Source of the DNA: Flavobacterium sp. 245
Lineage (GTDB): Bacteria; Bacteroidota; Bacteroidia; Flavobacteriales; Flavobacteriaceae
Length of the DNA: 64,000 nt
Direction of reading: 5' to 3'
Assembly (NCBI RefSeq): GCF_004362055.1
Contig: NZ_SNXB01000004.1
Span: 62,001-126,000, forward strand
Shown here piece after piece: positions 1 through 64,000 of this stretch. Under the pieces are notes generated by a model that saw only the letters and a list, made by a program, of their open reading frames with translations, searched no databases and was not told the origin of the DNA. The stretch's first letter is position 1; the number at the start of each line of letters is the position of its first letter. Position numbers and translations under genes: made by a program.

Positions 1-189
1 TGGGATCAACCAGCCGATGTTTCTGACTTAGAAGGATTTGCCCCACATGTTATAGAAAAACTGTTGGAATATGCAAGAGGAGGATTTCATATTTGGCCCA
101 AAGCTTCAAAAAGCGAATCCAAAGAAGAAATTAGAGAAGAAGTAAAAGAATCTAAAAAATTAAAAGAGTTTTATATCCAAAAAATTTGA
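1..189 (+). CDS. 3' end of an unidentified gene (partial)
   Basis: The frame is open from the first base of the window to a TGA at 187-189 and gives the last 62 residues of a protein whose start lies outside. It begins WDQPADVSDLEGFAPHV and ends in a Lys/Glu-rich tail of about 25 residues. I do not recognise the family. The codon use matches the neighbouring genes. It is on the same strand as the lipoprotein that follows 68 bases later, but nothing shows that they form one transcript. Confidence 0.6.
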   Translation, partial: WDQPADVSDLEGFAPHVIEKLLEYARGGFHIWPKASKSESKEEIREEVKESKKLKEFYIQKI

Positions 190-257
190 GTTTAATTACT
201 ATCTACAAAGGTAGTTTGCCATTTAATTCAAAACGCTATCTAAACAAACATTTCAAA

Positions 258-629
258 ATGAAAAAAATAGTATTCTTATTTCCAATACTGGCTTTAGTAT
301 CTTGTTACAACGCCGAACACAACTGCAAAGATTTTAAAAATGGAAAATTCAAATTTGAGTTTGAAGTAAATGGCGTAAAAAAAACAACTTTCTTTGAACG
401 AAAAGACAGCATTGAAATCGAAACTTTTGAAGGAAAAACAGATACTGCAACCATTCGCTGGGTAAGCGACTGCGAATATGTTTTGCAGAAAAAACACCCA
501 AAAAATATGGCCGAAGAAAAAGCAATCAGCATGAAAATTTTAACGACTTCGAAAGATTCATACACGTTTGAATTTGGCTTGGTTGGTTCTGAAGAGAAAC
601 AGAGAGGCAAGGTTTTCAAAATTGAGTAA
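258..629 (+). CDS. Small lipoprotein of unknown function
   Basis: This 123-residue protein has a type II signal peptide: MKK, a hydrophobic stretch, then the lipobox LVSC with the acylated Cys near residue 16. The ATG at 258 is chosen over a 24-residue TTG extension because it puts the signal peptide at the N-terminus. The mature part is rich in beta-type segments and charged residues and contains Cys residues at CKDF and SDCEYVL. From memory, small flavobacterial lipoproteins of this kind are sometimes listed as 'DNA topoisomerase IV'; nothing in the sequence supports that name. It probably sits in the inner leaflet of the outer membrane. No function can be assigned. Confidence 0.8.
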   Translation: MKKIVFLFPILALVSCYNAEHNCKDFKNGKFKFEFEVNGVKKTTFFERKDSIEIETFEGKTDTATIRWVSDCEYVLQKKHPKNMAEEKAISMKILTTSKDSYTFEFGLVGSEEKQRGKVFKIE

Positions 630-635
630 ACAGTT

Positions 636-660
636 AAAGTCCCAATTGGGGCTTTTTTTT
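636..660 (+). terminator. Intrinsic terminator of the lipoprotein gene
   Basis: A seven-pair stem (AAGTCCC with GGGGCTT, one G-U pair) around an AATT loop is followed by a run of T, starting 7 bases after the stop codon. Confidence 0.85.
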
Positions 661-748
661 TGACTTGCCACCAAGATTCAAAATCACTGAGTTTTTTTAT
701 CATATTGCAAAAACCTTTGCCGCTTTGTCCCTACGCTCATCTTTGCAT

Positions 749-772
749 AAAATAAACTTTAGTGTTTATTTT
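749..772 (+). promoter_or_regulatory. Inverted repeat upstream of the cNMP/CBS/DUF294 gene
   Basis: AAAATAAAC and GTTTATTTT form perfect nine-base arms around TTTAGT, centred about 58 bases before the ATG at 818. There is no T-tract typical of a terminator, so an operator or a small leader hairpin is possible. This is inference only. Confidence 0.35.
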
Positions 773-817
773 ACGTTTATGTTTTTAAATAGTATTTTAG
801 GACTTTAATCTAAACAA

Positions 818-2740
818 ATGAAAAATACCATTTCGCAAAGAGTTGCCGATTTTTTAAAAGATTTTCCTCCCTTTAACTTTTTACACAAAATAGATTTAGA
901 AAAATTATCTGAGCAGATTTCTATTGTTTACAAAGAAAAGGATGCTGTGATTTTTGCTGAAAATGATAAAACTCATGATTCTTTTTATGTAGTTCATAAA
1001 GGGGCTGTCGCACTTAAAAAAAGCACGAAAAATACGGTTTTAGATATGTGTGATGAAGGTGACATTTTTGGACTTCGTCCGCTTTTAGCACAAGAAAACT
1101 ACATTATGGAAGCTGTAGCGCATGAAGAAACTATTTTATACGCCATTCCGATTGCGGTTTTTAAACCTTATGCATTAGAAAACAGAAATGTTGGCAATTT
1201 CCTGATTGAAAGTTATGCTTCAAACACACGAAATCCGTATTCAGACATTCATAAAGATAAATTGTATGGAGACGATGATTTATTAAACGAAAATCGTCAT
1301 TCAAATAACGATTCATTTGATTTAACACCAATAAAGTATTCGAAAAAAATTGTTGCCTGCAGTCCGTCAACAACGGCTCGCGAGGTTGCAAAAATCATGA
1401 ATAAGAAAAAAGTCGGAGCCATATTAATTGTAGATGAAATGCTTCCGATTGGTATTTTGACCGATAAAGATCTTCGAAACAAAATCGTAACTGGCGATTA
1501 TTCGATTATGACTACTGCCGAAACTATAATGACGAAACCAGTCATTACCTATCCCAAAAAAATGACGGTTACTGAAGCGCAAATGGCAATGATGAAAAGT
1601 AATATCAGCCATTTATGCCTAACAAAAGATGGAACGGTCAATACAAAAGCTGTTGGAATTTTATCGAAACATGATGTTATGGTGGCGCTGGGAAATAATC
1701 CCGCAGTTTTAATTAAAGCACTAAAAAGAGCTAAGAAAACAAAGGAAATAAAACCAATAAGTAACCGAATCATGCAATTGCTTCAGGGATATTTAGATCA
1801 AAATATTCCTATGACATTGATTTCAAAAATTATAACTGAATTAAACGAAGCTTGCACTACACGTGTTATCGAGATTTGTCTGGAAAAAATGAGTAGTCCA
1901 CCTCCTGTAAAATTTGCATGGCTGGCGCTTGGAAGCCAAGGAAGGGGTGAACAAATGCTTCATACCGATCAGGATAATGCGATTGTTTATGAAAATGTTT
2001 CAGAAGTTTTTAGAGATGAAACAAAAATTTACTTTTTGAAATTTGCCTCTCTAGTTAACAAAGGACTTTTTGATATTGGTTATGATTATTGTCCTGCCGA
2101 TATGATGGCTTCAAGTCCAAAATGGTGCATGAGTCTTGACGAATGGAAAAACCAGGTACATCATTGGATCACCAATCCGGGAAAAAATGAAGTTTTGCTT
2201 TCTTTCATTTTCTTCGATTATAGTATGACTTATGGAGATGCCGAAATTGTAAATCAGTTATCAGATTCTATTTTTGAAAACGTAAAGGCAAATCCTATTT
2301 TTTATATGCATTTGGTAAGCGGTGCATTGCAAAGCCCTTCTCCAACAGGATTCTTCAGACAATTTCTAGTCGAACAAGACGGTGCCAACAAAGACAATTT
2401 TGATATTAAAAGACGAGCTTTAATGCCTTTGACCGACGCGGCTCGGGTTTTGATTTTATCACATTCCGTTAAATCTATCAGCAATACAGCCGAGCGTTTT
2501 GAAAAATTAGCCGAACTGGAACCTAACAATCGCGAATTGTATTTGTCTTGTTCGTATTCTTTTAAAGCTTTATTAAAATTTAGAACTAAACAAGGTCTTT
2601 TACATCATGATTCAGGTCAGTTTATTGCTTTGGAATCTTTATCAAAAATGGAAAAAATCAAACTGAAACGTACTTTTAAAACTATCAAAGAACTTCAGGA
2701 ACTTATTTCGGTGCGTTTTAATATCTCAAATCTGGTCTAA
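818..2740 (+). CDS. Cyclic-nucleotide-binding / tandem CBS / DUF294 nucleotidyltransferase-like regulator
   Basis: This 640-residue cytoplasmic protein has four parts. A cyclic-nucleotide-binding fold spans about residues 20-130 (GDIFGLRPLL). Two CBS domains follow at about 170-300 (VGAILIVDEMLPIGILTDKDLR, split here by position rather than quoted further). A DUF294 nucleotidyltransferase-like domain begins near 360, with GSQGRGEQ and TDQDN resembling the active site of GlnD-type transferases. A helical DUF294 C-terminal domain ends the protein. Such proteins are thought to sense nucleotides and act on a partner; the substrate is unknown. The stop codon is two bases before the ATG of the exonuclease gene, so the two are co-transcribed. 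In other bacteria this pair often lies near acetate uptake genes, but none is present here. Confidence 0.85.
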   Translation: MKNTISQRVADFLKDFPPFNFLHKIDLEKLSEQISIVYKEKDAVIFAENDKTHDSFYVVHKGAVALKKSTKNTVLDMCDEGDIFGLRPLLAQENYIMEAVAHEETILYAIPIAVFKPYALENRNVGNFLIESYASNTRNPYSDIHKDKLYGDDDLLNENRHSNNDSFDLTPIKYSKKIVACSPSTTAREVAKIMNKKKVGAILIVDEMLPIGILTDKDLRNKIVTGDYSIMTTAETIMTKPVITYPKKMTVTEAQMAMMKSNISHLCLTKDGTVNTKAVGILSKHDVMVALGNNPAVLIKALKRAKKTKEIKPISNRIMQLLQGYLDQNIPMTLISKIITELNEACTTRVIEICLEKMSSPPPVKFAWLALGSQGRGEQMLHTDQDNAIVYENVSEVFRDETKIYFLKFASLVNKGLFDIGYDYCPADMMASSPKWCMSLDEWKNQVHHWITNPGKNEVLLSFIFFDYSMTYGDAEIVNQLSDSIFENVKANPIFYMHLVSGALQSPSPTGFFRQFLVEQDGANKDNFDIKRRALMPLTDAARVLILSHSVKSISNTAERFEKLAELEPNNRELYLSCSYSFKALLKFRTKQGLLHHDSGQFIALESLSKMEKIKLKRTFKTIKELQELISVRFNISNLV

Positions 2741-2742
2741 TA

Positions 2743-3369
2743 ATGAGTTTATTCAATTTTTGGAAAAAAGAAGTAAATCTATTCGATGAAAACATTACCA
2801 TCGAACAAACCCGATTTGTAGTTCTGGATACTGAAACTACTGGTTTTGATTATGAAAATGACCGGATTTTATGCATTGGCGCTTTGGTTCTTCAAAACGG
2901 AATTATTTATGTCCAAGATAGTTTTGAACTTTACATCGAGCAAGATCATTATGATAAATCAACCGCTCAAATTCATGGCATTTTAAAAGCATTTGTAATT
3001 CAACGTCCAACCGAATTAGAGGCTTTACAGCAATTTTTATCTTTTCTTGGTGATGCAATTATCATTGCACATCACACCATTTTTGACGTTACAATTATAA
3101 ATAAAGCTCTTGAAAGAAACGGTTTGCCAGAACTAACTAATAAAAGGCTTGACACCGCGATATTATACAAAAAAACCTTAATCAAATCACATTTATTTGA
3201 ACGAAAAGATCATTACACATTAGACGATCTTGCAGATAAATTTGATATTTCTAAAAAAGATCGTCACACTGCTTTGGGCGATGCGTATATTACGGCAATC
3301 GCTTTCTTGAAAATTGTAAAAAAACTGAAAGAGAAAAAAGCGATTAATTTGAATTCTCTTTTTAAATAG
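2743..3369 (+). CDS. 3'-5' exonuclease, DEDDh (DnaQ/PolC epsilon-like) family
   Basis: This 208-residue protein carries all three exonuclease motifs of the DnaQ superfamily: Exo I VVLDTETTGFD near residue 30, Exo II AHHTIFDV near 108, and Exo III RHTALGDA near 178 with the His that defines the DEDDh subtype. It should remove nucleotides from 3' ends using two metal ions. There is no polymerase or UvrC-like extension, so it is a stand-alone nuclease. It sits two bases after the CBS/DUF294 gene and is probably translationally coupled to it. Its cellular substrate is unknown; a regulatory link with its neighbour is inference from synteny. Confidence 0.85.
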   Translation: MSLFNFWKKEVNLFDENITIEQTRFVVLDTETTGFDYENDRILCIGALVLQNGIIYVQDSFELYIEQDHYDKSTAQIHGILKAFVIQRPTELEALQQFLSFLGDAIIIAHHTIFDVTIINKALERNGLPELTNKRLDTAILYKKTLIKSHLFERKDHYTLDDLADKFDISKKDRHTALGDAYITAIAFLKIVKKLKEKKAINLNSLFK

Positions 3370-3405
3370 AAAACCTGACTCTTTAAGGCCAAGTTTTCCT
3401 CCATT

Positions 3406-4079
3406 TTAATTATCTATAAATAGTCGATACGGAAATACATTTGAAGATCTATTTTTTAAATTTTTCATGAAGCTATCGCATAAATAATCCCATTCTGCTT
3501 TAGACAAATGCTGTATTTCTTCTGAATTTGATTTAATAAAAATATCGACAGTACGACTAAAACCAGCTTTTACAGATATTTCTTTTCGCGTTCCTTTTTC
3601 AATCTTAATATCGGCAATTGAGTTTTTAAAATGATTAAATCCAAATGCTTTAATATCTGCAAAAGTTACAATTCGGCCTCGAGTTAATAATGCATTTCTG
3701 TATGCAAGGATTCGGTCTTTATTATTTTGCCTATTTAAGCCACCAACCGTATTTGTCATTAAAGTAACGGTTTTGCCAATGAAAAACAAATCATCTTTAG
3801 ATTCTAAAGTTGTTCCTGCTTTAATATCATTTCCTTCTTCAGCACAAGTTGACCAATAACTTATCGTAAACGATTTTCCAGTCGAATTATCAGCTGTGGG
3901 TTTAATCATTAAATAAGGATCATTATTTTTAGAAAAACTGCTTTCTTTAGCCTGTTGTTCAACAGAGGCTAACAGCTGATTTATTTCGACAAGAGAGCTG
4001 TTCATAAAATCCTTTCCTAAACCTGCAAAGGAGGAACTTTCGTCCTTAAGTAGATCTAATACATTTTCTAATAATTCGT
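3406..4079 (-). pseudogene. C-terminal fragment of a T6SS baseplate TssF-like gene
   Basis: The minus frame stays open from the stop at 3406 through the first ATG (4005) up to about 4080, where similarity to the expected protein ends. The translated part includes SFTISYWSTCAEEGND, TVGG and AYRNALLTRGRIVTFAD, which match what I recall of the C-terminal third of TssF baseplate proteins of Bacteroidota (T6SS subtype iii). Full TssF proteins are around 600 residues, so about two thirds is missing. The first ATG is not a plausible natural start, because coding-like sequence (KDESSSFAGLGKDF) continues upstream of it. Beyond about 4080 the DNA belongs to clpV in the opposite orientation. The TssF call is family recognition, not a search result. 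Confidence 0.6.
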
Positions 4080-4739
4080 GGAGCGCCTCCAGGATATGTT
4101 GGATATGAAGAAGGCGGATTGTTAGTTAACAAGATTCGTCAGAAGCCTTATTCCATAGTTCTATTTGATGAAATTGAAAAAGCGCATCCTTCTGTTTTTG
4201 ATGTTTTTCTTCAGATTATGGATGAAGGAAAACTTCATGATCGTTTAGGAAAAGAAGGCGATTTTTCAAACGCTATAATACTTTTTACTTCAAACATTGG
4301 CGCAGATCATATCGTTACTACTTTCAATAACGGCGAAATTCCAAGCTCAAATTCGTTAATGGAAATTATGGGAAACTATTTTCGACCTGAATTTTTAGGG
4401 CGTTTGACTGAAATTGTACCTTTTGCGCCTATCAGTAAAGAAAATGCATTGAAAATCTTCGAAATTCATCTTAAGAAAGAATTTATGGATTTATTGAAAA
4501 ACATAAATATTACAGTCGAAATCCCTATGGAAGCTAAAGTTTATCTAGCCGAAAACGGATATAATGCAAAGTATGGAGCAAGGCCTATTAAAAGTATTAT
4601 TAGAACGCATTTAAGAAGACCTTTAGCAAAAAAGATAATTTCTGGAGAAGTTAAAGATGGAGATATTATTTCTGTTAGCATTGAAAACAACGAAGTAAAA
4701 TGGATTAAAGAAGGAGTTATTTATTCTCATGAAAAATAA
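4080..4739 (+). pseudogene. C-terminal fragment of a ClpV/TssH (ClpB-like) AAA+ ATPase
   Basis: In frame from base 4080 the sequence reads GAPPGYVGYEEGG and continues into QKPYSIVLFDEIEKAHP (Walker B of the second AAA+ domain), a sensor region FTSNIGAD, the arginine-finger segment FRPEFLGRL and the ClpB-type C-terminal domain (YNAKYGARPIKS). The N-domain, first AAA+ domain and second Walker A are absent. The residues before GAPP do not resemble the expected SRLI, so the break is at about 4080. The only starts are internal, such as the TTG at 4119. Without a Walker A it cannot hydrolyse ATP. Given the TssF-like neighbour, it is most likely a remnant of the T6SS sheath-recycling ATPase rather than of the housekeeping ClpB. 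Confidence 0.8.
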
Positions 4740-4750
4740 ATCCCATAACT

Positions 4751-4785
4751 AAAAAACGCTAAGAAATTAATCTTAGCGTTTTTTC
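4751..4785. terminator. Bidirectional terminator between the clpV remnant and parC
   Basis: A 14-pair perfect stem (AAAAAACGCTAAGA with TCTTAGCGTTTTTT) around a six-base loop has A and T tracts on both sides, so it can end transcripts from either direction. It lies between two convergent reading frames. Confidence 0.9.
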
Positions 4786-4792
4786 AATTTTA

Positions 4793-7513
4793 TTATTCTA
4801 AAACCAAACCTATTTGTCCGTCGTCATCTAATTCGGTTTCGACTGAATCATCATCTTCTGATAATTCTGGTTTCTCCGGAACTTCTTCGACTGGCTCTTC
4901 ATAAGGAAGCGGATCTAACAAATTAACTTGTTTTAATTTATCTGTAGTTAATTGATTTCCTAAAGCTTTAAAACCTTTTACGGCTATAAAATCTTCCACA
5001 TCGATATGCAAATCTTCTTTCTGAACTCCTTTTACTTTTGCAAAAACCAATTGCGCAACCGGACGATAATCTGTCGACACAATTTCTAATTGTGAATTTG
5101 GATGATCTGTGATAAAACTTTCTTCTTTACCTTCATTTTCAACAAGAAAACGTTTTAAGAAATAACGTTCTTTTTCTCCGTCATAATAAATCGCAGAAAT
5201 TGGTTTTTTAGGTTTCCATTTCTCCAAAACAATCATATCTTCATCAAAATGAGTCGATAGTTCCGGAATTATAACTTTTACTTTTCCAGCTTGACTGATA
5301 ACCAAAATTTTATCACTTGGCTTAAATTCTCCTAATAATTCTCCTCTGGCGTCAACATTTAAACGTTTTACAGTATCGTCAAACCAAACTTTTCTTGGCA
5401 GTAAAGTCGAAATTCCTTTTTCTTTTAATTCGATTTTTTTGATCGGATATTTAGTAACCAGATTTCCTTTTGATGCACGACCTTTAATAGCTAATTTAGC
5501 AAAATCAATATCAAATTTCAGTTTCTTTATTGTTCCAATCTGACGCAATAAAATGGTCACAACCTCAGCTTCTCCATTCGGATTATGTGAAAAATAAACT
5601 ACTTGAGAACCATTTGTTCCGTTTGTTAAATCGTAAGCTTTATCACGTGTGACTCCACTAACATTAAAACGTTTGATATACGAAGGACCAGATTTACCAT
5701 CACGATACATCATGTTGTAAATCGTGCGTTTATCGCTCTTATCAAAAACAGCAACATGTATAATATCTTTCCCAATAAACGTTTTGGCATCAACTTTTGT
5801 AATCATCATTGTACCATCGCGCAAAAATACAATTACATCATCAATATCAGAACAATCGGCTACGTATTCGTCTTTCTTTAAACTTGTTCCTACGAAACCT
5901 TCTTCGCGGTTTACGTATAGTTTTGTGTTACGCAAAACTACTTTTGTTGCCTCAACGTTATCAAAAACACGAAGTTCTGTCTGACGTTCACGTCCTTTTC
6001 CGTATTTCTCTTTTAATTTGGTAAAATAAGCAATTGCAAAATCGGTTAAATGTTCCAGATTATGCTCAACTTCTTTCATTTCATCTTCTAACTTAGCTAT
6101 AAAATCATCAGCTTTATCAGAATCAAAACGTGTAATACGAATCATTGGAATCTGAGTCAGTCGTTGTAAATCATCGTCATTAATTTCTCTGACAAATGAT
6201 TTTTTGAAAGGCTCAAATCGGTCGTATAAATATTTATAAAGTGACTCTCTATCAGAATACAATTTGAAATCAATATACATTTCTTCACGAATGAAGATTT
6301 TCTCTAAAGTAGAAAAATGCCACTTATTTTTTAATTCTTCTAACTGAATTTCTAATTCCTGACGAAGCAAATCAACTGTTCTGTGTGTTGAAATTTTCAA
6401 CATTTCAGAAACTCCAATAAACAACGGTTTATTGTCTTCAATAACACATCCTAAAGGCGCAACAGAAGTTTCACAAGCCGTAAAAGCAAACAAAGCATCA
6501 ATTGTTTTATCTGGAGAAACACCTGGAAAGAGATGAATTAAAATTTCAACATCGGCTGCAGTATTGTCTTCAATTTTCTTGATTTTAATTTTACCTTTAT
6601 CATTGGCTTTCAAAATACTGTCAATTAAAGTCGATGTATTGGTCGAAAACGGAATCTGCGTAATCACCAATGTATTTTTGTCTAATTGCGAAATTTTAGC
6701 ACGCACACGCACACGACCTCCGCGAAGCCCATCATTATAATTCGACACATCGGCAATACCTTGTGTCATGAAATCAGGGTATAACGTAAAAGGTTTTCCT
6801 TTTAAAATCTTGATCGAAGCGTCGATTAACTCATTAAAGTTATGAGGGAGCACTTTAGTTGAAAGTCCAACCGCAATACCTTCTGCTCCTTGTGCTAAAA
6901 GCAATGGGAATTTTACCGGAAGATTGTTTGGTTCTGCACGACGACCATCATACGAAACGCCCCAATCTGTAATTTTTGGAGAATATAAAACCTCTAGAGC
7001 AAATTTTGATAAACGTGCTTCAATATAACGCGAAGCTGCTGCTCCGTCGCCCGTTAAAATATTACCCCAGTTTCCCTGACAGTCAATCAATAAATCCTTT
7101 TGACCAATTTGCACCATGGCGTCACCAATACTAGCATCTCCGTGTGGGTGATACTGCATGGTATGTCCTACTACATTGGCAACTTTGTTATAACGACCGT
7201 CATCCAGCTCTTTTAGAGAGTGCATAATACGACGCTGAACCGGTTTAAATCCGTCTTCGATAGCAGGAACTGCACGTTCCAGAATTACATACGAAGCATA
7301 ATCCAAAAACCAGTCTTTGTACATTCCCGTTACTTTGGTAATAACGTCCTCTCCTTCTTCTTCCTGATTTTCGTAAAAATGCTGTCCCTCGAAATTCTTT
7401 GCATCTACATTTATAATCTCATCTGAATCATCTTGATTTTCATCAAATTGATTTTCATCTTGATTATTATCGTCGTCGTTTGGAATTATGTTGTCGTCTT
7501 CTTCGTCTTTCAT
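4793..7513 (-). CDS. parC: DNA topoisomerase IV subunit A
   Basis: This 906-residue type IIA topoisomerase breakage-reunion subunit starts with an acidic N-terminal extension (about 55 residues, mostly D/E/N/Q). The winged-helix and tower domains follow, with the quinolone-region motif YHPHGDASIGDAM at 121-133 and the catalytic Tyr163 in ASRYIEARLS. The C-terminal half is a beta-pinwheel-type domain ending in an acidic tail. With ParE it decatenates and relaxes chromosomes. It ends a minus-strand operon with parE and a DUF1016 gene, starting 23 bases after the DUF1016 stop. The length and lack of a GyrA box fit ParC rather than GyrA. Confidence 0.9.
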   Translation of the reverse strand: MKDEEDDNIIPNDDDNNQDENQFDENQDDSDEIINVDAKNFEGQHFYENQEEEGEDVITKVTGMYKDWFLDYASYVILERAVPAIEDGFKPVQRRIMHSLKELDDGRYNKVANVVGHTMQYHPHGDASIGDAMVQIGQKDLLIDCQGNWGNILTGDGAAASRYIEARLSKFALEVLYSPKITDWGVSYDGRRAEPNNLPVKFPLLLAQGAEGIAVGLSTKVLPHNFNELIDASIKILKGKPFTLYPDFMTQGIADVSNYNDGLRGGRVRVRAKISQLDKNTLVITQIPFSTNTSTLIDSILKANDKGKIKIKKIEDNTAADVEILIHLFPGVSPDKTIDALFAFTACETSVAPLGCVIEDNKPLFIGVSEMLKISTHRTVDLLRQELEIQLEELKNKWHFSTLEKIFIREEMYIDFKLYSDRESLYKYLYDRFEPFKKSFVREINDDDLQRLTQIPMIRITRFDSDKADDFIAKLEDEMKEVEHNLEHLTDFAIAYFTKLKEKYGKGRERQTELRVFDNVEATKVVLRNTKLYVNREEGFVGTSLKKDEYVADCSDIDDVIVFLRDGTMMITKVDAKTFIGKDIIHVAVFDKSDKRTIYNMMYRDGKSGPSYIKRFNVSGVTRDKAYDLTNGTNGSQVVYFSHNPNGEAEVVTILLRQIGTIKKLKFDIDFAKLAIKGRASKGNLVTKYPIKKIELKEKGISTLLPRKVWFDDTVKRLNVDARGELLGEFKPSDKILVISQAGKVKVIIPELSTHFDEDMIVLEKWKPKKPISAIYYDGEKERYFLKRFLVENEGKEESFITDHPNSQLEIVSTDYRPVAQLVFAKVKGVQKEDLHIDVEDFIAVKGFKALGNQLTTDKLKQVNLLDPLPYEEPVEEVPEKPELSEDDDSVETELDDDGQIGLVLE

Positions 7514-7536
7514 TATTTATATTCGAAATTATAAAT

Positions 7537-8640
7537 TTATTTGTTTTCAAGAAGTTCTTTTAAAACTTCAACGCTTGGTAAAACGGTCTTATATTTACTG
7601 GCAAAAATCTGTTCGTTATTTTCTGGCAAAGTATATTTTACTACAGATTCACTTTTATTTTGACAAAGTACAATTCCGATTGTTTTATTTTCATCTTCCA
7701 ATCTCATTTCTCTGTCATAGTAGTTCACATACATTTGCATCTGACCTAAATCTTGATGTTTTAATTCACCTATTTTCAAATCGATAAGAACAAAACATCT
7801 TAGTATTCTATTATAAAAAACTAAATCGATCCTAAAATGTTTATCATCAAATGTAATTCTTTCCTGTCTTGCAACAAAAGTAAAACCATGACCTAATTCT
7901 AATAAAAAATGTTCTAATTTATTAATGATTTCTTGTTCTAATTGCGATTCTGAATACTGATGTAATTCAGGTAAACCCAAAAATTCTAAGATATAAGGAT
8001 CTTTAATAATATCTTTCGGTTTTTCAATAATTTGGCCTTTTTCCGAAAGTTTTAAAACCCCTTCTTTGTCTCTGCTTAATGCTAATCTTGTATAAAGTGC
8101 CGTGTCGTATTGACGTTTTAGTTCTCTAACGCTCCAATTGTTTTTTTCAGATTCTATTTTATAAAAACGTCTTTCTTTTTCATCATCAATTCTCATCAAA
8201 AAAACATAATGTGTAAAAGTTAATTTAAAAAAAGAAGACAATGTTTGATAGTCTGCTTTATTAAATTCAGCAGACGCTGTCTGCGTTTTTTGAGATTTGA
8301 ATTCCTCAGTCAGTGACTGGGTTTTTTGAATTTGTAAAATCCTAATCAGTGACTCGGATTTTGAATAAACTAAATAAAACTTCCTAATGTTCTCTAAACT
8401 GACCACCGAAAAACCTTTTCCAAATTCTCTCGTCAATTGCTTTGAAAGCTCTTTTAATAATTGTTTTCCGTATTCAGCTCTATTCTTTCCATTTTGTTCT
8501 TCTTCAACAATTATTCTTCCTATTTCAAAATAGGTAACTGTCATTGTTGAATTTACCGCACGTAAAACCTTTTGTCGGGCATTTTGCAATAACTCCGCAA
8601 CTTGCTGGAAAATAACTTTATTTTGAAGACCGTCTGACAC
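7537..8640 (-). CDS. DUF1016 (YhcG-type) PD-(D/E)XK nuclease-domain protein
   Basis: This 367-residue protein has the DUF1016 layout. An N-terminal helical domain spans about residues 10-120 (YFEIGRIIVEEEQNGKNRAEYG), and after a link the nuclease-like domain WSVRELKRQ...KDPYILEFLGL leads into the PD-(D/E)XK core: RIDLVFYN, then VLIDLKIGEL with the D-x-K pair, then GQMQMYVNYYD. A patchy segment at about 100-130 carries a repeated QKTQS/T word and is the least family-like part. It lies between parE and parC with gaps of 22 and 23 bases, so it is transcribed with them. DUF1016 proteins are common near restriction and mobile genes. A nuclease role is inferred from the fold; the target is unknown. 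Confidence 0.85.
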   Translation of the reverse strand: MSDGLQNKVIFQQVAELLQNARQKVLRAVNSTMTVTYFEIGRIIVEEEQNGKNRAEYGKQLLKELSKQLTREFGKGFSVVSLENIRKFYLVYSKSESLIRILQIQKTQSLTEEFKSQKTQTASAEFNKADYQTLSSFFKLTFTHYVFLMRIDDEKERRFYKIESEKNNWSVRELKRQYDTALYTRLALSRDKEGVLKLSEKGQIIEKPKDIIKDPYILEFLGLPELHQYSESQLEQEIINKLEHFLLELGHGFTFVARQERITFDDKHFRIDLVFYNRILRCFVLIDLKIGELKHQDLGQMQMYVNYYDREMRLEDENKTIGIVLCQNKSESVVKYTLPENNEQIFASKYKTVLPSVEVLKELLENK

Positions 8641-8662
8641 TTTTTGTTATTATAAAAAATTA

Positions 8663-10531
8663 CTAAACCTCCTCAAGCTCATCAATTTCAACCTTCAAAT
8701 TCTTAATAATAAACTCCTGTCTGTCTGGTGTATTTTTCCCCATATAGAAAGACAGCAATTGCTCTATTGAAGTATGTTTGTCCATCATAACAGGATCAAG
8801 ACGAATCGTGTCTCCAATAAAGTTTTTAAACTCATCTGGCGAAATCTCTCCCAAACCTTTAAATCGGGTGATTTCTGGCTTTGGTTTTAACTTTTCAATC
8901 GCATCTTTTCTTTCTTCTTCAGAATAACAATAAATGGTTTCTTTTTTGTTTCGAACCCTAAAAAGCGGTGTCTGCAAAATATACAAATGTCCTTCTTTGA
9001 TTAACTCAGGGAAAAACTGCAAAAAGAAAGTAATTAGAAGCAAACGAATGTGCATTCCATCGACATCGGCATCGGTTGCGATTACGATATTATTGTAACG
9101 TAGTTTTTCTAGTCCGTCTTCGATATCAAGCGCGGCTTGCAGTAAATTGAATTCTTCGTTTTCATACACAATTTTTTTAGTCATTCCGTATGAATTTAAT
9201 GGCTTACCTCGTAAACTGAAAACAGCCTGAGTATTTACATCGCGCGACTTGGTAATCGATCCAGAAGCAGAATCTCCCTCGGTTATAAAAAGCGTACTTT
9301 CTAAGTTTCTTGGGTTTTTTGTATCTGGAAGATGCGCTCTGCAGTCTCTTAATTTTTTATTATGCAGATTGGCTTTTTTAGCACGATCTGTGGCCAGTTT
9401 TCTAATTCCTGATAATTCTTTTCTTTCGCGTTCAGCCTGAAGAATTTTGCGTAACAAAGCTTCTGCAGTCGGCGGATTTTTATGCAGGTAATTATCTAAT
9501 TTGTTTTTTACAAAATCGTTTACGAAAGTACGAACAGAAACTGCTGGTGTTCCATCATCAGAACCCATATCTGTAGAACCTAATTTGGTTTTGGTCTGAG
9601 ACTCAAAAACCGGTTCCATCACTTTAATACTAATTGCACTCACAATCGATTTACGAACATCTGATGCCTCGAAATTTTTATTGTAAAACTCACGAATCGT
9701 TTTCACAACTGCTTCACGATAGGCCGCTAAGTGCGTTCCTCCCTGTGTTGTATTCTGACCGTTGACAAAAGAGTGATATTCTTCGCTGTATTGCGTTTTA
9801 CTGTGCGTTAAAGCGATCTCGATATCGTGATCTTTTAAATGTATAATTGGATATTCTAAGTCATCTTCACTGATTGTTTCTTCTAATAAATCACGAAGAC
9901 CATTCTCAGAAATATATTTTTCTCCGTTGAAAATAATAGTCAAACCATTGTTCAAATAACAATAGTTTTTAACCATTTTGATTACGTATTCTAAACGGAA
10001 TTTATAGTTTTTGAAAATAGTTTCATCTGGCGTAAAAGTTACTTTTGTTCCTTTACGTTTTGTAGTATCAACAATATCTTCTTCTAAAACCAAATTCCCA
10101 GCAGAAAACTCTGCTCCTTTTTGTTTGTCATCACGAACCGATTCTACACGGAAATAATTCGAAAGCGCATTAACTGCTTTTGTTCCGACACCATTCAAAC
10201 CAACTGATTTCTGGAAAGCTTTAGAATCGTACTTTCCTCCTGTATTCATTTTCGAAACTACATCAACTACTTTTCCTAACGGAATTCCACGTCCGTAATC
10301 ACGCACCGAAACCGTTTTGTCCTTGATAGTCACTTCAATAGTTTTTCCGGAGCCCATTACGAACTCGTCGATACAGTTATCTAAAACCTCTTTTAATAGA
10401 ATGTAAATACCATCATCTGGAGAAGAACCGTCTCCAAGTTTTCCGATGTACATTCCCGGACGCATACGGATATGTTCTTTCCAATCGAGTGATCGGATAT
10501 TATCTTCGGTATATTGATTTTGCTCTAGCAT
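8663..10531 (-). CDS. parE: DNA topoisomerase IV subunit B
   Basis: This 622-residue GyrB/ParE-type ATPase subunit contains a GHKL ATP-binding domain ([13 protein letters not shown], then DYGRGIPLG and [14 protein letters not shown]), a transducer domain, and a TOPRIM domain (ITEGDSASG with the catalytic Glu, then [11 protein letters not shown]). The ATG at 10531 ([11 protein letters not shown]) is preferred to one 14 codons upstream at 10573 because family members begin close to this point; the longer form is not excluded. It is the first gene of a parE-DUF1016-parC operon. It provides the ATP-driven strand-passage gate for ParC. Confidence 0.9.
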
Positions 10532-10694
10532 AAGGTGAATTGGATTTTTGGCTAATGTACCATTTATCGGCAAAAAATGAAAGCGTATTTTTTCTTTTGT
10601 TACGAATAATAACAGTTTTTAAATCTATTTAAATTGATTTTAAAAAAATACGACCGTTAAAAATATAAAAAAGAAGCGATGAAACAAAAAAATA

Positions 10695-11870
10695 CTATTT
10701 GATTCCGAGTACTTCTTTTGCTAGCGCAATCATTTCAGGCGTTCCGGTGTTTTTATTTTTTTCGTCGGAAAGTTTTACAACGCCTTGCCAATGTGTATTA
10801 TCTGGTTTTGTATCGGTTAATTTGATTACCATATTCATGGCGGGGAGGCCAACATCATTAGTGAAATTTGTTCCAATTCCAAACGACATTTTGATTTTGT
10901 CTTTACAGAAATCTACAATCGTTTTTACTTTTTCGTAATTAAGGGAATCTGAAAAAACAATGGCTTTCGATTTTGGATCAATTCCCATTTTTATATAATG
11001 CGAAATCACCTTTTGGGCAAACTCAATAGGGTTGCCACTGTCATGTCGAACGCCGTCAAAAAGTTTGGAATATTTTTTATCAAACTGATTGAAGAATATT
11101 TCTGTAGTATAAGTATCAGTTAAAGCAATTCCGAGGTCGCCTCCATAAACTTGCGTCCAATGTTCGAGACTTATCAAATTGGCCATTTTAAAACCATATT
11201 GCGCCGCATGAAACATAAACCATTCATGAGCGTGAGTACCCAAAGGCCTTCTGTTATTAACCATTGCAAAATGCACATTGCTGGTTCCAATAAAACTTTG
11301 TCCGCCATTTTCTCTCAAAGTTTCATTCACTAAAACATGCACATCATAAGAATGACGTCGTCTGGTACCAAACTCTAAAATCGAAACTCCTAATTTATTA
11401 TAATTGTCAATTTTATCTTTGGTCAGCTTTTTTATCGCCTCATCGTTTAAACGAATTAAATGATTTGATTTATAAAAAAGCTCCGAAATCAATGCCATTA
11501 GTGGTACTTCCCACAGAATAGTTCGGTACCAAAACCCTTCTACTGTAACTTTTATTTCTGAACCTTCTTGAGTAATATGAACCTCAGACGGATCATAGCT
11601 ATAGCCTTGCAGAAAATCTAAATAAGTTGGATCCAGATAAGGGCAGTAATGTGACAGATAATTTTTTTCTTCTTTTGTCAACCGAAGATCAGCCATGGCA
11701 TCAACAGATTTTCGAAGTAAATCTGCAAAACCTTCAGGAAAGACATGTTTTCCTCGGTTTATAAATCCATAACGTACTTTTGCTTTCGGGAAAAGCCTTA
11801 TTACAGCGTGCTGCATTGTGAATTTATAGAAATCATTATCCAAGATTGATTTCAAAAAAGTTGTCTCCAT
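10695..11870 (-). CDS. pncB: Nicotinate phosphoribosyltransferase
   Basis: This 391-residue enzyme converts nicotinate and PRPP to nicotinate mononucleotide in the NAD salvage (Preiss-Handler) pathway. Family marks are the N-terminal LDNDFYKFTMQHAV, the FGTRRRHSYDVH loop, TSNVHFA, TDTYTTEIFF and the PRPP/phosphate-binding region GVRHDSGNP. The length is normal for bacterial PncB. It is on the minus strand, 163 bases downstream of the parE start and 76 bases upstream of the next gene's start, and is probably a single-gene unit. Confidence 0.93.
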   Translation of the reverse strand: METTFLKSILDNDFYKFTMQHAVIRLFPKAKVRYGFINRGKHVFPEGFADLLRKSVDAMADLRLTKEEKNYLSHYCPYLDPTYLDFLQGYSYDPSEVHITQEGSEIKVTVEGFWYRTILWEVPLMALISELFYKSNHLIRLNDEAIKKLTKDKIDNYNKLGVSILEFGTRRRHSYDVHVLVNETLRENGGQSFIGTSNVHFAMVNNRRPLGTHAHEWFMFHAAQYGFKMANLISLEHWTQVYGGDLGIALTDTYTTEIFFNQFDKKYSKLFDGVRHDSGNPIEFAQKVISHYIKMGIDPKSKAIVFSDSLNYEKVKTIVDFCKDKIKMSFGIGTNFTNDVGLPAMNMVIKLTDTKPDNTHWQGVVKLSDEKNKNTGTPEMIALAKEVLGIK

Positions 11871-11946
11871 GGCATATTAATTCAATTCCTGAATTGCTAA
11901 GATACGGCAATTCGGTAAAAGAAGGAAATTTCAGCGATAACAGTTA

Positions 11947-12933
11947 TCAAAGTTTTTGTTTGGGTACGACTTTAAAATCAACTAAAGATCTTCCATTAAG
12001 ATAAAAAGAAATGAATCGTCCTAATTTTCTATTATAAGTTAGCTGAAATTCTAGCATTCCATCTTTTTCTTCTGGATTTTCAATCTTGACGTGTTCTTCC
12101 TTTTTGCCTAAATAACACAAATTATCAAGCCGTGAAATATTTTTAATTTTAAAGATAATCACATCTCCATCATTTGCTTGGATTATCCCTGAAAAGGGCC
12201 AAATGATTTCACATTTTTCTCTTATGAATTGATTATAAATAAGTGGTCCATCCAAAAACTCTTGTTTACTCCCTGTATTTTCTGCATACATCGAAGAATC
12301 TGGAAAATGCAGGGCATAAAAATACTTAGGATCAACATCAAAATAAATGGGTGTAAATTCTTTTACAACGGATTTTCGGTTTTCATCATAATAACCTTGA
12401 CCCCATGTAGCATCAACTAATATCCATTTACCATCAATTTGCACTGTATTCCAGGCGTGATTTGATCCCAATCTTCTTCGTCCAATATCACTCAACAATC
12501 TTTTAGAATCGCCTGTTACTACTTGACATTTTAGCCCAATTTTCATTGCTAAGTGTGCATATAATAAAGAAAAGCCCTCACACACTGCTTTTCTAGACCG
12601 AAATGCTTTTTGTGTTGCATTTGCCTGTAGCAACTGCTTTACTTTTGCCCAATCGGCTTCATTTTTAGAACTATATGTTTTTTGTTTTGGAGGATCTAAA
12701 AAGGTTTTTAAATCGTAATCTAAATTCAGTGCAATCCAGCTATAAATTGCTCTTGCCAGATCCTGTTCTGATGTAAAATCCTTCTGAATTCTTTCGGCTA
12801 GTTTCTCAGTACTTCCAAAATTCGGATACTTTAAAACAATACTGTCGATAGCATTATATTTTTGTGAATAAGAAGAACTGGTAAAAATGATGTTCAAAAA
12901 AAAGAATAAAAAAAGGATTTTTTTTAATGGCAT
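11947..12933 (-). CDS. Exported transglutaminase-like protein (copy 1)
   Basis: This 328-residue protein has a Sec signal peptide (cleavage near the SYSQ segment, residue 24) and a transglutaminase-like cysteine protease core. The triad is visible: Cys118 in KAVCEGF, His159 in SNHAWN and Asp174 in LVDATWGQGYY. The C-terminal 100 residues form a beta-rich domain of unknown role. It is a tandem paralogue of the next gene, sharing motifs and order throughout. Bacterial members usually act as proteases or amide-modifying enzymes on the cell surface or in the periplasm; the substrate is unknown. Confidence 0.8.
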   Translation of the reverse strand: MPLKKILFLFFFLNIIFTSSSYSQKYNAIDSIVLKYPNFGSTEKLAERIQKDFTSEQDLARAIYSWIALNLDYDLKTFLDPPKQKTYSSKNEADWAKVKQLLQANATQKAFRSRKAVCEGFSLLYAHLAMKIGLKCQVVTGDSKRLLSDIGRRRLGSNHAWNTVQIDGKWILVDATWGQGYYDENRKSVVKEFTPIYFDVDPKYFYALHFPDSSMYAENTGSKQEFLDGPLIYNQFIREKCEIIWPFSGIIQANDGDVIIFKIKNISRLDNLCYLGKKEEHVKIENPEEKDGMLEFQLTYNRKLGRFISFYLNGRSLVDFKVVPKQKL

Positions 12934-12982
12934 TTAGTTTAAAATTTAAAAATGAAATTCAATAAATCGTTTCTTTTCACCT

Positions 12983-13957
12983 CTAAATAATTTTAAAAGA
13001 AACAATACTATTTGTATCCACAAAAATGGTAATATACTCCCCTACATTATTATCATAAAGAATCTGAAATTCTAAACCTCCACGCTTTTCCTTTGGATTT
13101 TGAACTTTTACCGCCCTATTATATTTATTCAGATAAAAAACCTGATTTGATTTTGAAACGTTTTTGATTTCAAAAGTAATTTTATCGCCTCTTTTAACTT
13201 CAATCAAACCTGATTCTGGTGATTTGATCCTATAATCAAATTCGATTGTTTTATTGTAAATTAAAGGTCCATTCAGAAACTCATCTTTGCTTAATCTATT
13301 TCCTAAATAAGAACCTGAATCTGGAAAATGTTTGGCAAAGAAATAATCAGGATCAGTGTCGAAATAAATCGGTGAAAAATCAGCAACCATTCGGCCTTTA
13401 CTGCTGTCATAATAACCTTGACCCCAAGTCACATCAACCAAACGCCATTTTTTATCAATCAAAACAATATTCCAGGCATGATTTGATGAAGTTGTTTTTC
13501 GGCCAATATCTCGTACCGAAATTTTCGAATCGCCACGGATGATTTCGCATTTTATTCCAACCAAAGAAGCCAAGTGCTGATATAAAGCCGTAAAACCTTC
13601 ACAAACGGCTTTTTGAGATTTAAAAGATTTCTGAATCAGATTGTCATTAATCTGTTTTATTTTTCTTTGTTTTTCAGCTTCAGTAGAATAACTGAAACCC
13701 TGCGATCTAGGAGGGTTTAAAAAAGCATTGAAATCGTACTTCATATTAAAAGCCATCCAGCTATAAATAGCGCGTGCTTTGTCATAATCAGAATCGAAAT
13801 CTTTTTCAATTCTTTCCGCTAACTTTTCTGTTGTCGCAAAGCTTTTTGGGTACTTTGCAACGATTTTGTCGACTTCATTAATTTTTTGCGCAAAAGTGTA
13901 ATTCAAAAAAATACAGTTCAGCAAAAGGAATATAAAAGCAATCTTTTTTTGTGGCAT
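12983..13957 (-). CDS. Exported transglutaminase-like protein (copy 2)
   Basis: This 324-residue protein is a paralogue of the gene 50 bases downstream: signal peptide ending near TFAQ, then Cys119 (KAVCEGF), His160 (SNHAWN) and Asp175 (LVDVTWGQGYY), then the same beta-rich tail. All triad residues are kept in both copies, so neither looks decayed. The ATG at 13957 directly abuts the stop of the flavin reductase gene at 13958, which suggests co-transcription with the genes upstream. The pair is a tandem duplication with clear divergence, so it is not recent. Confidence 0.8.
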   Translation of the reverse strand: MPQKKIAFIFLLLNCIFLNYTFAQKINEVDKIVAKYPKSFATTEKLAERIEKDFDSDYDKARAIYSWMAFNMKYDFNAFLNPPRSQGFSYSTEAEKQRKIKQINDNLIQKSFKSQKAVCEGFTALYQHLASLVGIKCEIIRGDSKISVRDIGRKTTSSNHAWNIVLIDKKWRLVDVTWGQGYYDSSKGRMVADFSPIYFDTDPDYFFAKHFPDSGSYLGNRLSKDEFLNGPLIYNKTIEFDYRIKSPESGLIEVKRGDKITFEIKNVSKSNQVFYLNKYNRAVKVQNPKEKRGGLEFQILYDNNVGEYITIFVDTNSIVSFKII

Positions 13958-14482
13958 TTAAAAATTTGATTTAATAATGTTTTTCAGTTCGTTATCTAAC
14001 TCAACATTAGAAATTTTATTTTCTTGTAAATCAAAATTCGAGCCAAATGCTGGTAATGAAAAACTTCCTTTTATTTCGGCACCATAACGCGGGAAAAGAT
14101 TCTGAGCAATTCCTAAAACAGAACTTCCGCCTCTTCCTCCTGGCGAAGTTGCCAGTAACAACATTGGTTTGTGCTGAAAAACATCTTTTTCGATACGCGA
14201 ACTCCAATCGAAAACATTTTTAAAAGCAACCGAATAATTTCCGTTATTTTCTGCCATTGAAACTACTAAAATATCAGCCTCTTTAAGCTTGTTTAGAAAA
14301 GCTTGTGCCAATGAATGCTGACCTACTTCTTTTTCAAGATCAACACTAAATACTGGCATTGCAAAATCATTTAAATCTAAAACTTCAACATCAGCATTTT
14401 CAAATAAACTTGAAGCATAAGTTGCTAAATGTTTGTTGATTGATTGCTTACTGTTACTTCCTCCAAAGGCTATTATTTTCAT
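13958..14482 (-). CDS. NADPH-dependent FMN reductase family protein
   Basis: This 174-residue flavodoxin-fold protein starts with the phosphate-binding loop FGGSNSKQSIN and contains AENNGNYSVAFKN and LLATSPGGRGG, which are typical of the FMN-binding and dimer regions of NAD(P)H-dependent FMN/quinone/azo reductases. It overlaps the preceding YihY-family gene by four bases (ATGA) and abuts the following transglutaminase gene. The physiological acceptor is unknown. Confidence 0.85.
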   Translation of the reverse strand: MKIIAFGGSNSKQSINKHLATYASSLFENADVEVLDLNDFAMPVFSVDLEKEVGQHSLAQAFLNKLKEADILVVSMAENNGNYSVAFKNVFDWSSRIEKDVFQHKPMLLLATSPGGRGGSSVLGIAQNLFPRYGAEIKGSFSLPAFGSNFDLQENKISNVELDNELKNIIKSNF

Positions 14483-15438
14483 GGCTTCTCTTTTTGTAAT
14501 GTTTCTTCTATTGGCTCTTTTTTTGGCCCGTCGATTTCGTAAATCTCTTTTGCTATTTCTACAGAATACTCATTTGGATAAATTTTTCCTCCATATGATT
14601 TAGCATAGACTTTCGTAAATTCTGCTCCAAAATACAGAATTATCGCCGAATAATAAACCCAAACCAGAATAATTATCACAGAACCTGCGGCACCATAAAC
14701 AGATGCAACCGTAGAGCTTCCTAAATAAAGTCCAATTGCAAATTTACCAATCATAAAAAGAACGGCAGTAACGCCCGAACCTATAAAAGCATCTTTCCAT
14801 CTTATTTTTCCGTCTGGCAAGGTTCTAAAAATAATAGCAAAAAGAGTACTAATACTCGCCAGCACAATAATTATATTAAGTACATAAAATAGATAAACCG
14901 TACTTTCCGGAAAATAAACTTTTAAACGTGTACTTAGCAAGTCTAAAGTTGTACTTATAAAAAGACTGACCAGCATTAAAAAACCAACTGAAGCAATCAT
15001 AGAAAATGACATTAAGCGGTTTTGAATAAATTTCTTAATTCCTTTGTCAGGTTTTGCACGTAATCCCCAAATAAAATTAATAGAGCTTTGTATTTCGGCA
15101 AAAACCCCTGAAGCCCCAATTAACAGCATTACAATCCCAAATACGGTTGCAAAAACATTATCACCAGACAATTGTACATTTTTAATAGCTTCCTGAATCT
15201 GGCTTGCCGCACCGTTACCTACCAAACCGTTAATTTGCCCATATAATTCTCCCGTCACAGCTTCTTCTCCAAAAAAGAAACCACAAATTGTAATGATAAT
15301 AATTAATAAAGGCGGTAACGCAAATATGGTATAATATGCGAGTGCGGCACTAAGTTTAATGGCATTATCATCGTTAAATTCTAAAAAGGTATTTTTTAAG
15401 AGAAACCACGTTTTGGAGAATATATTTTTGATTTTCAT
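14479..15438 (-). CDS. YihY/BrkB-family inner-membrane protein
   Basis: This 319-residue protein has about six membrane segments and the YihY signature: LSAALAYYTIFALPPLL near the N-terminus, FGIVMLLIGASGVFAEIQ in the middle and VYGAAGSVIIILVWVYYSA near the C-terminus, followed by a short charged tail. The ATG at 15438 (MKIKNIFSKT) is preferred to an upstream one at 15474 because the extra 12 residues are polar and unlike the family. The family was once called ribonuclease BN, which is wrong; its transport or other function is not established. It overlaps the next gene by four bases. Confidence 0.85.
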   Translation of the reverse strand: MKIKNIFSKTWFLLKNTFLEFNDDNAIKLSAALAYYTIFALPPLLIIIITICGFFFGEEAVTGELYGQINGLVGNGAASQIQEAIKNVQLSGDNVFATVFGIVMLLIGASGVFAEIQSSINFIWGLRAKPDKGIKKFIQNRLMSFSMIASVGFLMLVSLFISTTLDLLSTRLKVYFPESTVYLFYVLNIIIVLASISTLFAIIFRTLPDGKIRWKDAFIGSGVTAVLFMIGKFAIGLYLGSSTVASVYGAAGSVIIILVWVYYSAIILYFGAEFTKVYAKSYGGKIYPNEYSVEIAKEIYEIDGPKKEPIEETLQKEKP

Positions 15439-15512
15439 TTGCTGATTTTTTGATATTCTCTCAAATTTACGCAATCTTGAAAAATTTTGAATTCTTGATT
15501 TTTAGTCGAATT

Positions 15513-16205
15513 TTATATTTTTACCATGTAGTATTTTGATACTTTTTTATATTCTTGATCAAAACCTAGATTTTTAATTTTCAGAATATTTTTAAATTCT
15601 TTTCTTGTTGATTTTATCAAATAAGAAAGTGAATCAAGCGTTTTTGCTTTTACAGCAGTAACTGAATCCAACTTTTTCAAGTCTTCTGGCAAATAGATAC
15701 TCTTAATTTTAAGAACATTATTTTCGAGAGACATTATTTTGATTTTCCAAAAAACAGAATCTCTCGTACTTAAAATTAACTGTCCCTTAATACGTTTTAG
15801 TTTCTGATTGTACGACAATCTAAATACTGTATCTATATTTTTTTGAGACAATTCAATTGAATCACCCTTTTTTAATACATCAAATTTATATTTCGTATCC
15901 TTAGAAATTAATTTTTCATCAACAAGGTCAAATTCAGATTTTAAAGAATCCAGTTTTTGTTTGTGAATCCTAAATTTAAAATAATACTCCTTAAAAATTC
16001 TATCTTCATCAATTCTTAAAAAAGTAGAATCTGGGGTTTTATATACTCCTTTAAATGTAGAAGGGAAGCTATTTAGCTCAGAGTCATTAATTGGTTGAGG
16101 GTTCTCAAAATAAAATGCCAAACCTCCAAATTCGGCATCGGCATCGGCTTTTTTACAAGAAATAATTGATGATACTATCGCAAAAATTAAAATCAGTTTT
16201 TTCAT
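15513..16205 (-). CDS. Lipoprotein of unknown function
   Basis: This 230-residue protein has a type II signal peptide (MKKLILIFAIVSSIISC, Cys17). The mature part is Lys/Asp/Ser-rich with predicted beta strands and two helical stretches. I do not recognise a domain. It starts 8 bases after the stop of the DUF2459 gene on the same strand, so the two are probably co-transcribed. It is likely anchored in the outer membrane. Confidence 0.75.
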   Translation of the reverse strand: MKKLILIFAIVSSIISCKKADADAEFGGLAFYFENPQPINDSELNSFPSTFKGVYKTPDSTFLRIDEDRIFKEYYFKFRIHKQKLDSLKSEFDLVDEKLISKDTKYKFDVLKKGDSIELSQKNIDTVFRLSYNQKLKRIKGQLILSTRDSVFWKIKIMSLENNVLKIKSIYLPEDLKKLDSVTAVKAKTLDSLSYLIKSTRKEFKNILKIKNLGFDQEYKKVSKYYMVKI

Positions 16206-16213
16206 ATCTTCAA

Positions 16214-16891
16214 TTATTTATAATGACAAAAAATCCCTTTATCGTAAACTGTCCACAAACTTGCTTTTTGATTCGCCGCTTTTAAAGCACTATTTGCCCA
16301 AGTATTACAGGTATAAAAAAGACTGTAACTTCCTTTTGCTTCATAAAAAGCATCTTTTTTTCCGTAGCTGTAGCCCTGAATCCATTCAGGATTTGTTGGA
16401 TTATTGAAACTTTCTGAAATATAAGAGACTAATTTTTGATAATTTTCTTTTGAAATTAAAATGCGTTTACAATTTTCGTTTTCCGCAAGACTTTTATAGA
16501 ATGAAGTATGCATTGCTGAAGAACTTACGCCAAAAATTGCTTTTAAAGCGGTACTGGCTTTTAAATCGGACCATTCTGGTGTATGCAAATAAAAACCTTT
16601 ATCGCCCCAGCCAAAAGCTACCAAAGTTGCCAATGAATCTTTAGACTGTGTCTGACTGAATTGTATTTCTTTGCGCCAATCTTTTATTTCATTTGCAACT
16701 GGAACCACAATATCGGTATGAACGCCATTGGAAAGAATGTAAATCGGAATTGCGTCTTTTTCATCAACTTGTGCAATATCTGAATTGACCGTTATTTTTG
16801 AAATTAGATACATCGCGATTAAATATAAAACGAGAAAAGTAATGATTCCGAGGATTGTCCAGCAGAGAAATTTGAAAGATTTTTTTAGCAT
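16214..16891 (-). CDS. DUF2459 / TIGR02117-family membrane-anchored protein
   Basis: This 225-residue protein has one N-terminal membrane segment at about residues 10-32, then a periplasmic domain. It shows the family features IYILSNGVHTDIVVPV, AFGWGDKGFYLHTPEW and the C-terminal YSLFYTCNTWANSALK with conserved Cys, His and Asn. The Cys/His pattern recalls papain-like hydrolases, but no activity is established. It lies upstream of a lipoprotein gene (8-base gap). Confidence 0.8.
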   Translation of the reverse strand: MLKKSFKFLCWTILGIITFLVLYLIAMYLISKITVNSDIAQVDEKDAIPIYILSNGVHTDIVVPVANEIKDWRKEIQFSQTQSKDSLATLVAFGWGDKGFYLHTPEWSDLKASTALKAIFGVSSSAMHTSFYKSLAENENCKRILISKENYQKLVSYISESFNNPTNPEWIQGYSYGKKDAFYEAKGSYSLFYTCNTWANSALKAANQKASLWTVYDKGIFCHYK

Positions 16892-17046
16892 TTGGTTGAT
16901 TGTTTTTGGGTTAATAAATTAGGTTATTTTGTTGTAACCAATTTTTGAGCCAAAAAATAAACTTTAAATTTTAAAAGTAGATTGGAATGCCAAAACAGAA
17001 CGCGGATGATACGGATTCGCTAAAGCGAAGGCGCGGATTTTTGTCA

Positions 17047-17133
17047 TTGCGAGGAACGAAGCAATCTCATACAGTTAAACATTTTTATTCTAAAAGTTTG
17101 CTATTTATCGTGTGATTGCTTCGTTCCTCGCAA
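17047..17133. repeat. Dispersed palindrome with 20-bp perfect arms
   Basis: TTGCGAGGAACGAAGCAATC at 17047-17066 is the exact reverse complement of 17114-17133, with 47 bases between. Just upstream (17018-17041) is another small palindrome around TTCGCTAAAGCGAA. Such GAGGAACGAAGCAATC palindromes recur in Bacteroidota genomes (from memory). They explain most of the 326-base gap between ychF and the DUF2459 gene. Confidence 0.85.
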
Positions 17134-17145
17134 AGACTAACAAAA

Positions 17146-17173
17146 AAAACTGCTGAATCTCTCCAGCAGTTTT
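17146..17173 (-). terminator. Intrinsic terminator downstream of ychF
   Basis: A ten-pair perfect stem (AAAACTGCTG with CAGCAGTTTT) and an eight-base loop. On the minus strand it is followed by the complement of an A-run, giving a U-tract, 45 bases after the ychF stop. Confidence 0.85.
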
Positions 17174-17217
17174 AGTCTTTATTCTTTGTTCTTTCTTCTA
17201 TTATCTAAAGAAAAAAA

Positions 17218-18312
17218 CTAAACGTTAAAACGGAAGTGCATTACATCACCATCTTTAACAATATATTCTTTTCCTTCCACTTTGAATTTTCCAGCTTCTT
17301 TTGCTTTAGCTTCAGAACCGTATTGAACGTAATCTTCGTATGAGATAACTTCAGCACGGATGAAACCTTTTTCGAAATCAGTGTGGATAACTCCAGCCGC
17401 CTGAGGCGCTGTTGCTCCGATGTTGATTGTCCAGGCACGAACTTCTTTTACACCAGCAGTAAAATATGTTTGTTGTTTTAATAATTTGTAAGCAGCACGA
17501 ATTAAAACTGATGCTCCTGGCTCAGTTAATCCCATATCTTCAAGGAAAACCTGACGCTCTTCGTAACTTTCTAATTCTGTAATATCAGCCTCTGCTCCTA
17601 CTGAAAGAATAATAACTTCAGCATCTTCATCTTTAACTAATTCACGAACTTGGTCAACATATTTGTTTCCGTTTACTGCAGAACCTTCGTCAACGTTACA
17701 AACGTATAAAACTGGTTTTGCTGTAATTAATTGGAAAGATTCCATTAAAACCTCTTCGTCATTACCTTGAGGAACAATAGTACGAGCTGATTTAGCCTGT
17801 AATAATGCCTCTCTGATTCTGTCTAAAAGTGCTTTTTCAGTTTGCGCTTCTTTATTTCCTGTTTTAGCAGCACGATTTACTTTTTCCAAACGTTTTTCAA
17901 CCGTTTCTAAATCTTTCAACTGCAATTCAATATCAATCGTTTCTTTATCACGAATTGGGTTTACATTTCCGTCAACATGAACAATATTGTCATTGTCAAA
18001 ACAACGCAAAACATGAATAATAGCGTTACACTCTCTAATGTTTCCTAAAAACTGGTTTCCAAGACCCTCACCTTTACTTGCTCCTTTTACCAAACCTGCG
18101 ATATCTACAATATCAACTGTTGCCATTTGTACGCGCTCTGGTTTAACCAATTCTTCTAATTTATTGATTCTTGGATCCGGAACGTTTACAACACCAATAT
18201 TAGGTTCAATTGTACAAAACGGAAAGTTGGCACTTTGCGCTTTTGCATTAGATAAACAATTAAATAATGTTGATTTTCCAACATTTGGTAATCCTACAAT
18301 TCCTGCTTTCAT
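17218..18312 (-). CDS. ychF: YchF-family P-loop ATPase (ribosome-associated)
   Basis: This 364-residue protein of the Obg-related YchF/OLA1 family has the G1 loop GLPNVGKST at 7-15, DIAGLVKGASKGEGLGNQF as the G3/switch II region, and the altered G4 motif NVDE in place of NKxD, which underlies the ATP preference of this family. A coiled-coil insert (about 130-200) and a C-terminal TGS-type domain (FTAGVKEVRAWT) complete it. It binds ribosomes and affects translation and oxidative stress responses in other bacteria. A -7-like element (TATATTTG on the minus strand, 18448-18455) lies about 135 bases upstream. Confidence 0.95.
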   Translation of the reverse strand: MKAGIVGLPNVGKSTLFNCLSNAKAQSANFPFCTIEPNIGVVNVPDPRINKLEELVKPERVQMATVDIVDIAGLVKGASKGEGLGNQFLGNIRECNAIIHVLRCFDNDNIVHVDGNVNPIRDKETIDIELQLKDLETVEKRLEKVNRAAKTGNKEAQTEKALLDRIREALLQAKSARTIVPQGNDEEVLMESFQLITAKPVLYVCNVDEGSAVNGNKYVDQVRELVKDEDAEVIILSVGAEADITELESYEERQVFLEDMGLTEPGASVLIRAAYKLLKQQTYFTAGVKEVRAWTINIGATAPQAAGVIHTDFEKGFIRAEVISYEDYVQYGSEAKAKEAGKFKVEGKEYIVKDGDVMHFRFNV

Positions 18313-18447
18313 CTGTTGTTTCTATTTATTTTATGACACTGATTTTTCTCAGGCCAGACCATTACTACTTCTGTCGTAATGATTTATGTTTTACGTGTAC
18401 TTTTTTGATTTTCTGCCAAAATGCTATTTTTTGGCTTTAAAATTTTG

Positions 18448-18455
18448 CAAATATA
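18448..18455 (-). promoter_or_regulatory. Candidate -7 element for ychF
   Basis: TATATTTG on the minus strand matches the Bacteroidota TAnnTTTG element. No clear TTTG box is seen at the -33 distance. The leader would be about 130 bases. The rest of the gap between ychF and the next gene is AT-rich with nothing else recognised. Confidence 0.4.
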
Positions 18456-18608
18456 AGATTTAATAGCTCGTGCGCGAAGTAAAAATGTGTAATAATATAA
18501 TTTATCGGCTAATCTTGAAAATTTTTAAACTTTTTACTAAATTTTTGTTAAAAAAAACTAATTTTATAATCTAAATCAATAAAAAACAAACCAAAAAACC
18601 AAACTACC

Positions 18609-21311
18609 ATGAAAAAAATTGCATTACTCGTATTTCTATTTAATACGATGTTTCTTTTTGCTCAAAAAGAAGTCTCGGGCGTCGTCAAAGACAAAACAGG
18701 TACACCTTTGCCAGGAGTAAATGTAGTCGAGAAAGGAACTTCAAATGGTGTCTCAACCGATTTTGAAGGCGGTTATAAAATTAAAGTTAAAGAAGGTGCA
18801 ACCCTAATTTTTAGCTATGTAGGGTTTTCTACAGTTGAAAAATCAGCATCGGGAGATAAAGTTGATATCAGTTTAGATGAAAGCGGCGGTCAAGTTTTAA
18901 GTGATGTTGTCGTTGTAGGTTCCAGAAGCACTAAAAGAACCGTCGTAAATTCAGCGGTTCCTATTGACGTAATCAATGTCAAAGATGTTACCACACAAAG
19001 CGGTAAAATCGAAATTAATCAGCTGCTTCAATATGTTGCTCCCTCATTTAATGCCAATAAACAATCGGGTTCTGATGGTGCCGATCACGTTGACCCAGCT
19101 TCTTTAAGAGGAATGGGACCTGACCAGACTTTGGTCTTAATTAATGGAAAAAGAAGACACCAGTCCTCTCTTATTAATTTATTTGGAACACGCGGACGTG
19201 GAAATACAGGAACAGATTTAAATGCAATTCCGGCAGCTTCAATCAAAAGAATTGAGATTTTAAGAGATGGTGCTGCAGCACAATACGGTTCTGATGCCAT
19301 TGCTGGAGTAATTAATATTATAACGAATGATGTCGTAGACGAATTTACCGGATCTGTTACTTATGGTGTTTTTAATACAGATGCAAAAGGTGAATTTCCT
19401 GTAGGAACAGCCAATACAAAAGGATTTAGATTAGATCAACACGGTAATGGAAATTCATTTGGAAAGGATCAGGATTTTGATGGAGGATCTGTTCAAATAG
19501 CAGCCAATTATGGAACAAAGATTGGAACCAAAGGCGGTTATGTGAATGTCACAGGAGAATTTTTAAATAAAAATAAAACACTAAGACCAGGTTTTGATTT
19601 TAGAAAAGGATTTGGAGAGGCTGAAATTCAAGGTGTCAATTTATTCGTGAATCTTGCTATTCCGATAGCTGATAAAACTGAATTTTATGCTTTTGGAGGA
19701 AGTAATTTCAGAGATACAGATGCTTATGCTTTTACAAGAAATGACGGAGAAAGAGTTGTTGAAGCTATATATCCTGGAGGATATACACCAAGAATTACAT
19801 CTAAAATAAATGATAATTCGATTGCTGCAGGAATAAGAACAGAATCTGGCGGAGGCTGGAAATGGGATTTTAGTAATACTTTGGGGAAAAACAAATTTCA
19901 TTACGACATAAAAGGAACCATCAACGCATCACTTGAAGAAAAATCTCCACTGGAGTTTGATGCCGGAGGCCATAGTTTGCTTCAAAATACTACAAATTTA
20001 GATGTTTCAAAAAACTACGACAGTATTCTTGACGGCTTTAATATAGCCTTTGGAACAGAATTCAGAGTAGAACAGTTTGAAATTTTTGCTGGCGAAGAAG
20101 GTTCTTATGCAACCTACGATACAAATGGAGTTCCAATTACAGATCCAACCACTCAAAGCGCTCCAATTGATCCAGTTTCTGGAGAGCCAAGACCTGGAGG
20201 ATCTCAAGGTTTTCCTGGATACAGTCCACTAAATGAAGTAAATAAAACTCGTACTAACTTCTCACTATACACTGATGCCGAATTAGATGTTACGCAAGCC
20301 TGGATGGTTAGTGGAGCCGTTCGTTTTGAAAATTACAGCGATTTTGGAAGCACAGTTAATGGTAAATTAGCTTCAAGGCTAAAAATCACAGATCACTTAA
20401 ACTTAAGAGGTTCTGTAAGCACGGGTTTCCGTGCACCATCATTAGCTCAAATTTATTATAATTTACGTTTTACCAATTTTAGTTCAGCAGGCGCTACAGA
20501 AGTTCTATTAGCCTCAAATGACAGTGAAATAACAAGAGCTTTTGGAATTCAAAAATTAAACGAAGAAAAGGCGATAAACGCCTCATTAGGATTTACTGCT
20601 AACTATGGCGATTTTACAGCAACTGTAGATGGTTATTTAATTAATGTAAAAGACAGAATCGTATTAACAGGTTATTTTGATGCATCTGCATTACCAGGAA
20701 ATATAGATAAAGCTCAGTTTTTTGTCAATGGCGTAGATACTAAAACGAAAGGTCTGGATATTGTTTTAGCATGGAAAAAAACAATAAACGAGAACCGACT
20801 TAGTGCAACTCTTATTGGAAATATAAATGATATGAAAATCGACAAAGTAAATAATGGAACTTTAGACGAAAAAACATTTTTTGGAGAGCGTGATAAAGCA
20901 TTTTTACTAGCTTCAGCTCCACCAAACAAATTCGGCCTTAACCTTAATTACGGAAGAAAATGGTTTGATGCTGGACTTGCTTTTACAAGATTCAGCGAAG
21001 TAAAACTTTTAGATTATCAAATGGATGAAGATCCGGAGGACTACAGAACTTCGCCAGATGAAACTGATGCAGAGGTTTTTGCTAACCAAAAGAGAGCTGC
21101 TACAGACACTTATGGTGCAAAAATTGTAACCGATTTAACTTTCGGATTTAAAGTTTCTAAATCTACTAAAATTAGCATTGGAGCAAATAACTTATTGAAT
21201 ATCTATCCTGATCAACAAGACGATTGGGTTGAAGCTGGAGGATATTGGGATGCTGTACAAATGGGTTTCAGCGGTGCTTACTACTATGCGAGACTTGGGT
21301 TTAATTTTTAA
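18609..21311 (+). CDS. TonB-dependent receptor with N-terminal carboxypeptidase-regulatory-like domain
   Basis: This 900-residue outer-membrane protein has a signal peptide (ending near MFLFAQ), a CarboxypepD_reg-like domain at about 20-100 (GVVKDKTGTPLPGVNV), a plug domain at about 110-230 (LRGMGPDQTLVLINGKRR, IEILRDGAAAQYGSDAIAG) and a 22-strand-type barrel ending in the aromatic YARLGFNF. It has no SusD partner, and the gene is flanked by a terminator and a convergent gene, so it is a single transcript. The layout resembles siderophore or vitamin receptors more than SusC, which is larger; the ligand cannot be told from sequence. Confidence 0.9.
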   Translation: MKKIALLVFLFNTMFLFAQKEVSGVVKDKTGTPLPGVNVVEKGTSNGVSTDFEGGYKIKVKEGATLIFSYVGFSTVEKSASGDKVDISLDESGGQVLSDVVVVGSRSTKRTVVNSAVPIDVINVKDVTTQSGKIEINQLLQYVAPSFNANKQSGSDGADHVDPASLRGMGPDQTLVLINGKRRHQSSLINLFGTRGRGNTGTDLNAIPAASIKRIEILRDGAAAQYGSDAIAGVINIITNDVVDEFTGSVTYGVFNTDAKGEFPVGTANTKGFRLDQHGNGNSFGKDQDFDGGSVQIAANYGTKIGTKGGYVNVTGEFLNKNKTLRPGFDFRKGFGEAEIQGVNLFVNLAIPIADKTEFYAFGGSNFRDTDAYAFTRNDGERVVEAIYPGGYTPRITSKINDNSIAAGIRTESGGGWKWDFSNTLGKNKFHYDIKGTINASLEEKSPLEFDAGGHSLLQNTTNLDVSKNYDSILDGFNIAFGTEFRVEQFEIFAGEEGSYATYDTNGVPITDPTTQSAPIDPVSGEPRPGGSQGFPGYSPLNEVNKTRTNFSLYTDAELDVTQAWMVSGAVRFENYSDFGSTVNGKLASRLKITDHLNLRGSVSTGFRAPSLAQIYYNLRFTNFSSAGATEVLLASNDSEITRAFGIQKLNEEKAINASLGFTANYGDFTATVDGYLINVKDRIVLTGYFDASALPGNIDKAQFFVNGVDTKTKGLDIVLAWKKTINENRLSATLIGNINDMKIDKVNNGTLDEKTFFGERDKAFLLASAPPNKFGLNLNYGRKWFDAGLAFTRFSEVKLLDYQMDEDPEDYRTSPDETDAEVFANQKRAATDTYGAKIVTDLTFGFKVSKSTKISIGANNLLNIYPDQQDDWVEAGGYWDAVQMGFSGAYYYARLGFNF

Positions 21312-21328
21312 TGGAACTTATCTAGATA

Positions 21329-21419
21329 TGTCATCCTGAGCGAAGTCGAAGGACAAACAAAAAGCTCCACAATACAAATTGCCAATCTTTGTGGAGCTTC
21401 TACTTCACTCAGCCTGACA
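21329..21419. repeat. Dispersed GCGAAGTCGAAG-type palindrome with inner hairpin
   Basis: The left arm TGTCATCCTGAGCGAAGTCG and its continuation (21329-21352) is matched by a diverged right arm at 21397-21419 (CTTCTACTTCACTCAGCCTG). Inside is a perfect ten-pair hairpin, AAGCTCCACA with TGTGGAGCTT (21362-21371 and 21390-21399). A second member lies at 48306-48371 and a half-copy at 23611-23636. Confidence 0.85.
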
Positions 21420-21434
21420 CTTAATAACACAAAA

Positions 21435-21461
21435 AAATCCTGAATCAAATGTTCAGGATTT
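21435..21461. terminator. Bidirectional terminator between convergent genes
   Basis: Ten-pair perfect stem AAATCCTGAA / TTCAGGATTT with A and T tracts on both sides, between the receptor gene and the convergent gene that ends at 21484. Confidence 0.9.
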
Positions 21462-21483
21462 TTTTTATCTTTTTCTGCAAAAA

Positions 21484-22647
21484 CTACAGTTTAAATTCTA
21501 ACGAATCTACTATTGCTTTTTCCTCGTCAGTGGCTGTAAATCCTGATACTTCCCAATATTTTGTCAACACTTTATTCTTTTTATTGAAAAGTGATTTTTC
21601 TTTAAAAACATCACTTTCTTTATAAGTAAAATTTTGTTTGTTGAAATGCGTGGTAACAAAACAATTTCGAACCTGAATATTTTTAATGTGATCTTTTGAA
21701 ATGAGATCATAAGCAATTTCTTCATTTGAACTAAGCAAATAATACTCTTCACCATTAATTCTATAATTTACTTTCACAATTGATCTCGTAACATTTTTTG
21801 AACCAATTTTTGTCTGCTCTTCAACTTGAAGCAAATTTTGAGGCGTAATTATAATGCTGAATTCAACAATTAACTTTTTTACAGGATCATATACAACCTC
21901 AAAAGTATCTAATGCCTTTTTTGATTTGTCCCGAGGCGTAATTGCCATCAAGTAATAATTTTTATTATTTGGATGTCCTCTTGTAATAAAATCGTATTCT
22001 TTTCTAGTTTTTGAATCCAAAAGTGGATCAAAATACTTAAGATTACAGTAATTTTCCATGATATTATTCAGATTATAACCTTTTAAATCAGCGCTGAGAT
22101 CAGTATCAAGAAGTCCGTATGACCGGTTTTGTTCCACTAACAATGTTGTAGTCGATTTTTTTTGATTACCCGTGAACTGAAAATTCACTAATCCGTCATT
22201 ATAATAAGAATATTTATTGTTAAGCATAAAAAACTCTCTCACAAACACTTTTAGTCGGTAAGAAGATGCTAATTTTTGCCTTGAATTTGCAACAATTTTT
22301 TGAAGGATTTTTTGCGGATTTTCTTTAGAGACTACAATCTCATCTAATTTAGTATTATTACTTTGAAGATAAACTACAAATAGATCTGGCTTTAGAGGTC
22401 CCCATCGAAGTGTTACTTTTTCATAATTTGTTTCAGTAACCTGAAGACTTGAAGATCCATTTAATACAAAAGTTACCTTGCCATCTTTATTGCTTATCAA
22501 TGTTTGCTTCGTTTTCATGATAAAAACAGTAGCATTTTCGATAGGCAATTGTGTTTCAATATCCTTAACCACAATTGAATACTCTGCATTTTGAGCAAAG
22601 ACGGCAATATTATACAATAAAATAAATAAAAGTACCAGTCTCCTCAT
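21484..22647 (-). CDS. Exported carboxypeptidase-regulatory-like domain protein
   Basis: This 387-residue protein has a signal peptide (MRRLVLLFILLYNIAVFAQ) followed by a CarboxypepD_reg-like beta-sandwich at about 20-95 (SIVVKDIETQLPIENATVF). The remaining 290 residues resemble the conserved extracellular part found in many Bacteroidota proteins of this kind (LQKIVANSRQKLASSYRLKV, then YYNDGLVNF). The biochemical function is unknown. It is a single gene, convergent with the TonB-dependent receptor; whether the two act together is not shown by the sequence. Confidence 0.75.
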   Translation of the reverse strand: MRRLVLLFILLYNIAVFAQNAEYSIVVKDIETQLPIENATVFIMKTKQTLISNKDGKVTFVLNGSSSLQVTETNYEKVTLRWGPLKPDLFVVYLQSNNTKLDEIVVSKENPQKILQKIVANSRQKLASSYRLKVFVREFFMLNNKYSYYNDGLVNFQFTGNQKKSTTTLLVEQNRSYGLLDTDLSADLKGYNLNNIMENYCNLKYFDPLLDSKTRKEYDFITRGHPNNKNYYLMAITPRDKSKKALDTFEVVYDPVKKLIVEFSIIITPQNLLQVEEQTKIGSKNVTRSIVKVNYRINGEEYYLLSSNEEIAYDLISKDHIKNIQVRNCFVTTHFNKQNFTYKESDVFKEKSLFNKKNKVLTKYWEVSGFTATDEEKAIVDSLEFKL

Positions 22648-22766
22648 AGGCTGTTATTAAATTTTCAACTAATGTATTAAATTATTAAATATAAATTAAC
22701 ATTTGTTCAACAAAACATTAAAAAACAATGCTATACGTAAGTTAACTCTTTAAAATTGGACAAAAA

Positions 22767-22793
22767 AAATCCTGAGCGTAATACTCAGGATTT
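22767..22793 (-). terminator. Terminator downstream of the ferredoxin gene
   Basis: Ten-pair stem AAATCCTGAG / CTCAGGATTT with a seven-base loop; the A-run at 22762-22769 gives the U-tract on the minus strand. Confidence 0.85.
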
Positions 22794-22814
22794 CAATATT
22801 TTAGTCACAAGAAA

Positions 22815-23165
22815 TTATTCGCCATGCAAAAACGCTTGTCTGTTCAACAAGGTTTCTTCATCTTCTACGTGGTTATCATCTGGCACACAGCAATCAACAG
22901 GACACACAGCTGCACATTGAGGTTCATCATGAAAACCTTTACATTCTGTACATTTTCCTGGAACAATGTAATAGATTTCGTCAGAAATTGGAGTTTGAGC
23001 ATCTTCAGCATCGACTTCAGTTCCGTCAGGTAAAATTACTTTCCCAGAAAGACTTGTTCCGTCTTTATATCTCCAATCATCTGCACCTTCATATATTGCC
23101 GTATTTGGGCATTCTGGTTCACAAGCCCCACAATTAATGCATTCGTCAGTTATAATAATTGCCAT
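22815..23165 (-). CDS. Ferredoxin with two [4Fe-4S] cluster motifs
   Basis: This 116-residue soluble electron carrier begins [20 protein letters not shown], giving the first CxxCxxCxxxCP motif. The second motif is [18 protein letters not shown], in which the third Cys is spaced by eight residues, as in Allochromatium-type 2[4Fe-4S] ferredoxins. An insert of about 35 residues between the motifs ([19 protein letters not shown]) is longer than in classical clostridial ferredoxins. It is divergent from the acyl-CoA reductase gene, and its redox partner is unknown. Confidence 0.92.
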
Positions 23166-23260
23166 CTTTTTTAGTCTTAAAGTTTTAAAGTCATAAAGTC
23201 AAAAGTGATAAAGTTTGAAAGTCTTGCGGTTTGAAAGTAAAAAGTATTAAAGTGTTTTCA

Positions 23261-23302
23261 ACTTTGGACTTTTGTCTTTCGACTTTGGACTTTTGTCTTT
23301 CG
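23261..23302 (+). repeat. Two 21-bp direct repeats in the ferredoxin / acyl-CoA reductase gap
   Basis: The unit ACTTTGGACTTTTGTCTTTC plus G occurs twice without interruption (23261-23281 and 23282-23302), followed by a partial third copy. The flank at 23175-23260 is rich in AAAGT/TAAAG words complementary to these units (AAAGTCAAAAGT against ACTTTTGTCTTT). Confidence 0.9.
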
Positions 23303-23323
23303 ACTTATTTATCCTTATTTTTG
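23292..23323 (+). promoter_or_regulatory. Promoter of the acyl-CoA reductase gene
   Basis: TTTG at 23292-23295, a 20-base spacer and TATTTTTG at 23316-23323 match the Bacteroidota -33/-7 consensus. The predicted start would lie about 30 bases before the ATG. The -33 box is inside the second 21-bp repeat, so the first repeat offers a spare TTTG. Confidence 0.65.
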
Positions 23324-23361
23324 TGCAAAATTACAATCAAAACAATTCATAAGCAAACATT

Positions 23362-24435
23362 ATGACATTAGAAACAAAAAAAAGTGTTTTTGTTGAATTA
23401 GGAAATTTTTTAAGTCAGTTTTCTGAAAAGGAATCCGTTAAAAAATCGGACGTATTATATAACGATATTTTTTTCGATGATTTTCAAAGCCTGATTCAAT
23501 TATCACAATCTCATAATGGCTGGTACACCCCTGAACAGGTTTACTTTGCAATACAGTCATGGGCAGAAGCTTTAACAGCAGAAAATATTGAAAAATGGCT
23601 TTCAAAATATTCCTTCGACTTCGCTCAGAATGACAGGAACGAAAAAACCGTTGCTTTGATTTTAGCCGGAAATATTCCGTTAGTTGGATTTCATGATTTC
23701 TTATCGGTATTAATAACTGGGAATAAAGCACTTATCAAAACTTCATCAAACGATCAGCATTTGCTGCCATTTTTGGCAAAATATTTAATTGCAGTTGATG
23801 AAAATCTGAAAGATAAAATCAATTTCGTTGAAGGAAAACTTGAAAATTTTGATGCTGTAATTGCAACCGGAAGCAATAATACTTCTCGTTATTTTGAATA
23901 TTATTTTAAAGATAAACCTTCGATCATAAGAAAAAACAGAAATTCGGTTGCTGTTTTAAACGGAAATGAATCTAAAGAAGAATTAGAAAATTTAGGCGAA
24001 GATATTTTTCGTTATTTCGGATTAGGATGCCGAAATGTTTCTAAACTTTTTGTTCCAAGCGGCTATTCTTTTGATGGATTTTTTGAAGCAATGTTCAAAT
24101 ATCAGGATGTTATTCATTATGAAAAATACGCTAATAATTATGACTATAATAAAGCTGTATTTTTAATGAGCAACTTTAAATTATTAGACAACGGATTTTT
24201 GACTATTAAAGAAGATTCGAGCTATGCCTCTCCTATTTCGAGTGTTTTTTATGAGTTTTATGAAAATATTGACGATTTAAAAGCGCGTCTTGAAGCTGAT
24301 TCTGAACAAATTCAGTGCATCGTAAGCAGCGATTTAATTCAAAACAGTATTCAATTTGGCCAGACGCAAAATCCGCAATTGTGGGATTACGCAGATAACG
24401 TTGATACTATAACGTTTTTGTTAACAACAAAGTAA
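23362..24435 (+). CDS. LuxC-like acyl-CoA reductase family protein
   Basis: This 357-residue protein of the aldehyde-dehydrogenase fold is related to LuxC/acyl-CoA reductases. Visible marks are ALILAGNIPLVGFHDFLSVL (nucleotide-binding region), ATGSNNTSRYFEYYF, IIRKNRNSVAVLNG and the probable active-site Cys in FGLGCRNVSKLFVP. It would reduce an acyl-CoA or related thioester with NADPH; the real substrate in Bacteroidota is not known. Residues 84-93 (SFDFAQNDRN) are encoded by half of a dispersed palindrome (see the repeat inside this gene). It lies upstream of serC and serA on the same strand but has its own promoter. Confidence 0.8.
   Translation: MTLETKKSVFVELGNFLSQFSEKESVKKSDVLYNDIFFDDFQSLIQLSQSHNGWYTPEQVYFAIQSWAEALTAENIEKWLSKYSFDFAQNDRNEKTVALILAGNIPLVGFHDFLSVLITGNKALIKTSSNDQHLLPFLAKYLIAVDENLKDKINFVEGKLENFDAVIATGSNNTSRYFEYYFKDKPSIIRKNRNSVAVLNGNESKEELENLGEDIFRYFGLGCRNVSKLFVPSGYSFDGFFEAMFKYQDVIHYEKYANNYDYNKAVFLMSNFKLLDNGFLTIKEDSSYASPISSVFYEFYENIDDLKARLEADSEQIQCIVSSDLIQNSIQFGQTQNPQLWDYADNVDTITFLLTTK
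23611..23636 (+). repeat. Half-palindrome of the GCGAAGTCGAAG family inside a coding region
   Basis: CCTTCGACTTCGCTCAGAAT followed by GACAG is the right-arm sequence seen at 48350-48371 and, diverged, at 21397-21419. Here it is translated in frame as SFDFAQND within the acyl-CoA reductase. Confidence 0.85.
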
Positions 24436-24528
24436 AAATATGTTTAATTATTTCGAATAATTTATCGCTTTTTCAGCTCCTATTGCCGAAATTTGCGTCT
24501 TTAAAATTTTCGACTATTAACAACAACC

Positions 24529-25599
24529 ATGAAAAAACACAACTACAGCGCAGGACCAAGTATTTTACCTCAGGAAGTTTTTGAGAAGGCATCAAAAGCA
24601 ATTTTAAATTTTAATGATACAGGATTATCTATCCTTGAAATTTCGCACCGAAGCAAAGAGTTCGTTGCTGTTATGGAAGAGGCACGATCCCTTGCATTAG
24701 AATTATTAGGACTTCAAGGAAAAGGATATCAAGCTTTATTTTTACAAGGTGGTGCAAGTACAGCATTCTTAATGGCTCCTTACAACCTGATGAAAGAAAA
24801 CGGAAAAGCGGCTTATTTAGATTCAGGTACATGGGCAACTGCTGCAATAAAAGAAGCTAAATATTTTGGAGAAACTGTTGTTGTAGCTTCTTCAAAAGAA
24901 GAAAATTACAACCATATTCCAAAAGGGTACGAAATACCAAGTGATGCAGATTATTTTCACTGTACAAGTAACAATACCATTTTTGGAACTCAAATGAAAG
25001 AATTCCCAGCAACTAACATTCCTGTTGTTTGCGACATGAGTTCTGATATTTTTTCACGTGAATTAGATTTCTCTAAATTTGATTTAATCTATGCCGGAGC
25101 TCAAAAAAATATGGGACCTGCGGGAACTACTTTGGTAGTAATCAAAGAAGATATTCTAGGTAAAAACGGAAAAGAAATTCCAAGTATGTTAGATTATGCA
25201 AAACACATTAAAGGTGAAAGTATGTATAATACTCCTCCAGTTTTTGCTGTTTATGTTTCTTTATTGACTTTACAATGGATTAAAGAAAAAGGTGGAATCG
25301 CTGCTGTTGAGAAATTAAACGACGCAAAAGCAGATTTACTGTATGCTGAAATCGACAGAAACCCATTATTTAAAGGTGCTGCTGCAGTAGAAGATCGTTC
25401 TAAAATGAACGTTACTTTTTTATTAAGCAACCCAGATCATACTGCCGTTTTTGATGCTGCATGGAAAGAAGCTGGAATTTCTGGAATCCCAGGACACCGT
25501 TCTGTGGGTGGCTACAGAGCTTCTATTTACAACGCTATGCCTATCGAAAGTGTTCAGGTTTTAGTTGATGTAATGAAAGCATTGGAAAGTAAAGTTTAA
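24529..25599 (+). CDS. serC: Phosphoserine aminotransferase
   Basis: This 356-residue PLP enzyme converts 3-phosphohydroxypyruvate and glutamate to phosphoserine and 2-oxoglutarate in serine synthesis. It starts with the family hallmark HNYSAGPSILP and contains ISHRSKEF, FLQGGASTAF (phosphate-binding), CDMSSDIFSR and the Schiff-base lysine in YAGAQKNMGPAG, and ends with the substrate-binding GHRSVGGYRASIYNA. It is followed by serA after a 214-base repetitive gap. Confidence 0.97.
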   Translation: MKKHNYSAGPSILPQEVFEKASKAILNFNDTGLSILEISHRSKEFVAVMEEARSLALELLGLQGKGYQALFLQGGASTAFLMAPYNLMKENGKAAYLDSGTWATAAIKEAKYFGETVVVASSKEENYNHIPKGYEIPSDADYFHCTSNNTIFGTQMKEFPATNIPVVCDMSSDIFSRELDFSKFDLIYAGAQKNMGPAGTTLVVIKEDILGKNGKEIPSMLDYAKHIKGESMYNTPPVFAVYVSLLTLQWIKEKGGIAAVEKLNDAKADLLYAEIDRNPLFKGAAAVEDRSKMNVTFLLSNPDHTAVFDAAWKEAGISGIPGHRSVGGYRASIYNAMPIESVQVLVDVMKALESKV

Positions 25600-25605
25600 T
25601 CGTTT

Positions 25606-25800
25606 TTTTCGGTTAATCGTTTATACGTTTAATCGTTAATGTGATTAACTGTTAATTCGTTTAATTGTTCATTTGATTAAATGTTTAACGGTAAAGCATT
25701 TCCTTTAAAAAGTTCAAAAAAGAAAAAAATAATAGTTGGTTCATCGATTAAACAATTAAACGTATATACGATTAAACAGTTAAACGATTAACCAAATAAA
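25606..25800. repeat. Simple-word inverted repeat between serC and serA
   Basis: The left half reiterates variants of GTTTAATCG (for example GGTTAATCGTTTATACG) and the right half reiterates their complement (CGATTAAACAGTTAAACG). The ends match over GGTTAATCGTTTA and TAAACGATTAACC. The whole gap is therefore an imperfect palindrome of about 190 bases. No reading frame or promoter is evident in it. Confidence 0.75.
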
Positions 25801-25813
25801 CAATAAACACACA

Positions 25814-26764
25814 ATGAAAGTATTAGCAAATGACGGAATTTCTAAAAGTGGAATTCTAGCCTTAGAAAAAGGTGGATTTGAAGTTATAACTACAAAAGTA
25901 GCTCAAGAACAAGTAGCTAACTTTATTAATGAAAATAACGTAGACGTAATTTTAGTGCGCAGCGCAACTAAAGTTCGTAAAGATATTATCGACGCGTGTC
26001 CTGGTATCAAAATCATCGGTCGCGGTGGTGTTGGTATGGACAATATCGATGTTGATTATGCTAAAAGCAAAGGAATTCATGTAATCAATACTCCTGCTTC
26101 ATCATCAGAATCTGTTGCTGAATTGGTATTTGGACACTTATTTTCTGGTGTTCGTTTCTTACATGATTCTAACAGAAATATGCCTCTTGAAGGAGATTCA
26201 AACTTCGATGGCTTGAAAAAAGCTTACGCAAACGGAACTGAATTAAGAGGTAAAACTCTTGGTATCGTTGGTATCGGACGTATCGGTCAGGCAACTGCAA
26301 AAATGGCGCTTGGTTTAGGTATGAAAGTTATCGCCGCGGATAGTTTTATTCCGCAGGTAGATGTAAAAGTGGAGTTTTTTGACGGACAATCTATTACAAC
26401 TACAATTGTTTCTCAATCATTAGAATCTTTATTTAAAGAAGCTGATTTCATTACATTGCACGTTCCTGCTCAAGATGGTTACATTATTGGAGAAAAAGAA
26501 TTTGAAATTTTGAAAGACGGAGTTGGAATCGTAAACTGTGCTCGTGGTGGAGTTATTGATGAGGTAGCTTTAGTAAAAGCTTTAGATTCAGGAAAAGTTG
26601 CTTTTGCTGGGTTAGATGTTTTCGAAAGCGAACCAAAACCAGAAATGGCAATCTTAATGCACTCTAAAATTTCATTGACACCTCACATTGGTGCTGCTAC
26701 TGGAGAAGCACAAGACAGAATTGGAACAGAATTAGCTTCACAAATTATTACTTTGTTGAGCTAA
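25814..26764 (+). CDS. serA: D-3-phosphoglycerate dehydrogenase, short form
   Basis: This 316-residue NAD-dependent 2-hydroxyacid dehydrogenase oxidises 3-phosphoglycerate, the first step of serine synthesis. Visible marks are IIGRGGVGMDNID, the Rossmann motif GIVGIGRIGQATA, ARGGVIDEVAL (catalytic Arg), LDVFESEP (Glu) and LTPHIGAAT (His). It ends right after the catalytic domains, so it lacks the C-terminal ACT domain that lets longer SerA proteins respond to L-serine. It lies downstream of serC; serB is not in the window. Confidence 0.93.
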   Translation: MKVLANDGISKSGILALEKGGFEVITTKVAQEQVANFINENNVDVILVRSATKVRKDIIDACPGIKIIGRGGVGMDNIDVDYAKSKGIHVINTPASSSESVAELVFGHLFSGVRFLHDSNRNMPLEGDSNFDGLKKAYANGTELRGKTLGIVGIGRIGQATAKMALGLGMKVIAADSFIPQVDVKVEFFDGQSITTTIVSQSLESLFKEADFITLHVPAQDGYIIGEKEFEILKDGVGIVNCARGGVIDEVALVKALDSGKVAFAGLDVFESEPKPEMAILMHSKISLTPHIGAATGEAQDRIGTELASQIITLLS

Positions 26765-26788
26765 GCAATCAAAAAATAGATTAACTTT

Positions 26789-26830
26789 AAAGGGATTTAT
26801 TACAGTTTTGTAGTAAATCCCTTTCTTTTT
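26789..26830 (+). terminator. Terminator of serA
   Basis: A 15-pair stem, AAAGGGATTTATTAC with GTAGTAAATCCCTTT (one G-U pair), encloses AGTTTT and is followed by a T-rich tail. Confidence 0.88.
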
Positions 26831-26840
26831 GTTAATTTTG
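26807..26840 (+). promoter_or_regulatory. Promoter of the DUF937 gene, overlapping the serA terminator
   Basis: TAATTTTG at 26833-26840 fits the -7 consensus. TTTG at 26807-26810 (22-base spacer) could be the -33 box and lies in the terminator loop. The start would be about 20 bases before the ATG. Confidence 0.5.
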
Positions 26841-26866
26841 GTGTCTAATCTAAAACTTTTAAAATC

Positions 26867-27430
26867 ATGTTTGAACAATTAACACAATTAGTACAGCAAT
26901 ACGGTGGTGATGCCGTTGTAAACAATTCTGCTGTCCCGAATGAGCATAACGAAGCAGTATTAAGCGAAACTAGTAATTCAATTTTTGCAGGATTACAAAA
27001 AATTGTTTCTGAAGGCGGTACGGAGCAAATTGCCGGATTATTTAATGGAAATTCAGCTATCGACAGTTCAAATCCTGTGGTACAGCAAATACAACAGCAA
27101 TTGAGTGGCAATCTTGGTGAAAAGTTTGGACTTAGCAGTGCAGATTCCAGCGGCGTGGCTTCTAATTTGATTCCGCAGATTTTAGGTTCATTAGTTAATA
27201 AAGCAAAAGACCCAAATGATAGTAGTTTTCAGATTTCAGATATCATCAATTCGATTTCCGGAAACAGCGGACAAGCATCTGGAATTATGGATACTATTTC
27301 GAAATACGGAATGCAATTTGGCCTTGACCAAAACAGCGATGGAAAAGTAGATGTTGCTGATGTATTAGTAGTTACTAAAAGCAAAGGTGGCATTTCTGGT
27401 TTTATAGGGAAACTTTTTGGAAGTAAATAA
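26867..27430 (+). CDS. DUF937-family protein with an EF-hand-like motif
   Basis: This 187-residue protein without a signal peptide has the DUF937 pattern of helices rich in Gln, Ser and Gly (GLQKIVSEGGTEQIAGLF, SNLIPQILGSLVNKA). Near the C-terminus DQNSDGKVDVADVL is a dockerin/EF-hand-like calcium loop, followed by a glycine-rich end (GGISGFIGKLFGSK). No function is known for the family. It is a single gene between two terminators. Confidence 0.8.
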   Translation: MFEQLTQLVQQYGGDAVVNNSAVPNEHNEAVLSETSNSIFAGLQKIVSEGGTEQIAGLFNGNSAIDSSNPVVQQIQQQLSGNLGEKFGLSSADSSGVASNLIPQILGSLVNKAKDPNDSSFQISDIINSISGNSGQASGIMDTISKYGMQFGLDQNSDGKVDVADVLVVTKSKGGISGFIGKLFGSK

Positions 27431-27432
27431 AG

Positions 27433-27570
27433 TTGCTAAGATTCTGAGACACTAAGATTTTAAGATTTTTGTCTTTATCTAAAATATAAAAAAGCTGTTT
27501 ATTAAAAAACAGCTTTTTTGTTACTAACAACATAGAATCTTAGCATCTTAGAAACTTAGAGTCTTAGAAA
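27433..27570. repeat. CTAAG-word inverted repeat around a terminator
   Basis: The left arm (GTTGCTAAGATTCTGAGACA...) and the right arm (...AGAATCTTAGCATCTTAGAA) are built from CTAAG and CTTAG words and share TGCTAAGATTCT as a complementary core. They enclose the hairpin at 27488-27519. Confidence 0.75.
27488..27519. terminator. Terminator of the DUF937 gene
   Basis: A stem of about 12 pairs, AAAAAAGCTGTTT with AAACAGCTTTTTT, followed by T residues. Confidence 0.88.
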
Positions 27571-27604
27571 AAATTCGTAACTTTAATAGTTCAAAACAAA
27601 AGTC

Positions 27605-28045
27605 ATGAAGAAATTCATTTACATATTAATTGTTTTATTTACGATAATTGCGTGCTCAACTGCATCAAAAAATGATGTGATTGCGGCCAATTCTCCTAAA
27701 GTAAATAAAGCTGTAAATGATACAGTGAAAATTGTAAATGATTCATTAGAATACGAAGTAATCATTATTGACAATGGCTTTTCGACTTGGCTGGTATCAA
27801 TGGCGCTTCCACGCCATTATTACTCTCTAGCATATCTTGAAAACAAAAATTATCTGTATGTAACAGAATGTAATAATCGTGTGCGTCAGCCACAGGTTTA
27901 TAACCCAAATTTATACGAGATGCTGATTGATTACCGCCCTGAGATTCATTATGGCTACGAAGTGAATTATCTTATTTATAACTATATGATCTATTTTCAA
28001 AATACTTATAAACAAAAGCTTTGGGGTTACGTTCCATCTAGATAA
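27605..28045 (+). CDS. Lipoprotein, DUF6146-like
   Basis: This 146-residue protein has a type II signal peptide (MKKFIYILIVLFTIIAC, Cys17). The mature part has EVIIIDNGFSTWLVSMALP, YYSLAYLENKNYLYVTEC and HYGYEVNYLIYNYMIYFQ, which I associate with the DUF6146 family of Flavobacteriia. Its role is unknown. It is followed 32 bases later by a small membrane protein gene with which it is probably co-transcribed. Confidence 0.75.
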   Translation: MKKFIYILIVLFTIIACSTASKNDVIAANSPKVNKAVNDTVKIVNDSLEYEVIIIDNGFSTWLVSMALPRHYYSLAYLENKNYLYVTECNNRVRQPQVYNPNLYEMLIDYRPEIHYGYEVNYLIYNYMIYFQNTYKQKLWGYVPSR

Positions 28046-28077
28046 TGTTATTATATTTGTAATCATTACAAATAGCA

Positions 28078-28380
28078 ATGAATAAATTAAAGAAACGCTG
28101 GGGAATTACCTCAAATTTACAAGCCATAATCATTCTTATCGTTTTTGCCATCACCGGATCGGCATCTGCGTGGCTGTCTAAACCTTTTTGTGTTTGGCTC
28201 GGTATTACAAAAGAAGATTTTGGAGGCTGGTTTACTTTAATTAGGTTACTTATTATTTTCCCAATTTATCAAGTTTTATTAGTTGCCATTGGAACTATTT
28301 TTGGGCAGTTCAAATTCTTTTGGAACTTCGAAAAGAAAATGCTTAAAAATATGGGATTGGGATTTCTGTTTAAAGATTAA
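28078..28380 (+). CDS. Small membrane protein, DUF6787-like
   Basis: This 100-residue protein begins NKLKKRWGITSNLQAIIIL and has two membrane segments (about 16-35 and 55-80). The KRWGITSN start and the FAITGSASAWLSKP segment match the DUF6787 family as I recall it. Function unknown. Its stop codon shares four bases with the stop of the convergent gene at 28377. Confidence 0.75.
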   Translation: MNKLKKRWGITSNLQAIIILIVFAITGSASAWLSKPFCVWLGITKEDFGGWFTLIRLLIIFPIYQVLLVAIGTIFGQFKFFWNFEKKMLKNMGLGFLFKD

Positions 28381-28685
28381 TCTTCTTTTTTATTTTTCTG
28401 AAAATAATACGTATAAATCCAGGTAAGCGTAAATGACGGAACAACATCTGTAAAAGGCAGAATTTCTTCAACAAAAGTCAAAACACTTGCCACCTTTCCT
28501 ACTCTTCCTTTATACATTTGGGTCATTATAAAAGCAGCAAGAGGCGCCCAGATTACATCGGCAAAATCACCAAAAATTGTGATCATGGAAGTTGCCATAC
28601 CAATTCCGTCCAAAATTAATCCTATTATTAATTTTGACTTTCTATTATCTTCTACAACATTCAAATCCTGCATCTTACATTTCAT
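28377..28685 (-). CDS. Small membrane protein of unknown function
   Basis: This 102-residue protein has three hydrophobic segments (about 18-40, 43-58, 78-93) and a lysine-rich end (FQKNKKED). I do not recognise the family. A second ATG at 28673 (MQDLNVVED) is an equally possible start. It is convergent with the DUF6787-like gene and its end overlaps that gene by four bases. Confidence 0.65.
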   Translation of the reverse strand: MKCKMQDLNVVEDNRKSKLIIGLILDGIGMATSMITIFGDFADVIWAPLAAFIMTQMYKGRVGKVASVLTFVEEILPFTDVVPSFTLTWIYTYYFQKNKKED

Positions 28686-28937
28686 TTTAAGTAAATCGAA
28701 ATTAAAAAATTATTCAGAAACAGAATTATTTCTTTTTATAATTTAATTTCTAAATTCCCATATCAATAAACATACCCAAAATTTTAGATTTCAGAGTTTC
28801 GATTTTAGATCTTGGCAATATTGTCCTCTCAAACTAAGTCGAAGGCTATTGCTATTTGTTCGAATTTGGAAATTTAAAAAATTGTAATTTGAATTTTGAT
28901 TTTAATCTTCGTTTCTTTGTAAAAACAGTTTCAAAAA

Positions 28938-29624
28938 ATGATACACGCAAAAAATATACATAAATTCTACGACCAGGTTGAAGTTTTAAAGGGCGTAGAT
29001 TTACACATTAAAAGAGGAGAAATTGTTTCAATTGTTGGCGCTTCTGGTGCCGGAAAAACAACCTTACTGCATATTTTGGGAACTTTAGACAAACCATCAA
29101 ATGATGTTGCAGCTACTTCACTAATTATAAATGGCGAAAACATTCTAAAGCTGAATGATAAAGCCTTATCTAATTTTAGAAACCTAAATTTGGGGTTTAT
29201 TTTTCAGTTTCATCAGCTGTTGCCTGAATTCACAGCGCTTGAAAATGTTTGCATTCCCGCTTATATTGCAGGAAAAAAAGTTGCAGAAACTGAAGCTGAA
29301 GCTAAAAAACTACTGAAATTTCTAGGATTATCTCATCGTATAGATCACAAACCAAATGAACTTTCAGGCGGGGAACAACAGCGTGTTGCAGTGGCGAGAG
29401 CGCTAATAAACAAACCAGATGTTATTTTTGCCGATGAACCTTCGGGAAATCTAGATACACATTCTGCCGAAAATCTGCATCAGTTGTTTTTTCAATTGAG
29501 AGATGAATTTGGTCAAACCTTTGTAATCGTAACGCATAATGAAGAATTAGCTAATATGGCCGATAGAAAATTGGTTATGGTTGATGGCCAAATTAGCAAT
29601 ACAGAAGTTACTAAAGATGAATAA
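28938..29624 (+). CDS. LolD/MacB-type ABC transporter ATP-binding protein
   Basis: This 228-residue ATPase has Walker [10 protein letters not shown] near 38, Q-loop [15 protein letters not shown], signature [15 protein letters not shown], Walker B VIFADEP and the H-loop in VTHNEE. The sequence type is that of LolD, which powers lipoprotein release to the outer membrane through LolC/E. No permease gene is adjacent here, so the partner must be encoded elsewhere. It overlaps the next gene by eight bases. Confidence 0.85.
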
Positions 29625-30381
29625 AACAGAATTAAAAGAATTCTTAGACGAGAAAGTCATTCAATATAACAATCAGGATTTTATTGAAAGTGATCCTGTC
29701 CAGATTCCGCATTTATTTTCTCAAAAAGAAGACATTGAGATTGCCGGTTTTTTAAGCGCTTCAATCGCTTGGGGAAACCGCAAAATGATTATTAAGAATT
29801 CGCATAAAATGATGGAATTGATGGGCAACACGCCTTATGATTTTGTCATGTCACATTCTGATGAAAATTTAGAAAATCTAGAAACCTTCGTTCACAGAAC
29901 TTTTAACGGAAAAGATTTTGGCGGATTCATTAAAGGTTTACAGCATATTTACAAAAATCATGGCGGCCTTGAAGCTGTTTTTGCTAAAAACCAAGAGCAG
30001 AATAGTCTTCAGAAAAGCATACATGAGTTCAAAAAGATATTTTTTGAAATCAATCATTTGCCACGAACTCAAAAACATATTTCTGATCCAATGAATAATT
30101 CGGCAGCCAAACGCATCAACATGTATTTGCGCTGGATGGTACGCCAAGACGCAAAAGGAGTCGATTTAGGCATTTGGAAAACCATTTCTCCCGCATCTTT
30201 ATCTTGTCCGTTAGATGTACATTCAGGAAATGTAGCCCGAAAACTAGAATTGCTTACGCGAAAACAAAACGACGGAAAAGCATTAGCCGAATTAGACGTT
30301 AAACTCAGAGAGATGGATTCTCAAGATCCTGTAAAATATGATTTTGCACTTTTTGGTCTTGGAGTTTTTGAAGGATTTTAA
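29617..30381 (+). CDS. TIGR02757-family protein
   Basis: This 254-residue protein of the conserved TIGR02757 family has [54 protein letters not shown] and [14 protein letters not shown]. The ATG at 29617 overlaps the end of lolD; the longer frame from 29581 would be an out-of-frame run inside lolD. The C-terminal part resembles helix-hairpin-helix DNA glycosylase folds (from memory), but no activity is established. Confidence 0.85.
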
Positions 30382-30404
30382 CTACAAAAATTTATTGTTG
30401 TTAT

Positions 30405-30435
30405 TTTGACATTGCATTTTTTTTTCGTAATATTA
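30405..30435 (+). promoter_or_regulatory. Candidate promoter of the exopolysaccharide-type operon
   Basis: TTTG at 30405-30408 and TAATATTA at 30428-30435 are 19 bases apart. The spacing fits the Bacteroidota promoter, but the -7 element departs from TAnnTTTG at its end, so this may be a weak or regulated promoter. The ATG follows 21 bases later. Confidence 0.4.
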
Positions 30436-30456
30436 CAAGTGTAAAAGCCTGATATT

Positions 30457-31518
30457 ATGGAACAAACTATAGATTATATCAAACATTTTGTCCTTCCATT
30501 TTTTTTAGTCTTAACGCTTTCTTTGGCAACTATTTTAATTCTGAAAAGAGTTTTTTACCAATACAGTCTTCCTTACAGACATAAAATTATCAGAAAGTCT
30601 GAAATATTTCTGACTGAAATCACCTTATCAAAACCTGACAAGAATACATTAAAATACCGAATTGCAAAGTTCAAATCGGAAATACCAATCCATAAAGCTT
30701 GGTGCAAAAACATGCTTATCGAAGATTTAATTCGAATGAAAAGCAACTTAAAAGGCCCAGCTGCCAAAAATATTCTTCTTATCTACAAGCGTTTAGGTTT
30801 AAACAATTATTCTGCAAGCTTAATTAGAGACTTCAGAAAATATAAAAAGTACGAAGGCATCCACCATTTTCAATTATTATGCTATAAACCAGGTATTTCA
30901 CTTATAAAAAAATATTTATTTAGTTCGAATCAAATCATTCGGTCCAATGCAAATATTGCCTATTTGGCACTGTCTAAAGGCGATTGGCAGGCTGTCGACA
31001 AACTGCCTCTAAAAGTAACGATTATCACGACGATAAAAGTTATGGATGTTCTGCATACAGAAAAAATTCCTATGCCTGAAGAAGTAAATCAATGGATATA
31101 TTCTAAAAATAAGGCAATTTTAAAACTAGCCGTAATGGTAATGGTGTTTTACAATTACAGAAACAAGTCGGCCGAAATTATCAACTTATTGCATCATAAG
31201 CACCAAGGTTTAAGAACGGATGTAATTATAGCAATCAGAGATCTTTATTTGTATGAAGCCGAAGATGTGATTTTATCTTTATATCCAACCGAAACTCTTC
31301 AAATTCAATTTCAAATGCTGGAAACGCTCTCTGTTATAGGCTCAAAAAAAACATTAGATTTTTTAGATATTGAAATCGAAAAACAAGAAATAAAAGACCT
31401 GAAACTTAAAATGGTTTATTGTTATAATAATCTAGATCCTAAAAGCCTAGAATTATTAGGCAGAAAAGATCCTGACACTCAAAAAATGATTAATCACATA
31501 AGACAAATACAAATATGA
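30457..31518 (+). CDS. Membrane-anchored HEAT-like repeat protein (first gene of the exopolysaccharide-type operon)
   Basis: This 353-residue protein has one N-terminal membrane segment (about 12-30), a basic stretch and a long alpha-helical cytoplasmic region that reads as irregular HEAT-like repeats (RSNANIAYLALSKGDW, LRTDVIIAIRDLYLYEAED, IQFQMLETLSVIGSKKTL). Such solenoids serve as binding scaffolds. Its stop overlaps the glycosyltransferase start by four bases (ATGA), so the two are translationally coupled. By position it may hold or regulate the synthase in the inner membrane, a role filled by other accessory proteins in known synthase systems. That is inference. Confidence 0.7.
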   Translation: MEQTIDYIKHFVLPFFLVLTLSLATILILKRVFYQYSLPYRHKIIRKSEIFLTEITLSKPDKNTLKYRIAKFKSEIPIHKAWCKNMLIEDLIRMKSNLKGPAAKNILLIYKRLGLNNYSASLIRDFRKYKKYEGIHHFQLLCYKPGISLIKKYLFSSNQIIRSNANIAYLALSKGDWQAVDKLPLKVTIITTIKVMDVLHTEKIPMPEEVNQWIYSKNKAILKLAVMVMVFYNYRNKSAEIINLLHHKHQGLRTDVIIAIRDLYLYEAEDVILSLYPTETLQIQFQMLETLSVIGSKKTLDFLDIEIEKQEIKDLKLKMVYCYNNLDPKSLELLGRKDPDTQKMINHIRQIQI

Positions 31519-32951
31519 TTCACGATTTTCTGGCTCATCTTATACGTATTTATGATATTTTTATAGCCTTTTTTTCTATTGGGTATATTCTGTTTTATGT
31601 GTTTTTATCAATATTATCTTATTGGGCCATTATAAAACATTTGAAATATGAAAAATATCTAGAAGAAGATGTGTTGCTCCGCTCTAACCACATTCTGGGC
31701 GTTTCAGTTGTCGCACCGGCCTTCAACGAGGGTTTGAATATTGTTTATAATGTAAAATCATTGCTCTCGCTGACTTATCCTAAATTTGAAATTATAATCG
31801 TAAATGACGGAAGTACAGATGATACGCTAGAAAAATTAATATCCGAATTTGATTTGGTTAAAATTGACTTTTATTATCAGGAAAAAATTCCGACACAACC
31901 TGTAAGAGGCCATTACAAATCGAAAAATCCAGTTTATTCAAAACTGTTGGTTGTCGATAAAATAAACGGAAAAAGTAAAGCAGATGCTTCAAACGCTGGT
32001 ATTAATTCATCACAATATCCTTTGTTTTTATGTACTGATGTTGATTGCATTTTAAAGCAAGACACGATTCTAAAATTGGCAAAACCATTCATGGAAAGTC
32101 ATATTCGTGTAATTGCGACTGGAGCTGGCATCAGAATTTCGAATTCATGCGATGTGAAAGAAGGCTTTTTATTTAGAGTTCATTATCCAAAAGAATGGTA
32201 TCCGAGGTTTCAGGAACTAGAATATGTTCGTTCTTTTTTATTTGGACGAATGGCCTGGAGCCAAATAAACGGTTTATTGCTTGTTTCTGGCGGACTCGGA
32301 ATGTTTGATAAAGACATTGTAATCAAAGCTGGAGGTTATTGGCATAAATCTCTAGGTGAAGATATGGAACTCGTAACGCGTATGCGCAAATATATGCACG
32401 ATACAAAGCAGCAATTTTTGATTAAATACATTCCAGAATCACTTTGCTGGACAGAAGTTCCTAGCACCAGGGAAGTTTTTTTAAGACAAAGAATCCGTTG
32501 GGCTCGAGGACTCGTACAAACGCTTTATTTGCATCGTAATATGTTTTTAAATCCAAAATATGGAAGAACAGCATTTCTTGTTTTGCCCTTCTTTTTCAGT
32601 TTTGAATTTTTAGTTCCAATAATAGAATTCATTGGAATCATTACTTTGATTTCAAGTTTCATTTTTGGCATTATAGATTTTCAGTATCTATTGATTATAA
32701 GCGCTTTAGTATATCTTTTTTATTTATCGATTACGATTATTTCAATTTTAATAGATGAAATTTTATACAGAAGCTATGCAAATTATAAAGAATTAATAAT
32801 CCTTGTTGGTATGGCCGCCATTGAACCTTTTGTTTATCATCCAATAAACGTTTATGCATCGTTAAAAGGATATTGGTATTTTTTTACAAACAAAGAGCAA
32901 AAATGGGGCGTCATGGTTCGTAAAGGTTTTGAGAAATCACCCGTAAAATAA
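31515..32951 (+). CDS. Processive family 2 glycosyltransferase (polysaccharide synthase-like)
   Basis: This 478-residue inner-membrane enzyme has N-terminal membrane segments (about 12-40), a GT-A catalytic domain and three or four C-terminal membrane segments (about 353-470). Key motifs: DGS at 98-100 (nucleotide binding), DVD at 175-177 (metal), GED at 281-283 (catalytic base) and RQRIRW at 324-329, the Q/RxxRW motif of processive synthases such as PgaC, BcsA and hyaluronan synthase. It should polymerise a sugar from UDP-sugar and export the chain through its own channel. There is no PilZ domain. It abuts the outer-membrane gene without any gap. Confidence 0.88.
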   Translation: MIHDFLAHLIRIYDIFIAFFSIGYILFYVFLSILSYWAIIKHLKYEKYLEEDVLLRSNHILGVSVVAPAFNEGLNIVYNVKSLLSLTYPKFEIIIVNDGSTDDTLEKLISEFDLVKIDFYYQEKIPTQPVRGHYKSKNPVYSKLLVVDKINGKSKADASNAGINSSQYPLFLCTDVDCILKQDTILKLAKPFMESHIRVIATGAGIRISNSCDVKEGFLFRVHYPKEWYPRFQELEYVRSFLFGRMAWSQINGLLLVSGGLGMFDKDIVIKAGGYWHKSLGEDMELVTRMRKYMHDTKQQFLIKYIPESLCWTEVPSTREVFLRQRIRWARGLVQTLYLHRNMFLNPKYGRTAFLVLPFFFSFEFLVPIIEFIGIITLISSFIFGIIDFQYLLIISALVYLFYLSITIISILIDEILYRSYANYKELIILVGMAAIEPFVYHPINVYASLKGYWYFFTNKEQKWGVMVRKGFEKSPVK

Positions 32952-34220
32952 TTGATGATGAAAAACATTAAAACTTTACATATAATCCAATTGTTTCTCT
33001 GTCTTTTTATATTTTCTAACCAAAATATAAAAGCCCAAAAAATTGATACTGACAGTCTTCTGATCGTTATAACCAATGACATGAAAAATGCTCATCCTGA
33101 TTATAATCGCAACATTCAGCGTGCTTTATTGGGTAAAAAAATGGCTCCAGATTATCTTGATTTTCATTTATTTTTAGGGCGAAATTATGATTTGACAAAT
33201 GTAAAAGACAGCGCAAGGTACTATTACAAATACGTAATTGAACAAAATCCAAAGTATCAGGAAGCTTTTCTGTATCTCATAAATTTAGACTTAGAAGAAA
33301 AAAAATATGATGAAGGCTTAATTTTAGCCAATAAAGCGATTGAATTATATCCCGATGACAAAACATTTCGGTTAAGACGAATCGCCATGTATTCATCAAA
33401 AGGTGATATTGAAAATGAAGCTAAATATCTAAAATCAATTAGGACCAAATTTCCACATGATCCCGAAATCGAACAGCGACTTTATGAGCTTTATTCAAAA
33501 ATTAATATGGACCGTGTTGGAATATATTACAATTACACAACTATTAGCCGAGACGGAATTGGCCCCTGGAATTTAGCAAGCGCTGATTACCTAAGACAGC
33601 GTATATGGGGAAGTTTAATTGGGCGTGTTAGTTATGCAAAAAGGTTTTCTTCGAATTACATAATGGCAAGCGGACTTCAATTTGAAGTTGAATCCTATCT
33701 GTATGCAAAAAACAATAATTATTCCTACCTAGATGCCGCATACAGTCAAGATGATGCTTTTCCTGAATTGCGATTAGGTTACTCTTATTTTCATAACTTT
33801 AAACACGGCTGGGAAGCTGATCTGGGAATTCGCTATATTAAGTCGCAGGACAATAGTGATGTTACATCACTTAATATAGGTCTTGGCAAGTATTTTGGCT
33901 CTTACTGGCTAAATCTTAGATCTTTTATTCAAAATGAAGGACCTTCTTTTACTTTTACATCTCGATATTATTATAAAACAAAATTTGATTACGTAACTTT
34001 GATTGCCGGTTACGGAACTTCCCCAGATGACAGAACACGCGCTGCCGAATATGAAGCAAGGATGACTTTAAAATCTTTTAGAGCCAGTGCGGGTTTTAAC
34101 AAACTTATAAAAAGTCATTATATAGCAGGAATTTTAATCACTGCAAACGAGCAAGAATATACGTCCAATAAATATCAAACTGAACTTGATTTTGCCTTTT
34201 TATTGCAATATAAATTTTAG
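32952..34220 (+). CDS. YaiO-type outer-membrane protein with TPR region
   Basis: This 422-residue protein has a signal peptide (ending near NIKAQ), a helical region of about four TPR-like units at 45-180 (LFLGRNYDLTNVKDSARYYY, KKYDEGLILANKAIELYPDD) and a C-terminal beta barrel of about 240 residues with alternating aromatic strands that ends in FAFLLQYKF. A periplasmic TPR plus a barrel is the plan of PgaA, AlgK/AlgE and BcsC, which pass polymers across the outer membrane. This barrel is smaller and belongs to the YaiO family by its LRLGYSYFHNFKHGWEADLG pattern. The start is the base after the synthase stop codon. Confidence 0.8.
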   Translation: MMMKNIKTLHIIQLFLCLFIFSNQNIKAQKIDTDSLLIVITNDMKNAHPDYNRNIQRALLGKKMAPDYLDFHLFLGRNYDLTNVKDSARYYYKYVIEQNPKYQEAFLYLINLDLEEKKYDEGLILANKAIELYPDDKTFRLRRIAMYSSKGDIENEAKYLKSIRTKFPHDPEIEQRLYELYSKINMDRVGIYYNYTTISRDGIGPWNLASADYLRQRIWGSLIGRVSYAKRFSSNYIMASGLQFEVESYLYAKNNNYSYLDAAYSQDDAFPELRLGYSYFHNFKHGWEADLGIRYIKSQDNSDVTSLNIGLGKYFGSYWLNLRSFIQNEGPSFTFTSRYYYKTKFDYVTLIAGYGTSPDDRTRAAEYEARMTLKSFRASAGFNKLIKSHYIAGILITANEQEYTSNKYQTELDFAFLLQYKF

Positions 34221-34225
34221 AAATC

Positions 34226-36439
34226 ATGAAAAAAAAGCATCAGATATATTTACAGCTCCTCATTTTCTCCATATTTAATTTTAATATGATGTCACAATCT
34301 GAAATTATTATAACAAATAAAAATAGTATTCTCTCAAAATCAGATGATTCTCGTGACGCTGCTGTACTATTAAAAAAATATATCGATAAAGCTTTTGCAA
34401 AGGAATTTGATAATATTTCAGGCGAAAAAAAAGATACTGATCAATCTGAAATAATCTTAGAAATTTCAGAACAAGAAAAACTGAAGCCGAATGATTTCAT
34501 TATTAAAAGTGATTCAAAATCCATTTATCTGATTGCTGAAAATTCGCGATCAATGCGCTATGCCGTATATACATTGCTGGAAATTTGGGAATTCCGGAAA
34601 TTTTCTGCCACTGAAACCTATATTCCAAAAGTTGATCAATTTACGTTTGCTAAAAATACGCTTAAACGTTACCAGCCTTCATTTGATTATCGAGCGCTTT
34701 TTTTTCCCGATTGTTACGACGAAGCTTTTAGAGATTGGCATAAACTCGACTGGCACTTAAATGATTTTGCAATTTGGGGACATTCCTTTAATCTTCTTGT
34801 TCCACCAAAAGAATATTTTAAAAGCAATCCAAAGCTTTTTGCGCTTTATCAGGGAAAAAGAAATGGAGAATCTTTATGTATGACCAATGATACAGTTGTC
34901 AATCTCGTTGAGAAAAAAATGGCAAAAATGATTGAAGAGAAACCAAATGCTCAATTCTATTCCGTTAGCCAAAATGATGACGTGGTGTATTGCGAATGTG
35001 CAGAATGCCGAAAAATGAATGAAAAACATGGTGGCCCGCAAGGCTCTCTATATTATTTTTTAAATAAAATTGCGTCTCATTTTCCAAATACAAAAATTAC
35101 AACACTTGCATATTTACATACTTTTAAACCGCCTGTAAATCTAAAAATTGCGCCAAATATCTATACTATTTTCTGTCCAATCGAATTAAATCGGGGAAAA
35201 ACAATTACGGCCCAAAATGAACCTTCATTTGTAAAAACACTAGAAAACTGGAGCAATACTTCTCCGCATTTGTTTTTATGGGATTATACGGTTCAATTTT
35301 CGAATTATATGTCACCTTTTCCAAATTTCGAGCCTTTTCAGAGTAATTACAAGCTCTTTAAAAAGAATAAAGTAAAAGGTTTATTTGTTCAAGGTTATGC
35401 CGATGTTCCAGGAGATTTCTCTGAATTAAGACAATACCTTCTGGCAAAACTATTATGGGATACCGAAACCAATATTCAAGCAACAACAGCTGATTTTTTA
35501 AGAGGCTTTTACGGAAAAGCTGCTCCCTTTATAACCAACTATTTAAAAGCTTTAACCGAAAATCAAAATAAAAGCAATGTTTATTTAGATATTTATTCGG
35601 GTCCCGTACAAGCTCGAAATTCATTTCTTACGCCTGCAAATATGGATCAATACGATCAATTGCTGGAAAAAGCTGCCGATGCTGTAGCTGACGATACAAC
35701 TTTAAAAGGCAGAGTTCACAAACTGAGGCTGGCTTTAGAATATACCTATTTTGAACAATCTAAATTTTATGGGAAAAACCAACACGGAATGTTTGTCGTA
35801 AATAATAATGGAGAGAAGGTAGTAAAAGATGGTTTGACCGAGAGAGTTTTGCAATTTACTAAATCGTGTAATGACTTAGGAATTTATGAATTAAGCGAAG
35901 ATGGCCTTTCTCCTGATAATTATTATAAAGAATGGCTGGAGATCTGTAAAAACAAAACAACACATTTAGGCGAAGACTTAAAAATCAACTACTTAACACC
36001 TCCTTCAGAAGATTTTAAAGGAAAAGGAAGTTATGGTTTAGCAGACGGAAACCGAGGCTATAAAGACTTTAATATCAACTGGATTGGATGGTACAGCACA
36101 AATCCTTCTTTTGAAATTGAAACAAATAAATTAAATTTTAATATTCTCAAATTAAACTTTCTAAATGATCAGCGTCATTGGATTTTTACTCCAAAAAAAA
36201 TAAAAATTTATGGTTTTGCAAATCAGAAATGGAAGCTTATAGAAGAGAAAATTTGTGATACGTTAACAGAAGAATTTGAAATTACAACGAAATCTTGGGG
36301 ATTTGAAAATCAAAGCTTTAATAGCTTTGCAAAAATCAAAGTGCTTGTTGAAAACCAGACAGAATTACCAGCTTGGAGAGAAAGAAAGAATAAAAAGCCA
36401 ATGGTTATGATTGATGAGATCGAACTTTTTAAAAAATAA
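34226..36439 (+). CDS. Exported DUF4838 glycosidase-like protein
   Basis: This 737-residue protein has a signal peptide (ending near NMMSQ), an N-terminal GH20b/alpha-glucuronidase-type domain (IYLIAENSRSMRYAVYTLLE), a central TIM-barrel-like DUF4838 domain (SNPKLFALYQGKRNGESLCM, YSVSQNDDVVYCECAEC, FVQGYADVPGDF) and a C-terminal beta-sandwich resembling F5/8-type sugar-binding domains (RHWIFTPKKIKIYG). DUF4838 proteins are related to glycoside hydrolases, but few have known activity. In this operon it holds the position of the polymer-modifying or cleaving enzymes of other synthase systems (PgaB, BcsZ). Five bases separate it from the barrel gene. Confidence 0.8.
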   Translation: MKKKHQIYLQLLIFSIFNFNMMSQSEIIITNKNSILSKSDDSRDAAVLLKKYIDKAFAKEFDNISGEKKDTDQSEIILEISEQEKLKPNDFIIKSDSKSIYLIAENSRSMRYAVYTLLEIWEFRKFSATETYIPKVDQFTFAKNTLKRYQPSFDYRALFFPDCYDEAFRDWHKLDWHLNDFAIWGHSFNLLVPPKEYFKSNPKLFALYQGKRNGESLCMTNDTVVNLVEKKMAKMIEEKPNAQFYSVSQNDDVVYCECAECRKMNEKHGGPQGSLYYFLNKIASHFPNTKITTLAYLHTFKPPVNLKIAPNIYTIFCPIELNRGKTITAQNEPSFVKTLENWSNTSPHLFLWDYTVQFSNYMSPFPNFEPFQSNYKLFKKNKVKGLFVQGYADVPGDFSELRQYLLAKLLWDTETNIQATTADFLRGFYGKAAPFITNYLKALTENQNKSNVYLDIYSGPVQARNSFLTPANMDQYDQLLEKAADAVADDTTLKGRVHKLRLALEYTYFEQSKFYGKNQHGMFVVNNNGEKVVKDGLTERVLQFTKSCNDLGIYELSEDGLSPDNYYKEWLEICKNKTTHLGEDLKINYLTPPSEDFKGKGSYGLADGNRGYKDFNINWIGWYSTNPSFEIETNKLNFNILKLNFLNDQRHWIFTPKKIKIYGFANQKWKLIEEKICDTLTEEFEITTKSWGFENQSFNSFAKIKVLVENQTELPAWRERKNKKPMVMIDEIELFKK

Positions 36440-36447
36440 AAGCCAAA

Positions 36448-36816
36448 ATGAACAGCAGTGAAAAAAAAATTATGATTATCGACAGCGATGATATGGCTAT
36501 CGAAATTCTAAAATTTATTTTAAATCGAGAAGGTTACAAAATTAGTGTTGCTAAAGATGGAATAAGCGCACTTGAGCAAATAGGAAGTTTTATGCCTGAT
36601 TTAGTGATTACTACCATTATTATTCCGTTAAAATCAGGACTAGAAATCATCAGTCACATTAAAAAAAATTACGCTCAGATACGTGTGGTGGCGCTTTCGT
36701 CGCTTGGTGAAGAAGAAGATACGGTCGAAGAAGCATTTAAATTAGGCGTTGATGATTTTATTGCAAAACCTTTTAATCCAAACGAACTTTTATTGCGAAT
36801 AAAACGATTTTTGTAG
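36448..36816 (+). CDS. Stand-alone receiver protein lacking the phospho-acceptor Asp
   Basis: This 122-residue CheY-fold protein has no output domain. The helix/strand pattern is complete (IMIIDSDDMAIEILK, ALSSLGEEEDTVEEAF, DFIAKPFNPNELLLRI), with the switch Ser near 87 and Lys near 107. At the phosphorylation site the segment PDLVITTIIIP has Thr56 (codon ACC) where PDLVITDIMMP-type receivers have Asp, and the acidic pair is D12/S13 instead of two acids. It therefore cannot be phosphorylated in the usual way. It follows the DUF4838 gene by eight bases and ends the operon, which suggests a protein-binding control role in polymer synthesis. Confidence 0.85.
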   Translation: MNSSEKKIMIIDSDDMAIEILKFILNREGYKISVAKDGISALEQIGSFMPDLVITTIIIPLKSGLEIISHIKKNYAQIRVVALSSLGEEEDTVEEAFKLGVDDFIAKPFNPNELLLRIKRFL

Positions 36817-36901
36817 TAATTCAAACTCTATTTTTAAGAAATATGAATCGCTTAAGTTTTTGTAATTTCGAAGAAATACCAATTTTTCAGCTATTTATAG
36901 C

Positions 36902-36909
36902 TATATTTG
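36902..36909 (+). promoter_or_regulatory. -7 element of the helicase gene
   Basis: TATATTTG matches TAnnTTTG and lies 18 bases before the ATG at 36927. It falls inside the longer reading frame that opens at 36843, which argues against that upstream start. Confidence 0.5.
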
Positions 36910-36926
36910 CACAAAATTTAATGCAA

Positions 36927-38279
36927 ATGAGCACTTTCGAAAAATTCAATCTTCCAAAATCATTACAAAAAGCTGTTGACGAATTAGGCTTTGTTACGCC
37001 TACTCCTATTCAGGAAAAATCTTTTTCTGTAATCATGTCTGGACGTGATATGATGGGAATTGCACAGACCGGAACAGGTAAAACATTTGCTTATTTACTG
37101 CCTCTTTTAAAATTATATAAATTTACGAATACCAATACACCTAAAATTGTTGTTTTAGTACCAACTCGTGAGTTAGTAGTTCAGGTTGTCGAAGAAGTTG
37201 AAAAATTGACTAAATACATGTCGGTTAAAACTTTAGGCATTTATGGAGGTGTAAATATTAATACTCAGAAAAAAGCCGTTTACGAAGGAGTTGATATCTT
37301 AGTTGGAACGCCGGGCCGTACAATGGATTTGGCACTTGACGCTGTTGTTCGTTTTGATGATACTCAAAAATTAGTAATCGACGAATTTGATGAAATGCTG
37401 AATTTAGGTTTCAGACCACAGCTGACTTCACTTTTGGCAATGATGAAAACAAAACGTCAAAACATTCTGTTTTCTGCTACAATGACAGACGAAGTTGATG
37501 ATATATTAAATGATTATTTTGATTTTCCAGAAGAAGTAACACTTGCAGCTTCAGGAACTCCTCTTGAAAAAATTACTCAGATTACATATAATGTTCCGAA
37601 TTTCAATACAAAAGTAAATCTGCTGAAACATTTACTGGAAACGAACGAAAACATGAATCGTGTTTTGGTTTTCGTAAACAATAAAAAGATTTCAGACATG
37701 CTTCATACGCGTGTTGAAGAGTTTTTTGAAGGACAATTTGGTGTTATTCACTCTAATAAATCTCAAAATTACCGTTTGAGCACAATGGCCGAATTTCAGG
37801 AAGGAAATCTTCGAGGCTTGATCACTACAGATATTATGGCGAGAGGTTTAGATATTTCTGATATCACGCACGTAATCAACTTTGAACTTCCAGAAGAACC
37901 TGAATTATATATGCACAGAATTGGTCGTACCGGCCGTGCAGATGCCACTGGAACTGCAATTAGTTTTGTAACGCCAAGAGAAGAAGAATTCAAAATTGAA
38001 ACCGAACTTTTAATGAATCAGGAACTTGAAATTACTGATTTCCCTGAAGAAGTCGAAATTTCAACAAAATTGATTGAACCTGAAAAAGACAGACAGCCGA
38101 TTAAGTTTTTAATGAAAAAGGTAAAACTTGAAGGTGAAGGTGCTTTTCATGAAAAATCTAAAAAGAATAAAAAAGTCAATCTTGGAGGTCCTTCAAAAAC
38201 TAAAAAGAAAACACATGGTTCTGTCAATCGAAATATGTTGAAGACCAGAGATAAGAAGAGAAAAGATAAGGATAAATAA
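36927..38279 (+). CDS. DEAD-box-type RNA helicase with DEFD motif II
   Basis: This 450-residue helicase has the Q motif TPTPIQEKS, motif I AQTGTGKT, motif Ia PTRELV, TPGR, motif II DEFD (in VIDEFDEML), motif III SAT, and the C-terminal TTDIMARGLDI and HRIGRTGRA. It ends in a basic Lys-rich tail (KKNKKVN, KKRKDKDK) typical of RNA-binding helicases. Motif II reads DEFD instead of DEAD; the two acidic residues needed for ATP hydrolysis are kept. The start at 36927 (MSTFEKFNLP) is preferred because a promoter-like box lies just upstream; 36921 is also possible. Confidence 0.9.
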   Translation: MSTFEKFNLPKSLQKAVDELGFVTPTPIQEKSFSVIMSGRDMMGIAQTGTGKTFAYLLPLLKLYKFTNTNTPKIVVLVPTRELVVQVVEEVEKLTKYMSVKTLGIYGGVNINTQKKAVYEGVDILVGTPGRTMDLALDAVVRFDDTQKLVIDEFDEMLNLGFRPQLTSLLAMMKTKRQNILFSATMTDEVDDILNDYFDFPEEVTLAASGTPLEKITQITYNVPNFNTKVNLLKHLLETNENMNRVLVFVNNKKISDMLHTRVEEFFEGQFGVIHSNKSQNYRLSTMAEFQEGNLRGLITTDIMARGLDISDITHVINFELPEEPELYMHRIGRTGRADATGTAISFVTPREEEFKIETELLMNQELEITDFPEEVEISTKLIEPEKDRQPIKFLMKKVKLEGEGAFHEKSKKNKKVNLGGPSKTKKKTHGSVNRNMLKTRDKKRKDKDK

Positions 38280-38282
38280 TTT

Positions 38283-38440
38283 TTAGATTCTAAGTAGCTA
38301 AGATACTAAGATGCTAAGGTTCTAAGGTTAGAGAAATAAAAAAAACTAAAAAGGCGAAATTAAGTTAATAACTTAATTTCGCCTTTTTAGTTTTTAAATC
38401 TTAGTGCCTTAGTATCTTAGCTACTTAGAACCTTAAAATT
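38283..38440. repeat. CTAAG-word inverted repeat nested around a strong terminator
   Basis: The left arm (from 38285) and right arm (to 38440) are exactly complementary over TTCTAAGTAGCTAAGATACT plus AAG and are otherwise made of CTAAG/CTTAG variants. The centre holds the 23-pair terminator at 38344-38392. The repeat runs into the last codons of the lactonase gene. Confidence 0.85.
38344..38392. terminator. Bidirectional terminator, 23-pair stem
   Basis: Bases 38344-38366 (AACTAAAAAGGCGAAATTAA then GTT) pair perfectly with 38370-38392 around a three-base loop. It lies between the convergent helicase and lactonase genes. Confidence 0.9.
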
Positions 38441-39551
38441 ATATTTTTGTAAAAACTAACCCAACCGGAGAACACAATTCAATTCGTTTTCCAGTATCTG
38501 TAAGCTTTCCTGTTGCTTTATCTCTTTTAAAAATGATAACATCATTTGTGTATTGATGTCCAACTAAAAGGTAATTTCCTGATGGATCAATAGCGAAATC
38601 TCTTGGGCCTTTTCCTAATGTACTTTGCTGTTCGACCAATTCTAAACTTCCGTTTTTCAAAATTTTGTACACCGAAATTGCATTTGCATCTACACGGTCA
38701 GTTAAATATAAAAATTGTCCGTCAGGCGAAATTTTAATTGCTGCAGCGCCAGTTCCGCCTGTAAATCCTTTAGGAAGAATACTTGTTTCTGCAACTATTT
38801 TTAGATTTCCCGTTTTATCATAACTTAAAGTTGTCAATGTTCCATCAAGTTCCTGAACTAAATAGACAAATTTGCCATCTTTGCTAAAGGTCAAATGTCT
38901 TGGTCCACTTCCCGCTTTTACATCAACAGATCCTTTTAAAGTTAAAATCTCATTTTTTGCAGCGGGATTATATTTGTAGATAAATATTTTATCTAAACCT
39001 AAATCATTAGACAAAACAAACTTTTTATCTGGTGAAAAAACAACTTGATGCACATGCGCTTTTTCCTGACGCGCCACATTAGGACCTTTTCCTTCGTGTT
39101 GCACTAATTGCTGTACTGTTGAAATGCTTCCGTCTGCAATTTTCTTAAAAACCACAATACTCCCCCCAGAATAATTAGCAACAATTACATTTTTATCATC
39201 ATTAATCAAATGACAAGGATCTGCGCCTAAAGCATCATTTGTGTTCAAAAATTTAAGTTTTCCCGAAACCGCGTCAAATCCAAACGCGCTCACTGCACTT
39301 TGAGTTCCGTTTTCATTTACGGCATATACAAACTTGTTATTTGCAGAAACCGACAAATAACTCGGACTGATAACATTTTCTGATGAGTTTTTTAATTTAA
39401 AAGCCCCAGAATCGGCATTAAATTCATATACGTAAATTCCATTACTTTGGCATTTATTAGTATAAGTTCCAACTAACAAGTTGAATTTATTTTGAGCTTT
39501 CATCGTTGTAACTGCTAAAGCCGAAAATAAGATCACATATAATTTTTTCAT
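38439..39551 (-). CDS. Exported lactonase-type beta-propeller protein
   Basis: This 370-residue protein has a signal peptide (MKKLYVILFSALAVTTMKAQ) and a seven-bladed propeller of the lactonase (PF10282) family: LLVGTYTNKCQSNGIYVYEF, LSVSANNKFVYAVNE, CHLINDDKNVIVANYSGG, HVHQVVFSPDKKFVLSND, GPRHLTFSKDGKFVYLV. Relatives in E. coli (Pgl) hydrolyse 6-phosphogluconolactone in the cytoplasm; this one is exported, so a different substrate or a binding role is likely. It is a single gene convergent with the helicase. Confidence 0.85.
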   Translation of the reverse strand: MKKLYVILFSALAVTTMKAQNKFNLLVGTYTNKCQSNGIYVYEFNADSGAFKLKNSSENVISPSYLSVSANNKFVYAVNENGTQSAVSAFGFDAVSGKLKFLNTNDALGADPCHLINDDKNVIVANYSGGSIVVFKKIADGSISTVQQLVQHEGKGPNVARQEKAHVHQVVFSPDKKFVLSNDLGLDKIFIYKYNPAAKNEILTLKGSVDVKAGSGPRHLTFSKDGKFVYLVQELDGTLTTLSYDKTGNLKIVAETSILPKGFTGGTGAAAIKISPDGQFLYLTDRVDANAISVYKILKNGSLELVEQQSTLGKGPRDFAIDPSGNYLLVGHQYTNDVIIFKRDKATGKLTDTGKRIELCSPVGLVFTKI

Positions 39552-39742
39552 TTTCTATTATTTTTTGAATACGCTAAAATACGCAATAATATCTTTTTGA
39601 TCATTACAAATAAAACGAGAAAAGTTACATTTTTAAAAAGGATTTCCACCATATAAGTTATCTAAGTTCATTTTAGGATACTTAAACATTTCTACTTATA
39701 ATCTCTTCTATGAACTTATATGGTTTAATAGTTTTTAATTTG

Positions 39743-39750
39743 TATTTTTG
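39743..39750 (+). promoter_or_regulatory. -7 element upstream of the BatA-domain gene
   Basis: TATTTTTG matches TAnnTTTG; the ATG follows 50 bases later. No TTTG box is seen at the expected -33 distance. Confidence 0.4.
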
Positions 39751-39800
39751 ACCAGCATCTTCGCGAAAAACAAAACGTAACGAAGTAAATCGAAGCCAGA

Positions 39801-41729
39801 ATGCATTTTAAACATCCCGAAATTCTATACTTTCTGTTTTTATTGATTGTTCCAATTTTGGTTCATTTATTTCAATTACGACGTTTTAAAACTTCTTATT
39901 TTACCAATGTCCGTTTCTTAAAAGAGCTTGCAATTCAGACCCGAAAAAGTTCTAAAATCAAAAAACGTTTATTGCTTGCCACTCGATTATTACTGCTTAC
40001 TTGCGCCATCATTGCTTTTGCACAACCTTTTTTTGAAGCCAAAGACAGCAAAAATGCCTCAAACGAAATGTATATTATTTTAGATAATTCGTTCAGCATG
40101 CAGGCAAAAGGCAAAAAAGGCGAATTGCTAAAACGTGCTGTTCAGGAACTATTGGAAAATACGCCCGAAACTGCTCAGTTTTCTTTATTGACAAATACCG
40201 AAAATTTTTGGAATACAGATATCAAGTCGGCCAAAAGTGCTTTACAGAATCTAAACTACAGTGCAACTCCATTTGAACTTTCGTCAATAATGGCAAAAGT
40301 AAAGGCTCATAAATCGGCACATAAAAAAGACATCATTATTATTTCTGACGCCGTTGGTTTAAAAGAAAACGATATTAAAAATATTGATTCTGAAGAAAAA
40401 CCCTATTTTATACTTTCTGAAGCTGAGCAAAAAAACAATGTTTCAATTGACAGTGTCTACATTAACCAAACTTTGGAGAATTTCTACGAAATAAGTATCG
40501 ATTTATCAGCTTATGGTGAAGATTTCAAACCAATTTCGACTGCTTTATACAATCAAAACAAACTGATTGCGAAAACGATTATTACTTTTGATTCGAAGAA
40601 AAAGAAAATCAACTTCACGATTCCGAAAGAAGCTTTTCACGGTTATGTTTCTATCGAAGACAATGGTTTAACTTATGACAACAAATTGTTTTTCAGCATT
40701 TCTAAAAACAAAAAAACAAACGTAATCAGTATTGGTGAACCTGAAAAAAGTAATTTCTTGTCGAGAATTTATACTTCTGCAGAATTTAATTATAATAATT
40801 ATTCCATCAGTACTTTAGATTATAATAGTTTAGAAAAACAAAATACTATAATCTTAAACGAATTAGTTGAAATCCCGCAAGCTTTACAGACGACTTTGAA
40901 AGCATTTGTTTCTAAAGGTGGAAATATCGTGGTAATTCCTTCTGAAAAAAGTTCAATTTCAAATTTGAATTCTTTTTTAGCGAATTTTGGAAAAGTTCAA
41001 TTTAATAATCTCAAAACCGAAAGTAAATTAATTACCAAAATCAATTTTGATCATCCATTATTTTCTGGCGTTTTTGAAAATAAAATTACGAATTTCCAGT
41101 ATCCAAAAACCGGCACTTCATTCGCTATTTCAAGCCCTTATCCAGCGGTTTTATCATATGAAGATCAAAGTGCCTTTGTAACTGCAATTCAAAATCCAAC
41201 TTCCGGAATTACAGTATTCTCGGCACCCATAAATTCTACGAATTCAAACTTTCAGCAATCGCCTTTAATTGTTCCGTTATTTTACAAAATAGCACAGAAC
41301 AATCAAAAAACCGGTGTAAATGCCTTGACAATTGGAAACAACCAGCCTTATTTTGTTGATGTTTTGCTGACAAAAGATGCAATTTTAGAAGTAAAAGGAG
41401 CAGATGATTCTTTTATTCCGATTCAGCAGATTCTGAATAATAAAGTCAAATTAACATTCAATGATTTCCCCGAAACAGCTGGGAATTATAGCATTTTTGA
41501 TAAAAAAGAATGGGTTGAAAATTTAAGTTTTAATTACAAAAGAACCGAAAGCGATTTAAGTCGAGTAAACACAAACGTGGTTTCTGACTTTAAAACCGCC
41601 GATACAATTTCGACCATTTTTAACACCTTACAAACTGAGCGAACTGACAGCCAAATTTGGAAATGGTTTGTTATCTTTGCACTGTTATTTTTAGCATTAG
41701 AAATGGCAATTATAAAATTTGTAAAATGA
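39801..41729 (+). CDS. BatA-domain membrane protein with von Willebrand A-like region
   Basis: This 642-residue protein begins with the BatA domain: two membrane helices (about 10-25 and 57-78) around LVHLFQLRRFKTSYFTNVRFL. A VWA-like domain follows, with the metal-site start DNSFS near residue 98, then a long periplasmic beta-rich region and a C-terminal membrane helix (WFVIFALLFLALEMAIIKFV). Bat proteins occur with MoxR ATPases, which are not present here. It stands upstream of the dihydroorotase-like and DUF4870 genes. The function in envelope maintenance is inferred from the family only. Confidence 0.82.
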   Translation: MHFKHPEILYFLFLLIVPILVHLFQLRRFKTSYFTNVRFLKELAIQTRKSSKIKKRLLLATRLLLLTCAIIAFAQPFFEAKDSKNASNEMYIILDNSFSMQAKGKKGELLKRAVQELLENTPETAQFSLLTNTENFWNTDIKSAKSALQNLNYSATPFELSSIMAKVKAHKSAHKKDIIIISDAVGLKENDIKNIDSEEKPYFILSEAEQKNNVSIDSVYINQTLENFYEISIDLSAYGEDFKPISTALYNQNKLIAKTIITFDSKKKKINFTIPKEAFHGYVSIEDNGLTYDNKLFFSISKNKKTNVISIGEPEKSNFLSRIYTSAEFNYNNYSISTLDYNSLEKQNTIILNELVEIPQALQTTLKAFVSKGGNIVVIPSEKSSISNLNSFLANFGKVQFNNLKTESKLITKINFDHPLFSGVFENKITNFQYPKTGTSFAISSPYPAVLSYEDQSAFVTAIQNPTSGITVFSAPINSTNSNFQQSPLIVPLFYKIAQNNQKTGVNALTIGNNQPYFVDVLLTKDAILEVKGADDSFIPIQQILNNKVKLTFNDFPETAGNYSIFDKKEWVENLSFNYKRTESDLSRVNTNVVSDFKTADTISTIFNTLQTERTDSQIWKWFVIFALLFLALEMAIIKFVK

Positions 41730-41731
41730 TT

Positions 41732-41844
41732 TTTTTACCATTAAGACATTAAGATTATTAAGTTTTCACTTTATGAACTTACTTTTTTAATGTTTAGAAA
41801 ATTAAGTTCCTCACTTTATTAACTTAATTTCTTAATGGTAAAAA
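41732..41844. repeat. ATTAAG-word inverted repeat between the BatA and dihydroorotase-like genes
   Basis: TTTTTACCATTAAGA at the left end (from 41732) is the exact complement of TCTTAATGGTAAAAA at 41830-41844. Between them ATTAAG/CTTAAT words recur in both arms. It fills most of the 155-base gap and could act as a large hairpin terminator. Confidence 0.8.
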
Positions 41845-41884
41845 CAAAAAACATTTAATGTTTGAATAAAATAAATATCTACTT

Positions 41885-43135
41885 ATGAAAATAATCATCA
41901 AAAGCGCCAAAATTATCGACTCAAAAAGTCCGTTTCATAATCAGACCGTTGATCTTTTAATTGCAGATGGTTTAATTGAAAAAATAGGCGTTTCACTTCC
42001 AAACGATGATGCCGAAATTGTAAGATTTGACAATCTTCACATTTCTCAAGGTTGGTTTGACAGCAGTGTCTCGTTGGGTGAACCAGGTTATGAAGACAGA
42101 GAAACAATCGCAAACGGATTAAATGTTGCTGCAAAAAGTGGTTTTACTGCAATCGCTTTACAGCCAAACTCTTTCCCAATCATCGACAATCAATCTCAAG
42201 TAAATTTTGTAAAAAATAAAGCAAATGGTTTTGCAACAGAAATTTTCCCAATTGGCGCTTTAACAAAAGCCAGCGAAGGAAAAGATATGGCAGAACTTTA
42301 CGACATGAAAAATGCCGGAGCCGTAGCTTTTGGAGATTACAACAAAAGTATTGACAATGCCAATTTGCTGAAAATTGCATTACAATATGTTCAGGATTTT
42401 GATGGTTTGGTGATCGCTTATTCGCAAGATCCAAATATAAAAGGAAACGGCGTTGCAAATGAAGGAATCGTTTCTACAAGATTAGGATTAAAAGGAATTC
42501 CGAATTTAGCTGAAGAACTACAGATTTCAAGAAACTTATTTTTATTGGAATATACAGGCGGAAAACTTCATATTCCGACAATTTCTACAGCAAAATCGGT
42601 TCAATTAATTAGAGAAGCTAAAGCTAAAGGATTAAATGTAACGACAAGTGTTTCTGTTCATCATTTGGTTTTAACCGATGAAAAACTGGACGGATTTGAC
42701 ACACGTTTTAAAGTGACACCGCCATTACGCACCGAGGTTGACAGACAAGCGCTATTAAACGGAATTGCTGACGGAACTATAGATACAATTACATCAGATC
42801 ACAACCCAATTGATATTGAATTCAAAAAAATGGAATTTGATACGGCTAAAAATGGAACCATTGGTTTAGAAAGTGCTTTTGGAGCTTTATTGGGCGTTTT
42901 ACCATTAGAAACTGTAGTTGCAAAACTAACTTCGGGAAGGGAAATTTTTGGTCTTGAAAATAATACAATCGAAGAAGGTGCAAAAGCCAATTTTACACTC
43001 TTTACTCCAGAAGGAAAATCAACTTTTGAAAAAGAAAACATTCTTTCAAAATCTAAAAATTCTGCCTTTTTAGGAACCGAAATCAAAGGTTCTGTTTACG
43101 GAATTTTAAATCAAAATCAACTTGTTACAAAATAA
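41885..43135 (+). CDS. Dihydroorotase-like protein lacking the HxH metal motif
   Basis: This 416-residue amidohydrolase-fold protein aligns by eye with class I dihydroorotases: N-terminal small beta domain (SAKIIDSKSPFHNQTVDLLI), the segment before EPGYEDRETI, GGKLHIPTIST, FKVTPPLR, TSDHNPI and the C-terminal beta strands. The residues where active enzymes carry HxH read FDSSVSLGEPG, so both metal-binding His are missing, and the second His-rich loop reads AYSQDPN. The His in LHIPTIST and the Asp in TSDHN remain. It is probably catalytically inactive and may be a structural or regulatory partner, like the PyrC' proteins that partner aspartate transcarbamoylase elsewhere. It is followed 4 bases later by a DUF4870 gene. 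Confidence 0.82.
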   Translation: MKIIIKSAKIIDSKSPFHNQTVDLLIADGLIEKIGVSLPNDDAEIVRFDNLHISQGWFDSSVSLGEPGYEDRETIANGLNVAAKSGFTAIALQPNSFPIIDNQSQVNFVKNKANGFATEIFPIGALTKASEGKDMAELYDMKNAGAVAFGDYNKSIDNANLLKIALQYVQDFDGLVIAYSQDPNIKGNGVANEGIVSTRLGLKGIPNLAEELQISRNLFLLEYTGGKLHIPTISTAKSVQLIREAKAKGLNVTTSVSVHHLVLTDEKLDGFDTRFKVTPPLRTEVDRQALLNGIADGTIDTITSDHNPIDIEFKKMEFDTAKNGTIGLESAFGALLGVLPLETVVAKLTSGREIFGLENNTIEEGAKANFTLFTPEGKSTFEKENILSKSKNSAFLGTEIKGSVYGILNQNQLVTK

Positions 43136-43139
43136 TACA

Positions 43140-43466
43140 ATGAAGAATACAATCGAAGAGGGAAAATCAATCGCCATTACCAGTTATATTTTAATTATCG
43201 GTGTTTTGATTGCCATGTCTATGAATTCTGAAAACAAAAACAGTTTTGCGTCGTTTCATATTCGTCAAGCTTTAGGTTTGTCGTTGACATTTATTTCTTT
43301 CGGAGCTATAATCAGTAATTTTGACAGCTTTTTTATCACTTTCCCAATGTGGATTTGTATTTCAATTCTTTGGACCTACGGAATCTTTACTGCTATTCAA
43401 GGCCAAATGAAACCAATTCCGTTAGTTGGCGAATTGTTTCAAAAATGGTTTAAATCTATAGGGTAA
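43140..43466 (+). CDS. Small membrane protein, DUF4870-like
   Basis: This 108-residue protein has three hydrophobic segments (about 12-29, 42-58, 65-85) with FASFHIRQALGLSLTF in the place where DUF4870/Tic20-like proteins have F.rfHa.QA. The ATG at 43140 is used because the six extra upstream codons overlap the dihydroorotase-like gene. Function unknown. Confidence 0.75.
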   Translation: MKNTIEEGKSIAITSYILIIGVLIAMSMNSENKNSFASFHIRQALGLSLTFISFGAIISNFDSFFITFPMWICISILWTYGIFTAIQGQMKPIPLVGELFQKWFKSIG

Positions 43467-43578
43467 TCAAAATTCCAAAAAATAAATTGCTTCGCCTGTT
43501 TGCTAGCGCTCGGGTCCGAATTCCAAAAACTTTATCAAAGTCACTGAAAACAGTGACTGCGACTGAAAACTAAAAAAA

Positions 43579-44223
43579 ATGAATCTATCTTTAGAATATA
43601 AAATACAAGAACCAAAAGTAATTTTAGATAAAAATCCGTTATTGCTTTTATTACACGGATACGGCAGCAACGAAGCCGATTTATTTTCGTTTGCCTCTGA
43701 ACTTCCAGATAATTACTACATCATTTCTGCAAGAGCGCCTTATGATTTGCAATATGGAGCTTACGCATGGTACGCAATCAATTTTGATGCAGATCAAAAT
43801 AAATTTTCAGACAATGAGCAAGCCAAAACTTCACGTGATTTAATTGCTAAATTTATTGATGAATTAGTAGCTAATTATCCAATTGATAGTAATAATGTTA
43901 CCTTAATTGGTTTCAGCCAAGGTTCTATTTTGAGTTATTCTGCTGCGCTTTCATATCCTCAAAAAATTCAGAGAGTTGTAGCAATGAGCGGTTATTTTAA
44001 TGAAGAAATCATTAAAGAAGGTTTTGAGAAAAATGACTTTAAAAACTTGAAAATATTCGCATCACACGGAACTGTAGATCAAGTTATTCCGATTGAATGG
44101 GCAAGAAAAACGCCTGCAATTTTAGAGAAACTAAATATTCCTGTTGTTTATAAAGAATATCCTGTTGGTCACGGTGTTGCGCCGCAGAATTTCTTTGATT
44201 TTAAGAATTGGCTTTTGAGCTAG
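43579..44223 (+). CDS. Alpha/beta hydrolase, carboxylesterase/phospholipase (YpfH-like) family
   Basis: This 214-residue serine hydrolase has the oxyanion segment LLLHGYGSNEADL, nucleophile elbow GFSQG, the acid in SHGTVDQVIP and the His in PVGHGVAPQN, giving a full Ser-Asp-His triad. It has no signal peptide, so it acts in the cytoplasm on small esters or acyl groups; the substrate is unknown. The 112-base gap before it holds a short GC-richer stretch (CTAGCGCTCGGGTCCGAATT) unlike its surroundings. Confidence 0.87.
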   Translation: MNLSLEYKIQEPKVILDKNPLLLLLHGYGSNEADLFSFASELPDNYYIISARAPYDLQYGAYAWYAINFDADQNKFSDNEQAKTSRDLIAKFIDELVANYPIDSNNVTLIGFSQGSILSYSAALSYPQKIQRVVAMSGYFNEEIIKEGFEKNDFKNLKIFASHGTVDQVIPIEWARKTPAILEKLNIPVVYKEYPVGHGVAPQNFFDFKNWLLS

Positions 44224-44294
44224 TGTTCAGTGTTCAGTTTTTTTAGTGCTCAGTGGTTTCAACAATTAAACCAACCTTTTAAAAAATTATTATT

Positions 44295-44855
44295 ATGAAA
44301 TTAGATAATCCTGTATTAATTTTAATTGATATTCAAAAAGGTTTTCATGACGTCGCTTATTGGGGTGGCGATCGAAATAATATTGATGCTGAACAAAAGG
44401 CCGGCGAACTTTTAGAAATCTGGAGATCTAAAAAACTTCCTGTTTTTCACATACAGCATTGTTCTTCAAATCCTAATTCTATTTTAAACGAAACCAGTCC
44501 AGGAAATGAATTTCATGATGTTGTAAAACCTTTAGAAGGTGAAATTATCATTAAAAAGAATGTCAACAGCGCTTTTATTGGAACAAACTTAAAAGACCTG
44601 CTTGATGATGCTAAAATAACAAACGTTGTTATTGTAGGCTTAACAACAGATCATTGTGTTTCTACTACAACAAGAATGGCTGGAAATTTTGGATACACTA
44701 CTTATTTAATTTCTGATGCAACCGCAACTTTCAATAAAAAAGGAATAAACGGAGAAGAATTCTCTGCCGAATTAATTCACCAAACTGCTTTAGCTAGTTT
44801 GAATGAAGAATTTGCTAAGATAGTAACTTCCGATTTCATTAAAGAAATTATATAG
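44295..44855 (+). CDS. Cysteine hydrolase of the isochorismatase superfamily
   Basis: This 186-residue protein has the three catalytic positions: Asp in LILIDIQKGF (near 12), Lys in IIKKNVNSAF, and Cys in TTDHCVSTTTRMA. The cis-peptide-type VGLTTDHCV segment is typical of nicotinamidase-like and unassigned isochorismatase relatives. The reaction is amide or ester hydrolysis; the substrate cannot be told. The gene lies 71 bases after the esterase on the same strand, with GTTCAGT repeats in between. Confidence 0.87.
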   Translation: MKLDNPVLILIDIQKGFHDVAYWGGDRNNIDAEQKAGELLEIWRSKKLPVFHIQHCSSNPNSILNETSPGNEFHDVVKPLEGEIIIKKNVNSAFIGTNLKDLLDDAKITNVVIVGLTTDHCVSTTTRMAGNFGYTTYLISDATATFNKKGINGEEFSAELIHQTALASLNEEFAKIVTSDFIKEII

Positions 44856-44869
44856 TTTTTATACTAGCT

Positions 44870-44908
44870 TAGAACTTTTTCAAAGTTTGAAACTTTGAAA
44901 AAGTTCTA
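44870..44908. terminator. 39-base near-perfect palindrome between convergent genes
   Basis: TAGAACTTTTTCAAAGTTT pairs with AAACTTTGAAAAAGTTCTA around a single central G. It lies between the convergent cysteine hydrolase and lipoprotein genes and probably acts as a hairpin terminator in both directions, although it lacks a T-tail. Confidence 0.65.
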
Positions 44909-44935
44909 AACCGCAAACTGAGACTGAATACTAAA

Positions 44936-45367
44936 TCATTCTCCTGAATAAATAATTTTCCCCGCTTTCTTCAAAACATAACCTTTCCAAGGAATTAATT
45001 CTAAATCGTCTTTTTTCCAAGAATCACCTTCGGATTTTCTTTCTAAGATGATAGATTCTTTTTGAGTATCTAGAAAAAGTTCAGCTTTATTTCCGTCAAA
45101 AACTACATATGACGCTGTTGTATAAGCTTTTCCGTCATCATAGTGCGACAATTTTGTTCCATCAAAAATTCGGATACATTCTTTTTTCAGATCTGACCAA
45201 GTATATCCCGCAGAAGCTTTACAACCGTGAGTGTCTGAGTCTGCTCCAACTTTAATTTCCGTTTTTGACTGTTCTGGTTCTTTTGAATCTTTATTTTCTT
45301 GAGAAACTTTCTTGGCACAAGAAAATGCCAAAATTACAATACTTGCAAGCAAAATTATCTTTTTCAT
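44936..45367 (-). CDS. Lipoprotein of unknown function
   Basis: This 143-residue protein has a type II signal peptide (lipobox AFSC, Cys17) and a charged linker (residues 18-45). The conserved-looking segment THGCKASAGYTWSDLKKECI has two Cys that may form a disulfide, and a beta-rich domain follows. I have seen GCKASAGYTWS-type segments in other Bacteroidota lipoproteins but know no function. It has its own transcript, since a terminator separates it from the gene upstream. Confidence 0.75.
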   Translation of the reverse strand: MKKIILLASIVILAFSCAKKVSQENKDSKEPEQSKTEIKVGADSDTHGCKASAGYTWSDLKKECIRIFDGTKLSHYDDGKAYTTASYVVFDGNKAELFLDTQKESIILERKSEGDSWKKDDLELIPWKGYVLKKAGKIIYSGE

Positions 45368-45395
45368 AATCCTATTAATTTAAAAATTGAGCAAA

Positions 45396-45423
45396 AAAAA
45401 TAGGATTAAAAAATCCTATTTTT
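45396..45423 (-). terminator. Terminator containing the stop codon of the upstream gene
   Basis: A 12-pair perfect stem, AAAAATAGGATT / AATCCTATTTTT, with a four-base loop. The TAG stop of the gene at 45416-45919 lies in its right arm. Confidence 0.85.
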
Positions 45424-45919
45424 GATATAACCAAGTTTGATTTATTTCAAATGTAATACTTTCATCAGTATTTACAAAGTATTTTAACAAGACTTCTCCC
45501 CATAATTCTCCATTGCTGTAATCTGCAATAATCCATCTGTGGTTTAAAATTTTGACTTTATTGATGATAAATTTCTTTCCTCCAATAATATCTTGACCTG
45601 TATATGGATTCCCTTTCGGATTTTCGTTTAAATCTAATAACTTTTCAGTTACAACCGGAATTAGTTTTTCGTACAAAATTACTTTTCCTCCAGAAGCACT
45701 GTTATCAAAGTAGTTTTGTGCATTTTCATTATGTTCTAGCGAAAAATAATCGGCATCAGCCAATTTGGTTGAAACCAAATTTATGCTGTCTCTAAGCTTC
45801 TTAGTAGTTTTATCATATCGATCTTGCTCAAATTTAACTTGCCCGCTATAAAACATATAAGTAAACACATTCATTAAAATAGCAAGAATAAAAAGATAAA
45901 GCATTAAGGATTTTTTCAT
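45416..45919 (-). CDS. Membrane-anchored protein of unknown function
   Basis: This 167-residue protein has an N-terminal membrane anchor (about 5-25: LMLYLFILAILMNVFTYMFY), a short coiled-coil-like stretch (DRYDKTTKKLRDSINLVSTK) and a globular domain ending NQTWLYQK. I do not recognise the family. It starts 12 bases after the MBL hydrolase stop and is probably the second gene of that operon. Confidence 0.7.
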   Translation of the reverse strand: MKKSLMLYLFILAILMNVFTYMFYSGQVKFEQDRYDKTTKKLRDSINLVSTKLADADYFSLEHNENAQNYFDNSASGGKVILYEKLIPVVTEKLLDLNENPKGNPYTGQDIIGGKKFIINKVKILNHRWIIADYSNGELWGEVLLKYFVNTDESITFEINQTWLYQK

Positions 45920-45931
45920 TGTGTGGTATAA

Positions 45932-46696
45932 TTAAATTGTAATTTCTAAATTATCATAAGCCAGAAAAACATTTTCAGGAAGCGTTTTTTGCACTTCTTC
46001 ATGAAAACCTAAAACATGACTGATATGAGTTAAATAAGCTTTTTCAGGCTTAACAAGATTAATAAAATCAAGTGCTTCCTGCAAGTTAAAATGTGTATCG
46101 TGCGGTTCAACGCGCAATGCATTTACAACTAAAACTTTTAAGTTTTTTAATTTTTCGATTTCGGCCGGTTCGATTGTTTTTACATCGGTTAAATAAGCAA
46201 AGTCATCAATACGATAACCAAACACCTGAAGATCACCGTGCATAACATTTACCGGAATAGCCGTTTTATCACCAACTGCAAAAGGTTTATTATTTAAAAC
46301 TTCAATTGTTTTAATGCTTGGCGCGCCCGGATATTTGTTTACGGTTTCAAAGATATACTCAAAACGGCGTTCCAGATTAGCAATTACACGCTGATGCGCA
46401 TAAACCGGAATTTCGCCCTGTCTGAAATTAAACGGACGAATATCATCCAGACCTGCTGTATGATCAGCATGTTCGTGCGTGAATAAAATAGCATCGAGTT
46501 TTCGGCATCCGCAGGAAAGCATCTGCTGTCTGAAATCAGGACCGCAGTCGATTACATACGAATGCTCGTCCCACGAAATCCATATGGATACGCGGAGCCT
46601 TTTATCCTTAGCATCAGTGCTTTTGCAAACGGGATGATCAACCCCAATAATTGGGATACCTTGAGAAGTACCAGTACCTAAAAAATAGACCTTCAA
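45932..46696 (-). CDS. MBL-fold metallo-hydrolase, PhnP-like
   Basis: This 254-residue protein begins FLGTGTSQGIPIIGVDHPVC and has the metal motif THEHADH, further ligands in VMHGD and the C-terminal LTHISHVLGFH. The layout fits PhnP-type phosphodiesterases rather than beta-lactamases or RNase Z. It is cytoplasmic, and the cyclic or diester substrate is unknown. A minus-strand TATTTTTG (46715-46722) lies just upstream, back to back with the promoter of the next gene. Confidence 0.85.
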   Translation of the reverse strand: MKVYFLGTGTSQGIPIIGVDHPVCKSTDAKDKRLRVSIWISWDEHSYVIDCGPDFRQQMLSCGCRKLDAILFTHEHADHTAGLDDIRPFNFRQGEIPVYAHQRVIANLERRFEYIFETVNKYPGAPSIKTIEVLNNKPFAVGDKTAIPVNVMHGDLQVFGYRIDDFAYLTDVKTIEPAEIEKLKNLKVLVVNALRVEPHDTHFNLQEALDFINLVKPEKAYLTHISHVLGFHEEVQKTLPENVFLAYDNLEITI

Positions 46697-46714
46697 TTGA
46701 ACTTAATTTTTTTA

Positions 46715-46722
46715 CAAAAATA
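46715..46722 (-). promoter_or_regulatory. -7 element of the MBL hydrolase operon
   Basis: TATTTTTG on the minus strand, 18 bases before the ATG at 46696. It is one of two divergent -7 elements in a 90-base gap. Confidence 0.45.
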
Positions 46723-46756
46723 GGATTATTTCTCTTTCATTAGAAGCCTAATTTAC

Positions 46757-46764
46757 TAACTTTG
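46757..46764 (+). promoter_or_regulatory. -7 element of the 486-aa gene
   Basis: TAACTTTG matches TAnnTTTG, 22 bases before the ATG; a TTTC box at 46735-46738 could act as the -33 element. Confidence 0.5.
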
Positions 46765-46786
46765 TAACAAATCTATTTAAAATAAA

Positions 46787-48247
46787 ATGGGTACAGAAAT
46801 AAAACTCAAAGGTGACAAGGTCATCGAACAGATTCCTTCTATAAAAGACAAAGCGTTACGCATTAATTTAAACGAGAATATTTACGGAACATTTGCCGAA
46901 ATTGGTGCTGGACAAGAGACTGTTAGGCACTTTTTCAGATCCGGAGGTTCATCGGGAACAATTGCAAAAGCGATGTCTGCCTATGACAAAGATTTTAGTG
47001 ATGCCGTTTATGGCATTGAAGGCGACGGCCGCTATGTCACTGAAAACCGCCTTAAAAAAATGCTGACATTTGAAGGTGAATTGATCGAAGAGCGTTTAAG
47101 TAGAGAAAAACACCCAAACAAACTTTTCTTCAGCTACGCAAATACAGTTGCAACTATTGATTTTGCTAAACAATTTAAAGGTCACGGCTGGGTTGGAATA
47201 AGATACCAAATTGAACCAGACGAAGCTTATAACGAAATCATTCTTCACATTCGTTTTAAAGAAACTGACGCAAGACTACAACAGGAAACACTGGGAATTT
47301 TAGGTGTAAACTTAATTTACGGTGCTTTTTACAAATACAATGATCCAAAACGCTTACTGCGTTATCTATATGATCACTTAGACAAAGATCAGCTTGAAAT
47401 TGATACGATTAACTTTTCAGGGCCTCGTTTTGCCGATGTTGATAATCGTTTAATGAGTTTGCAATTGGTTAAAAACGGAATGACAGATGCCGTAATGTTT
47501 AATCCGGATGGAAAGAACGTTTTGCCTGCTGCCGTTTTATACAAAAAAAATCTTCTTGCTTTTAGAGGGAGTTTCCGCCCAGTTACCAATGTCAATCTTG
47601 ACATGTATGAGAAATCATTAAAAATGTTTCTGAGCGAGAATAAAGTGGACAAAGACAATACTTTAGTAGTTTTTGAAATTACACTTTCGAATTTGCGTTC
47701 TGATGGTGAAATTGACGAACGTGATTTTATGGACAGAGCCGAATTGCTTTGTTCTCTTGGTCAAACTGTAATGATTTCGAATTTCCAAGAGTATTATAAA
47801 GTTGTTGAATATTTCTCTAACTATACCAAAGCTCGAATGGGATTGGCAATGGGAGTAAATAACTTAGTTGACATTTTTGATGAGAAATACTATCGTCATT
47901 TGAGTGGAGGAATTCTGGAAGCGTTTGGAAAATTATTCTACCGCGACATGAAAGTATTCTTATACCCAATGTTAGGCGATAACGGAGAAATTATTACTTC
48001 TGACAATTTAAAAGTTCACCCTCGAATGAAAGAATTGTACAAATTCTTTAAATTCAATGGAAAAGTGGTTGATATTAAAGACTACAATCCAGATATATTA
48101 AATGTATTCTCTCGCGAAGTATTGAAAATGATTGGCCAAGGAAAGACGGGCTGGGAACCAATGCTTCCTTCTGGAGTTGCAGAAATTATAAAAGAACACC
48201 ATCTTTTTGGGTATCATCCTCAAAAAGAATTAGAACAAAATACCTAA
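46787..48247 (+). CDS. Conserved 486-residue cytoplasmic protein of unknown function
   Basis: This protein has no signal peptide or membrane segment. It begins MGTEIKLKGDKVIEQIPSIK and contains GAGQETVRHFFRSGGSSGT, HGWVGIRYQIEPDEAYNEI, TINFSGPRFADVDNRLMSLQ and a C-terminal HPRMKELYKFFKFNG. The regularity and absence of low-complexity segments suggest a conserved enzyme. From memory it is common in Bacteroidota under misleading names (receptor or adenylyltransferase); it has no barrel, plug or TonB box, and I see no nucleotidyltransferase motif. It is a single gene with its own promoter and terminator. Confidence 0.8.
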   Translation: MGTEIKLKGDKVIEQIPSIKDKALRINLNENIYGTFAEIGAGQETVRHFFRSGGSSGTIAKAMSAYDKDFSDAVYGIEGDGRYVTENRLKKMLTFEGELIEERLSREKHPNKLFFSYANTVATIDFAKQFKGHGWVGIRYQIEPDEAYNEIILHIRFKETDARLQQETLGILGVNLIYGAFYKYNDPKRLLRYLYDHLDKDQLEIDTINFSGPRFADVDNRLMSLQLVKNGMTDAVMFNPDGKNVLPAAVLYKKNLLAFRGSFRPVTNVNLDMYEKSLKMFLSENKVDKDNTLVVFEITLSNLRSDGEIDERDFMDRAELLCSLGQTVMISNFQEYYKVVEYFSNYTKARMGLAMGVNNLVDIFDEKYYRHLSGGILEAFGKLFYRDMKVFLYPMLGDNGEIITSDNLKVHPRMKELYKFFKFNGKVVDIKDYNPDILNVFSREVLKMIGQGKTGWEPMLPSGVAEIIKEHHLFGYHPQKELEQNT

Positions 48248-48250
48248 TAA

Positions 48251-48276
48251 AAAAAGTCCCTTAGTTGGGACTTTTT
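48251..48276 (+). terminator. Intrinsic terminator
   Basis: AAAAAGTCCC pairs with GGGACTTTTT around TTAGTT and is followed by T residues, 3 bases after the stop codon. Confidence 0.92.
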
Positions 48277-48305
48277 TTATTAGTATTCAGTCGCAGTTGT
48301 CAGTT

Positions 48306-48371
48306 GTCACCTTGAGCGAAGTCGAAGGGCGCTCCAATTGGAACGTGGGCTTCGACTTCGCTCAGCCTGAC
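48306..48371. repeat. Dispersed GCGAAGTCGAAG-type palindrome
   Basis: GTCACCTTGAGCGAAGTCGA at the left and CGACTTCGCTCAGCCTGAC at the right are near-perfect complements. The flanks (CAGTCGCAGTTGTCA and TGACAAACTGCGACTG) continue the complementarity, and AACTGAATACTG words repeat outside it (48375-48420). It is the best-preserved of the three members in the window. Confidence 0.88.
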
Positions 48372-48413
48372 AAACTGCGACTGAACACTTCAACTGAATA
48401 CTGCAACTGAATA

Positions 48414-48866
48414 CTATTTCAAAATCTGCGTAGTATGTTCTTTTGTTTTTACTTTTTCGATTACCTCATCAATAATTCCTTTTTCATTGATTACGAAGGT
48501 GGTTCTATGAATTCCGTCGTATTCTCTTCCCATGAATTTCTTTGGCCCCCAAACTCCAAATGCATTGATAACCGATTTATCTTCATCTGCCAATAAAGGA
48601 AATGGCAATTCGTATTTTTCTTTGAACTTGGTTTGCGCTTTTTGATTGTCGGCACTTACTCCAAGAAGTTCATAGTTATTTGCCTGAAAACGGTGAAAAT
48701 TATCTCTTAAATCACAGGCTTCGGCTGTACAGCCCGGCGTGCTTGCTTTTGGATAAAAGAAAACTACTAATTTTTTTCCGGCATAATCTGCCAGTTTGTG
48801 CGTTTTTCCTTCTTGATCTATTCCTGAAAAATTTGGCGCTTTATCTCCTGCTTTTAGTGTTGTCAT
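48414..48866 (-). CDS. bcp: Thiol peroxidase, Bcp/PrxQ type
   Basis: This 150-residue peroxiredoxin reduces hydroperoxides with thioredoxin. The peroxidatic Cys46 is in STPGCTAEACDLRD, and Cys51 five residues later is the resolving Cys of the PrxQ type. The gene lies back to back with nth across a repeat-rich gap. Confidence 0.95.
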   Translation of the reverse strand: MTTLKAGDKAPNFSGIDQEGKTHKLADYAGKKLVVFFYPKASTPGCTAEACDLRDNFHRFQANNYELLGVSADNQKAQTKFKEKYELPFPLLADEDKSVINAFGVWGPKKFMGREYDGIHRTTFVINEKGIIDEVIEKVKTKEHTTQILK

Positions 48867-48881
48867 TTATTTAGATTATTA

Positions 48882-48962
48882 GATTGTTAGACTTGCTTAG
48901 ACTTCTTAGATTGTTAGACTTGCTTAGACTTCTTAGATTGTTAGACTTGCTTAGACTTCTTA
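48882..48962 (+). repeat. Three perfect 27-bp tandem repeats
   Basis: The unit starts GATTGTTAGACTTGCTTAGA and ends CTTCTTA. Copies are at 48882-48908, 48909-48935 and 48936-48962, all identical, with partial copies on both sides. It lies just upstream of the bcp start, so it may overlap that gene's promoter region. Confidence 0.95.
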
Positions 48963-49023
48963 GATTATATGATTTTGAATTGTAACTTTAAAATAATTCA
49001 TAATTCATAACTCTTAACTCTTT

Positions 49024-49162
49024 GCCCCAGATTGCAGTGAAAACCCCGGAATTATGATAGTTTACATTTTTTGCATTTAAAAAGCGACCAGCGGAAGCTC
49101 TTTTAAATACTTAAAAATGTTACTAGCATAATGAGGAGTTGAAACGGAAAGCTGGATTAGGC
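49024..49162 (+). ncRNA. Candidate structured RNA element upstream of nth
   Basis: The segment begins GCCCCAGATTGCAGTGAAAA and ends AACGGAAAGCTGGATTAGGC, so CCAG and CTGG can close it. Inside, ATTATGATAGTTTACATTTT (49060 onward) is largely complementary to AAAAATGTTACTAGCATAAT, and ATTTAAAAAG to CTTTTAAAT, giving a long hairpin. The GATTGCAGTGAAAA and GAAACGGAAAGC ends resemble a conserved intergenic element I recall from Flavobacteria, possibly the Flavo-1 RNA motif; this is not verified. Confidence 0.5.
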
Positions 49163-49207
49163 ACATCATTAAAATTATGCTATTTTTACGGGATTAAAAA
49201 TACGGAA

Positions 49208-49864
49208 ATGAATAAAGAAGCTCGCGTACAATTTGTTATAAATACGTTAAAAGAACTCTACCCTACCATACCTGTCCCGCTTGATCATAAAGATCCTTAT
49301 ACTCTTTTAATTGCGGTTTTATTATCTGCCCAATGTACCGATGTTCGCGTAAACCAGATTACGCCTTTGTTGTTTGCGAAAGCTGATAATCCATACGATA
49401 TGGTTAAAATGTCGGTTGAAGAAATTAAAGAAATTATTCGCCCTTGTGGTTTATCGCCAATGAAGTCAAAAGGAATTCATGGCTTATCGCAAATATTAAT
49501 TGATAAGCATAACGGAGAAGTACCTCAGAGTTTTGAAGCACTTGAAGAATTACCAGCCGTTGGGCATAAAACGGCAAGTGTAGTAATGTCTCAGGCTTTT
49601 GGAGTTCCTGCTTTTCCGGTTGATACACATATTCACAGATTGATGTACAGATGGAATCTTTCGAATGGAAAAAATGTTGTACAGACAGAAAAAGATGCCA
49701 AAAGATTATTTCCGAGAGAAATATGGAATGATTTGCATCTTCAGATTATTTGGTACGGACGTGAATATTCGCCTGCAAGAGGCTGGAGTCTTGAAAAAGA
49801 TATTATCACGAGAACTGTTGGAAAAAAATCAATTATCGAAGAAATGGCAAAATTGACGAAATAA
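49208..49864 (+). CDS. nth: Endonuclease III without the [4Fe-4S] cluster cysteines
   Basis: This 218-residue DNA glycosylase/AP lyase removes oxidised pyrimidines. The helix-hairpin-helix LEELPAVGHKTASVV contains catalytic Lys121, and Asp139 is in FPVDTHIHR, matching Lys120 and Asp138 of the E. coli enzyme. In E. coli the C-terminus carries Cys-X6-Cys-X2-Cys-X5-Cys; here that part reads WYGREYSPARGWSLEKDI and has no Cys at all. The only Cys residues are 43 and 80. The ATG at 49208 (MNKEARV) is used because the frame upstream of it runs through the candidate RNA element. Confidence 0.92.
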   Translation: MNKEARVQFVINTLKELYPTIPVPLDHKDPYTLLIAVLLSAQCTDVRVNQITPLLFAKADNPYDMVKMSVEEIKEIIRPCGLSPMKSKGIHGLSQILIDKHNGEVPQSFEALEELPAVGHKTASVVMSQAFGVPAFPVDTHIHRLMYRWNLSNGKNVVQTEKDAKRLFPREIWNDLHLQIIWYGREYSPARGWSLEKDIITRTVGKKSIIEEMAKLTK

Positions 49865-49866
49865 AA

Positions 49867-49898
49867 AAAGGCACAAAGATTAAAATCTTTGTGCCTTT
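49867..49898. terminator. Terminator of nth
   Basis: AAAGGCACAAAGA pairs perfectly with TCTTTGTGCCTTT around six bases. Beyond it (49900-50000) are TAATTAGA/TCTAATTA words in inverted order, another simple-word repeat. Confidence 0.9.
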
Positions 49899-50008
49899 GT
49901 TAATCTTTTAATGTGTTAATTTGATAATTAGACAATTAAATAATGTATTTACAAAGATTTACTATAATAAATTATCTAATTATCACATTCTCTAATTATT
50001 CCATTTTA

Positions 50009-51070
50009 TTACATTCCCGCTTTTAAAGCATTATATTCAGTAGTCATATCAAGAGATCTGTAAACTCCTAAAAGTGTTTTTGTTACATCTTCATTTTTAG
50101 GTTCTATAGTAAGCGCTTTTTTAAGATATGGAATGGCACTTCTTGCAATATCATCTTTTCTTGCATTTAGCTTATCATATTGCTGCATTTCTTTAGGCGT
50201 AGTTCCTAAATTGGCAATTTCATCAGTCAAAGCCTTTTTTTGCTGTAATTTTAGATATGCTAAATTAACATAGGCATCAACATAGTTAGGATTTACTTCT
50301 AAAACATAATTATATGCCGTCTCAGCCTTTGCATAATCTTTGTTTTCCATGTAACAATAAGCCAAATTATTGAGCACATCTATCTTTTTTGAAGGAACCG
50401 ACTCTGTTCTTGGTTTTTCATAAAGTCCTTGCTGAATGGCTGATTCTCTAGCTTTTGGCGAAATAAAAGCATCTTCTTCTTTTGTTTTCTTATTTGTTGC
50501 ATAATAAACAACGCCTTGTCCAGAATAATTCTTTTTCTTTAATTCTTCATAGTACTTAATTGCCGAGTTATAATCTTTAGCATTTATAGATGATGAAGCT
50601 GCATTGAACAAATTCAGCGTATCTTTTTTGTCAAACAAATATACTTTGTAGCTTTTATCGGCACTTTCTTTAAACTTTCCAGCTTTAAAGTCGGCCATAG
50701 CGCCGTTTACCAAGTCAGCCTTCATGTCTTTTAAAGCTGTTGCAGCTTTTACAGTAAATTTAAATTTTCCTGATTCATTTTCGAACAAAAACACATCTTG
50801 ATAAGCTTGTGATGCAAGGCTGAAGTTATTTGCTGCATCAATATTTTTGCTGGCTAAATCTTTTAATACATTTCCTTTTAAAAAATAAAAATCAGATTTG
50901 TCTTCATCAGGAGCATTTATGATAAGATATTCTGTCTTATTTAAAATCGTAATTGCTTCTTGCGAATTACCTTTATCAAAAATTGCCTGCGCATCTTTTA
51001 TTTGTGTTTTTTGGGCATACATCCCAACATTTATCAATACAATTGATAAAATCATTAGTTTCATTTTCAT
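50009..51070 (-). CDS. Exported tetratricopeptide-repeat protein
   Basis: This 353-residue protein has a signal peptide (ending near GMYAQ) and several TPR units, the clearest at VLNNLAYCYMENKDYAKAET and VNPNYVDAYVNLAYLKLQQK, with AIPYLKKALTIEPKN near the end. The first 200 residues are helical with weaker repeats. TPR proteins mediate protein contacts; no partner is evident here. It is a single gene, convergent with nth. Confidence 0.85.
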   Translation of the reverse strand: MKMKLMILSIVLINVGMYAQKTQIKDAQAIFDKGNSQEAITILNKTEYLIINAPDEDKSDFYFLKGNVLKDLASKNIDAANNFSLASQAYQDVFLFENESGKFKFTVKAATALKDMKADLVNGAMADFKAGKFKESADKSYKVYLFDKKDTLNLFNAASSSINAKDYNSAIKYYEELKKKNYSGQGVVYYATNKKTKEEDAFISPKARESAIQQGLYEKPRTESVPSKKIDVLNNLAYCYMENKDYAKAETAYNYVLEVNPNYVDAYVNLAYLKLQQKKALTDEIANLGTTPKEMQQYDKLNARKDDIARSAIPYLKKALTIEPKNEDVTKTLLGVYRSLDMTTEYNALKAGM

Positions 51071-51462
51071 TGTAGATCAAGTTTGATAGTTAAATAGATT
51101 GGGTTCTTCTCTCAACAATTTTGCTGGTTATCCATAGTGGACCAAAATTGTATTTTCGATATCCAAATTAATGGATTCAAAAATCATCAAACTTAAAAGT
51201 TAGCTAGAGTAGTTTTTTATCATATTATATATTTTAAAGGATTAAACACTTTTACTATTATTTACAATAATCTGTTTTTTAACAGTATTTACGCTATAAA
51301 TACCATTGTTTACGGATATTTCATGCAAACATTACATATTTTTATCTAAAATAGAATTAAAAAATGAATACACAATAAAATGTGAATATTTTTTTAGCCA
51401 AATCATAACATTTTCTTAAAACCGCTAATTTATCATAATTTTCTATTGTTTTAACAAAGAGC
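51071..51462. other. Gene-free AT-rich region upstream of the TPR gene
   Basis: About 390 bases with no supported reading frame on either strand, no strong hairpin and no clear consensus promoter. It contains the promoter region of the TPR gene in an unidentified form. Confidence 0.5.
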
Positions 51463-51508
51463 AAAAAAAAACTCACTGTCAGTATTTTACATACTAAAAG
51501 TGAGTTTT
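51463..51508 (-). terminator. Terminator of the sigma-factor operon
   Basis: AAAACTCACT pairs with AGTGAGTTTT; inside, AGTAT and ATACT form a second small stem. The A-run at 51463-51470 gives the U-tract on the minus strand. Confidence 0.85.
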
Positions 51509-51570
51509 AAACCAAAACGACCATTTGGCTTTTTCGTTAACAATAAACTTTCGGCCTAAATTGCCGATTA

Positions 51571-51714
51571 TTAATTTGCTATAATATCAAAAGTTTTATC
51601 TTCGATTTTCACAACAGTTAATGCTTGTGAATAACTTAGTAAAAAAGAAACAACTTCTTTTTTAGGTTTTAAATTTTTAGAAGCTAACGCTTTCTTAGAG
51701 TAAATTTTTGCCAT
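51571..51714 (-). CDS. Small 47-residue protein downstream of the sigma factor
   Basis: ATG at 51714 to TAA at 51571 encodes a 47-residue peptide that begins MAKIYSKKALASKNLKPKKE and ends KIEDKTFDIIAN. It is basic in the first half with a hydrophobic middle (VVSFLLSYSQALTVV). The gap to the sigma-factor stop is 49 bases and the next terminator is 63 bases beyond, so it is the second gene of the sigma transcript. Codon use is normal for the genome. It may be a small DNA- or protein-binding factor; no family is recognised. Confidence 0.7.
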   Translation of the reverse strand: MAKIYSKKALASKNLKPKKEVVSFLLSYSQALTVVKIEDKTFDIIAN

Positions 51715-51763
51715 ACTATAAAATGTTTATATACAGTATAACGAGTTAATACTCAAAATAGTA

Positions 51764-52348
51764 TTAGTTGGTTAAAATAATTTGATGTTTATCAATTATT
51801 TTTCTCAAATTCATCAATGCATAACGCATTCTTCCTAATGCTGTATTGATGCTAACGTCTGTCAATTCAGAGATTTCCTTGAAACTCATATCCTGATACA
51901 TACGCATTACCAGTACTTCTTTTTGATCATCTGGAAGTTCTTCAATTAGTTTTTTTAAGTCTATTTCAACTTGATCAAGTATCATTTTTCCTTCGATTGT
52001 CAAAGAATCATCAGACATTACAGAGAAGATTGAAAACTCTTCTGTTTCTCTGTACATTGGCATTTTTTTGGTTTTACGAAAGTGATCCACAATCAAATTG
52101 TGAGATATACGCATTACCCAAGGCAAAAATTTACCTTCTTCATTATAGGAATTACTTTTTAAGGTTTTGATTACCTTAATAAAAGTGTCTTGAAAAATAT
52201 CATTTGAAATATCTCTATCGGCGATCTTAGAATATATAAAACCATATATCTTAGATTCGTGCCTTTTAATTAATGTCGACAGTGCAACTTCATTGCCGTC
52301 GATATAATTTTTTACTAACAGAGCGTCTGGAATATGCAGATGAGCCAT
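51764..52348 (-). CDS. ECF-type RNA polymerase sigma factor
   Basis: This 194-residue sigma-70 family protein has region 2 at about 25-95 (DISNDIFQDTFIKVIKTLKS, FLPWVMRISHNLIVDHFRK) and region 4 at about 135-185 (LPDDQKEVLVMRMYQDMSFK, ISINTALGRMRYALMNLRK-like helix). There is no region 1.1 or 3. No anti-sigma gene follows; instead a 47-residue gene does. Its targets are unknown. A consensus promoter lies about 100 bases upstream. Confidence 0.9.
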   Translation of the reverse strand: MAHLHIPDALLVKNYIDGNEVALSTLIKRHESKIYGFIYSKIADRDISNDIFQDTFIKVIKTLKSNSYNEEGKFLPWVMRISHNLIVDHFRKTKKMPMYRETEEFSIFSVMSDDSLTIEGKMILDQVEIDLKKLIEELPDDQKEVLVMRMYQDMSFKEISELTDVSINTALGRMRYALMNLRKIIDKHQIILTN

Positions 52349-52446
52349 AATACTACTTTTTTAGTTTTTTTTAATTTGGAGTAATTTTCTAAAAAGTAAT
52401 TTTATTGTATAGGCTTCTCTTTTTTTAGTTGTGTTAATTAAGTGAT

Positions 52447-52479
52447 CAAATTTAACAAATTATTATTTTAAAAAGCAAA
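52447..52479 (-). promoter_or_regulatory. Promoter of the sigma-factor operon
   Basis: On the minus strand TTTG (52476-52479), a 21-base spacer and TAAATTTG (52447-52454) match the Bacteroidota consensus fully, with a leader of about 90 bases. The rest of the 303-base gap (52349-52651) is AT-rich with nothing else recognised. Confidence 0.6.
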
Positions 52480-52651
52480 TAAAATACATAATAATTAACA
52501 ATAAAAACTTAAAAAACACGTAGATACGTTAAATTTTATTAGCAAAGTCCGTTAAAACCTTAAATTTTACGCATGAAAAATCAATAAAAAAAAGACATAA
52601 ATAACTTACAATTAAACACTTATAACTATTTACATCTTTTTTTTTGTCTTT

Positions 52652-53410
52652 TTATTGATAAACACGTACGTAATCAACATAGTACTTTTGCGGAAACACT
52701 TTGTCATCTACTTCCGGTCCTCCAAAATTTCCTCCAACTGCTAAATTGACAATTATATAAAAAGGTTGATCAAAAGGCCAAGTGTCTTCATTTTTTACTG
52801 GTGGATTAAAAGTATAAACTAATGTTTTGTCTACAAAAAAGTCCATTTTTTCTTTAGTCCATTCAATTGCAAATATGTGATATCCTTCTTCAATATTAGG
52901 ATATGGCGTTCTTTTAGTATTGATTGTATTTCCGTGGCTGTCCTGTGTGTGCAAGGTAGTGTAAACCATTCCTGGATCGCGTCCAATATATTCTAAAATA
53001 TCTATTTCACCTGACTTTGGCCAATGAACTTCGTCGATATTTGCTCCTAACATCCAGAATGCAGGCCAGATTCCTTGACCAACAGGCAATTTCGCTCGAG
53101 CTTCAATTCGGCCATATTTAAATTCCTTTTTTCCTTTGGTGGTAATTTTAGTCGAAGTGTATTTAGAACCTTCTTTTCTAGCTTCAATAACTAGATTTCC
53201 ATCTTTAAATTCGTGATTTGTTTTGGTATAAATCTGTCTTTCATTGTTTCCAAATCCGCAGAGATTAGGACAGCCGTCGCCAAGTTCGTAATTCCATTCT
53301 TTTTCATTTAACTCCTTTTTATCGAAATTTTCTTCCCAGACAAGCTTCCTTTTTACTTCCTGCGCAAAACAATAACTACTGATTAACAGCAATATAAACA
53401 CCTTTTTCAT
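52652..53410 (-). CDS. Glycoside hydrolase family 16, probable beta-glucanase
   Basis: This 252-residue exported enzyme has a signal peptide (MKKVFILLLISSYCFAQ) and a single GH16 domain. The catalytic motif GEIDILEYIG gives Glu135 (nucleophile), Asp137 and Glu140 (acid/base); the ILE form has the extra residue of laminarinase-type (beta-bulge) GH16 enzymes. WPAFWMLG and the C-terminal YYVDYVRVYQ are also typical. The likely substrate is a beta-1,3- or mixed-linked glucan such as laminarin. It is the last gene of the PUL. Confidence 0.9.
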   Translation of the reverse strand: MKKVFILLLISSYCFAQEVKRKLVWEENFDKKELNEKEWNYELGDGCPNLCGFGNNERQIYTKTNHEFKDGNLVIEARKEGSKYTSTKITTKGKKEFKYGRIEARAKLPVGQGIWPAFWMLGANIDEVHWPKSGEIDILEYIGRDPGMVYTTLHTQDSHGNTINTKRTPYPNIEEGYHIFAIEWTKEKMDFFVDKTLVYTFNPPVKNEDTWPFDQPFYIIVNLAVGGNFGGPEVDDKVFPQKYYVDYVRVYQ

Positions 53411-53439
53411 AGTTTTATTTTAAAATTATAAAAATTGAA

Positions 53440-53461
53440 AAGGCCAGCCTAAACTGACCTT
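53440..53461 (-). terminator. Weak hairpin between the two GH16 genes
   Basis: AAGGCCAG pairs with CTGACCTT (one mismatch) around six bases, with A residues giving a U-rich stretch on the minus strand. It could attenuate transcription of the distal GH16 gene. Confidence 0.45.
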
Positions 53462-53490
53462 CTCATTTCACTCTTACTAATTAATTTAAT

Positions 53491-55161
53491 CTATTGATAT
53501 ACTCTTACGTAATCAATCTCCATTGAAGACTGCGTAAAAGCTGCATCAATATTACCGCCAAAATTACCTCCCATAGCAACATTCAAAATTAAGAAAAAGT
53601 CTTTGTTGAAAGGCAAACTCGCATCATTAGGAACCGAATGAATTAACTCATTATCTACATATATTTTTACTGCTTCAGGACTCCAGATTGTTTTATAGAT
53701 ATGGAATTCTGTTGAAACATTTGCGATTGTTTTAGAACCTGTATTAGCAGTTCCGCCAAAATGTCCAGGATAATGAAGCGTTCCGTGAATTACATTCTGG
53801 CTGTTTCCTACATGCTCCATAATATCTAATTCTCCGCATGCAGGCCAAGCATTTGTTGCATAATTTGCGCCTAGCATCCAGATAGCGGGCCAAGTTCCAC
53901 CACCTTTTGGAAGTTTTGCGCGCACCTCAACTTTTCCATACGTGAATTTATATTTCCCTTCAGATTTCAATCTGGCTGAAGAATAATCAGCGCCTCCTGA
54001 AGCTTCTTTTTTAGCTGTAATTTTTAAATTACCTCCTTGAACAATTACATTTGTTGATGAATTAGTATAATTCTGTTTTTCATTATTTCCCCATCCATTA
54101 TCGCCACGTCCTAAATCATAAACCCATTTTGAAGCATCTGGCGCTCCATCTGTGTTGAACTCATCAGACCATACTAGATTAGTATAATCCTTATCTGGAG
54201 TTGTTGGATTTTGCGTTGGTTTTGTAGTTGTAAAAATATGATACCAAGCCAAAGATGCATTTCCGCCCATAACGGCTCTAACAACCATTCTGTTTGCTGT
54301 TATCGATAAAATCTCATAAGAACTCTGACCTATATAATACCCCATAAATCCGTTATCAGAAAAATTCATCATTGTTCCTCTAGTTTGCGTTGCATGATTT
54401 GGATTTTGCATCACAACAGATTCTGAAGGACTTAATGAAACCGATTTTTTTCCTGAAGTGTCATAAGCTAAACAAGCATCAGAACCTGAGCTACCTCCTG
54501 CTACACTTTCAAAAGCAGCGTTGAAGAAAGTTGCTCCGCCATTGTTTAACTGAAATTTAAGCTGCTCTCCTTCAAGAGAGAATGTCAATTCATTTTCATA
54601 CAAACAGCTGCTTGTTGGCGAAGCTGCTTTTTCCCAAGCTCCAGCCTGATAATAATTCCCATAATAGTTTTTAGTAGCATCACCGTCATTTTGACCAACA
54701 CCTAAATGTCCAGCCTCTGAAGCTGACCAATACCATTTTTTAGAAGTACCGCCAGTTAAAAACTGTACAGCTTCAGGATCGCTAAAATCACTTTTAACGG
54801 TAACGTCAGTTGTAGTTGTACTACTCACACCGCCTTTTCCAGAAGCAATTACCGTTACCGTATAAGTATTAACGCCGGTTTTTGTAAAACGTTTTGTTAT
54901 TACTCCGTTTGGCGCATTATCTGATGTTCCGTCACTGTACACATATTTGTATGATATTGCACCATCTGCTATAGCAGTGAACTTTACAGTTCCTGAACCG
55001 TCTCCGTTTGGAGCGGCGGTTGTTTTACCAATAATCTCAGCAGTAACTTTAAGATTTGTTGGTGAATCTATTGATCCAAAAGTAAAATCATCTTTTTGAC
55101 AACCCGTCATCAAGAGAATCGTAAATATGGATACTATTTTTATAATTATATTTTTGCTCAT
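53491..55161 (-). CDS. Surface lipoprotein with PKD-like domain and GH16 domain
   Basis: This 556-residue protein has a type II signal peptide (LLMTGC), a PKD/Ig-like domain at about 30-125, a beta-rich region at about 130-310 containing YYGNYYQAGAWEKA (a binding-type domain found in PUL lipoproteins) and a C-terminal GH16 domain from about 325. The catalytic motif GELDIMEHVG gives Glu444, Asp446 and Glu449. It is anchored by lipid and is probably exposed at the surface, where it would cut the polymer before SusCD import. It starts 12 bases after the SusE-position gene's stop. Confidence 0.88.
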   Translation of the reverse strand: MSKNIIIKIVSIFTILLMTGCQKDDFTFGSIDSPTNLKVTAEIIGKTTAAPNGDGSGTVKFTAIADGAISYKYVYSDGTSDNAPNGVITKRFTKTGVNTYTVTVIASGKGGVSSTTTTDVTVKSDFSDPEAVQFLTGGTSKKWYWSASEAGHLGVGQNDGDATKNYYGNYYQAGAWEKAASPTSSCLYENELTFSLEGEQLKFQLNNGGATFFNAAFESVAGGSSGSDACLAYDTSGKKSVSLSPSESVVMQNPNHATQTRGTMMNFSDNGFMGYYIGQSSYEILSITANRMVVRAVMGGNASLAWYHIFTTTKPTQNPTTPDKDYTNLVWSDEFNTDGAPDASKWVYDLGRGDNGWGNNEKQNYTNSSTNVIVQGGNLKITAKKEASGGADYSSARLKSEGKYKFTYGKVEVRAKLPKGGGTWPAIWMLGANYATNAWPACGELDIMEHVGNSQNVIHGTLHYPGHFGGTANTGSKTIANVSTEFHIYKTIWSPEAVKIYVDNELIHSVPNDASLPFNKDFFLILNVAMGGNFGGNIDAAFTQSSMEIDYVRVYQ

Positions 55162-55172
55162 GATTTCTTGTT

Positions 55173-56786
55173 TTAATTGGATTGTTTTATGTCGTCAAAA
55201 TAATAATTCACTCCAGTTCCTGTTTGTCCAAAGTCTGGAAATAAAATTACTCTGTCGTATTTTACACTAGCATCAAAACTCGCTGCGCTTGTAAGGTCAA
55301 AAGTTAAAATTTGCCAAGCATTTGCTACGGTTGTAGATGCATGCACTTCAAAATTAACGCTTGGATTCCCGTTGCCGTCTTTTGGAGACGTTGAAAGCTC
55401 CATTTTGTATAAAATGTCGGCACCAACTTTTGGAGACCATACGGCAACTTTTACTTTAGTTCCTTTTGAAAAATCTGGTGAAGCATCAAGATTTAAGCTT
55501 GCTCCCGCCCAAGTTTCAGCACCTGATTTTTTCTCTAATTTCACTACTTTATCAGATACATTCGCTCCAGTTTTATCTGGATTTGTTGTCATCGAAGCAA
55601 TAACATTTCCAAATCCGCCCCAAGCATACGTTAAGTTTGTAGATTCAAAATCTATAGGCAATGCAATTGATTCTGCGGGTGCTTTGTAGAAATAGATATT
55701 ATCAATAAAAACAGTTCCTCCGGCCCAAGGTGTTCCAACAAATTTCAATTGGAAAATTTTATCCACTGTTAACCCTTGACTTGTAAATGCCGAAATTGGA
55801 ATATCAATACTTGTCCATTGATTTGCAGTAAGATCTTTGGTAACAGGTTTTTCTGAAGGTCCAGTCTGAATTAATGAAGTTTCAATTTTTTGCAAATCAG
55901 CTGTCCAAACATCCATGTGTAAATATTCCATTTTTGAAACATCTATTGTCACATTGTTTGCCAATTCAATTCCCTGATAGCTTAATTTAATATAATTCAG
56001 CATTTTATCTCCGCTCAAATCAAACTCTGCCCAGCTGCTTCCTTGTCCTGCCTGACCCCAGTCTGGGAAATAATTTGTTCCTGCAACATTGGTATATTTA
56101 GAACCATAAATCGAGATAACATCTGCCGGTTGTCTGTTTGGAGGCGTCGGTGCTGATGCTGAAGGTGCTACAACCAATTTTGCCGTAACCTGAGCTGTAT
56201 ATTCAGTAGTTTTTATAGCGGCGCTTTTAGAAACTACACGAACAGTATAAACACCTGCTTCTTTATAAGTATAAGAAACCGATTCACCATTATTTGCCGA
56301 AATTGGATCTGGTTTTCCTGCTTCTCCAAAATAAACATCATAAAACAAAGCAAAATCTGCTGTTGCTTTTACTGTTATTTTTTTAGATACTGATAAATCA
56401 TTCGTGATTACAACTTCTAACTTTTCCGGTGCTCTAAATGAAACCACAACATCATGAGTTACTTCAGTTGTTTTTCCATTAACATTCATTGCGGTAATTT
56501 TCGATTTATAAGTTCCTTCTTTATAAGTATGCGTTAAAGTACCTCCAGAAGGAACATAAGCTGATTCTGGAGTTCCGTCTCCAAAATTAATTTTGTACTG
56601 CGTTGCTCCTTCTCCTGTAGGTATAAAAGTAACTTTCCCAGTGTTGTCCTGAGTAACAGTTGTCAATGCCGAAATATTAGATGGTGCAGCGGCACTGTCT
56701 AAATCAACATCAAGAGCATCATCGTTTGCGCAAGCGATCAGTGTTGCTAAAACGAATAGATTTAGTATTAAATATATTTTTTTCAT
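55173..56786 (-). CDS. PKD-type surface glycan-binding lipoprotein (SusE position)
   Basis: This 537-residue lipoprotein (lipobox near TLIAC) has two PKD-type domains at about 30-210 (INFGDGTPESAYVPSGGTLT, VYFGEAGKPDPISANNG) and two beta-sandwich, carbohydrate-binding-like modules in the C-terminal half (TVFIDNIYFYKAP and YYFDDIKQSN end each). It has no catalytic motif. Its place after susD matches surface glycan-binding proteins of laminarin PULs in marine and soil Flavobacteria. The ligand is inferred from the GH16 neighbours. Confidence 0.8.
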   Translation of the reverse strand: MKKIYLILNLFVLATLIACANDDALDVDLDSAAAPSNISALTTVTQDNTGKVTFIPTGEGATQYKINFGDGTPESAYVPSGGTLTHTYKEGTYKSKITAMNVNGKTTEVTHDVVVSFRAPEKLEVVITNDLSVSKKITVKATADFALFYDVYFGEAGKPDPISANNGESVSYTYKEAGVYTVRVVSKSAAIKTTEYTAQVTAKLVVAPSASAPTPPNRQPADVISIYGSKYTNVAGTNYFPDWGQAGQGSSWAEFDLSGDKMLNYIKLSYQGIELANNVTIDVSKMEYLHMDVWTADLQKIETSLIQTGPSEKPVTKDLTANQWTSIDIPISAFTSQGLTVDKIFQLKFVGTPWAGGTVFIDNIYFYKAPAESIALPIDFESTNLTYAWGGFGNVIASMTTNPDKTGANVSDKVVKLEKKSGAETWAGASLNLDASPDFSKGTKVKVAVWSPKVGADILYKMELSTSPKDGNGNPSVNFEVHASTTVANAWQILTFDLTSAASFDASVKYDRVILFPDFGQTGTGVNYYFDDIKQSN

Positions 56787-56797
56787 AATTGTATTTT

Positions 56798-58297
56798 TTA
56801 GTATCCAGGATTTTGTTGCCAGTTTCCGTTTGCAAATTGAATTTCTTCAATTGGAAGTGGAAATAATTCATTCTTATTAGCTGTAAAACCAGGTATTTTT
56901 CCAACAGCTTTTCCAGTTCTTACCAAATCAAAGAAACGGTGTCCTTCTCCAAAAAGTTCGACTCTTCTTTCGGCATAAATAAAATCGGTCAATGCGGCTC
57001 CTGAAGCTGTAATATCATGATTATTATCGCCAAAAGCACGTCTTCTTACCTGATTTAGATACTCTTTTGCTTTCGCATCATTATTTCCTGCGCGACTGTA
57101 AGCCTCTGCAGCCATTAATAAAACATCAGCGTAACGAATTGCTCTGTAATTATTTGGGTTAGTCAGGTTCAAATCACCTGCGGCACTTGAACTTCTTTTT
57201 CTTGGAAGATATTTTCTGTTGAAGTATCCCGTATCCTCATTTCCTTTTCCGAAGCTTACGCCTTTTCCGCCATCATAATTAGTATTTGCTGCAGCAAAAG
57301 CCGCAATATCTAAAATTGCAACATCTTTACGTTTGTCACCTGTTTCAAACGCATCAGCTCCTTCTTTTGTTGGAATATTAAAACTGAATCCTGAAGAAAA
57401 AAGTGGACCCGAAAAATTTCTGACACCGCTGAATCCTACCGCAACGTTTCCTTCACTACACTGCAGACATCCAAAACCAGCTCCTTCAACATCTGTGTAC
57501 TGCACTTCAAAAACAGATTCTGCTCCGTTTTCTCCGTCCATTTCAAAAATCGAATTGTAATCCGTTACCAAAGAATATTTTCCTGATGTAATAACGCCTT
57601 CAAGAGCAGTTGCCGCCTGAGAAAATTTATTTTCATATAAATACGCTTTTCCAAGAAGTGCTAAAGCTGCACCTTTTGTAGCGCGTCCTTTTTGAGAAGC
57701 AATTGGAGATAAATTAGCAGCAGCAAAAGTCAAATCAGCTTCAATAGAAGCGAAAACTTCTTCCTTAGTTGAACGCGGTACTGTTTTTTCATCTCCAATT
57801 TTAAACCTAGCATCGCCTTTCATTGGTATACCACCAAACCATTTCACTAACTCAAACTGGTAGTATGCTCTAAGAAAACGTGCTTCGGCTATAATTTGTG
57901 TTTTTCCTTGAAAATCGGTTTTATTTTGAAATTCAAGAATATAATTTGCTCTTTGAACACCTGCAAACATCCAGTTCCAAACATCTCTTAGATTGCTGTT
58001 TACTGGAGTATGAATCATATCGTCGATTTGCTGAAAACCTATAACATCTGTTGGGCTTTCTCCTCCGCATAATGTATTATCCGAGGCAATTTCGCCTAAT
58101 AAAACATTTACATAAGAAGCCTGAAGCAAATCGTAAGCTGCAATTAATGCCTGATCATAATCGGCTTTTGAATTAAAATAGTTTTCAGAATCGATAGAAT
58201 ATTCTGGTGTAGGATCAACATACTCATCCGAACAAGAAATACTTAAAGTCGAAAACAGAGTAAGCGTTATAACGGTTGTATATAAATATTTTTTCAT
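56798..58297 (-). CDS. SusD/RagB-family nutrient-binding outer-membrane lipoprotein
   Basis: This 499-residue lipoprotein (lipobox SISC) has the SusD helical TPR scaffold: FNSKADYDQALIAAYDLLQA at the start, ARFLRAYYQFELVKWFGGIP, then NYRAIRYADVLLMAAEAYSR and the C-terminal YAERRVELFGEGHRFFDLVR. It binds the oligosaccharide and acts as a lid on SusC. It lies 11 bases after susC. The usual start of the mature protein shows a short acidic segment after the Cys. Confidence 0.93.
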   Translation of the reverse strand: MKKYLYTTVITLTLFSTLSISCSDEYVDPTPEYSIDSENYFNSKADYDQALIAAYDLLQASYVNVLLGEIASDNTLCGGESPTDVIGFQQIDDMIHTPVNSNLRDVWNWMFAGVQRANYILEFQNKTDFQGKTQIIAEARFLRAYYQFELVKWFGGIPMKGDARFKIGDEKTVPRSTKEEVFASIEADLTFAAANLSPIASQKGRATKGAALALLGKAYLYENKFSQAATALEGVITSGKYSLVTDYNSIFEMDGENGAESVFEVQYTDVEGAGFGCLQCSEGNVAVGFSGVRNFSGPLFSSGFSFNIPTKEGADAFETGDKRKDVAILDIAAFAAANTNYDGGKGVSFGKGNEDTGYFNRKYLPRKRSSSAAGDLNLTNPNNYRAIRYADVLLMAAEAYSRAGNNDAKAKEYLNQVRRRAFGDNNHDITASGAALTDFIYAERRVELFGEGHRFFDLVRTGKAVGKIPGFTANKNELFPLPIEEIQFANGNWQQNPGY

Positions 58298-58308
58298 TTT
58301 AATTGAAA

Positions 58309-61300
58309 TTAAAAATTAAGGTTAAGTCCCATTAAGTAGGTTCTTGGAATTGGATAAAAACCATAATCGATTCCCGCACCAATTGGAGACTGAGAAACAT
58401 TATCACGATTTTGCGGACCAAATGAAGCGCCTGGATCAAAACCTTTATATTTTGTAAATGTGTATAAATTATTTACCCCTACGTAAAGTCTTAATTTTGT
58501 AAGCCCTGCTTTTTGAGCCACATTTGGACTAAGAGAATATCCTAATTGAATATTTTGGATTCTGAAATAAGAAGCATCTTCTACAAAATAATTAGAAAAA
58601 ACATTGTTTGCAGTTGCACCTGTTGTAACTCTTGGAGTTGAATTTGTTGATCCTTCGCCTGTCCATCGGTCTAAAACATAATTTAAACGATTAGCATCTG
58701 AAAGTGTTCTTTCATAATTACGAACCATATCATTGCCTACTGAAGCAAATGTGAACATTGCAAAATCCACATTTTTATAATTCATCTGTATGTTGAAACC
58801 CATTGTTGCATCGGCAATTGGATCGCCAATATTGGTTTTATCATTTGTATCAATTTTTCCATCACCATTTACATCAACATAACGAAGATCTCCAGGAGCC
58901 GCATTTGCACCTAAAGCAATTTGTGATGGATGTGCATCGATTTCTGCTTGATTTTGGAAAACTCCATCGGTTTTATATCCGTAGAAATACCCCATTGGCT
59001 TTCCTATTTCCATACGAGAAGGTGCAGGTTGTCCAACGCCAAAAGCTCCTCCTTCAATAAATCCTGTACCATTATTTACTTCTTGTACAACATTTTTAAG
59101 GAAAGTTACATTGTAGCCAACGCTGAAATTAAAAGCATCTGAGAATTTATCTTTATAATCGATTGCGAATTCAAAACCTGAATTCTTAACAGATCCTGCA
59201 TTAAGAGTTGGAGCACTTGCGCCCGGAGCTCCTGTACCGTTAATTCCCGAAACCGGAATATTTGGCACTAATAAATCTTTTCTGATATCACTGAAATAAT
59301 CGGCAACGATGTAAACTTTGTCGTTTAAGATTTTCATATCAAGACCAACATCAAATTTCTCAGCTTCTTCCCATTTTAAATTTGGATTTGGAACCTGTCC
59401 TGTAGAGCTTCCGTTTACAATTGCGCCATCAAAAACATAAGTAGCTTCACCGTTCAAAAGTCCTAAATAACCATAATTCGGAATTTGATCATTTCCTAAC
59501 GTTCCATAACTAGCTCTTAGCTTTAAGAAATTTATAAACTTAGGCTCTCCGAAAAATTCTTCCTTAGAAATAATCCAACCACCAGTAACCGATGAAAAAT
59601 ATCCGATTTTATTTCCTGGCCCAAATTTAGTCGAAGCATCGCGACGGGTCATTCCAGACAATAAATACTTCTCTTTATAATCGTACTGAAGTCTTGCATA
59701 ATAGGACAATCTTCTTTGATCATAATTATAAGAACTGTTTGTAAGCGTTTCCGAAATTCCTTTCGTCAACGAGATATCAGCAAATTGCCAAGAATTGTTT
59801 GGAACATCAAAACCTGTTGCTGTAAGTCCATTACCCCATTCTTTAAAGATTGTTGTACCTACAGTTGCCGTGATATTGTGTGCATCTGCAATTTTTGTTG
59901 TATAAGTACCATAAAGGTCAAATGAATAATTATTATCATTTACAGCTCTTTGCGTAACTGTACTTCTTTGAACATCAAAAACTTTTCCGCCGTAGCTAAT
60001 CTGTTGTGCAAAGTCTTTTCCTTCACTGTTTGAAGTATTAAAACCAATAGCACTTGCTAAAGTGAATCCTTTGAAGATTTTATAATCCAAACCAAAGTTT
60101 CCATTCAGTTTTTTATAATTATAATCATTATACGTATTGGCAATTTGCGCCAGCGGATTAATGATTTCGTTTCCTAATCCTGTTGTATTTGGCACAAGAG
60201 TAAAACTGCCGTCTGGATTATAAGGAGTCAATGTTGCAGGAACATTCAACGCATTAAACAATACAGATCCTAGACCATTTTCATTTAATGTTTTTCTGGT
60301 AAAATAAGTATAAATAACATTTGTTCTCAGTTTAATTTTACTGCTTAAATCAGCGCCTAAACCAATTCTTGCCGTATTTCGCAAATAACCTGATTTATCA
60401 CCTCCAACAATACCTTCTTGATCTAAATGTGATCCACTGATTGAATACGTAATATTTTCTGAACCTCCAGAAATAGTCAAATCATTATTAATAATAGGAG
60501 CGCCTTTCTGGAACACTTCATCTTGCCAGTTTGTACCCTTTCCTAGTCCGCTTACATTTGGATAAGGAATTGGTTTCCCTCCATTTGCATAACTTTCATT
60601 TAATAAAAGTGCATATTCTGTTGCATTTAAAGTCGGAAGTTTTCTAGATGTTTCCTGAAATCCTGCATAGCTGTTAAAAGAAACTTTAGTTTTAGAATTC
60701 TTTTTTCCCATTTTGGTTGTCACCAAAATAATTCCGTTTGCACCAATTGTTCCATAGATTGCCGCCTGAGCATCCTTTAAAACTGTAATCGTTTCAATAT
60801 CATTTGGATTTAGCAAACTAAAATCTCCTACATAGCCGTCGATTATGGCAGTTGGCGAATTTTGGCCGTTTGTTGCAATACCACGAATACGAATATCCAA
60901 TCCCGCTCCCGGCGCACCAGACTGTGTAGTTACATTCACTCCGGAAACAGTTCCTTGTAAAGCCTGCTCAATTCTTGCTGGTTTTAAAATATCCAGCGTT
61001 TTGCTGTCAACGACAGAAACAGCTCCGGTAATTTCTCTTTTCTTTTGAGTACCGTACCCAATAACAACCACTTCTTCGAGTGATTTGGAGTCGTCGGCCA
61101 TCTTTACATTTATCTTAGTTCCAGAAACTGCAATTTCTTGCGTTCTGTAACCAATATAAGTAAAGACAATTGAAGCTCCTTTTGGAACTCCAGTTAACTT
61201 AAAAGATCCGTCAAAGTCTGTGGTTGTACTCTGAGAGGAACTTTTAACTTTTACATTTACGCCAGGCAGTGATAATCCTGACCCATCTACTACCGTTCCG

Positions 61301-61374
61301 CTTACATCATATGATTGCGCAAAGGCAAATGATGTACACAACGATAGTACAATTAGTAATAATTTAGATTTCAT
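58309..61374 (-). CDS. SusC/RagA-family TonB-linked outer-membrane transporter
   Basis: This 1021-residue protein has a signal peptide (ending SFAFAQ), a CarboxypepD_reg-like domain at about 20-100 (GTVVDGSGLSLPGVNVKVKS), the SusC box VVIGYGTQKKREITGAVS, a plug domain (RIRGIATNGQNSPTAIIDGY, LKDAQAAIYGTIGANG) and a 22-strand barrel that ends RTYLMGLNLNF. It imports oligosaccharides using TonB energy together with the downstream SusD. It is the first gene of a five-gene operon. Confidence 0.95.
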   Translation of the reverse strand: MKSKLLLIVLSLCTSFAFAQSYDVSGTVVDGSGLSLPGVNVKVKSSSQSTTTDFDGSFKLTGVPKGASIVFTYIGYRTQEIAVSGTKINVKMADDSKSLEEVVVIGYGTQKKREITGAVSVVDSKTLDILKPARIEQALQGTVSGVNVTTQSGAPGAGLDIRIRGIATNGQNSPTAIIDGYVGDFSLLNPNDIETITVLKDAQAAIYGTIGANGIILVTTKMGKKNSKTKVSFNSYAGFQETSRKLPTLNATEYALLLNESYANGGKPIPYPNVSGLGKGTNWQDEVFQKGAPIINNDLTISGGSENITYSISGSHLDQEGIVGGDKSGYLRNTARIGLGADLSSKIKLRTNVIYTYFTRKTLNENGLGSVLFNALNVPATLTPYNPDGSFTLVPNTTGLGNEIINPLAQIANTYNDYNYKKLNGNFGLDYKIFKGFTLASAIGFNTSNSEGKDFAQQISYGGKVFDVQRSTVTQRAVNDNNYSFDLYGTYTTKIADAHNITATVGTTIFKEWGNGLTATGFDVPNNSWQFADISLTKGISETLTNSSYNYDQRRLSYYARLQYDYKEKYLLSGMTRRDASTKFGPGNKIGYFSSVTGGWIISKEEFFGEPKFINFLKLRASYGTLGNDQIPNYGYLGLLNGEATYVFDGAIVNGSSTGQVPNPNLKWEEAEKFDVGLDMKILNDKVYIVADYFSDIRKDLLVPNIPVSGINGTGAPGASAPTLNAGSVKNSGFEFAIDYKDKFSDAFNFSVGYNVTFLKNVVQEVNNGTGFIEGGAFGVGQPAPSRMEIGKPMGYFYGYKTDGVFQNQAEIDAHPSQIALGANAAPGDLRYVDVNGDGKIDTNDKTNIGDPIADATMGFNIQMNYKNVDFAMFTFASVGNDMVRNYERTLSDANRLNYVLDRWTGEGSTNSTPRVTTGATANNVFSNYFVEDASYFRIQNIQLGYSLSPNVAQKAGLTKLRLYVGVNNLYTFTKYKGFDPGASFGPQNRDNVSQSPIGAGIDYGFYPIPRTYLMGLNLNF

Positions 61375-61518
61375 AATTAGTTAGTTTTTATTGAAAGATA
61401 AATTTATTCGTTCCAATTAGGAATCCGCTAAATTTAACCTCAACAAAAAACATACATCATAAAAAAAATGCAACTAATTTTAAGATTTCGCAAAAAAAAT
61501 CGTGATACAACTAATAAT

Positions 61519-61549
61519 TACGAATGTTAATTTCTTTAACATTTGCGTT
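61519..61549. promoter_or_regulatory. Dyad upstream of susC, candidate operator
   Basis: AATGTTAA at 61523-61530 and TTAACATT at 61536-61543 are perfect arms around TTTCT, with partial ACG/CGT continuation outside. It lies about 150 bases before susC in the 241-base gap after the regulator gene. An operator for the neighbouring LuxR-type regulator is possible. Confidence 0.4.
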
Positions 61550-61615
61550 ACAAAAACCTAACAAAGTCATAATGTTGTGGTAATGTATAGTTTTTTTGGT
61601 TGCTTTTTTGCGCTA

Positions 61616-64000
61616 CTATACAGCAAGAATATATTCCACTAAACCGATTTCGTGCTGCAAATCCATTTTTTTGCGCAAACGGTATCTTTTAATCTCAACA
61701 CTTCGTACCGAGATATTGAACAGCGGTGCGATTTCTTTTGAAGAAAGATTTAAACGAAGATACGCACACAAACGAAGATCATTTGGAGTCAATAAAGGAT
61801 GAAGCTGTTTGATTCGTTTTAAGAAATCCTTATCGGCATTATCGAAAGCTTCTTTAAAAACATTCCAGGAATCTTCTTCGGTAATATTTTTATTAATCGT
61901 ACTAATAACCGATTTGATGTTTTTGTTTTCACCCGGAGCTGTTTTCTGCAAATCTTCTTTAATAAAAGCCAGCAATTCATTTTTACTATTTAAACTCATG
62001 GTCGAAACGGCTAATTCTCTGCTTTTGTTATCAACATCCTGAGAAAGCTGTTCGTTTCTCAATTTCATTAATTGCTGTTCGTTTTCTAATTCTTTGATTT
62101 CAAGCAAAAGATTATTCTCTTCAATAAGTTTCTCTTTCTGTTTTTGATAGTAATTTCGGTATGCCTTATTAATCAAATATGCCATGGCCAACATCAAAAG
62201 GAAATAAATAAAAACGGCCAGATTTGTCAAATACCAAGGTTTTGAAATTACGAATGTATAAACGGCCGTATTCTCCAAAATTGTATTGGCATATTTTGCC
62301 CTAACCTTAAAGGTGTATTTTCCCGGAGAAAGATTTTTGAAATTCACAGTTGCTTTTGTGCTCCATTCGCTCCATTCATTCTGAAAACCTTCAAGCAAGT
62401 ATTGATATTCTGTATTAATGTATTTATTGTACTCCGGAACTGTGTAGTTTAATGTGATATTATTTTCACTTGATGCAAAGCTTCCTTCTTCTTGAATAGC
62501 AACATTTTTCAGGGTTTCATTTTGCTTATTCATTGTGATATCTGTGACAAAAACTGTGTAGTTCTTAAAACTTAAGTCATCAATATTTAAAGTATAATAA
62601 CCATCTGTTGTCCCTATTAAATAATTTGATTTAGAAATCTGGGTAATATTTTCATAGCCCAACATTGAATTTGTCAACGATGCGGGAATCGGAATTACAT
62701 TTTCCTTAAGCTGACTGCTAAGTTTGCTGGCTGAGAAATAATGAATGTAATTTTTAGAAAAAAGCCATATTTTATTCGAATTGTCAACAATTAACTTACC
62801 CGATGTATATTCATCATTTTCAAAAATGGAACTTAAAACGCTATCTTTTTCAAATTGTTTCGTTGTTGCATTTAATTTAAAAATACCGCCTTTGTAAGCA
62901 TAATAAATTGAATTATTAAACTTTGTCAAACTTGCACGAATCCCTTTCTGAGGAGCTTTATAAGTATAAAAATTATTTGTTTTAGATAACGAATTGTCAA
63001 GTTTTAGCCTAAAAATCCCTTTATATTCATGGCTGACATAAACATCTAAATTATTTGCGATTTCAAAATATCGGGATGAATAGTCAAATCCTTTAATTTT
63101 ATTTCGAAATACCCACTGATTATTTACTTTTTCTAAAACCGAAATCCCGTAGTAATTTCCTTGAAGCAAAAGATTTTTATTATGCGGAACTGGTTCAAAT
63201 TTCCAGCTTCCAGATGCTGAAAAAATGCTTCGAGCGGTATCATTTACTACTAGAAATGTTCCAGAATCATGTCCGCAGAAAAGTGCATCATCATAAACAA
63301 AAAGTGACCAAACCTGACCTTTTGTTCCATTTATAAATTTAAAATCACTATTGCTTTCAAGCGGTCTGCAAAAAAGTCCTTGATTTGTTCCAATATATAA
63401 AAGTCCTTTGTAAACCGCCGAAGCGTAAACCGTTCCTAATACCCCCGAATCGTCAGTAAAACTATGTACAGGCGACTGCATATTGATACAGTTAATTCCG
63501 TTATCAAGTCCTGCCCATAAATTTTGATCTTTGTCTTCAAAAAGCGACAAAGCAGTATTATTGCTCAATCCTTTACTTTGCGAAAGATGGTATTTTAACT
63601 TTCCTTTATCTGATAAAATAAAAATCCCGTTAGAAACAGTTCCCAAAGCAAAATTCCCATTCTGAAGACGCTGACTGCTGTAAACAAAACTTGATTTTAA
63701 TTCTGAATCAACATCGGTAACAAAACGAGTCAGTGTATTTTTGACCAATTTATACATTCCATCGAGCTGCGTCTGAATTAGTAAACCATCATCGGTATTG
63801 AAAATATTGGCAATTGTAAATTTTTTCAGAATTGGATTATCTGAAACTAACTTTGCTTTTCCGCTTTCAATTTCAAAAAGACCTTCTTTCATCGTTTGAA
63901 AATAGATCGCATTTTTAGGCGCAAATGATTTTATAACGCCATTTTTTGGTGCAATAATTTTAAACTGTCCCGTTTTTGTATCGTAAATATAAATTCGGTT
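61616..64000 (-). CDS. Propeller / Y_Y_Y / LuxR-HTH hybrid transmembrane regulator (partial, N-terminus outside)
   Basis: The frame is open from the stop at 61616 to the right edge; the first ATG in the window (63892) is internal, since coding sequence (YIYDTKTGQFKIIAPKNG) continues upstream. At least 794 residues are present. They contain two-component-type propeller repeats (LSLFEDKDQNLWAGLDNGIN), a Y_Y_Y domain (YQYLLEGFQNEWSEWSTKAT), one membrane helix, a coiled coil rich in Glu/Lys/Leu, and a C-terminal LuxR-type helix-turn-helix (LTPNDLRLCAYLRLNLSSKE). It probably senses a breakdown product in the periplasm and controls the susC operon that follows on the same strand. Confidence 0.88.
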   Translation of the reverse strand, partial: NRIYIYDTKTGQFKIIAPKNGVIKSFAPKNAIYFQTMKEGLFEIESGKAKLVSDNPILKKFTIANIFNTDDGLLIQTQLDGMYKLVKNTLTRFVTDVDSELKSSFVYSSQRLQNGNFALGTVSNGIFILSDKGKLKYHLSQSKGLSNNTALSLFEDKDQNLWAGLDNGINCINMQSPVHSFTDDSGVLGTVYASAVYKGLLYIGTNQGLFCRPLESNSDFKFINGTKGQVWSLFVYDDALFCGHDSGTFLVVNDTARSIFSASGSWKFEPVPHNKNLLLQGNYYGISVLEKVNNQWVFRNKIKGFDYSSRYFEIANNLDVYVSHEYKGIFRLKLDNSLSKTNNFYTYKAPQKGIRASLTKFNNSIYYAYKGGIFKLNATTKQFEKDSVLSSIFENDEYTSGKLIVDNSNKIWLFSKNYIHYFSASKLSSQLKENVIPIPASLTNSMLGYENITQISKSNYLIGTTDGYYTLNIDDLSFKNYTVFVTDITMNKQNETLKNVAIQEEGSFASSENNITLNYTVPEYNKYINTEYQYLLEGFQNEWSEWSTKATVNFKNLSPGKYTFKVRAKYANTILENTAVYTFVISKPWYLTNLAVFIYFLLMLAMAYLINKAYRNYYQKQKEKLIEENNLLLEIKELENEQQLMKLRNEQLSQDVDNKSRELAVSTMSLNSKNELLAFIKEDLQKTAPGENKNIKSVISTINKNITEEDSWNVFKEAFDNADKDFLKRIKQLHPLLTPNDLRLCAYLRLNLSSKEIAPLFNISVRSVEIKRYRLRKKMDLQHEIGLVEYILAV

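What the first reader, a model, noticed from the sequence alone, without database searches (positions are those of the whole stretch)
3406..4739. Head-to-head T6SS remnants joined at about base 4080
Seen: a minus-strand TssF-like C-terminal fragment and a plus-strand ClpV C-terminal fragment meet at about 4080, each losing its N-terminal part; the ClpV frame begins abruptly at GAPPGYVGYEEGG. Both 3' ends are intact. Inference: a deletion plus inversion removed the core of a type VI secretion locus between the exonuclease gene and parC, leaving two stubs.
Basis: partly seen in the sequence, partly recalled or inferred. Interest (0 to 1): 0.65.

Follow-up and report, generated by a model that had tools for sequence, protein, structure and literature searches.

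The report
Repeated scar of a lost weapon
The window holds the scar of a deleted bacterial killing machine (a type VI secretion system), and many related species seem to have lost the same machine separately by cuts that often fall at the same few spots, which is unusual and has no identified cause.

Summary
A 3'-terminal piece of tssF (minus strand) meets a 3'-terminal piece of clpV (plus strand) at bases 4077-4080; TssC, the tssF 5' part and the clpV 5' part were not found elsewhere in the genome. "Deletion plus inversion" is half right: in the intact relative G079 tssF and clpV already point outward, about 29 kb apart, between the exonuclease gene and parC, so one deletion is enough.

The surprise is recurrence. 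At least 22 of 398 congeneric genomes (this one included), plus one named Flavobacterium, have clpV cut near the same Gly codon (GAPPGYVG), joined to tssF at one of six points (four of them used repeatedly) or, once, upstream of tssF. In two gene trees no two such species with the same junction form a clade. One junction class also occurs at a second chromosomal locus. Left and right sites share no clear homology, and same-class stubs are not more alike near the junction. The 23 clpV stubs carry no stops, so the deletions look recent.

Best reading: repeated, recent, homology-free deletions with preferred endpoints. The cutting agent is unknown.

The parts
2743..3369 (+). Exonuclease gene, left flank of the lost T6SS locus
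   Evidence: ORF; Pfam RNase_T E 3e-28; same neighbour in intact G079
3406..4078 (-). tssF 3' stub (codons ~390-612 of 612); open frame runs on to 4125
   Evidence: tblastn 91% to G079 TssF; no stops
4077..4080 (.). Deletion junction: tssF side ...AATTC(4077), clpV side starts (T4079)GG4080 of the Gly602 codon
   Evidence: alignment to intact tssF and clpV
4079..4739 (+). clpV 3' stub (from codon ~601; GAPPGYVG to the stop); frame open from 4050; first listed start TTG 4119
4751..4784 (.). Inverted repeat (CGCTAAGA...TCTTAGCG) between the clpV stub and parC, terminator-like by eye; similar ones before parC in intact G079 and in G103, G289, G121
   Evidence: self inverted match; read in sequence
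4793..7513 (-). parC, right flank of the lost locus

Best explanation
The window holds a recent scar of one internal deletion (about 28 kb, judged from the intact relative G079) that removed a Bacteroidota-type T6SS and left the 3' ends of its two outermost, divergent genes joined. Shown: in at least 23 genomes the same kind of deletion has its clpV end at or within a few bases of one Gly codon (602), joined to six tssF points (codons ~24, 345, 390 and 581 in more than one species; ~378 and ~427 once each) or, once, to a point upstream of tssF. Shown within the limits: the left sites have no clear homology to clpV602. Inferred: these are separate recent events. Inferred: an unidentified sequence-preferring cut-and-join activity (nuclease, recombinase, or type II topoisomerase subunit exchange) breaks clpV at Gly602 and tssF at preferred sites, and the DNA between is lost. 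The stubs are byproducts, not working genes.
For: Intact layout: exo(+) - tssF(-) - T6SS genes - clpV(+) - parC(-) in G079. In one search's table 25 genomes have tssF and clpV matches on one contig 22-38 kb apart (my count). Recurrence: clpV602 in 22 of 398 genus genomes, own genome included, plus Flavobacterium sp. ASV13. In one search the clpV match starts 0-7 nt before the GG of codon 602 in 21 of 23; in G210 and G333 it starts 6 and 43 nt after it, but the GSPPGYVG codons follow the junction there too. Other right endpoints are few: codon 499 x3, and ~3, 31, 680, 695, 770 once each. 31 right points fall on 7 codons (random mean 30.4, minimum of 20,000 draws 27); 31 left points on 10 codons (random mean 30.3, minimum 26) (hand-made lists, near-equal codons pooled). 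Independence: no two clpV602 stubs of the same class form a clade in the parC tree (22 such tips of 49) or the clpV-3' tree (23 of 58). Same-class stubs (18 in three classes) are not closer to each other within 45-90 nt of the junction (p 0.46-0.88). The codon-24/602 class occurs in G375 away from exo/parC, with flanks that look by eye like those of the intact T6SS of G136. No clear homology between left sites and clpV602. Recency: 0 of 23 clpV stubs have a stop or missing codon over 208 codons; dN/dS 0.051 stub-stub vs 0.044 intact-intact. 0 of 14 longer tssF stubs have stops. Whole TssC: 0 of 35 deletion or empty genomes (G345 has a fragment), 5 of 5 intact.
Against: No enzyme was found, and no genome was caught mid-event. 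tssF-side 'TC' is also simply the complement of conserved Glu/Asp codons. The junction rule YCN|NGR was made from the same data (8 of 8 distinct left sites within 1 nt, P about 5e-5 before any correction for choosing the rule; TC alone 6 of 8, P 0.003) and has misfits: G230's own sequence (...TTTGA), G053 (...CTC TTA GGGG), and G015, which joins the codon-390 site to a clpV site without GG. Bases between TC and GG often match neither parent clearly, so breakpoints are uncertain by 1-2 nt, and left and right matches overlap by 3-4 nt in G049, G305, G358 and G057, which a microhomology mechanism would also give. One left site (codon 390) shows 0.60 flank identity to clpV at one register. Signs of some ageing: in G358 the ~30-codon tssF piece is split over two frames; dN/dS near the cut (codons 603-639) is 0.036 in stubs vs 0.020 in intact; tssF 0.087 vs 0.060. 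Tree supports are uneven; random-endpoint nulls assume uniform breakage. Among 42 ClpV-like matches listed for other genera (a capped list) none is a ~220-aa stub, so the phenomenon may be peculiar to this genus.
Confidence: 0.6

Rival explanations
1. A few old deletion alleles have spread among species by homologous recombination through the exo/tssF and clpV/parC arms, so each junction class is one event.
For: The same classes (24/602, 345/602, 581/602, 419/499) sit in scattered species; it would need only about seven clpV602 founding events.
Against: No excess similarity of same-class stubs even 0-45 nt from the junction. clpV-3' groups some stubs with their species' intact relatives, e.g. 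G265 with G079, G207 with G109. One class occurs at another locus. It still leaves several founding events at nearly the same clpV base.
Confidence: 0.15
2. One ancestral clpV602 deletion, with later erosion only on the tssF side; intact species re-gained the T6SS by recombination.
For: Explains the constant clpV end; sister pairs in the parC tree with different tssF ends and the same clpV end (G053/ASV13, G088/G333, G154/G393, G340/G000).
Against: Old stubs should decay, but 23 of 23 clpV stubs and 14 of 14 longer tssF stubs are open. Each later erosion would have to stop at the old junction. G375 is at another locus.
Confidence: 0.1
3. The stub is kept because the ClpV C-terminal fragment (or the TssF fragment) has a function of its own, and selection picks this boundary.
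For: dN/dS about 0.05 and no stops in 23 stubs.
Against: tssF pieces from 184 to 610 codons are equally open, so recency explains both. The fragment lacks Walker A. A protein-level advantage would not need the same base.
Confidence: 0.1
4. Insertion-sequence pairs recombined and the leftover copy was later excised.
For: An IS-like contig end (named from recall) lies next to a TssC fragment in G345.
Against: At 22 of 23 clpV602 junctions the gap between left and right matches is at most 43 nt; in G393 it is 1 kb and holds T6SS-type genes.
Confidence: 0.04
5. Assembly artefact.
For: None found; raw reads not available.
Against: Same junction type in 23 genomes, including single-contig assemblies G207 and G358 (tables); mid-contig in the window's genome.
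Confidence: 0.01

Closest known systems
Loss of T6SS subtype iii in Bacteroidota (patchy presence in Flavobacterium; PMC10781749, passages seen)
   Same: The lost locus is of this kind by its genes in the intact relative G079: TssC, TssN, TssO, TssD, TssG, TssF; the paper says only a fraction of Flavobacterium species encode it.
   Different: In the passages I saw, that paper reports presence and absence, not junctions; here the deletions recur at nearly the same bases.
Recurrent gene-cluster deletion between short repeats or IS copies (general knowledge)
   Same: Large one-step loss of a costly accessory locus.
   Different: No clear repeat or homology at the ends, and no element at the junctions.
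Type II topoisomerase (gyrase) mediated illegitimate recombination (recalled, not tested)
   Same: Homology-free joins at preferred cleavage sites; the retained ends tend to start N-G-R.
   Different: No cleavage data; keeping both ends does not fit the simple 4-nt stagger well.

Membership tests
T6SS subtype iii locus (as source of the remnant) | TssN/TssO membrane-complex genes with TssB/C/D/F/G in the intact locus | tested here: met
   In intact relative G079: TssN 1e-72, TssC 6e-237, TssF 4e-7, VipA-like 0.004 (below Pfam cut-off); TssO 1e-20, TssD 3e-43, TssG 7e-7. TssP, TssQ and TssR were not identified.
Functional T6SS in this genome | Sheath (TssC), complete ClpV and TssF present | tested here: not met
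   TssC best E 0.23 and none at the 0.001 cut-off; TssF codons 1-390 none at E<=1; ClpV only as stub.
Deletion by homologous or repeat recombination | Repeat or homology between the two endpoints | tested here: not met
   Mean flank identity between each left site and clpV602 over nine registers 0.09-0.49, apart from one 0.60 (codon-390 site). Longest shared words in three genomes: direct 11-12, as in shuffled DNA (11-12); inverted 12-13, up to 2 longer than shuffled; G187 gave no result. clpV499 was not tested, and 3-4 nt overlaps occur in four stubs.
Site-specific recombinase system | Recombinase gene and defined att sites on both sides | tested here: inconclusive
   A preferred right site and several left sites with only a weak, post hoc shared motif; no recombinase was searched for or linked.
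Gyrase/topoisomerase illegitimate recombination | Endpoints at mapped cleavage sites | not testable with these tools
   Needs cleavage mapping.
   Same orientation in intact loci.

The most novel reading that the evidence does not exclude
Flavobacterium species carry an enzyme-driven, site-preferring excision that cuts their own T6SS out between clpV Gly602 and a small set of tssF sites: a genus-wide, repeatedly used one-way off-switch for a weapon, with short-lived T6SS-minus lineages.
Probability: 0.25. Interest if true: 0.85.

Novelty: new variant of a known kind. Interest (0 to 1): 0.62.

Why it matters
Loss of T6SS loci is common (general knowledge), but loss at nearly the same base in many species without homology would mean the loss is not random breakage plus selection. 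It would give a genus in which a cut-and-join activity acting on T6SS genes can be looked for directly, and a clock for how long T6SS-minus lineages last. In my five literature searches (listings only, plus passages of PMC10781749) no listed title or abstract start is about such junctions; this covers open-licence PMC papers only.

Tried and rejected
Inversion: rejected. CRISPR-like left-over of the lost clpV side in stub genomes: a degenerate pattern with up to 2 mismatches gave no exact match in 22 stub genomes; the hits there (G000 one, G265 one, G345 two) have 2 mismatches, while 6 of 6 intact genomes hit their own clpV exactly. The tssF side was not tested this way. Phage carrier of the clpV end: 2 IMG/VR contigs match the pattern; both hold a complete-looking ClpV (46-50% identity) with other T6SS-like genes, not a stub. 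Rfam over bases 1-12000, gathering cut-off: nothing. PDB search of the clpV piece: the listed names are Clp/Hsp100-type proteins but for one odd label. YhcG-type nuclease gene beside parC as culprit: present in some cut species, with edge-of-locus matches in intact G346 and G004, and not beside parC in others such as G207 and G393, so no clear link. More genus genomes by 'relatives': the same-genus matches had all been seen before. A junction pattern over fetched loci: no match (my pattern was mistyped for this site, so it says nothing). The search for related loci on genome contigs returned 80 loci, only one of them titled Flavobacterium. Deletions with other right points (G396, G015, G047, G296, G323, G304) look like ordinary scattered ones.

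Full report
What is there. On the minus strand, 3406-4078 encodes the C-terminal third of a TssF protein; on the plus strand, 4079-4739 encodes the C-terminal quarter of a ClpV protein. The frames meet at 4077-4080. The rest of the T6SS was not found in this 99.98%-complete assembly: TssC best E 0.23, TssF codons 1-390 no match at E<=1, ClpV only as this stub (two other long Clp genes ring). Other T6SS genes were not searched one by one.

Intact state. In the relative G079 the same two chromosomal genes flank a locus of about 30 kb with tssF(-) first and clpV(+) last. Its genes include TssC, TssF, TssN, VgrG-type and VipA-like proteins (VipA-like is below its cut-off) and TssD, TssO, TssG and a gp25-type protein, so it is a T6SS of the Bacteroidota kind. 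In the table 25 genomes have tssF and clpV matches on one contig 22-38 kb apart (my count). Not all lie at this locus: of 28 intact clpV loci looked at, 17 had parC (over 700 codons) on the same fetched stretch and 11 did not. One deletion gives the window's arrangement; no inversion is needed.

The recurrence. I fetched loci of genomes whose tssF and clpV matches lie close together, and some others. At least 22 of the 398 genus genomes, the window's own included, and Flavobacterium sp. ASV13 (L069) have clpV beginning at or near codon 602. Protein alignments start at codons 573-603, because some run on into tssF by chance. The base alignments start 0-7 nt before the GG of codon 602 in 21 of 23; in G210 and G333 they start 6 and 43 nt after it, where the sequence has diverged, but the GSPPGYVG codons follow the junction. 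The tssF side ends at codon ~24 (G053, G202, G210, G375, G345), ~345 (G154, G088, G340, G390), ~378 (G083), ~390 (window genome G000, G207), ~427 (G057), ~581 (G108, G265, G267, G049, ASV13, G305, G333, G358, G102), or upstream of a complete tssF (G393). Three more join tssF ~419 to clpV 499 (G006, G230, G008). The rest are scattered: G015 (390/680), G396 (423/31), G304 (424, no clpV), G047 (335/770), G323 (185, near-complete clpV), G296 (clpV 695 only). In G060 the codon-581 stub adjoins an ORF with no Pfam family, at another locus. I did not fetch every genome, so counts are lower bounds.

Chance. With uniform random endpoints, 31 left points would fall on about 30 codons (observed 10) and 31 right points on about 30 (observed 7). 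The genomes are related, so the number of independent events matters. I built trees of parC (49 tips) and clpV codons 603-810 (58 tips). No two clpV602 stubs of one class form a clade in either, and several stubs are nearest to an intact species (G265 with G079, G207 with G109). Node supports are uneven. If losses are irreversible and junctions do not travel, that implies some 20 separate events. Travel by recombination was tested on 18 stubs of the three larger classes: they are no more alike near the junction than with class labels dealt at random. The codon-24/602 class also occurs in G375, where neither exo nor parC is near; its flanking ORFs look by eye like those of the intact T6SS of G136, so the preference goes with the T6SS genes, not with their neighbours.

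Mechanism. The left sites show no clear homology to clpV602: mean flank identities 0.09-0.49, one register 0.60 for the codon-390 site (clpV499 not tested). In four stubs the left and right matches overlap by 3-4 nt, so short microhomology cannot be ruled out there. On the sense strand of both genes the retained piece tends to start N-G-R (tssF NGA, or NGG for the codon-378 and upstream sites; clpV YGG). This rule was made after seeing the data: 8 of 8 distinct left sites within 1 nt, P about 5e-5 uncorrected, with misfits G230, G053 and G015. It would fit a cut-and-join enzyme with a short symmetric preference, but no gene is implicated. I put 0.6 on recurrent homology-free deletion with preferred ends and 0.25 on a dedicated excision system.

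Age. 0 of 23 clpV stubs have a stop or missing codon over 208 codons; mean dN/dS is 0.051 stub-stub (141 of 253 pairs usable), 0.048 stub-intact (325 of 667) and 0.044 intact-intact (212 of 406) (saturated or failed pairs dropped, pairs not independent). In codons 603-639, next to the cut, it is 0.036 in stubs against 0.020 in intact. For tssF codons 430-609 the ratios are 0.087, 0.084 and 0.060 (46, 66 and 44 pairs), with 0 stops in the 14 longer stubs. The nine stubs with only ~30 tssF codons were left out of that test; one of them, G358, has its tssF piece split over two frames, a sign of decay. A small relaxation with little wreckage means that the deletions are young compared with the species. 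Function of the stub is a less likely reading, since tssF pieces of very different length are equally open.

Controls and limits. Whole TssC is missing from 35 of 35 cut or empty genomes (G345 keeps a fragment, codons 319-455) and present in 5 of 5 intact ones (G207 and G390 are 70% and 81% complete). Among 42 ClpV-like matches listed for other genera, a capped list, the shortest open frame is 550 aa, so none is a ~220-aa stub. Raw reads and multiple strains per species were not available.

Place in the literature. T6SSiii is known to be patchy in Flavobacterium (PMC10781749, passages). The listings of my searches showed no paper on such junctions.

Noticed in passing
window 7537-8640 (-): A YhcG/DUF1016 PDDEXK nuclease gene sits next to parC; a close relative lies beside parC in G267, G265, G015, G049, G057, G333, G340 and G103 (in two pieces in G396), and not in others such as G207 and G393.
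   Followed up: partly
L055:8037-11422 and L068:4895-8275: Some species (G207, G049, G393) carry two extra genes (a lipoprotein-like ORF and a di-haem cytochrome c peroxidase, the latter checked in G207) between the exonuclease gene and tssF, absent in the window.
   Followed up: no
L188:7752-8538 (G060): A tssF codon-581 stub at another locus runs straight into an ORF with no Pfam family and a following small gene, perhaps an effector end with its partner.
   Followed up: partly
L245:1495-2525 (G345): A 143-aa TssC C-terminal fragment without stops lies beside an IS-like sequence at a contig end, on another contig than the tssF/clpV stub.
   Followed up: partly
L179, L024, L216, L217: The T6SS sits at a second chromosomal locus (sigma-factor-like gene on the tssF side, a ~92-aa gene on the clpV side; named by eye) in G136 and, as a stub, G375; G250 shares the clpV side.
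   Followed up: yes
G094, G179, G056, G098 (tables): Some congeners have clpV and tssF as close convergent neighbours, a different gene order of the T6SS locus.
   Followed up: no
L193, L194, L195: G103, G289 and G121 have no tssF or clpV match between the exonuclease gene and parC but, read by eye, keep a small lipoprotein-like gene resembling the one upstream of tssF in intact loci.
   Followed up: no
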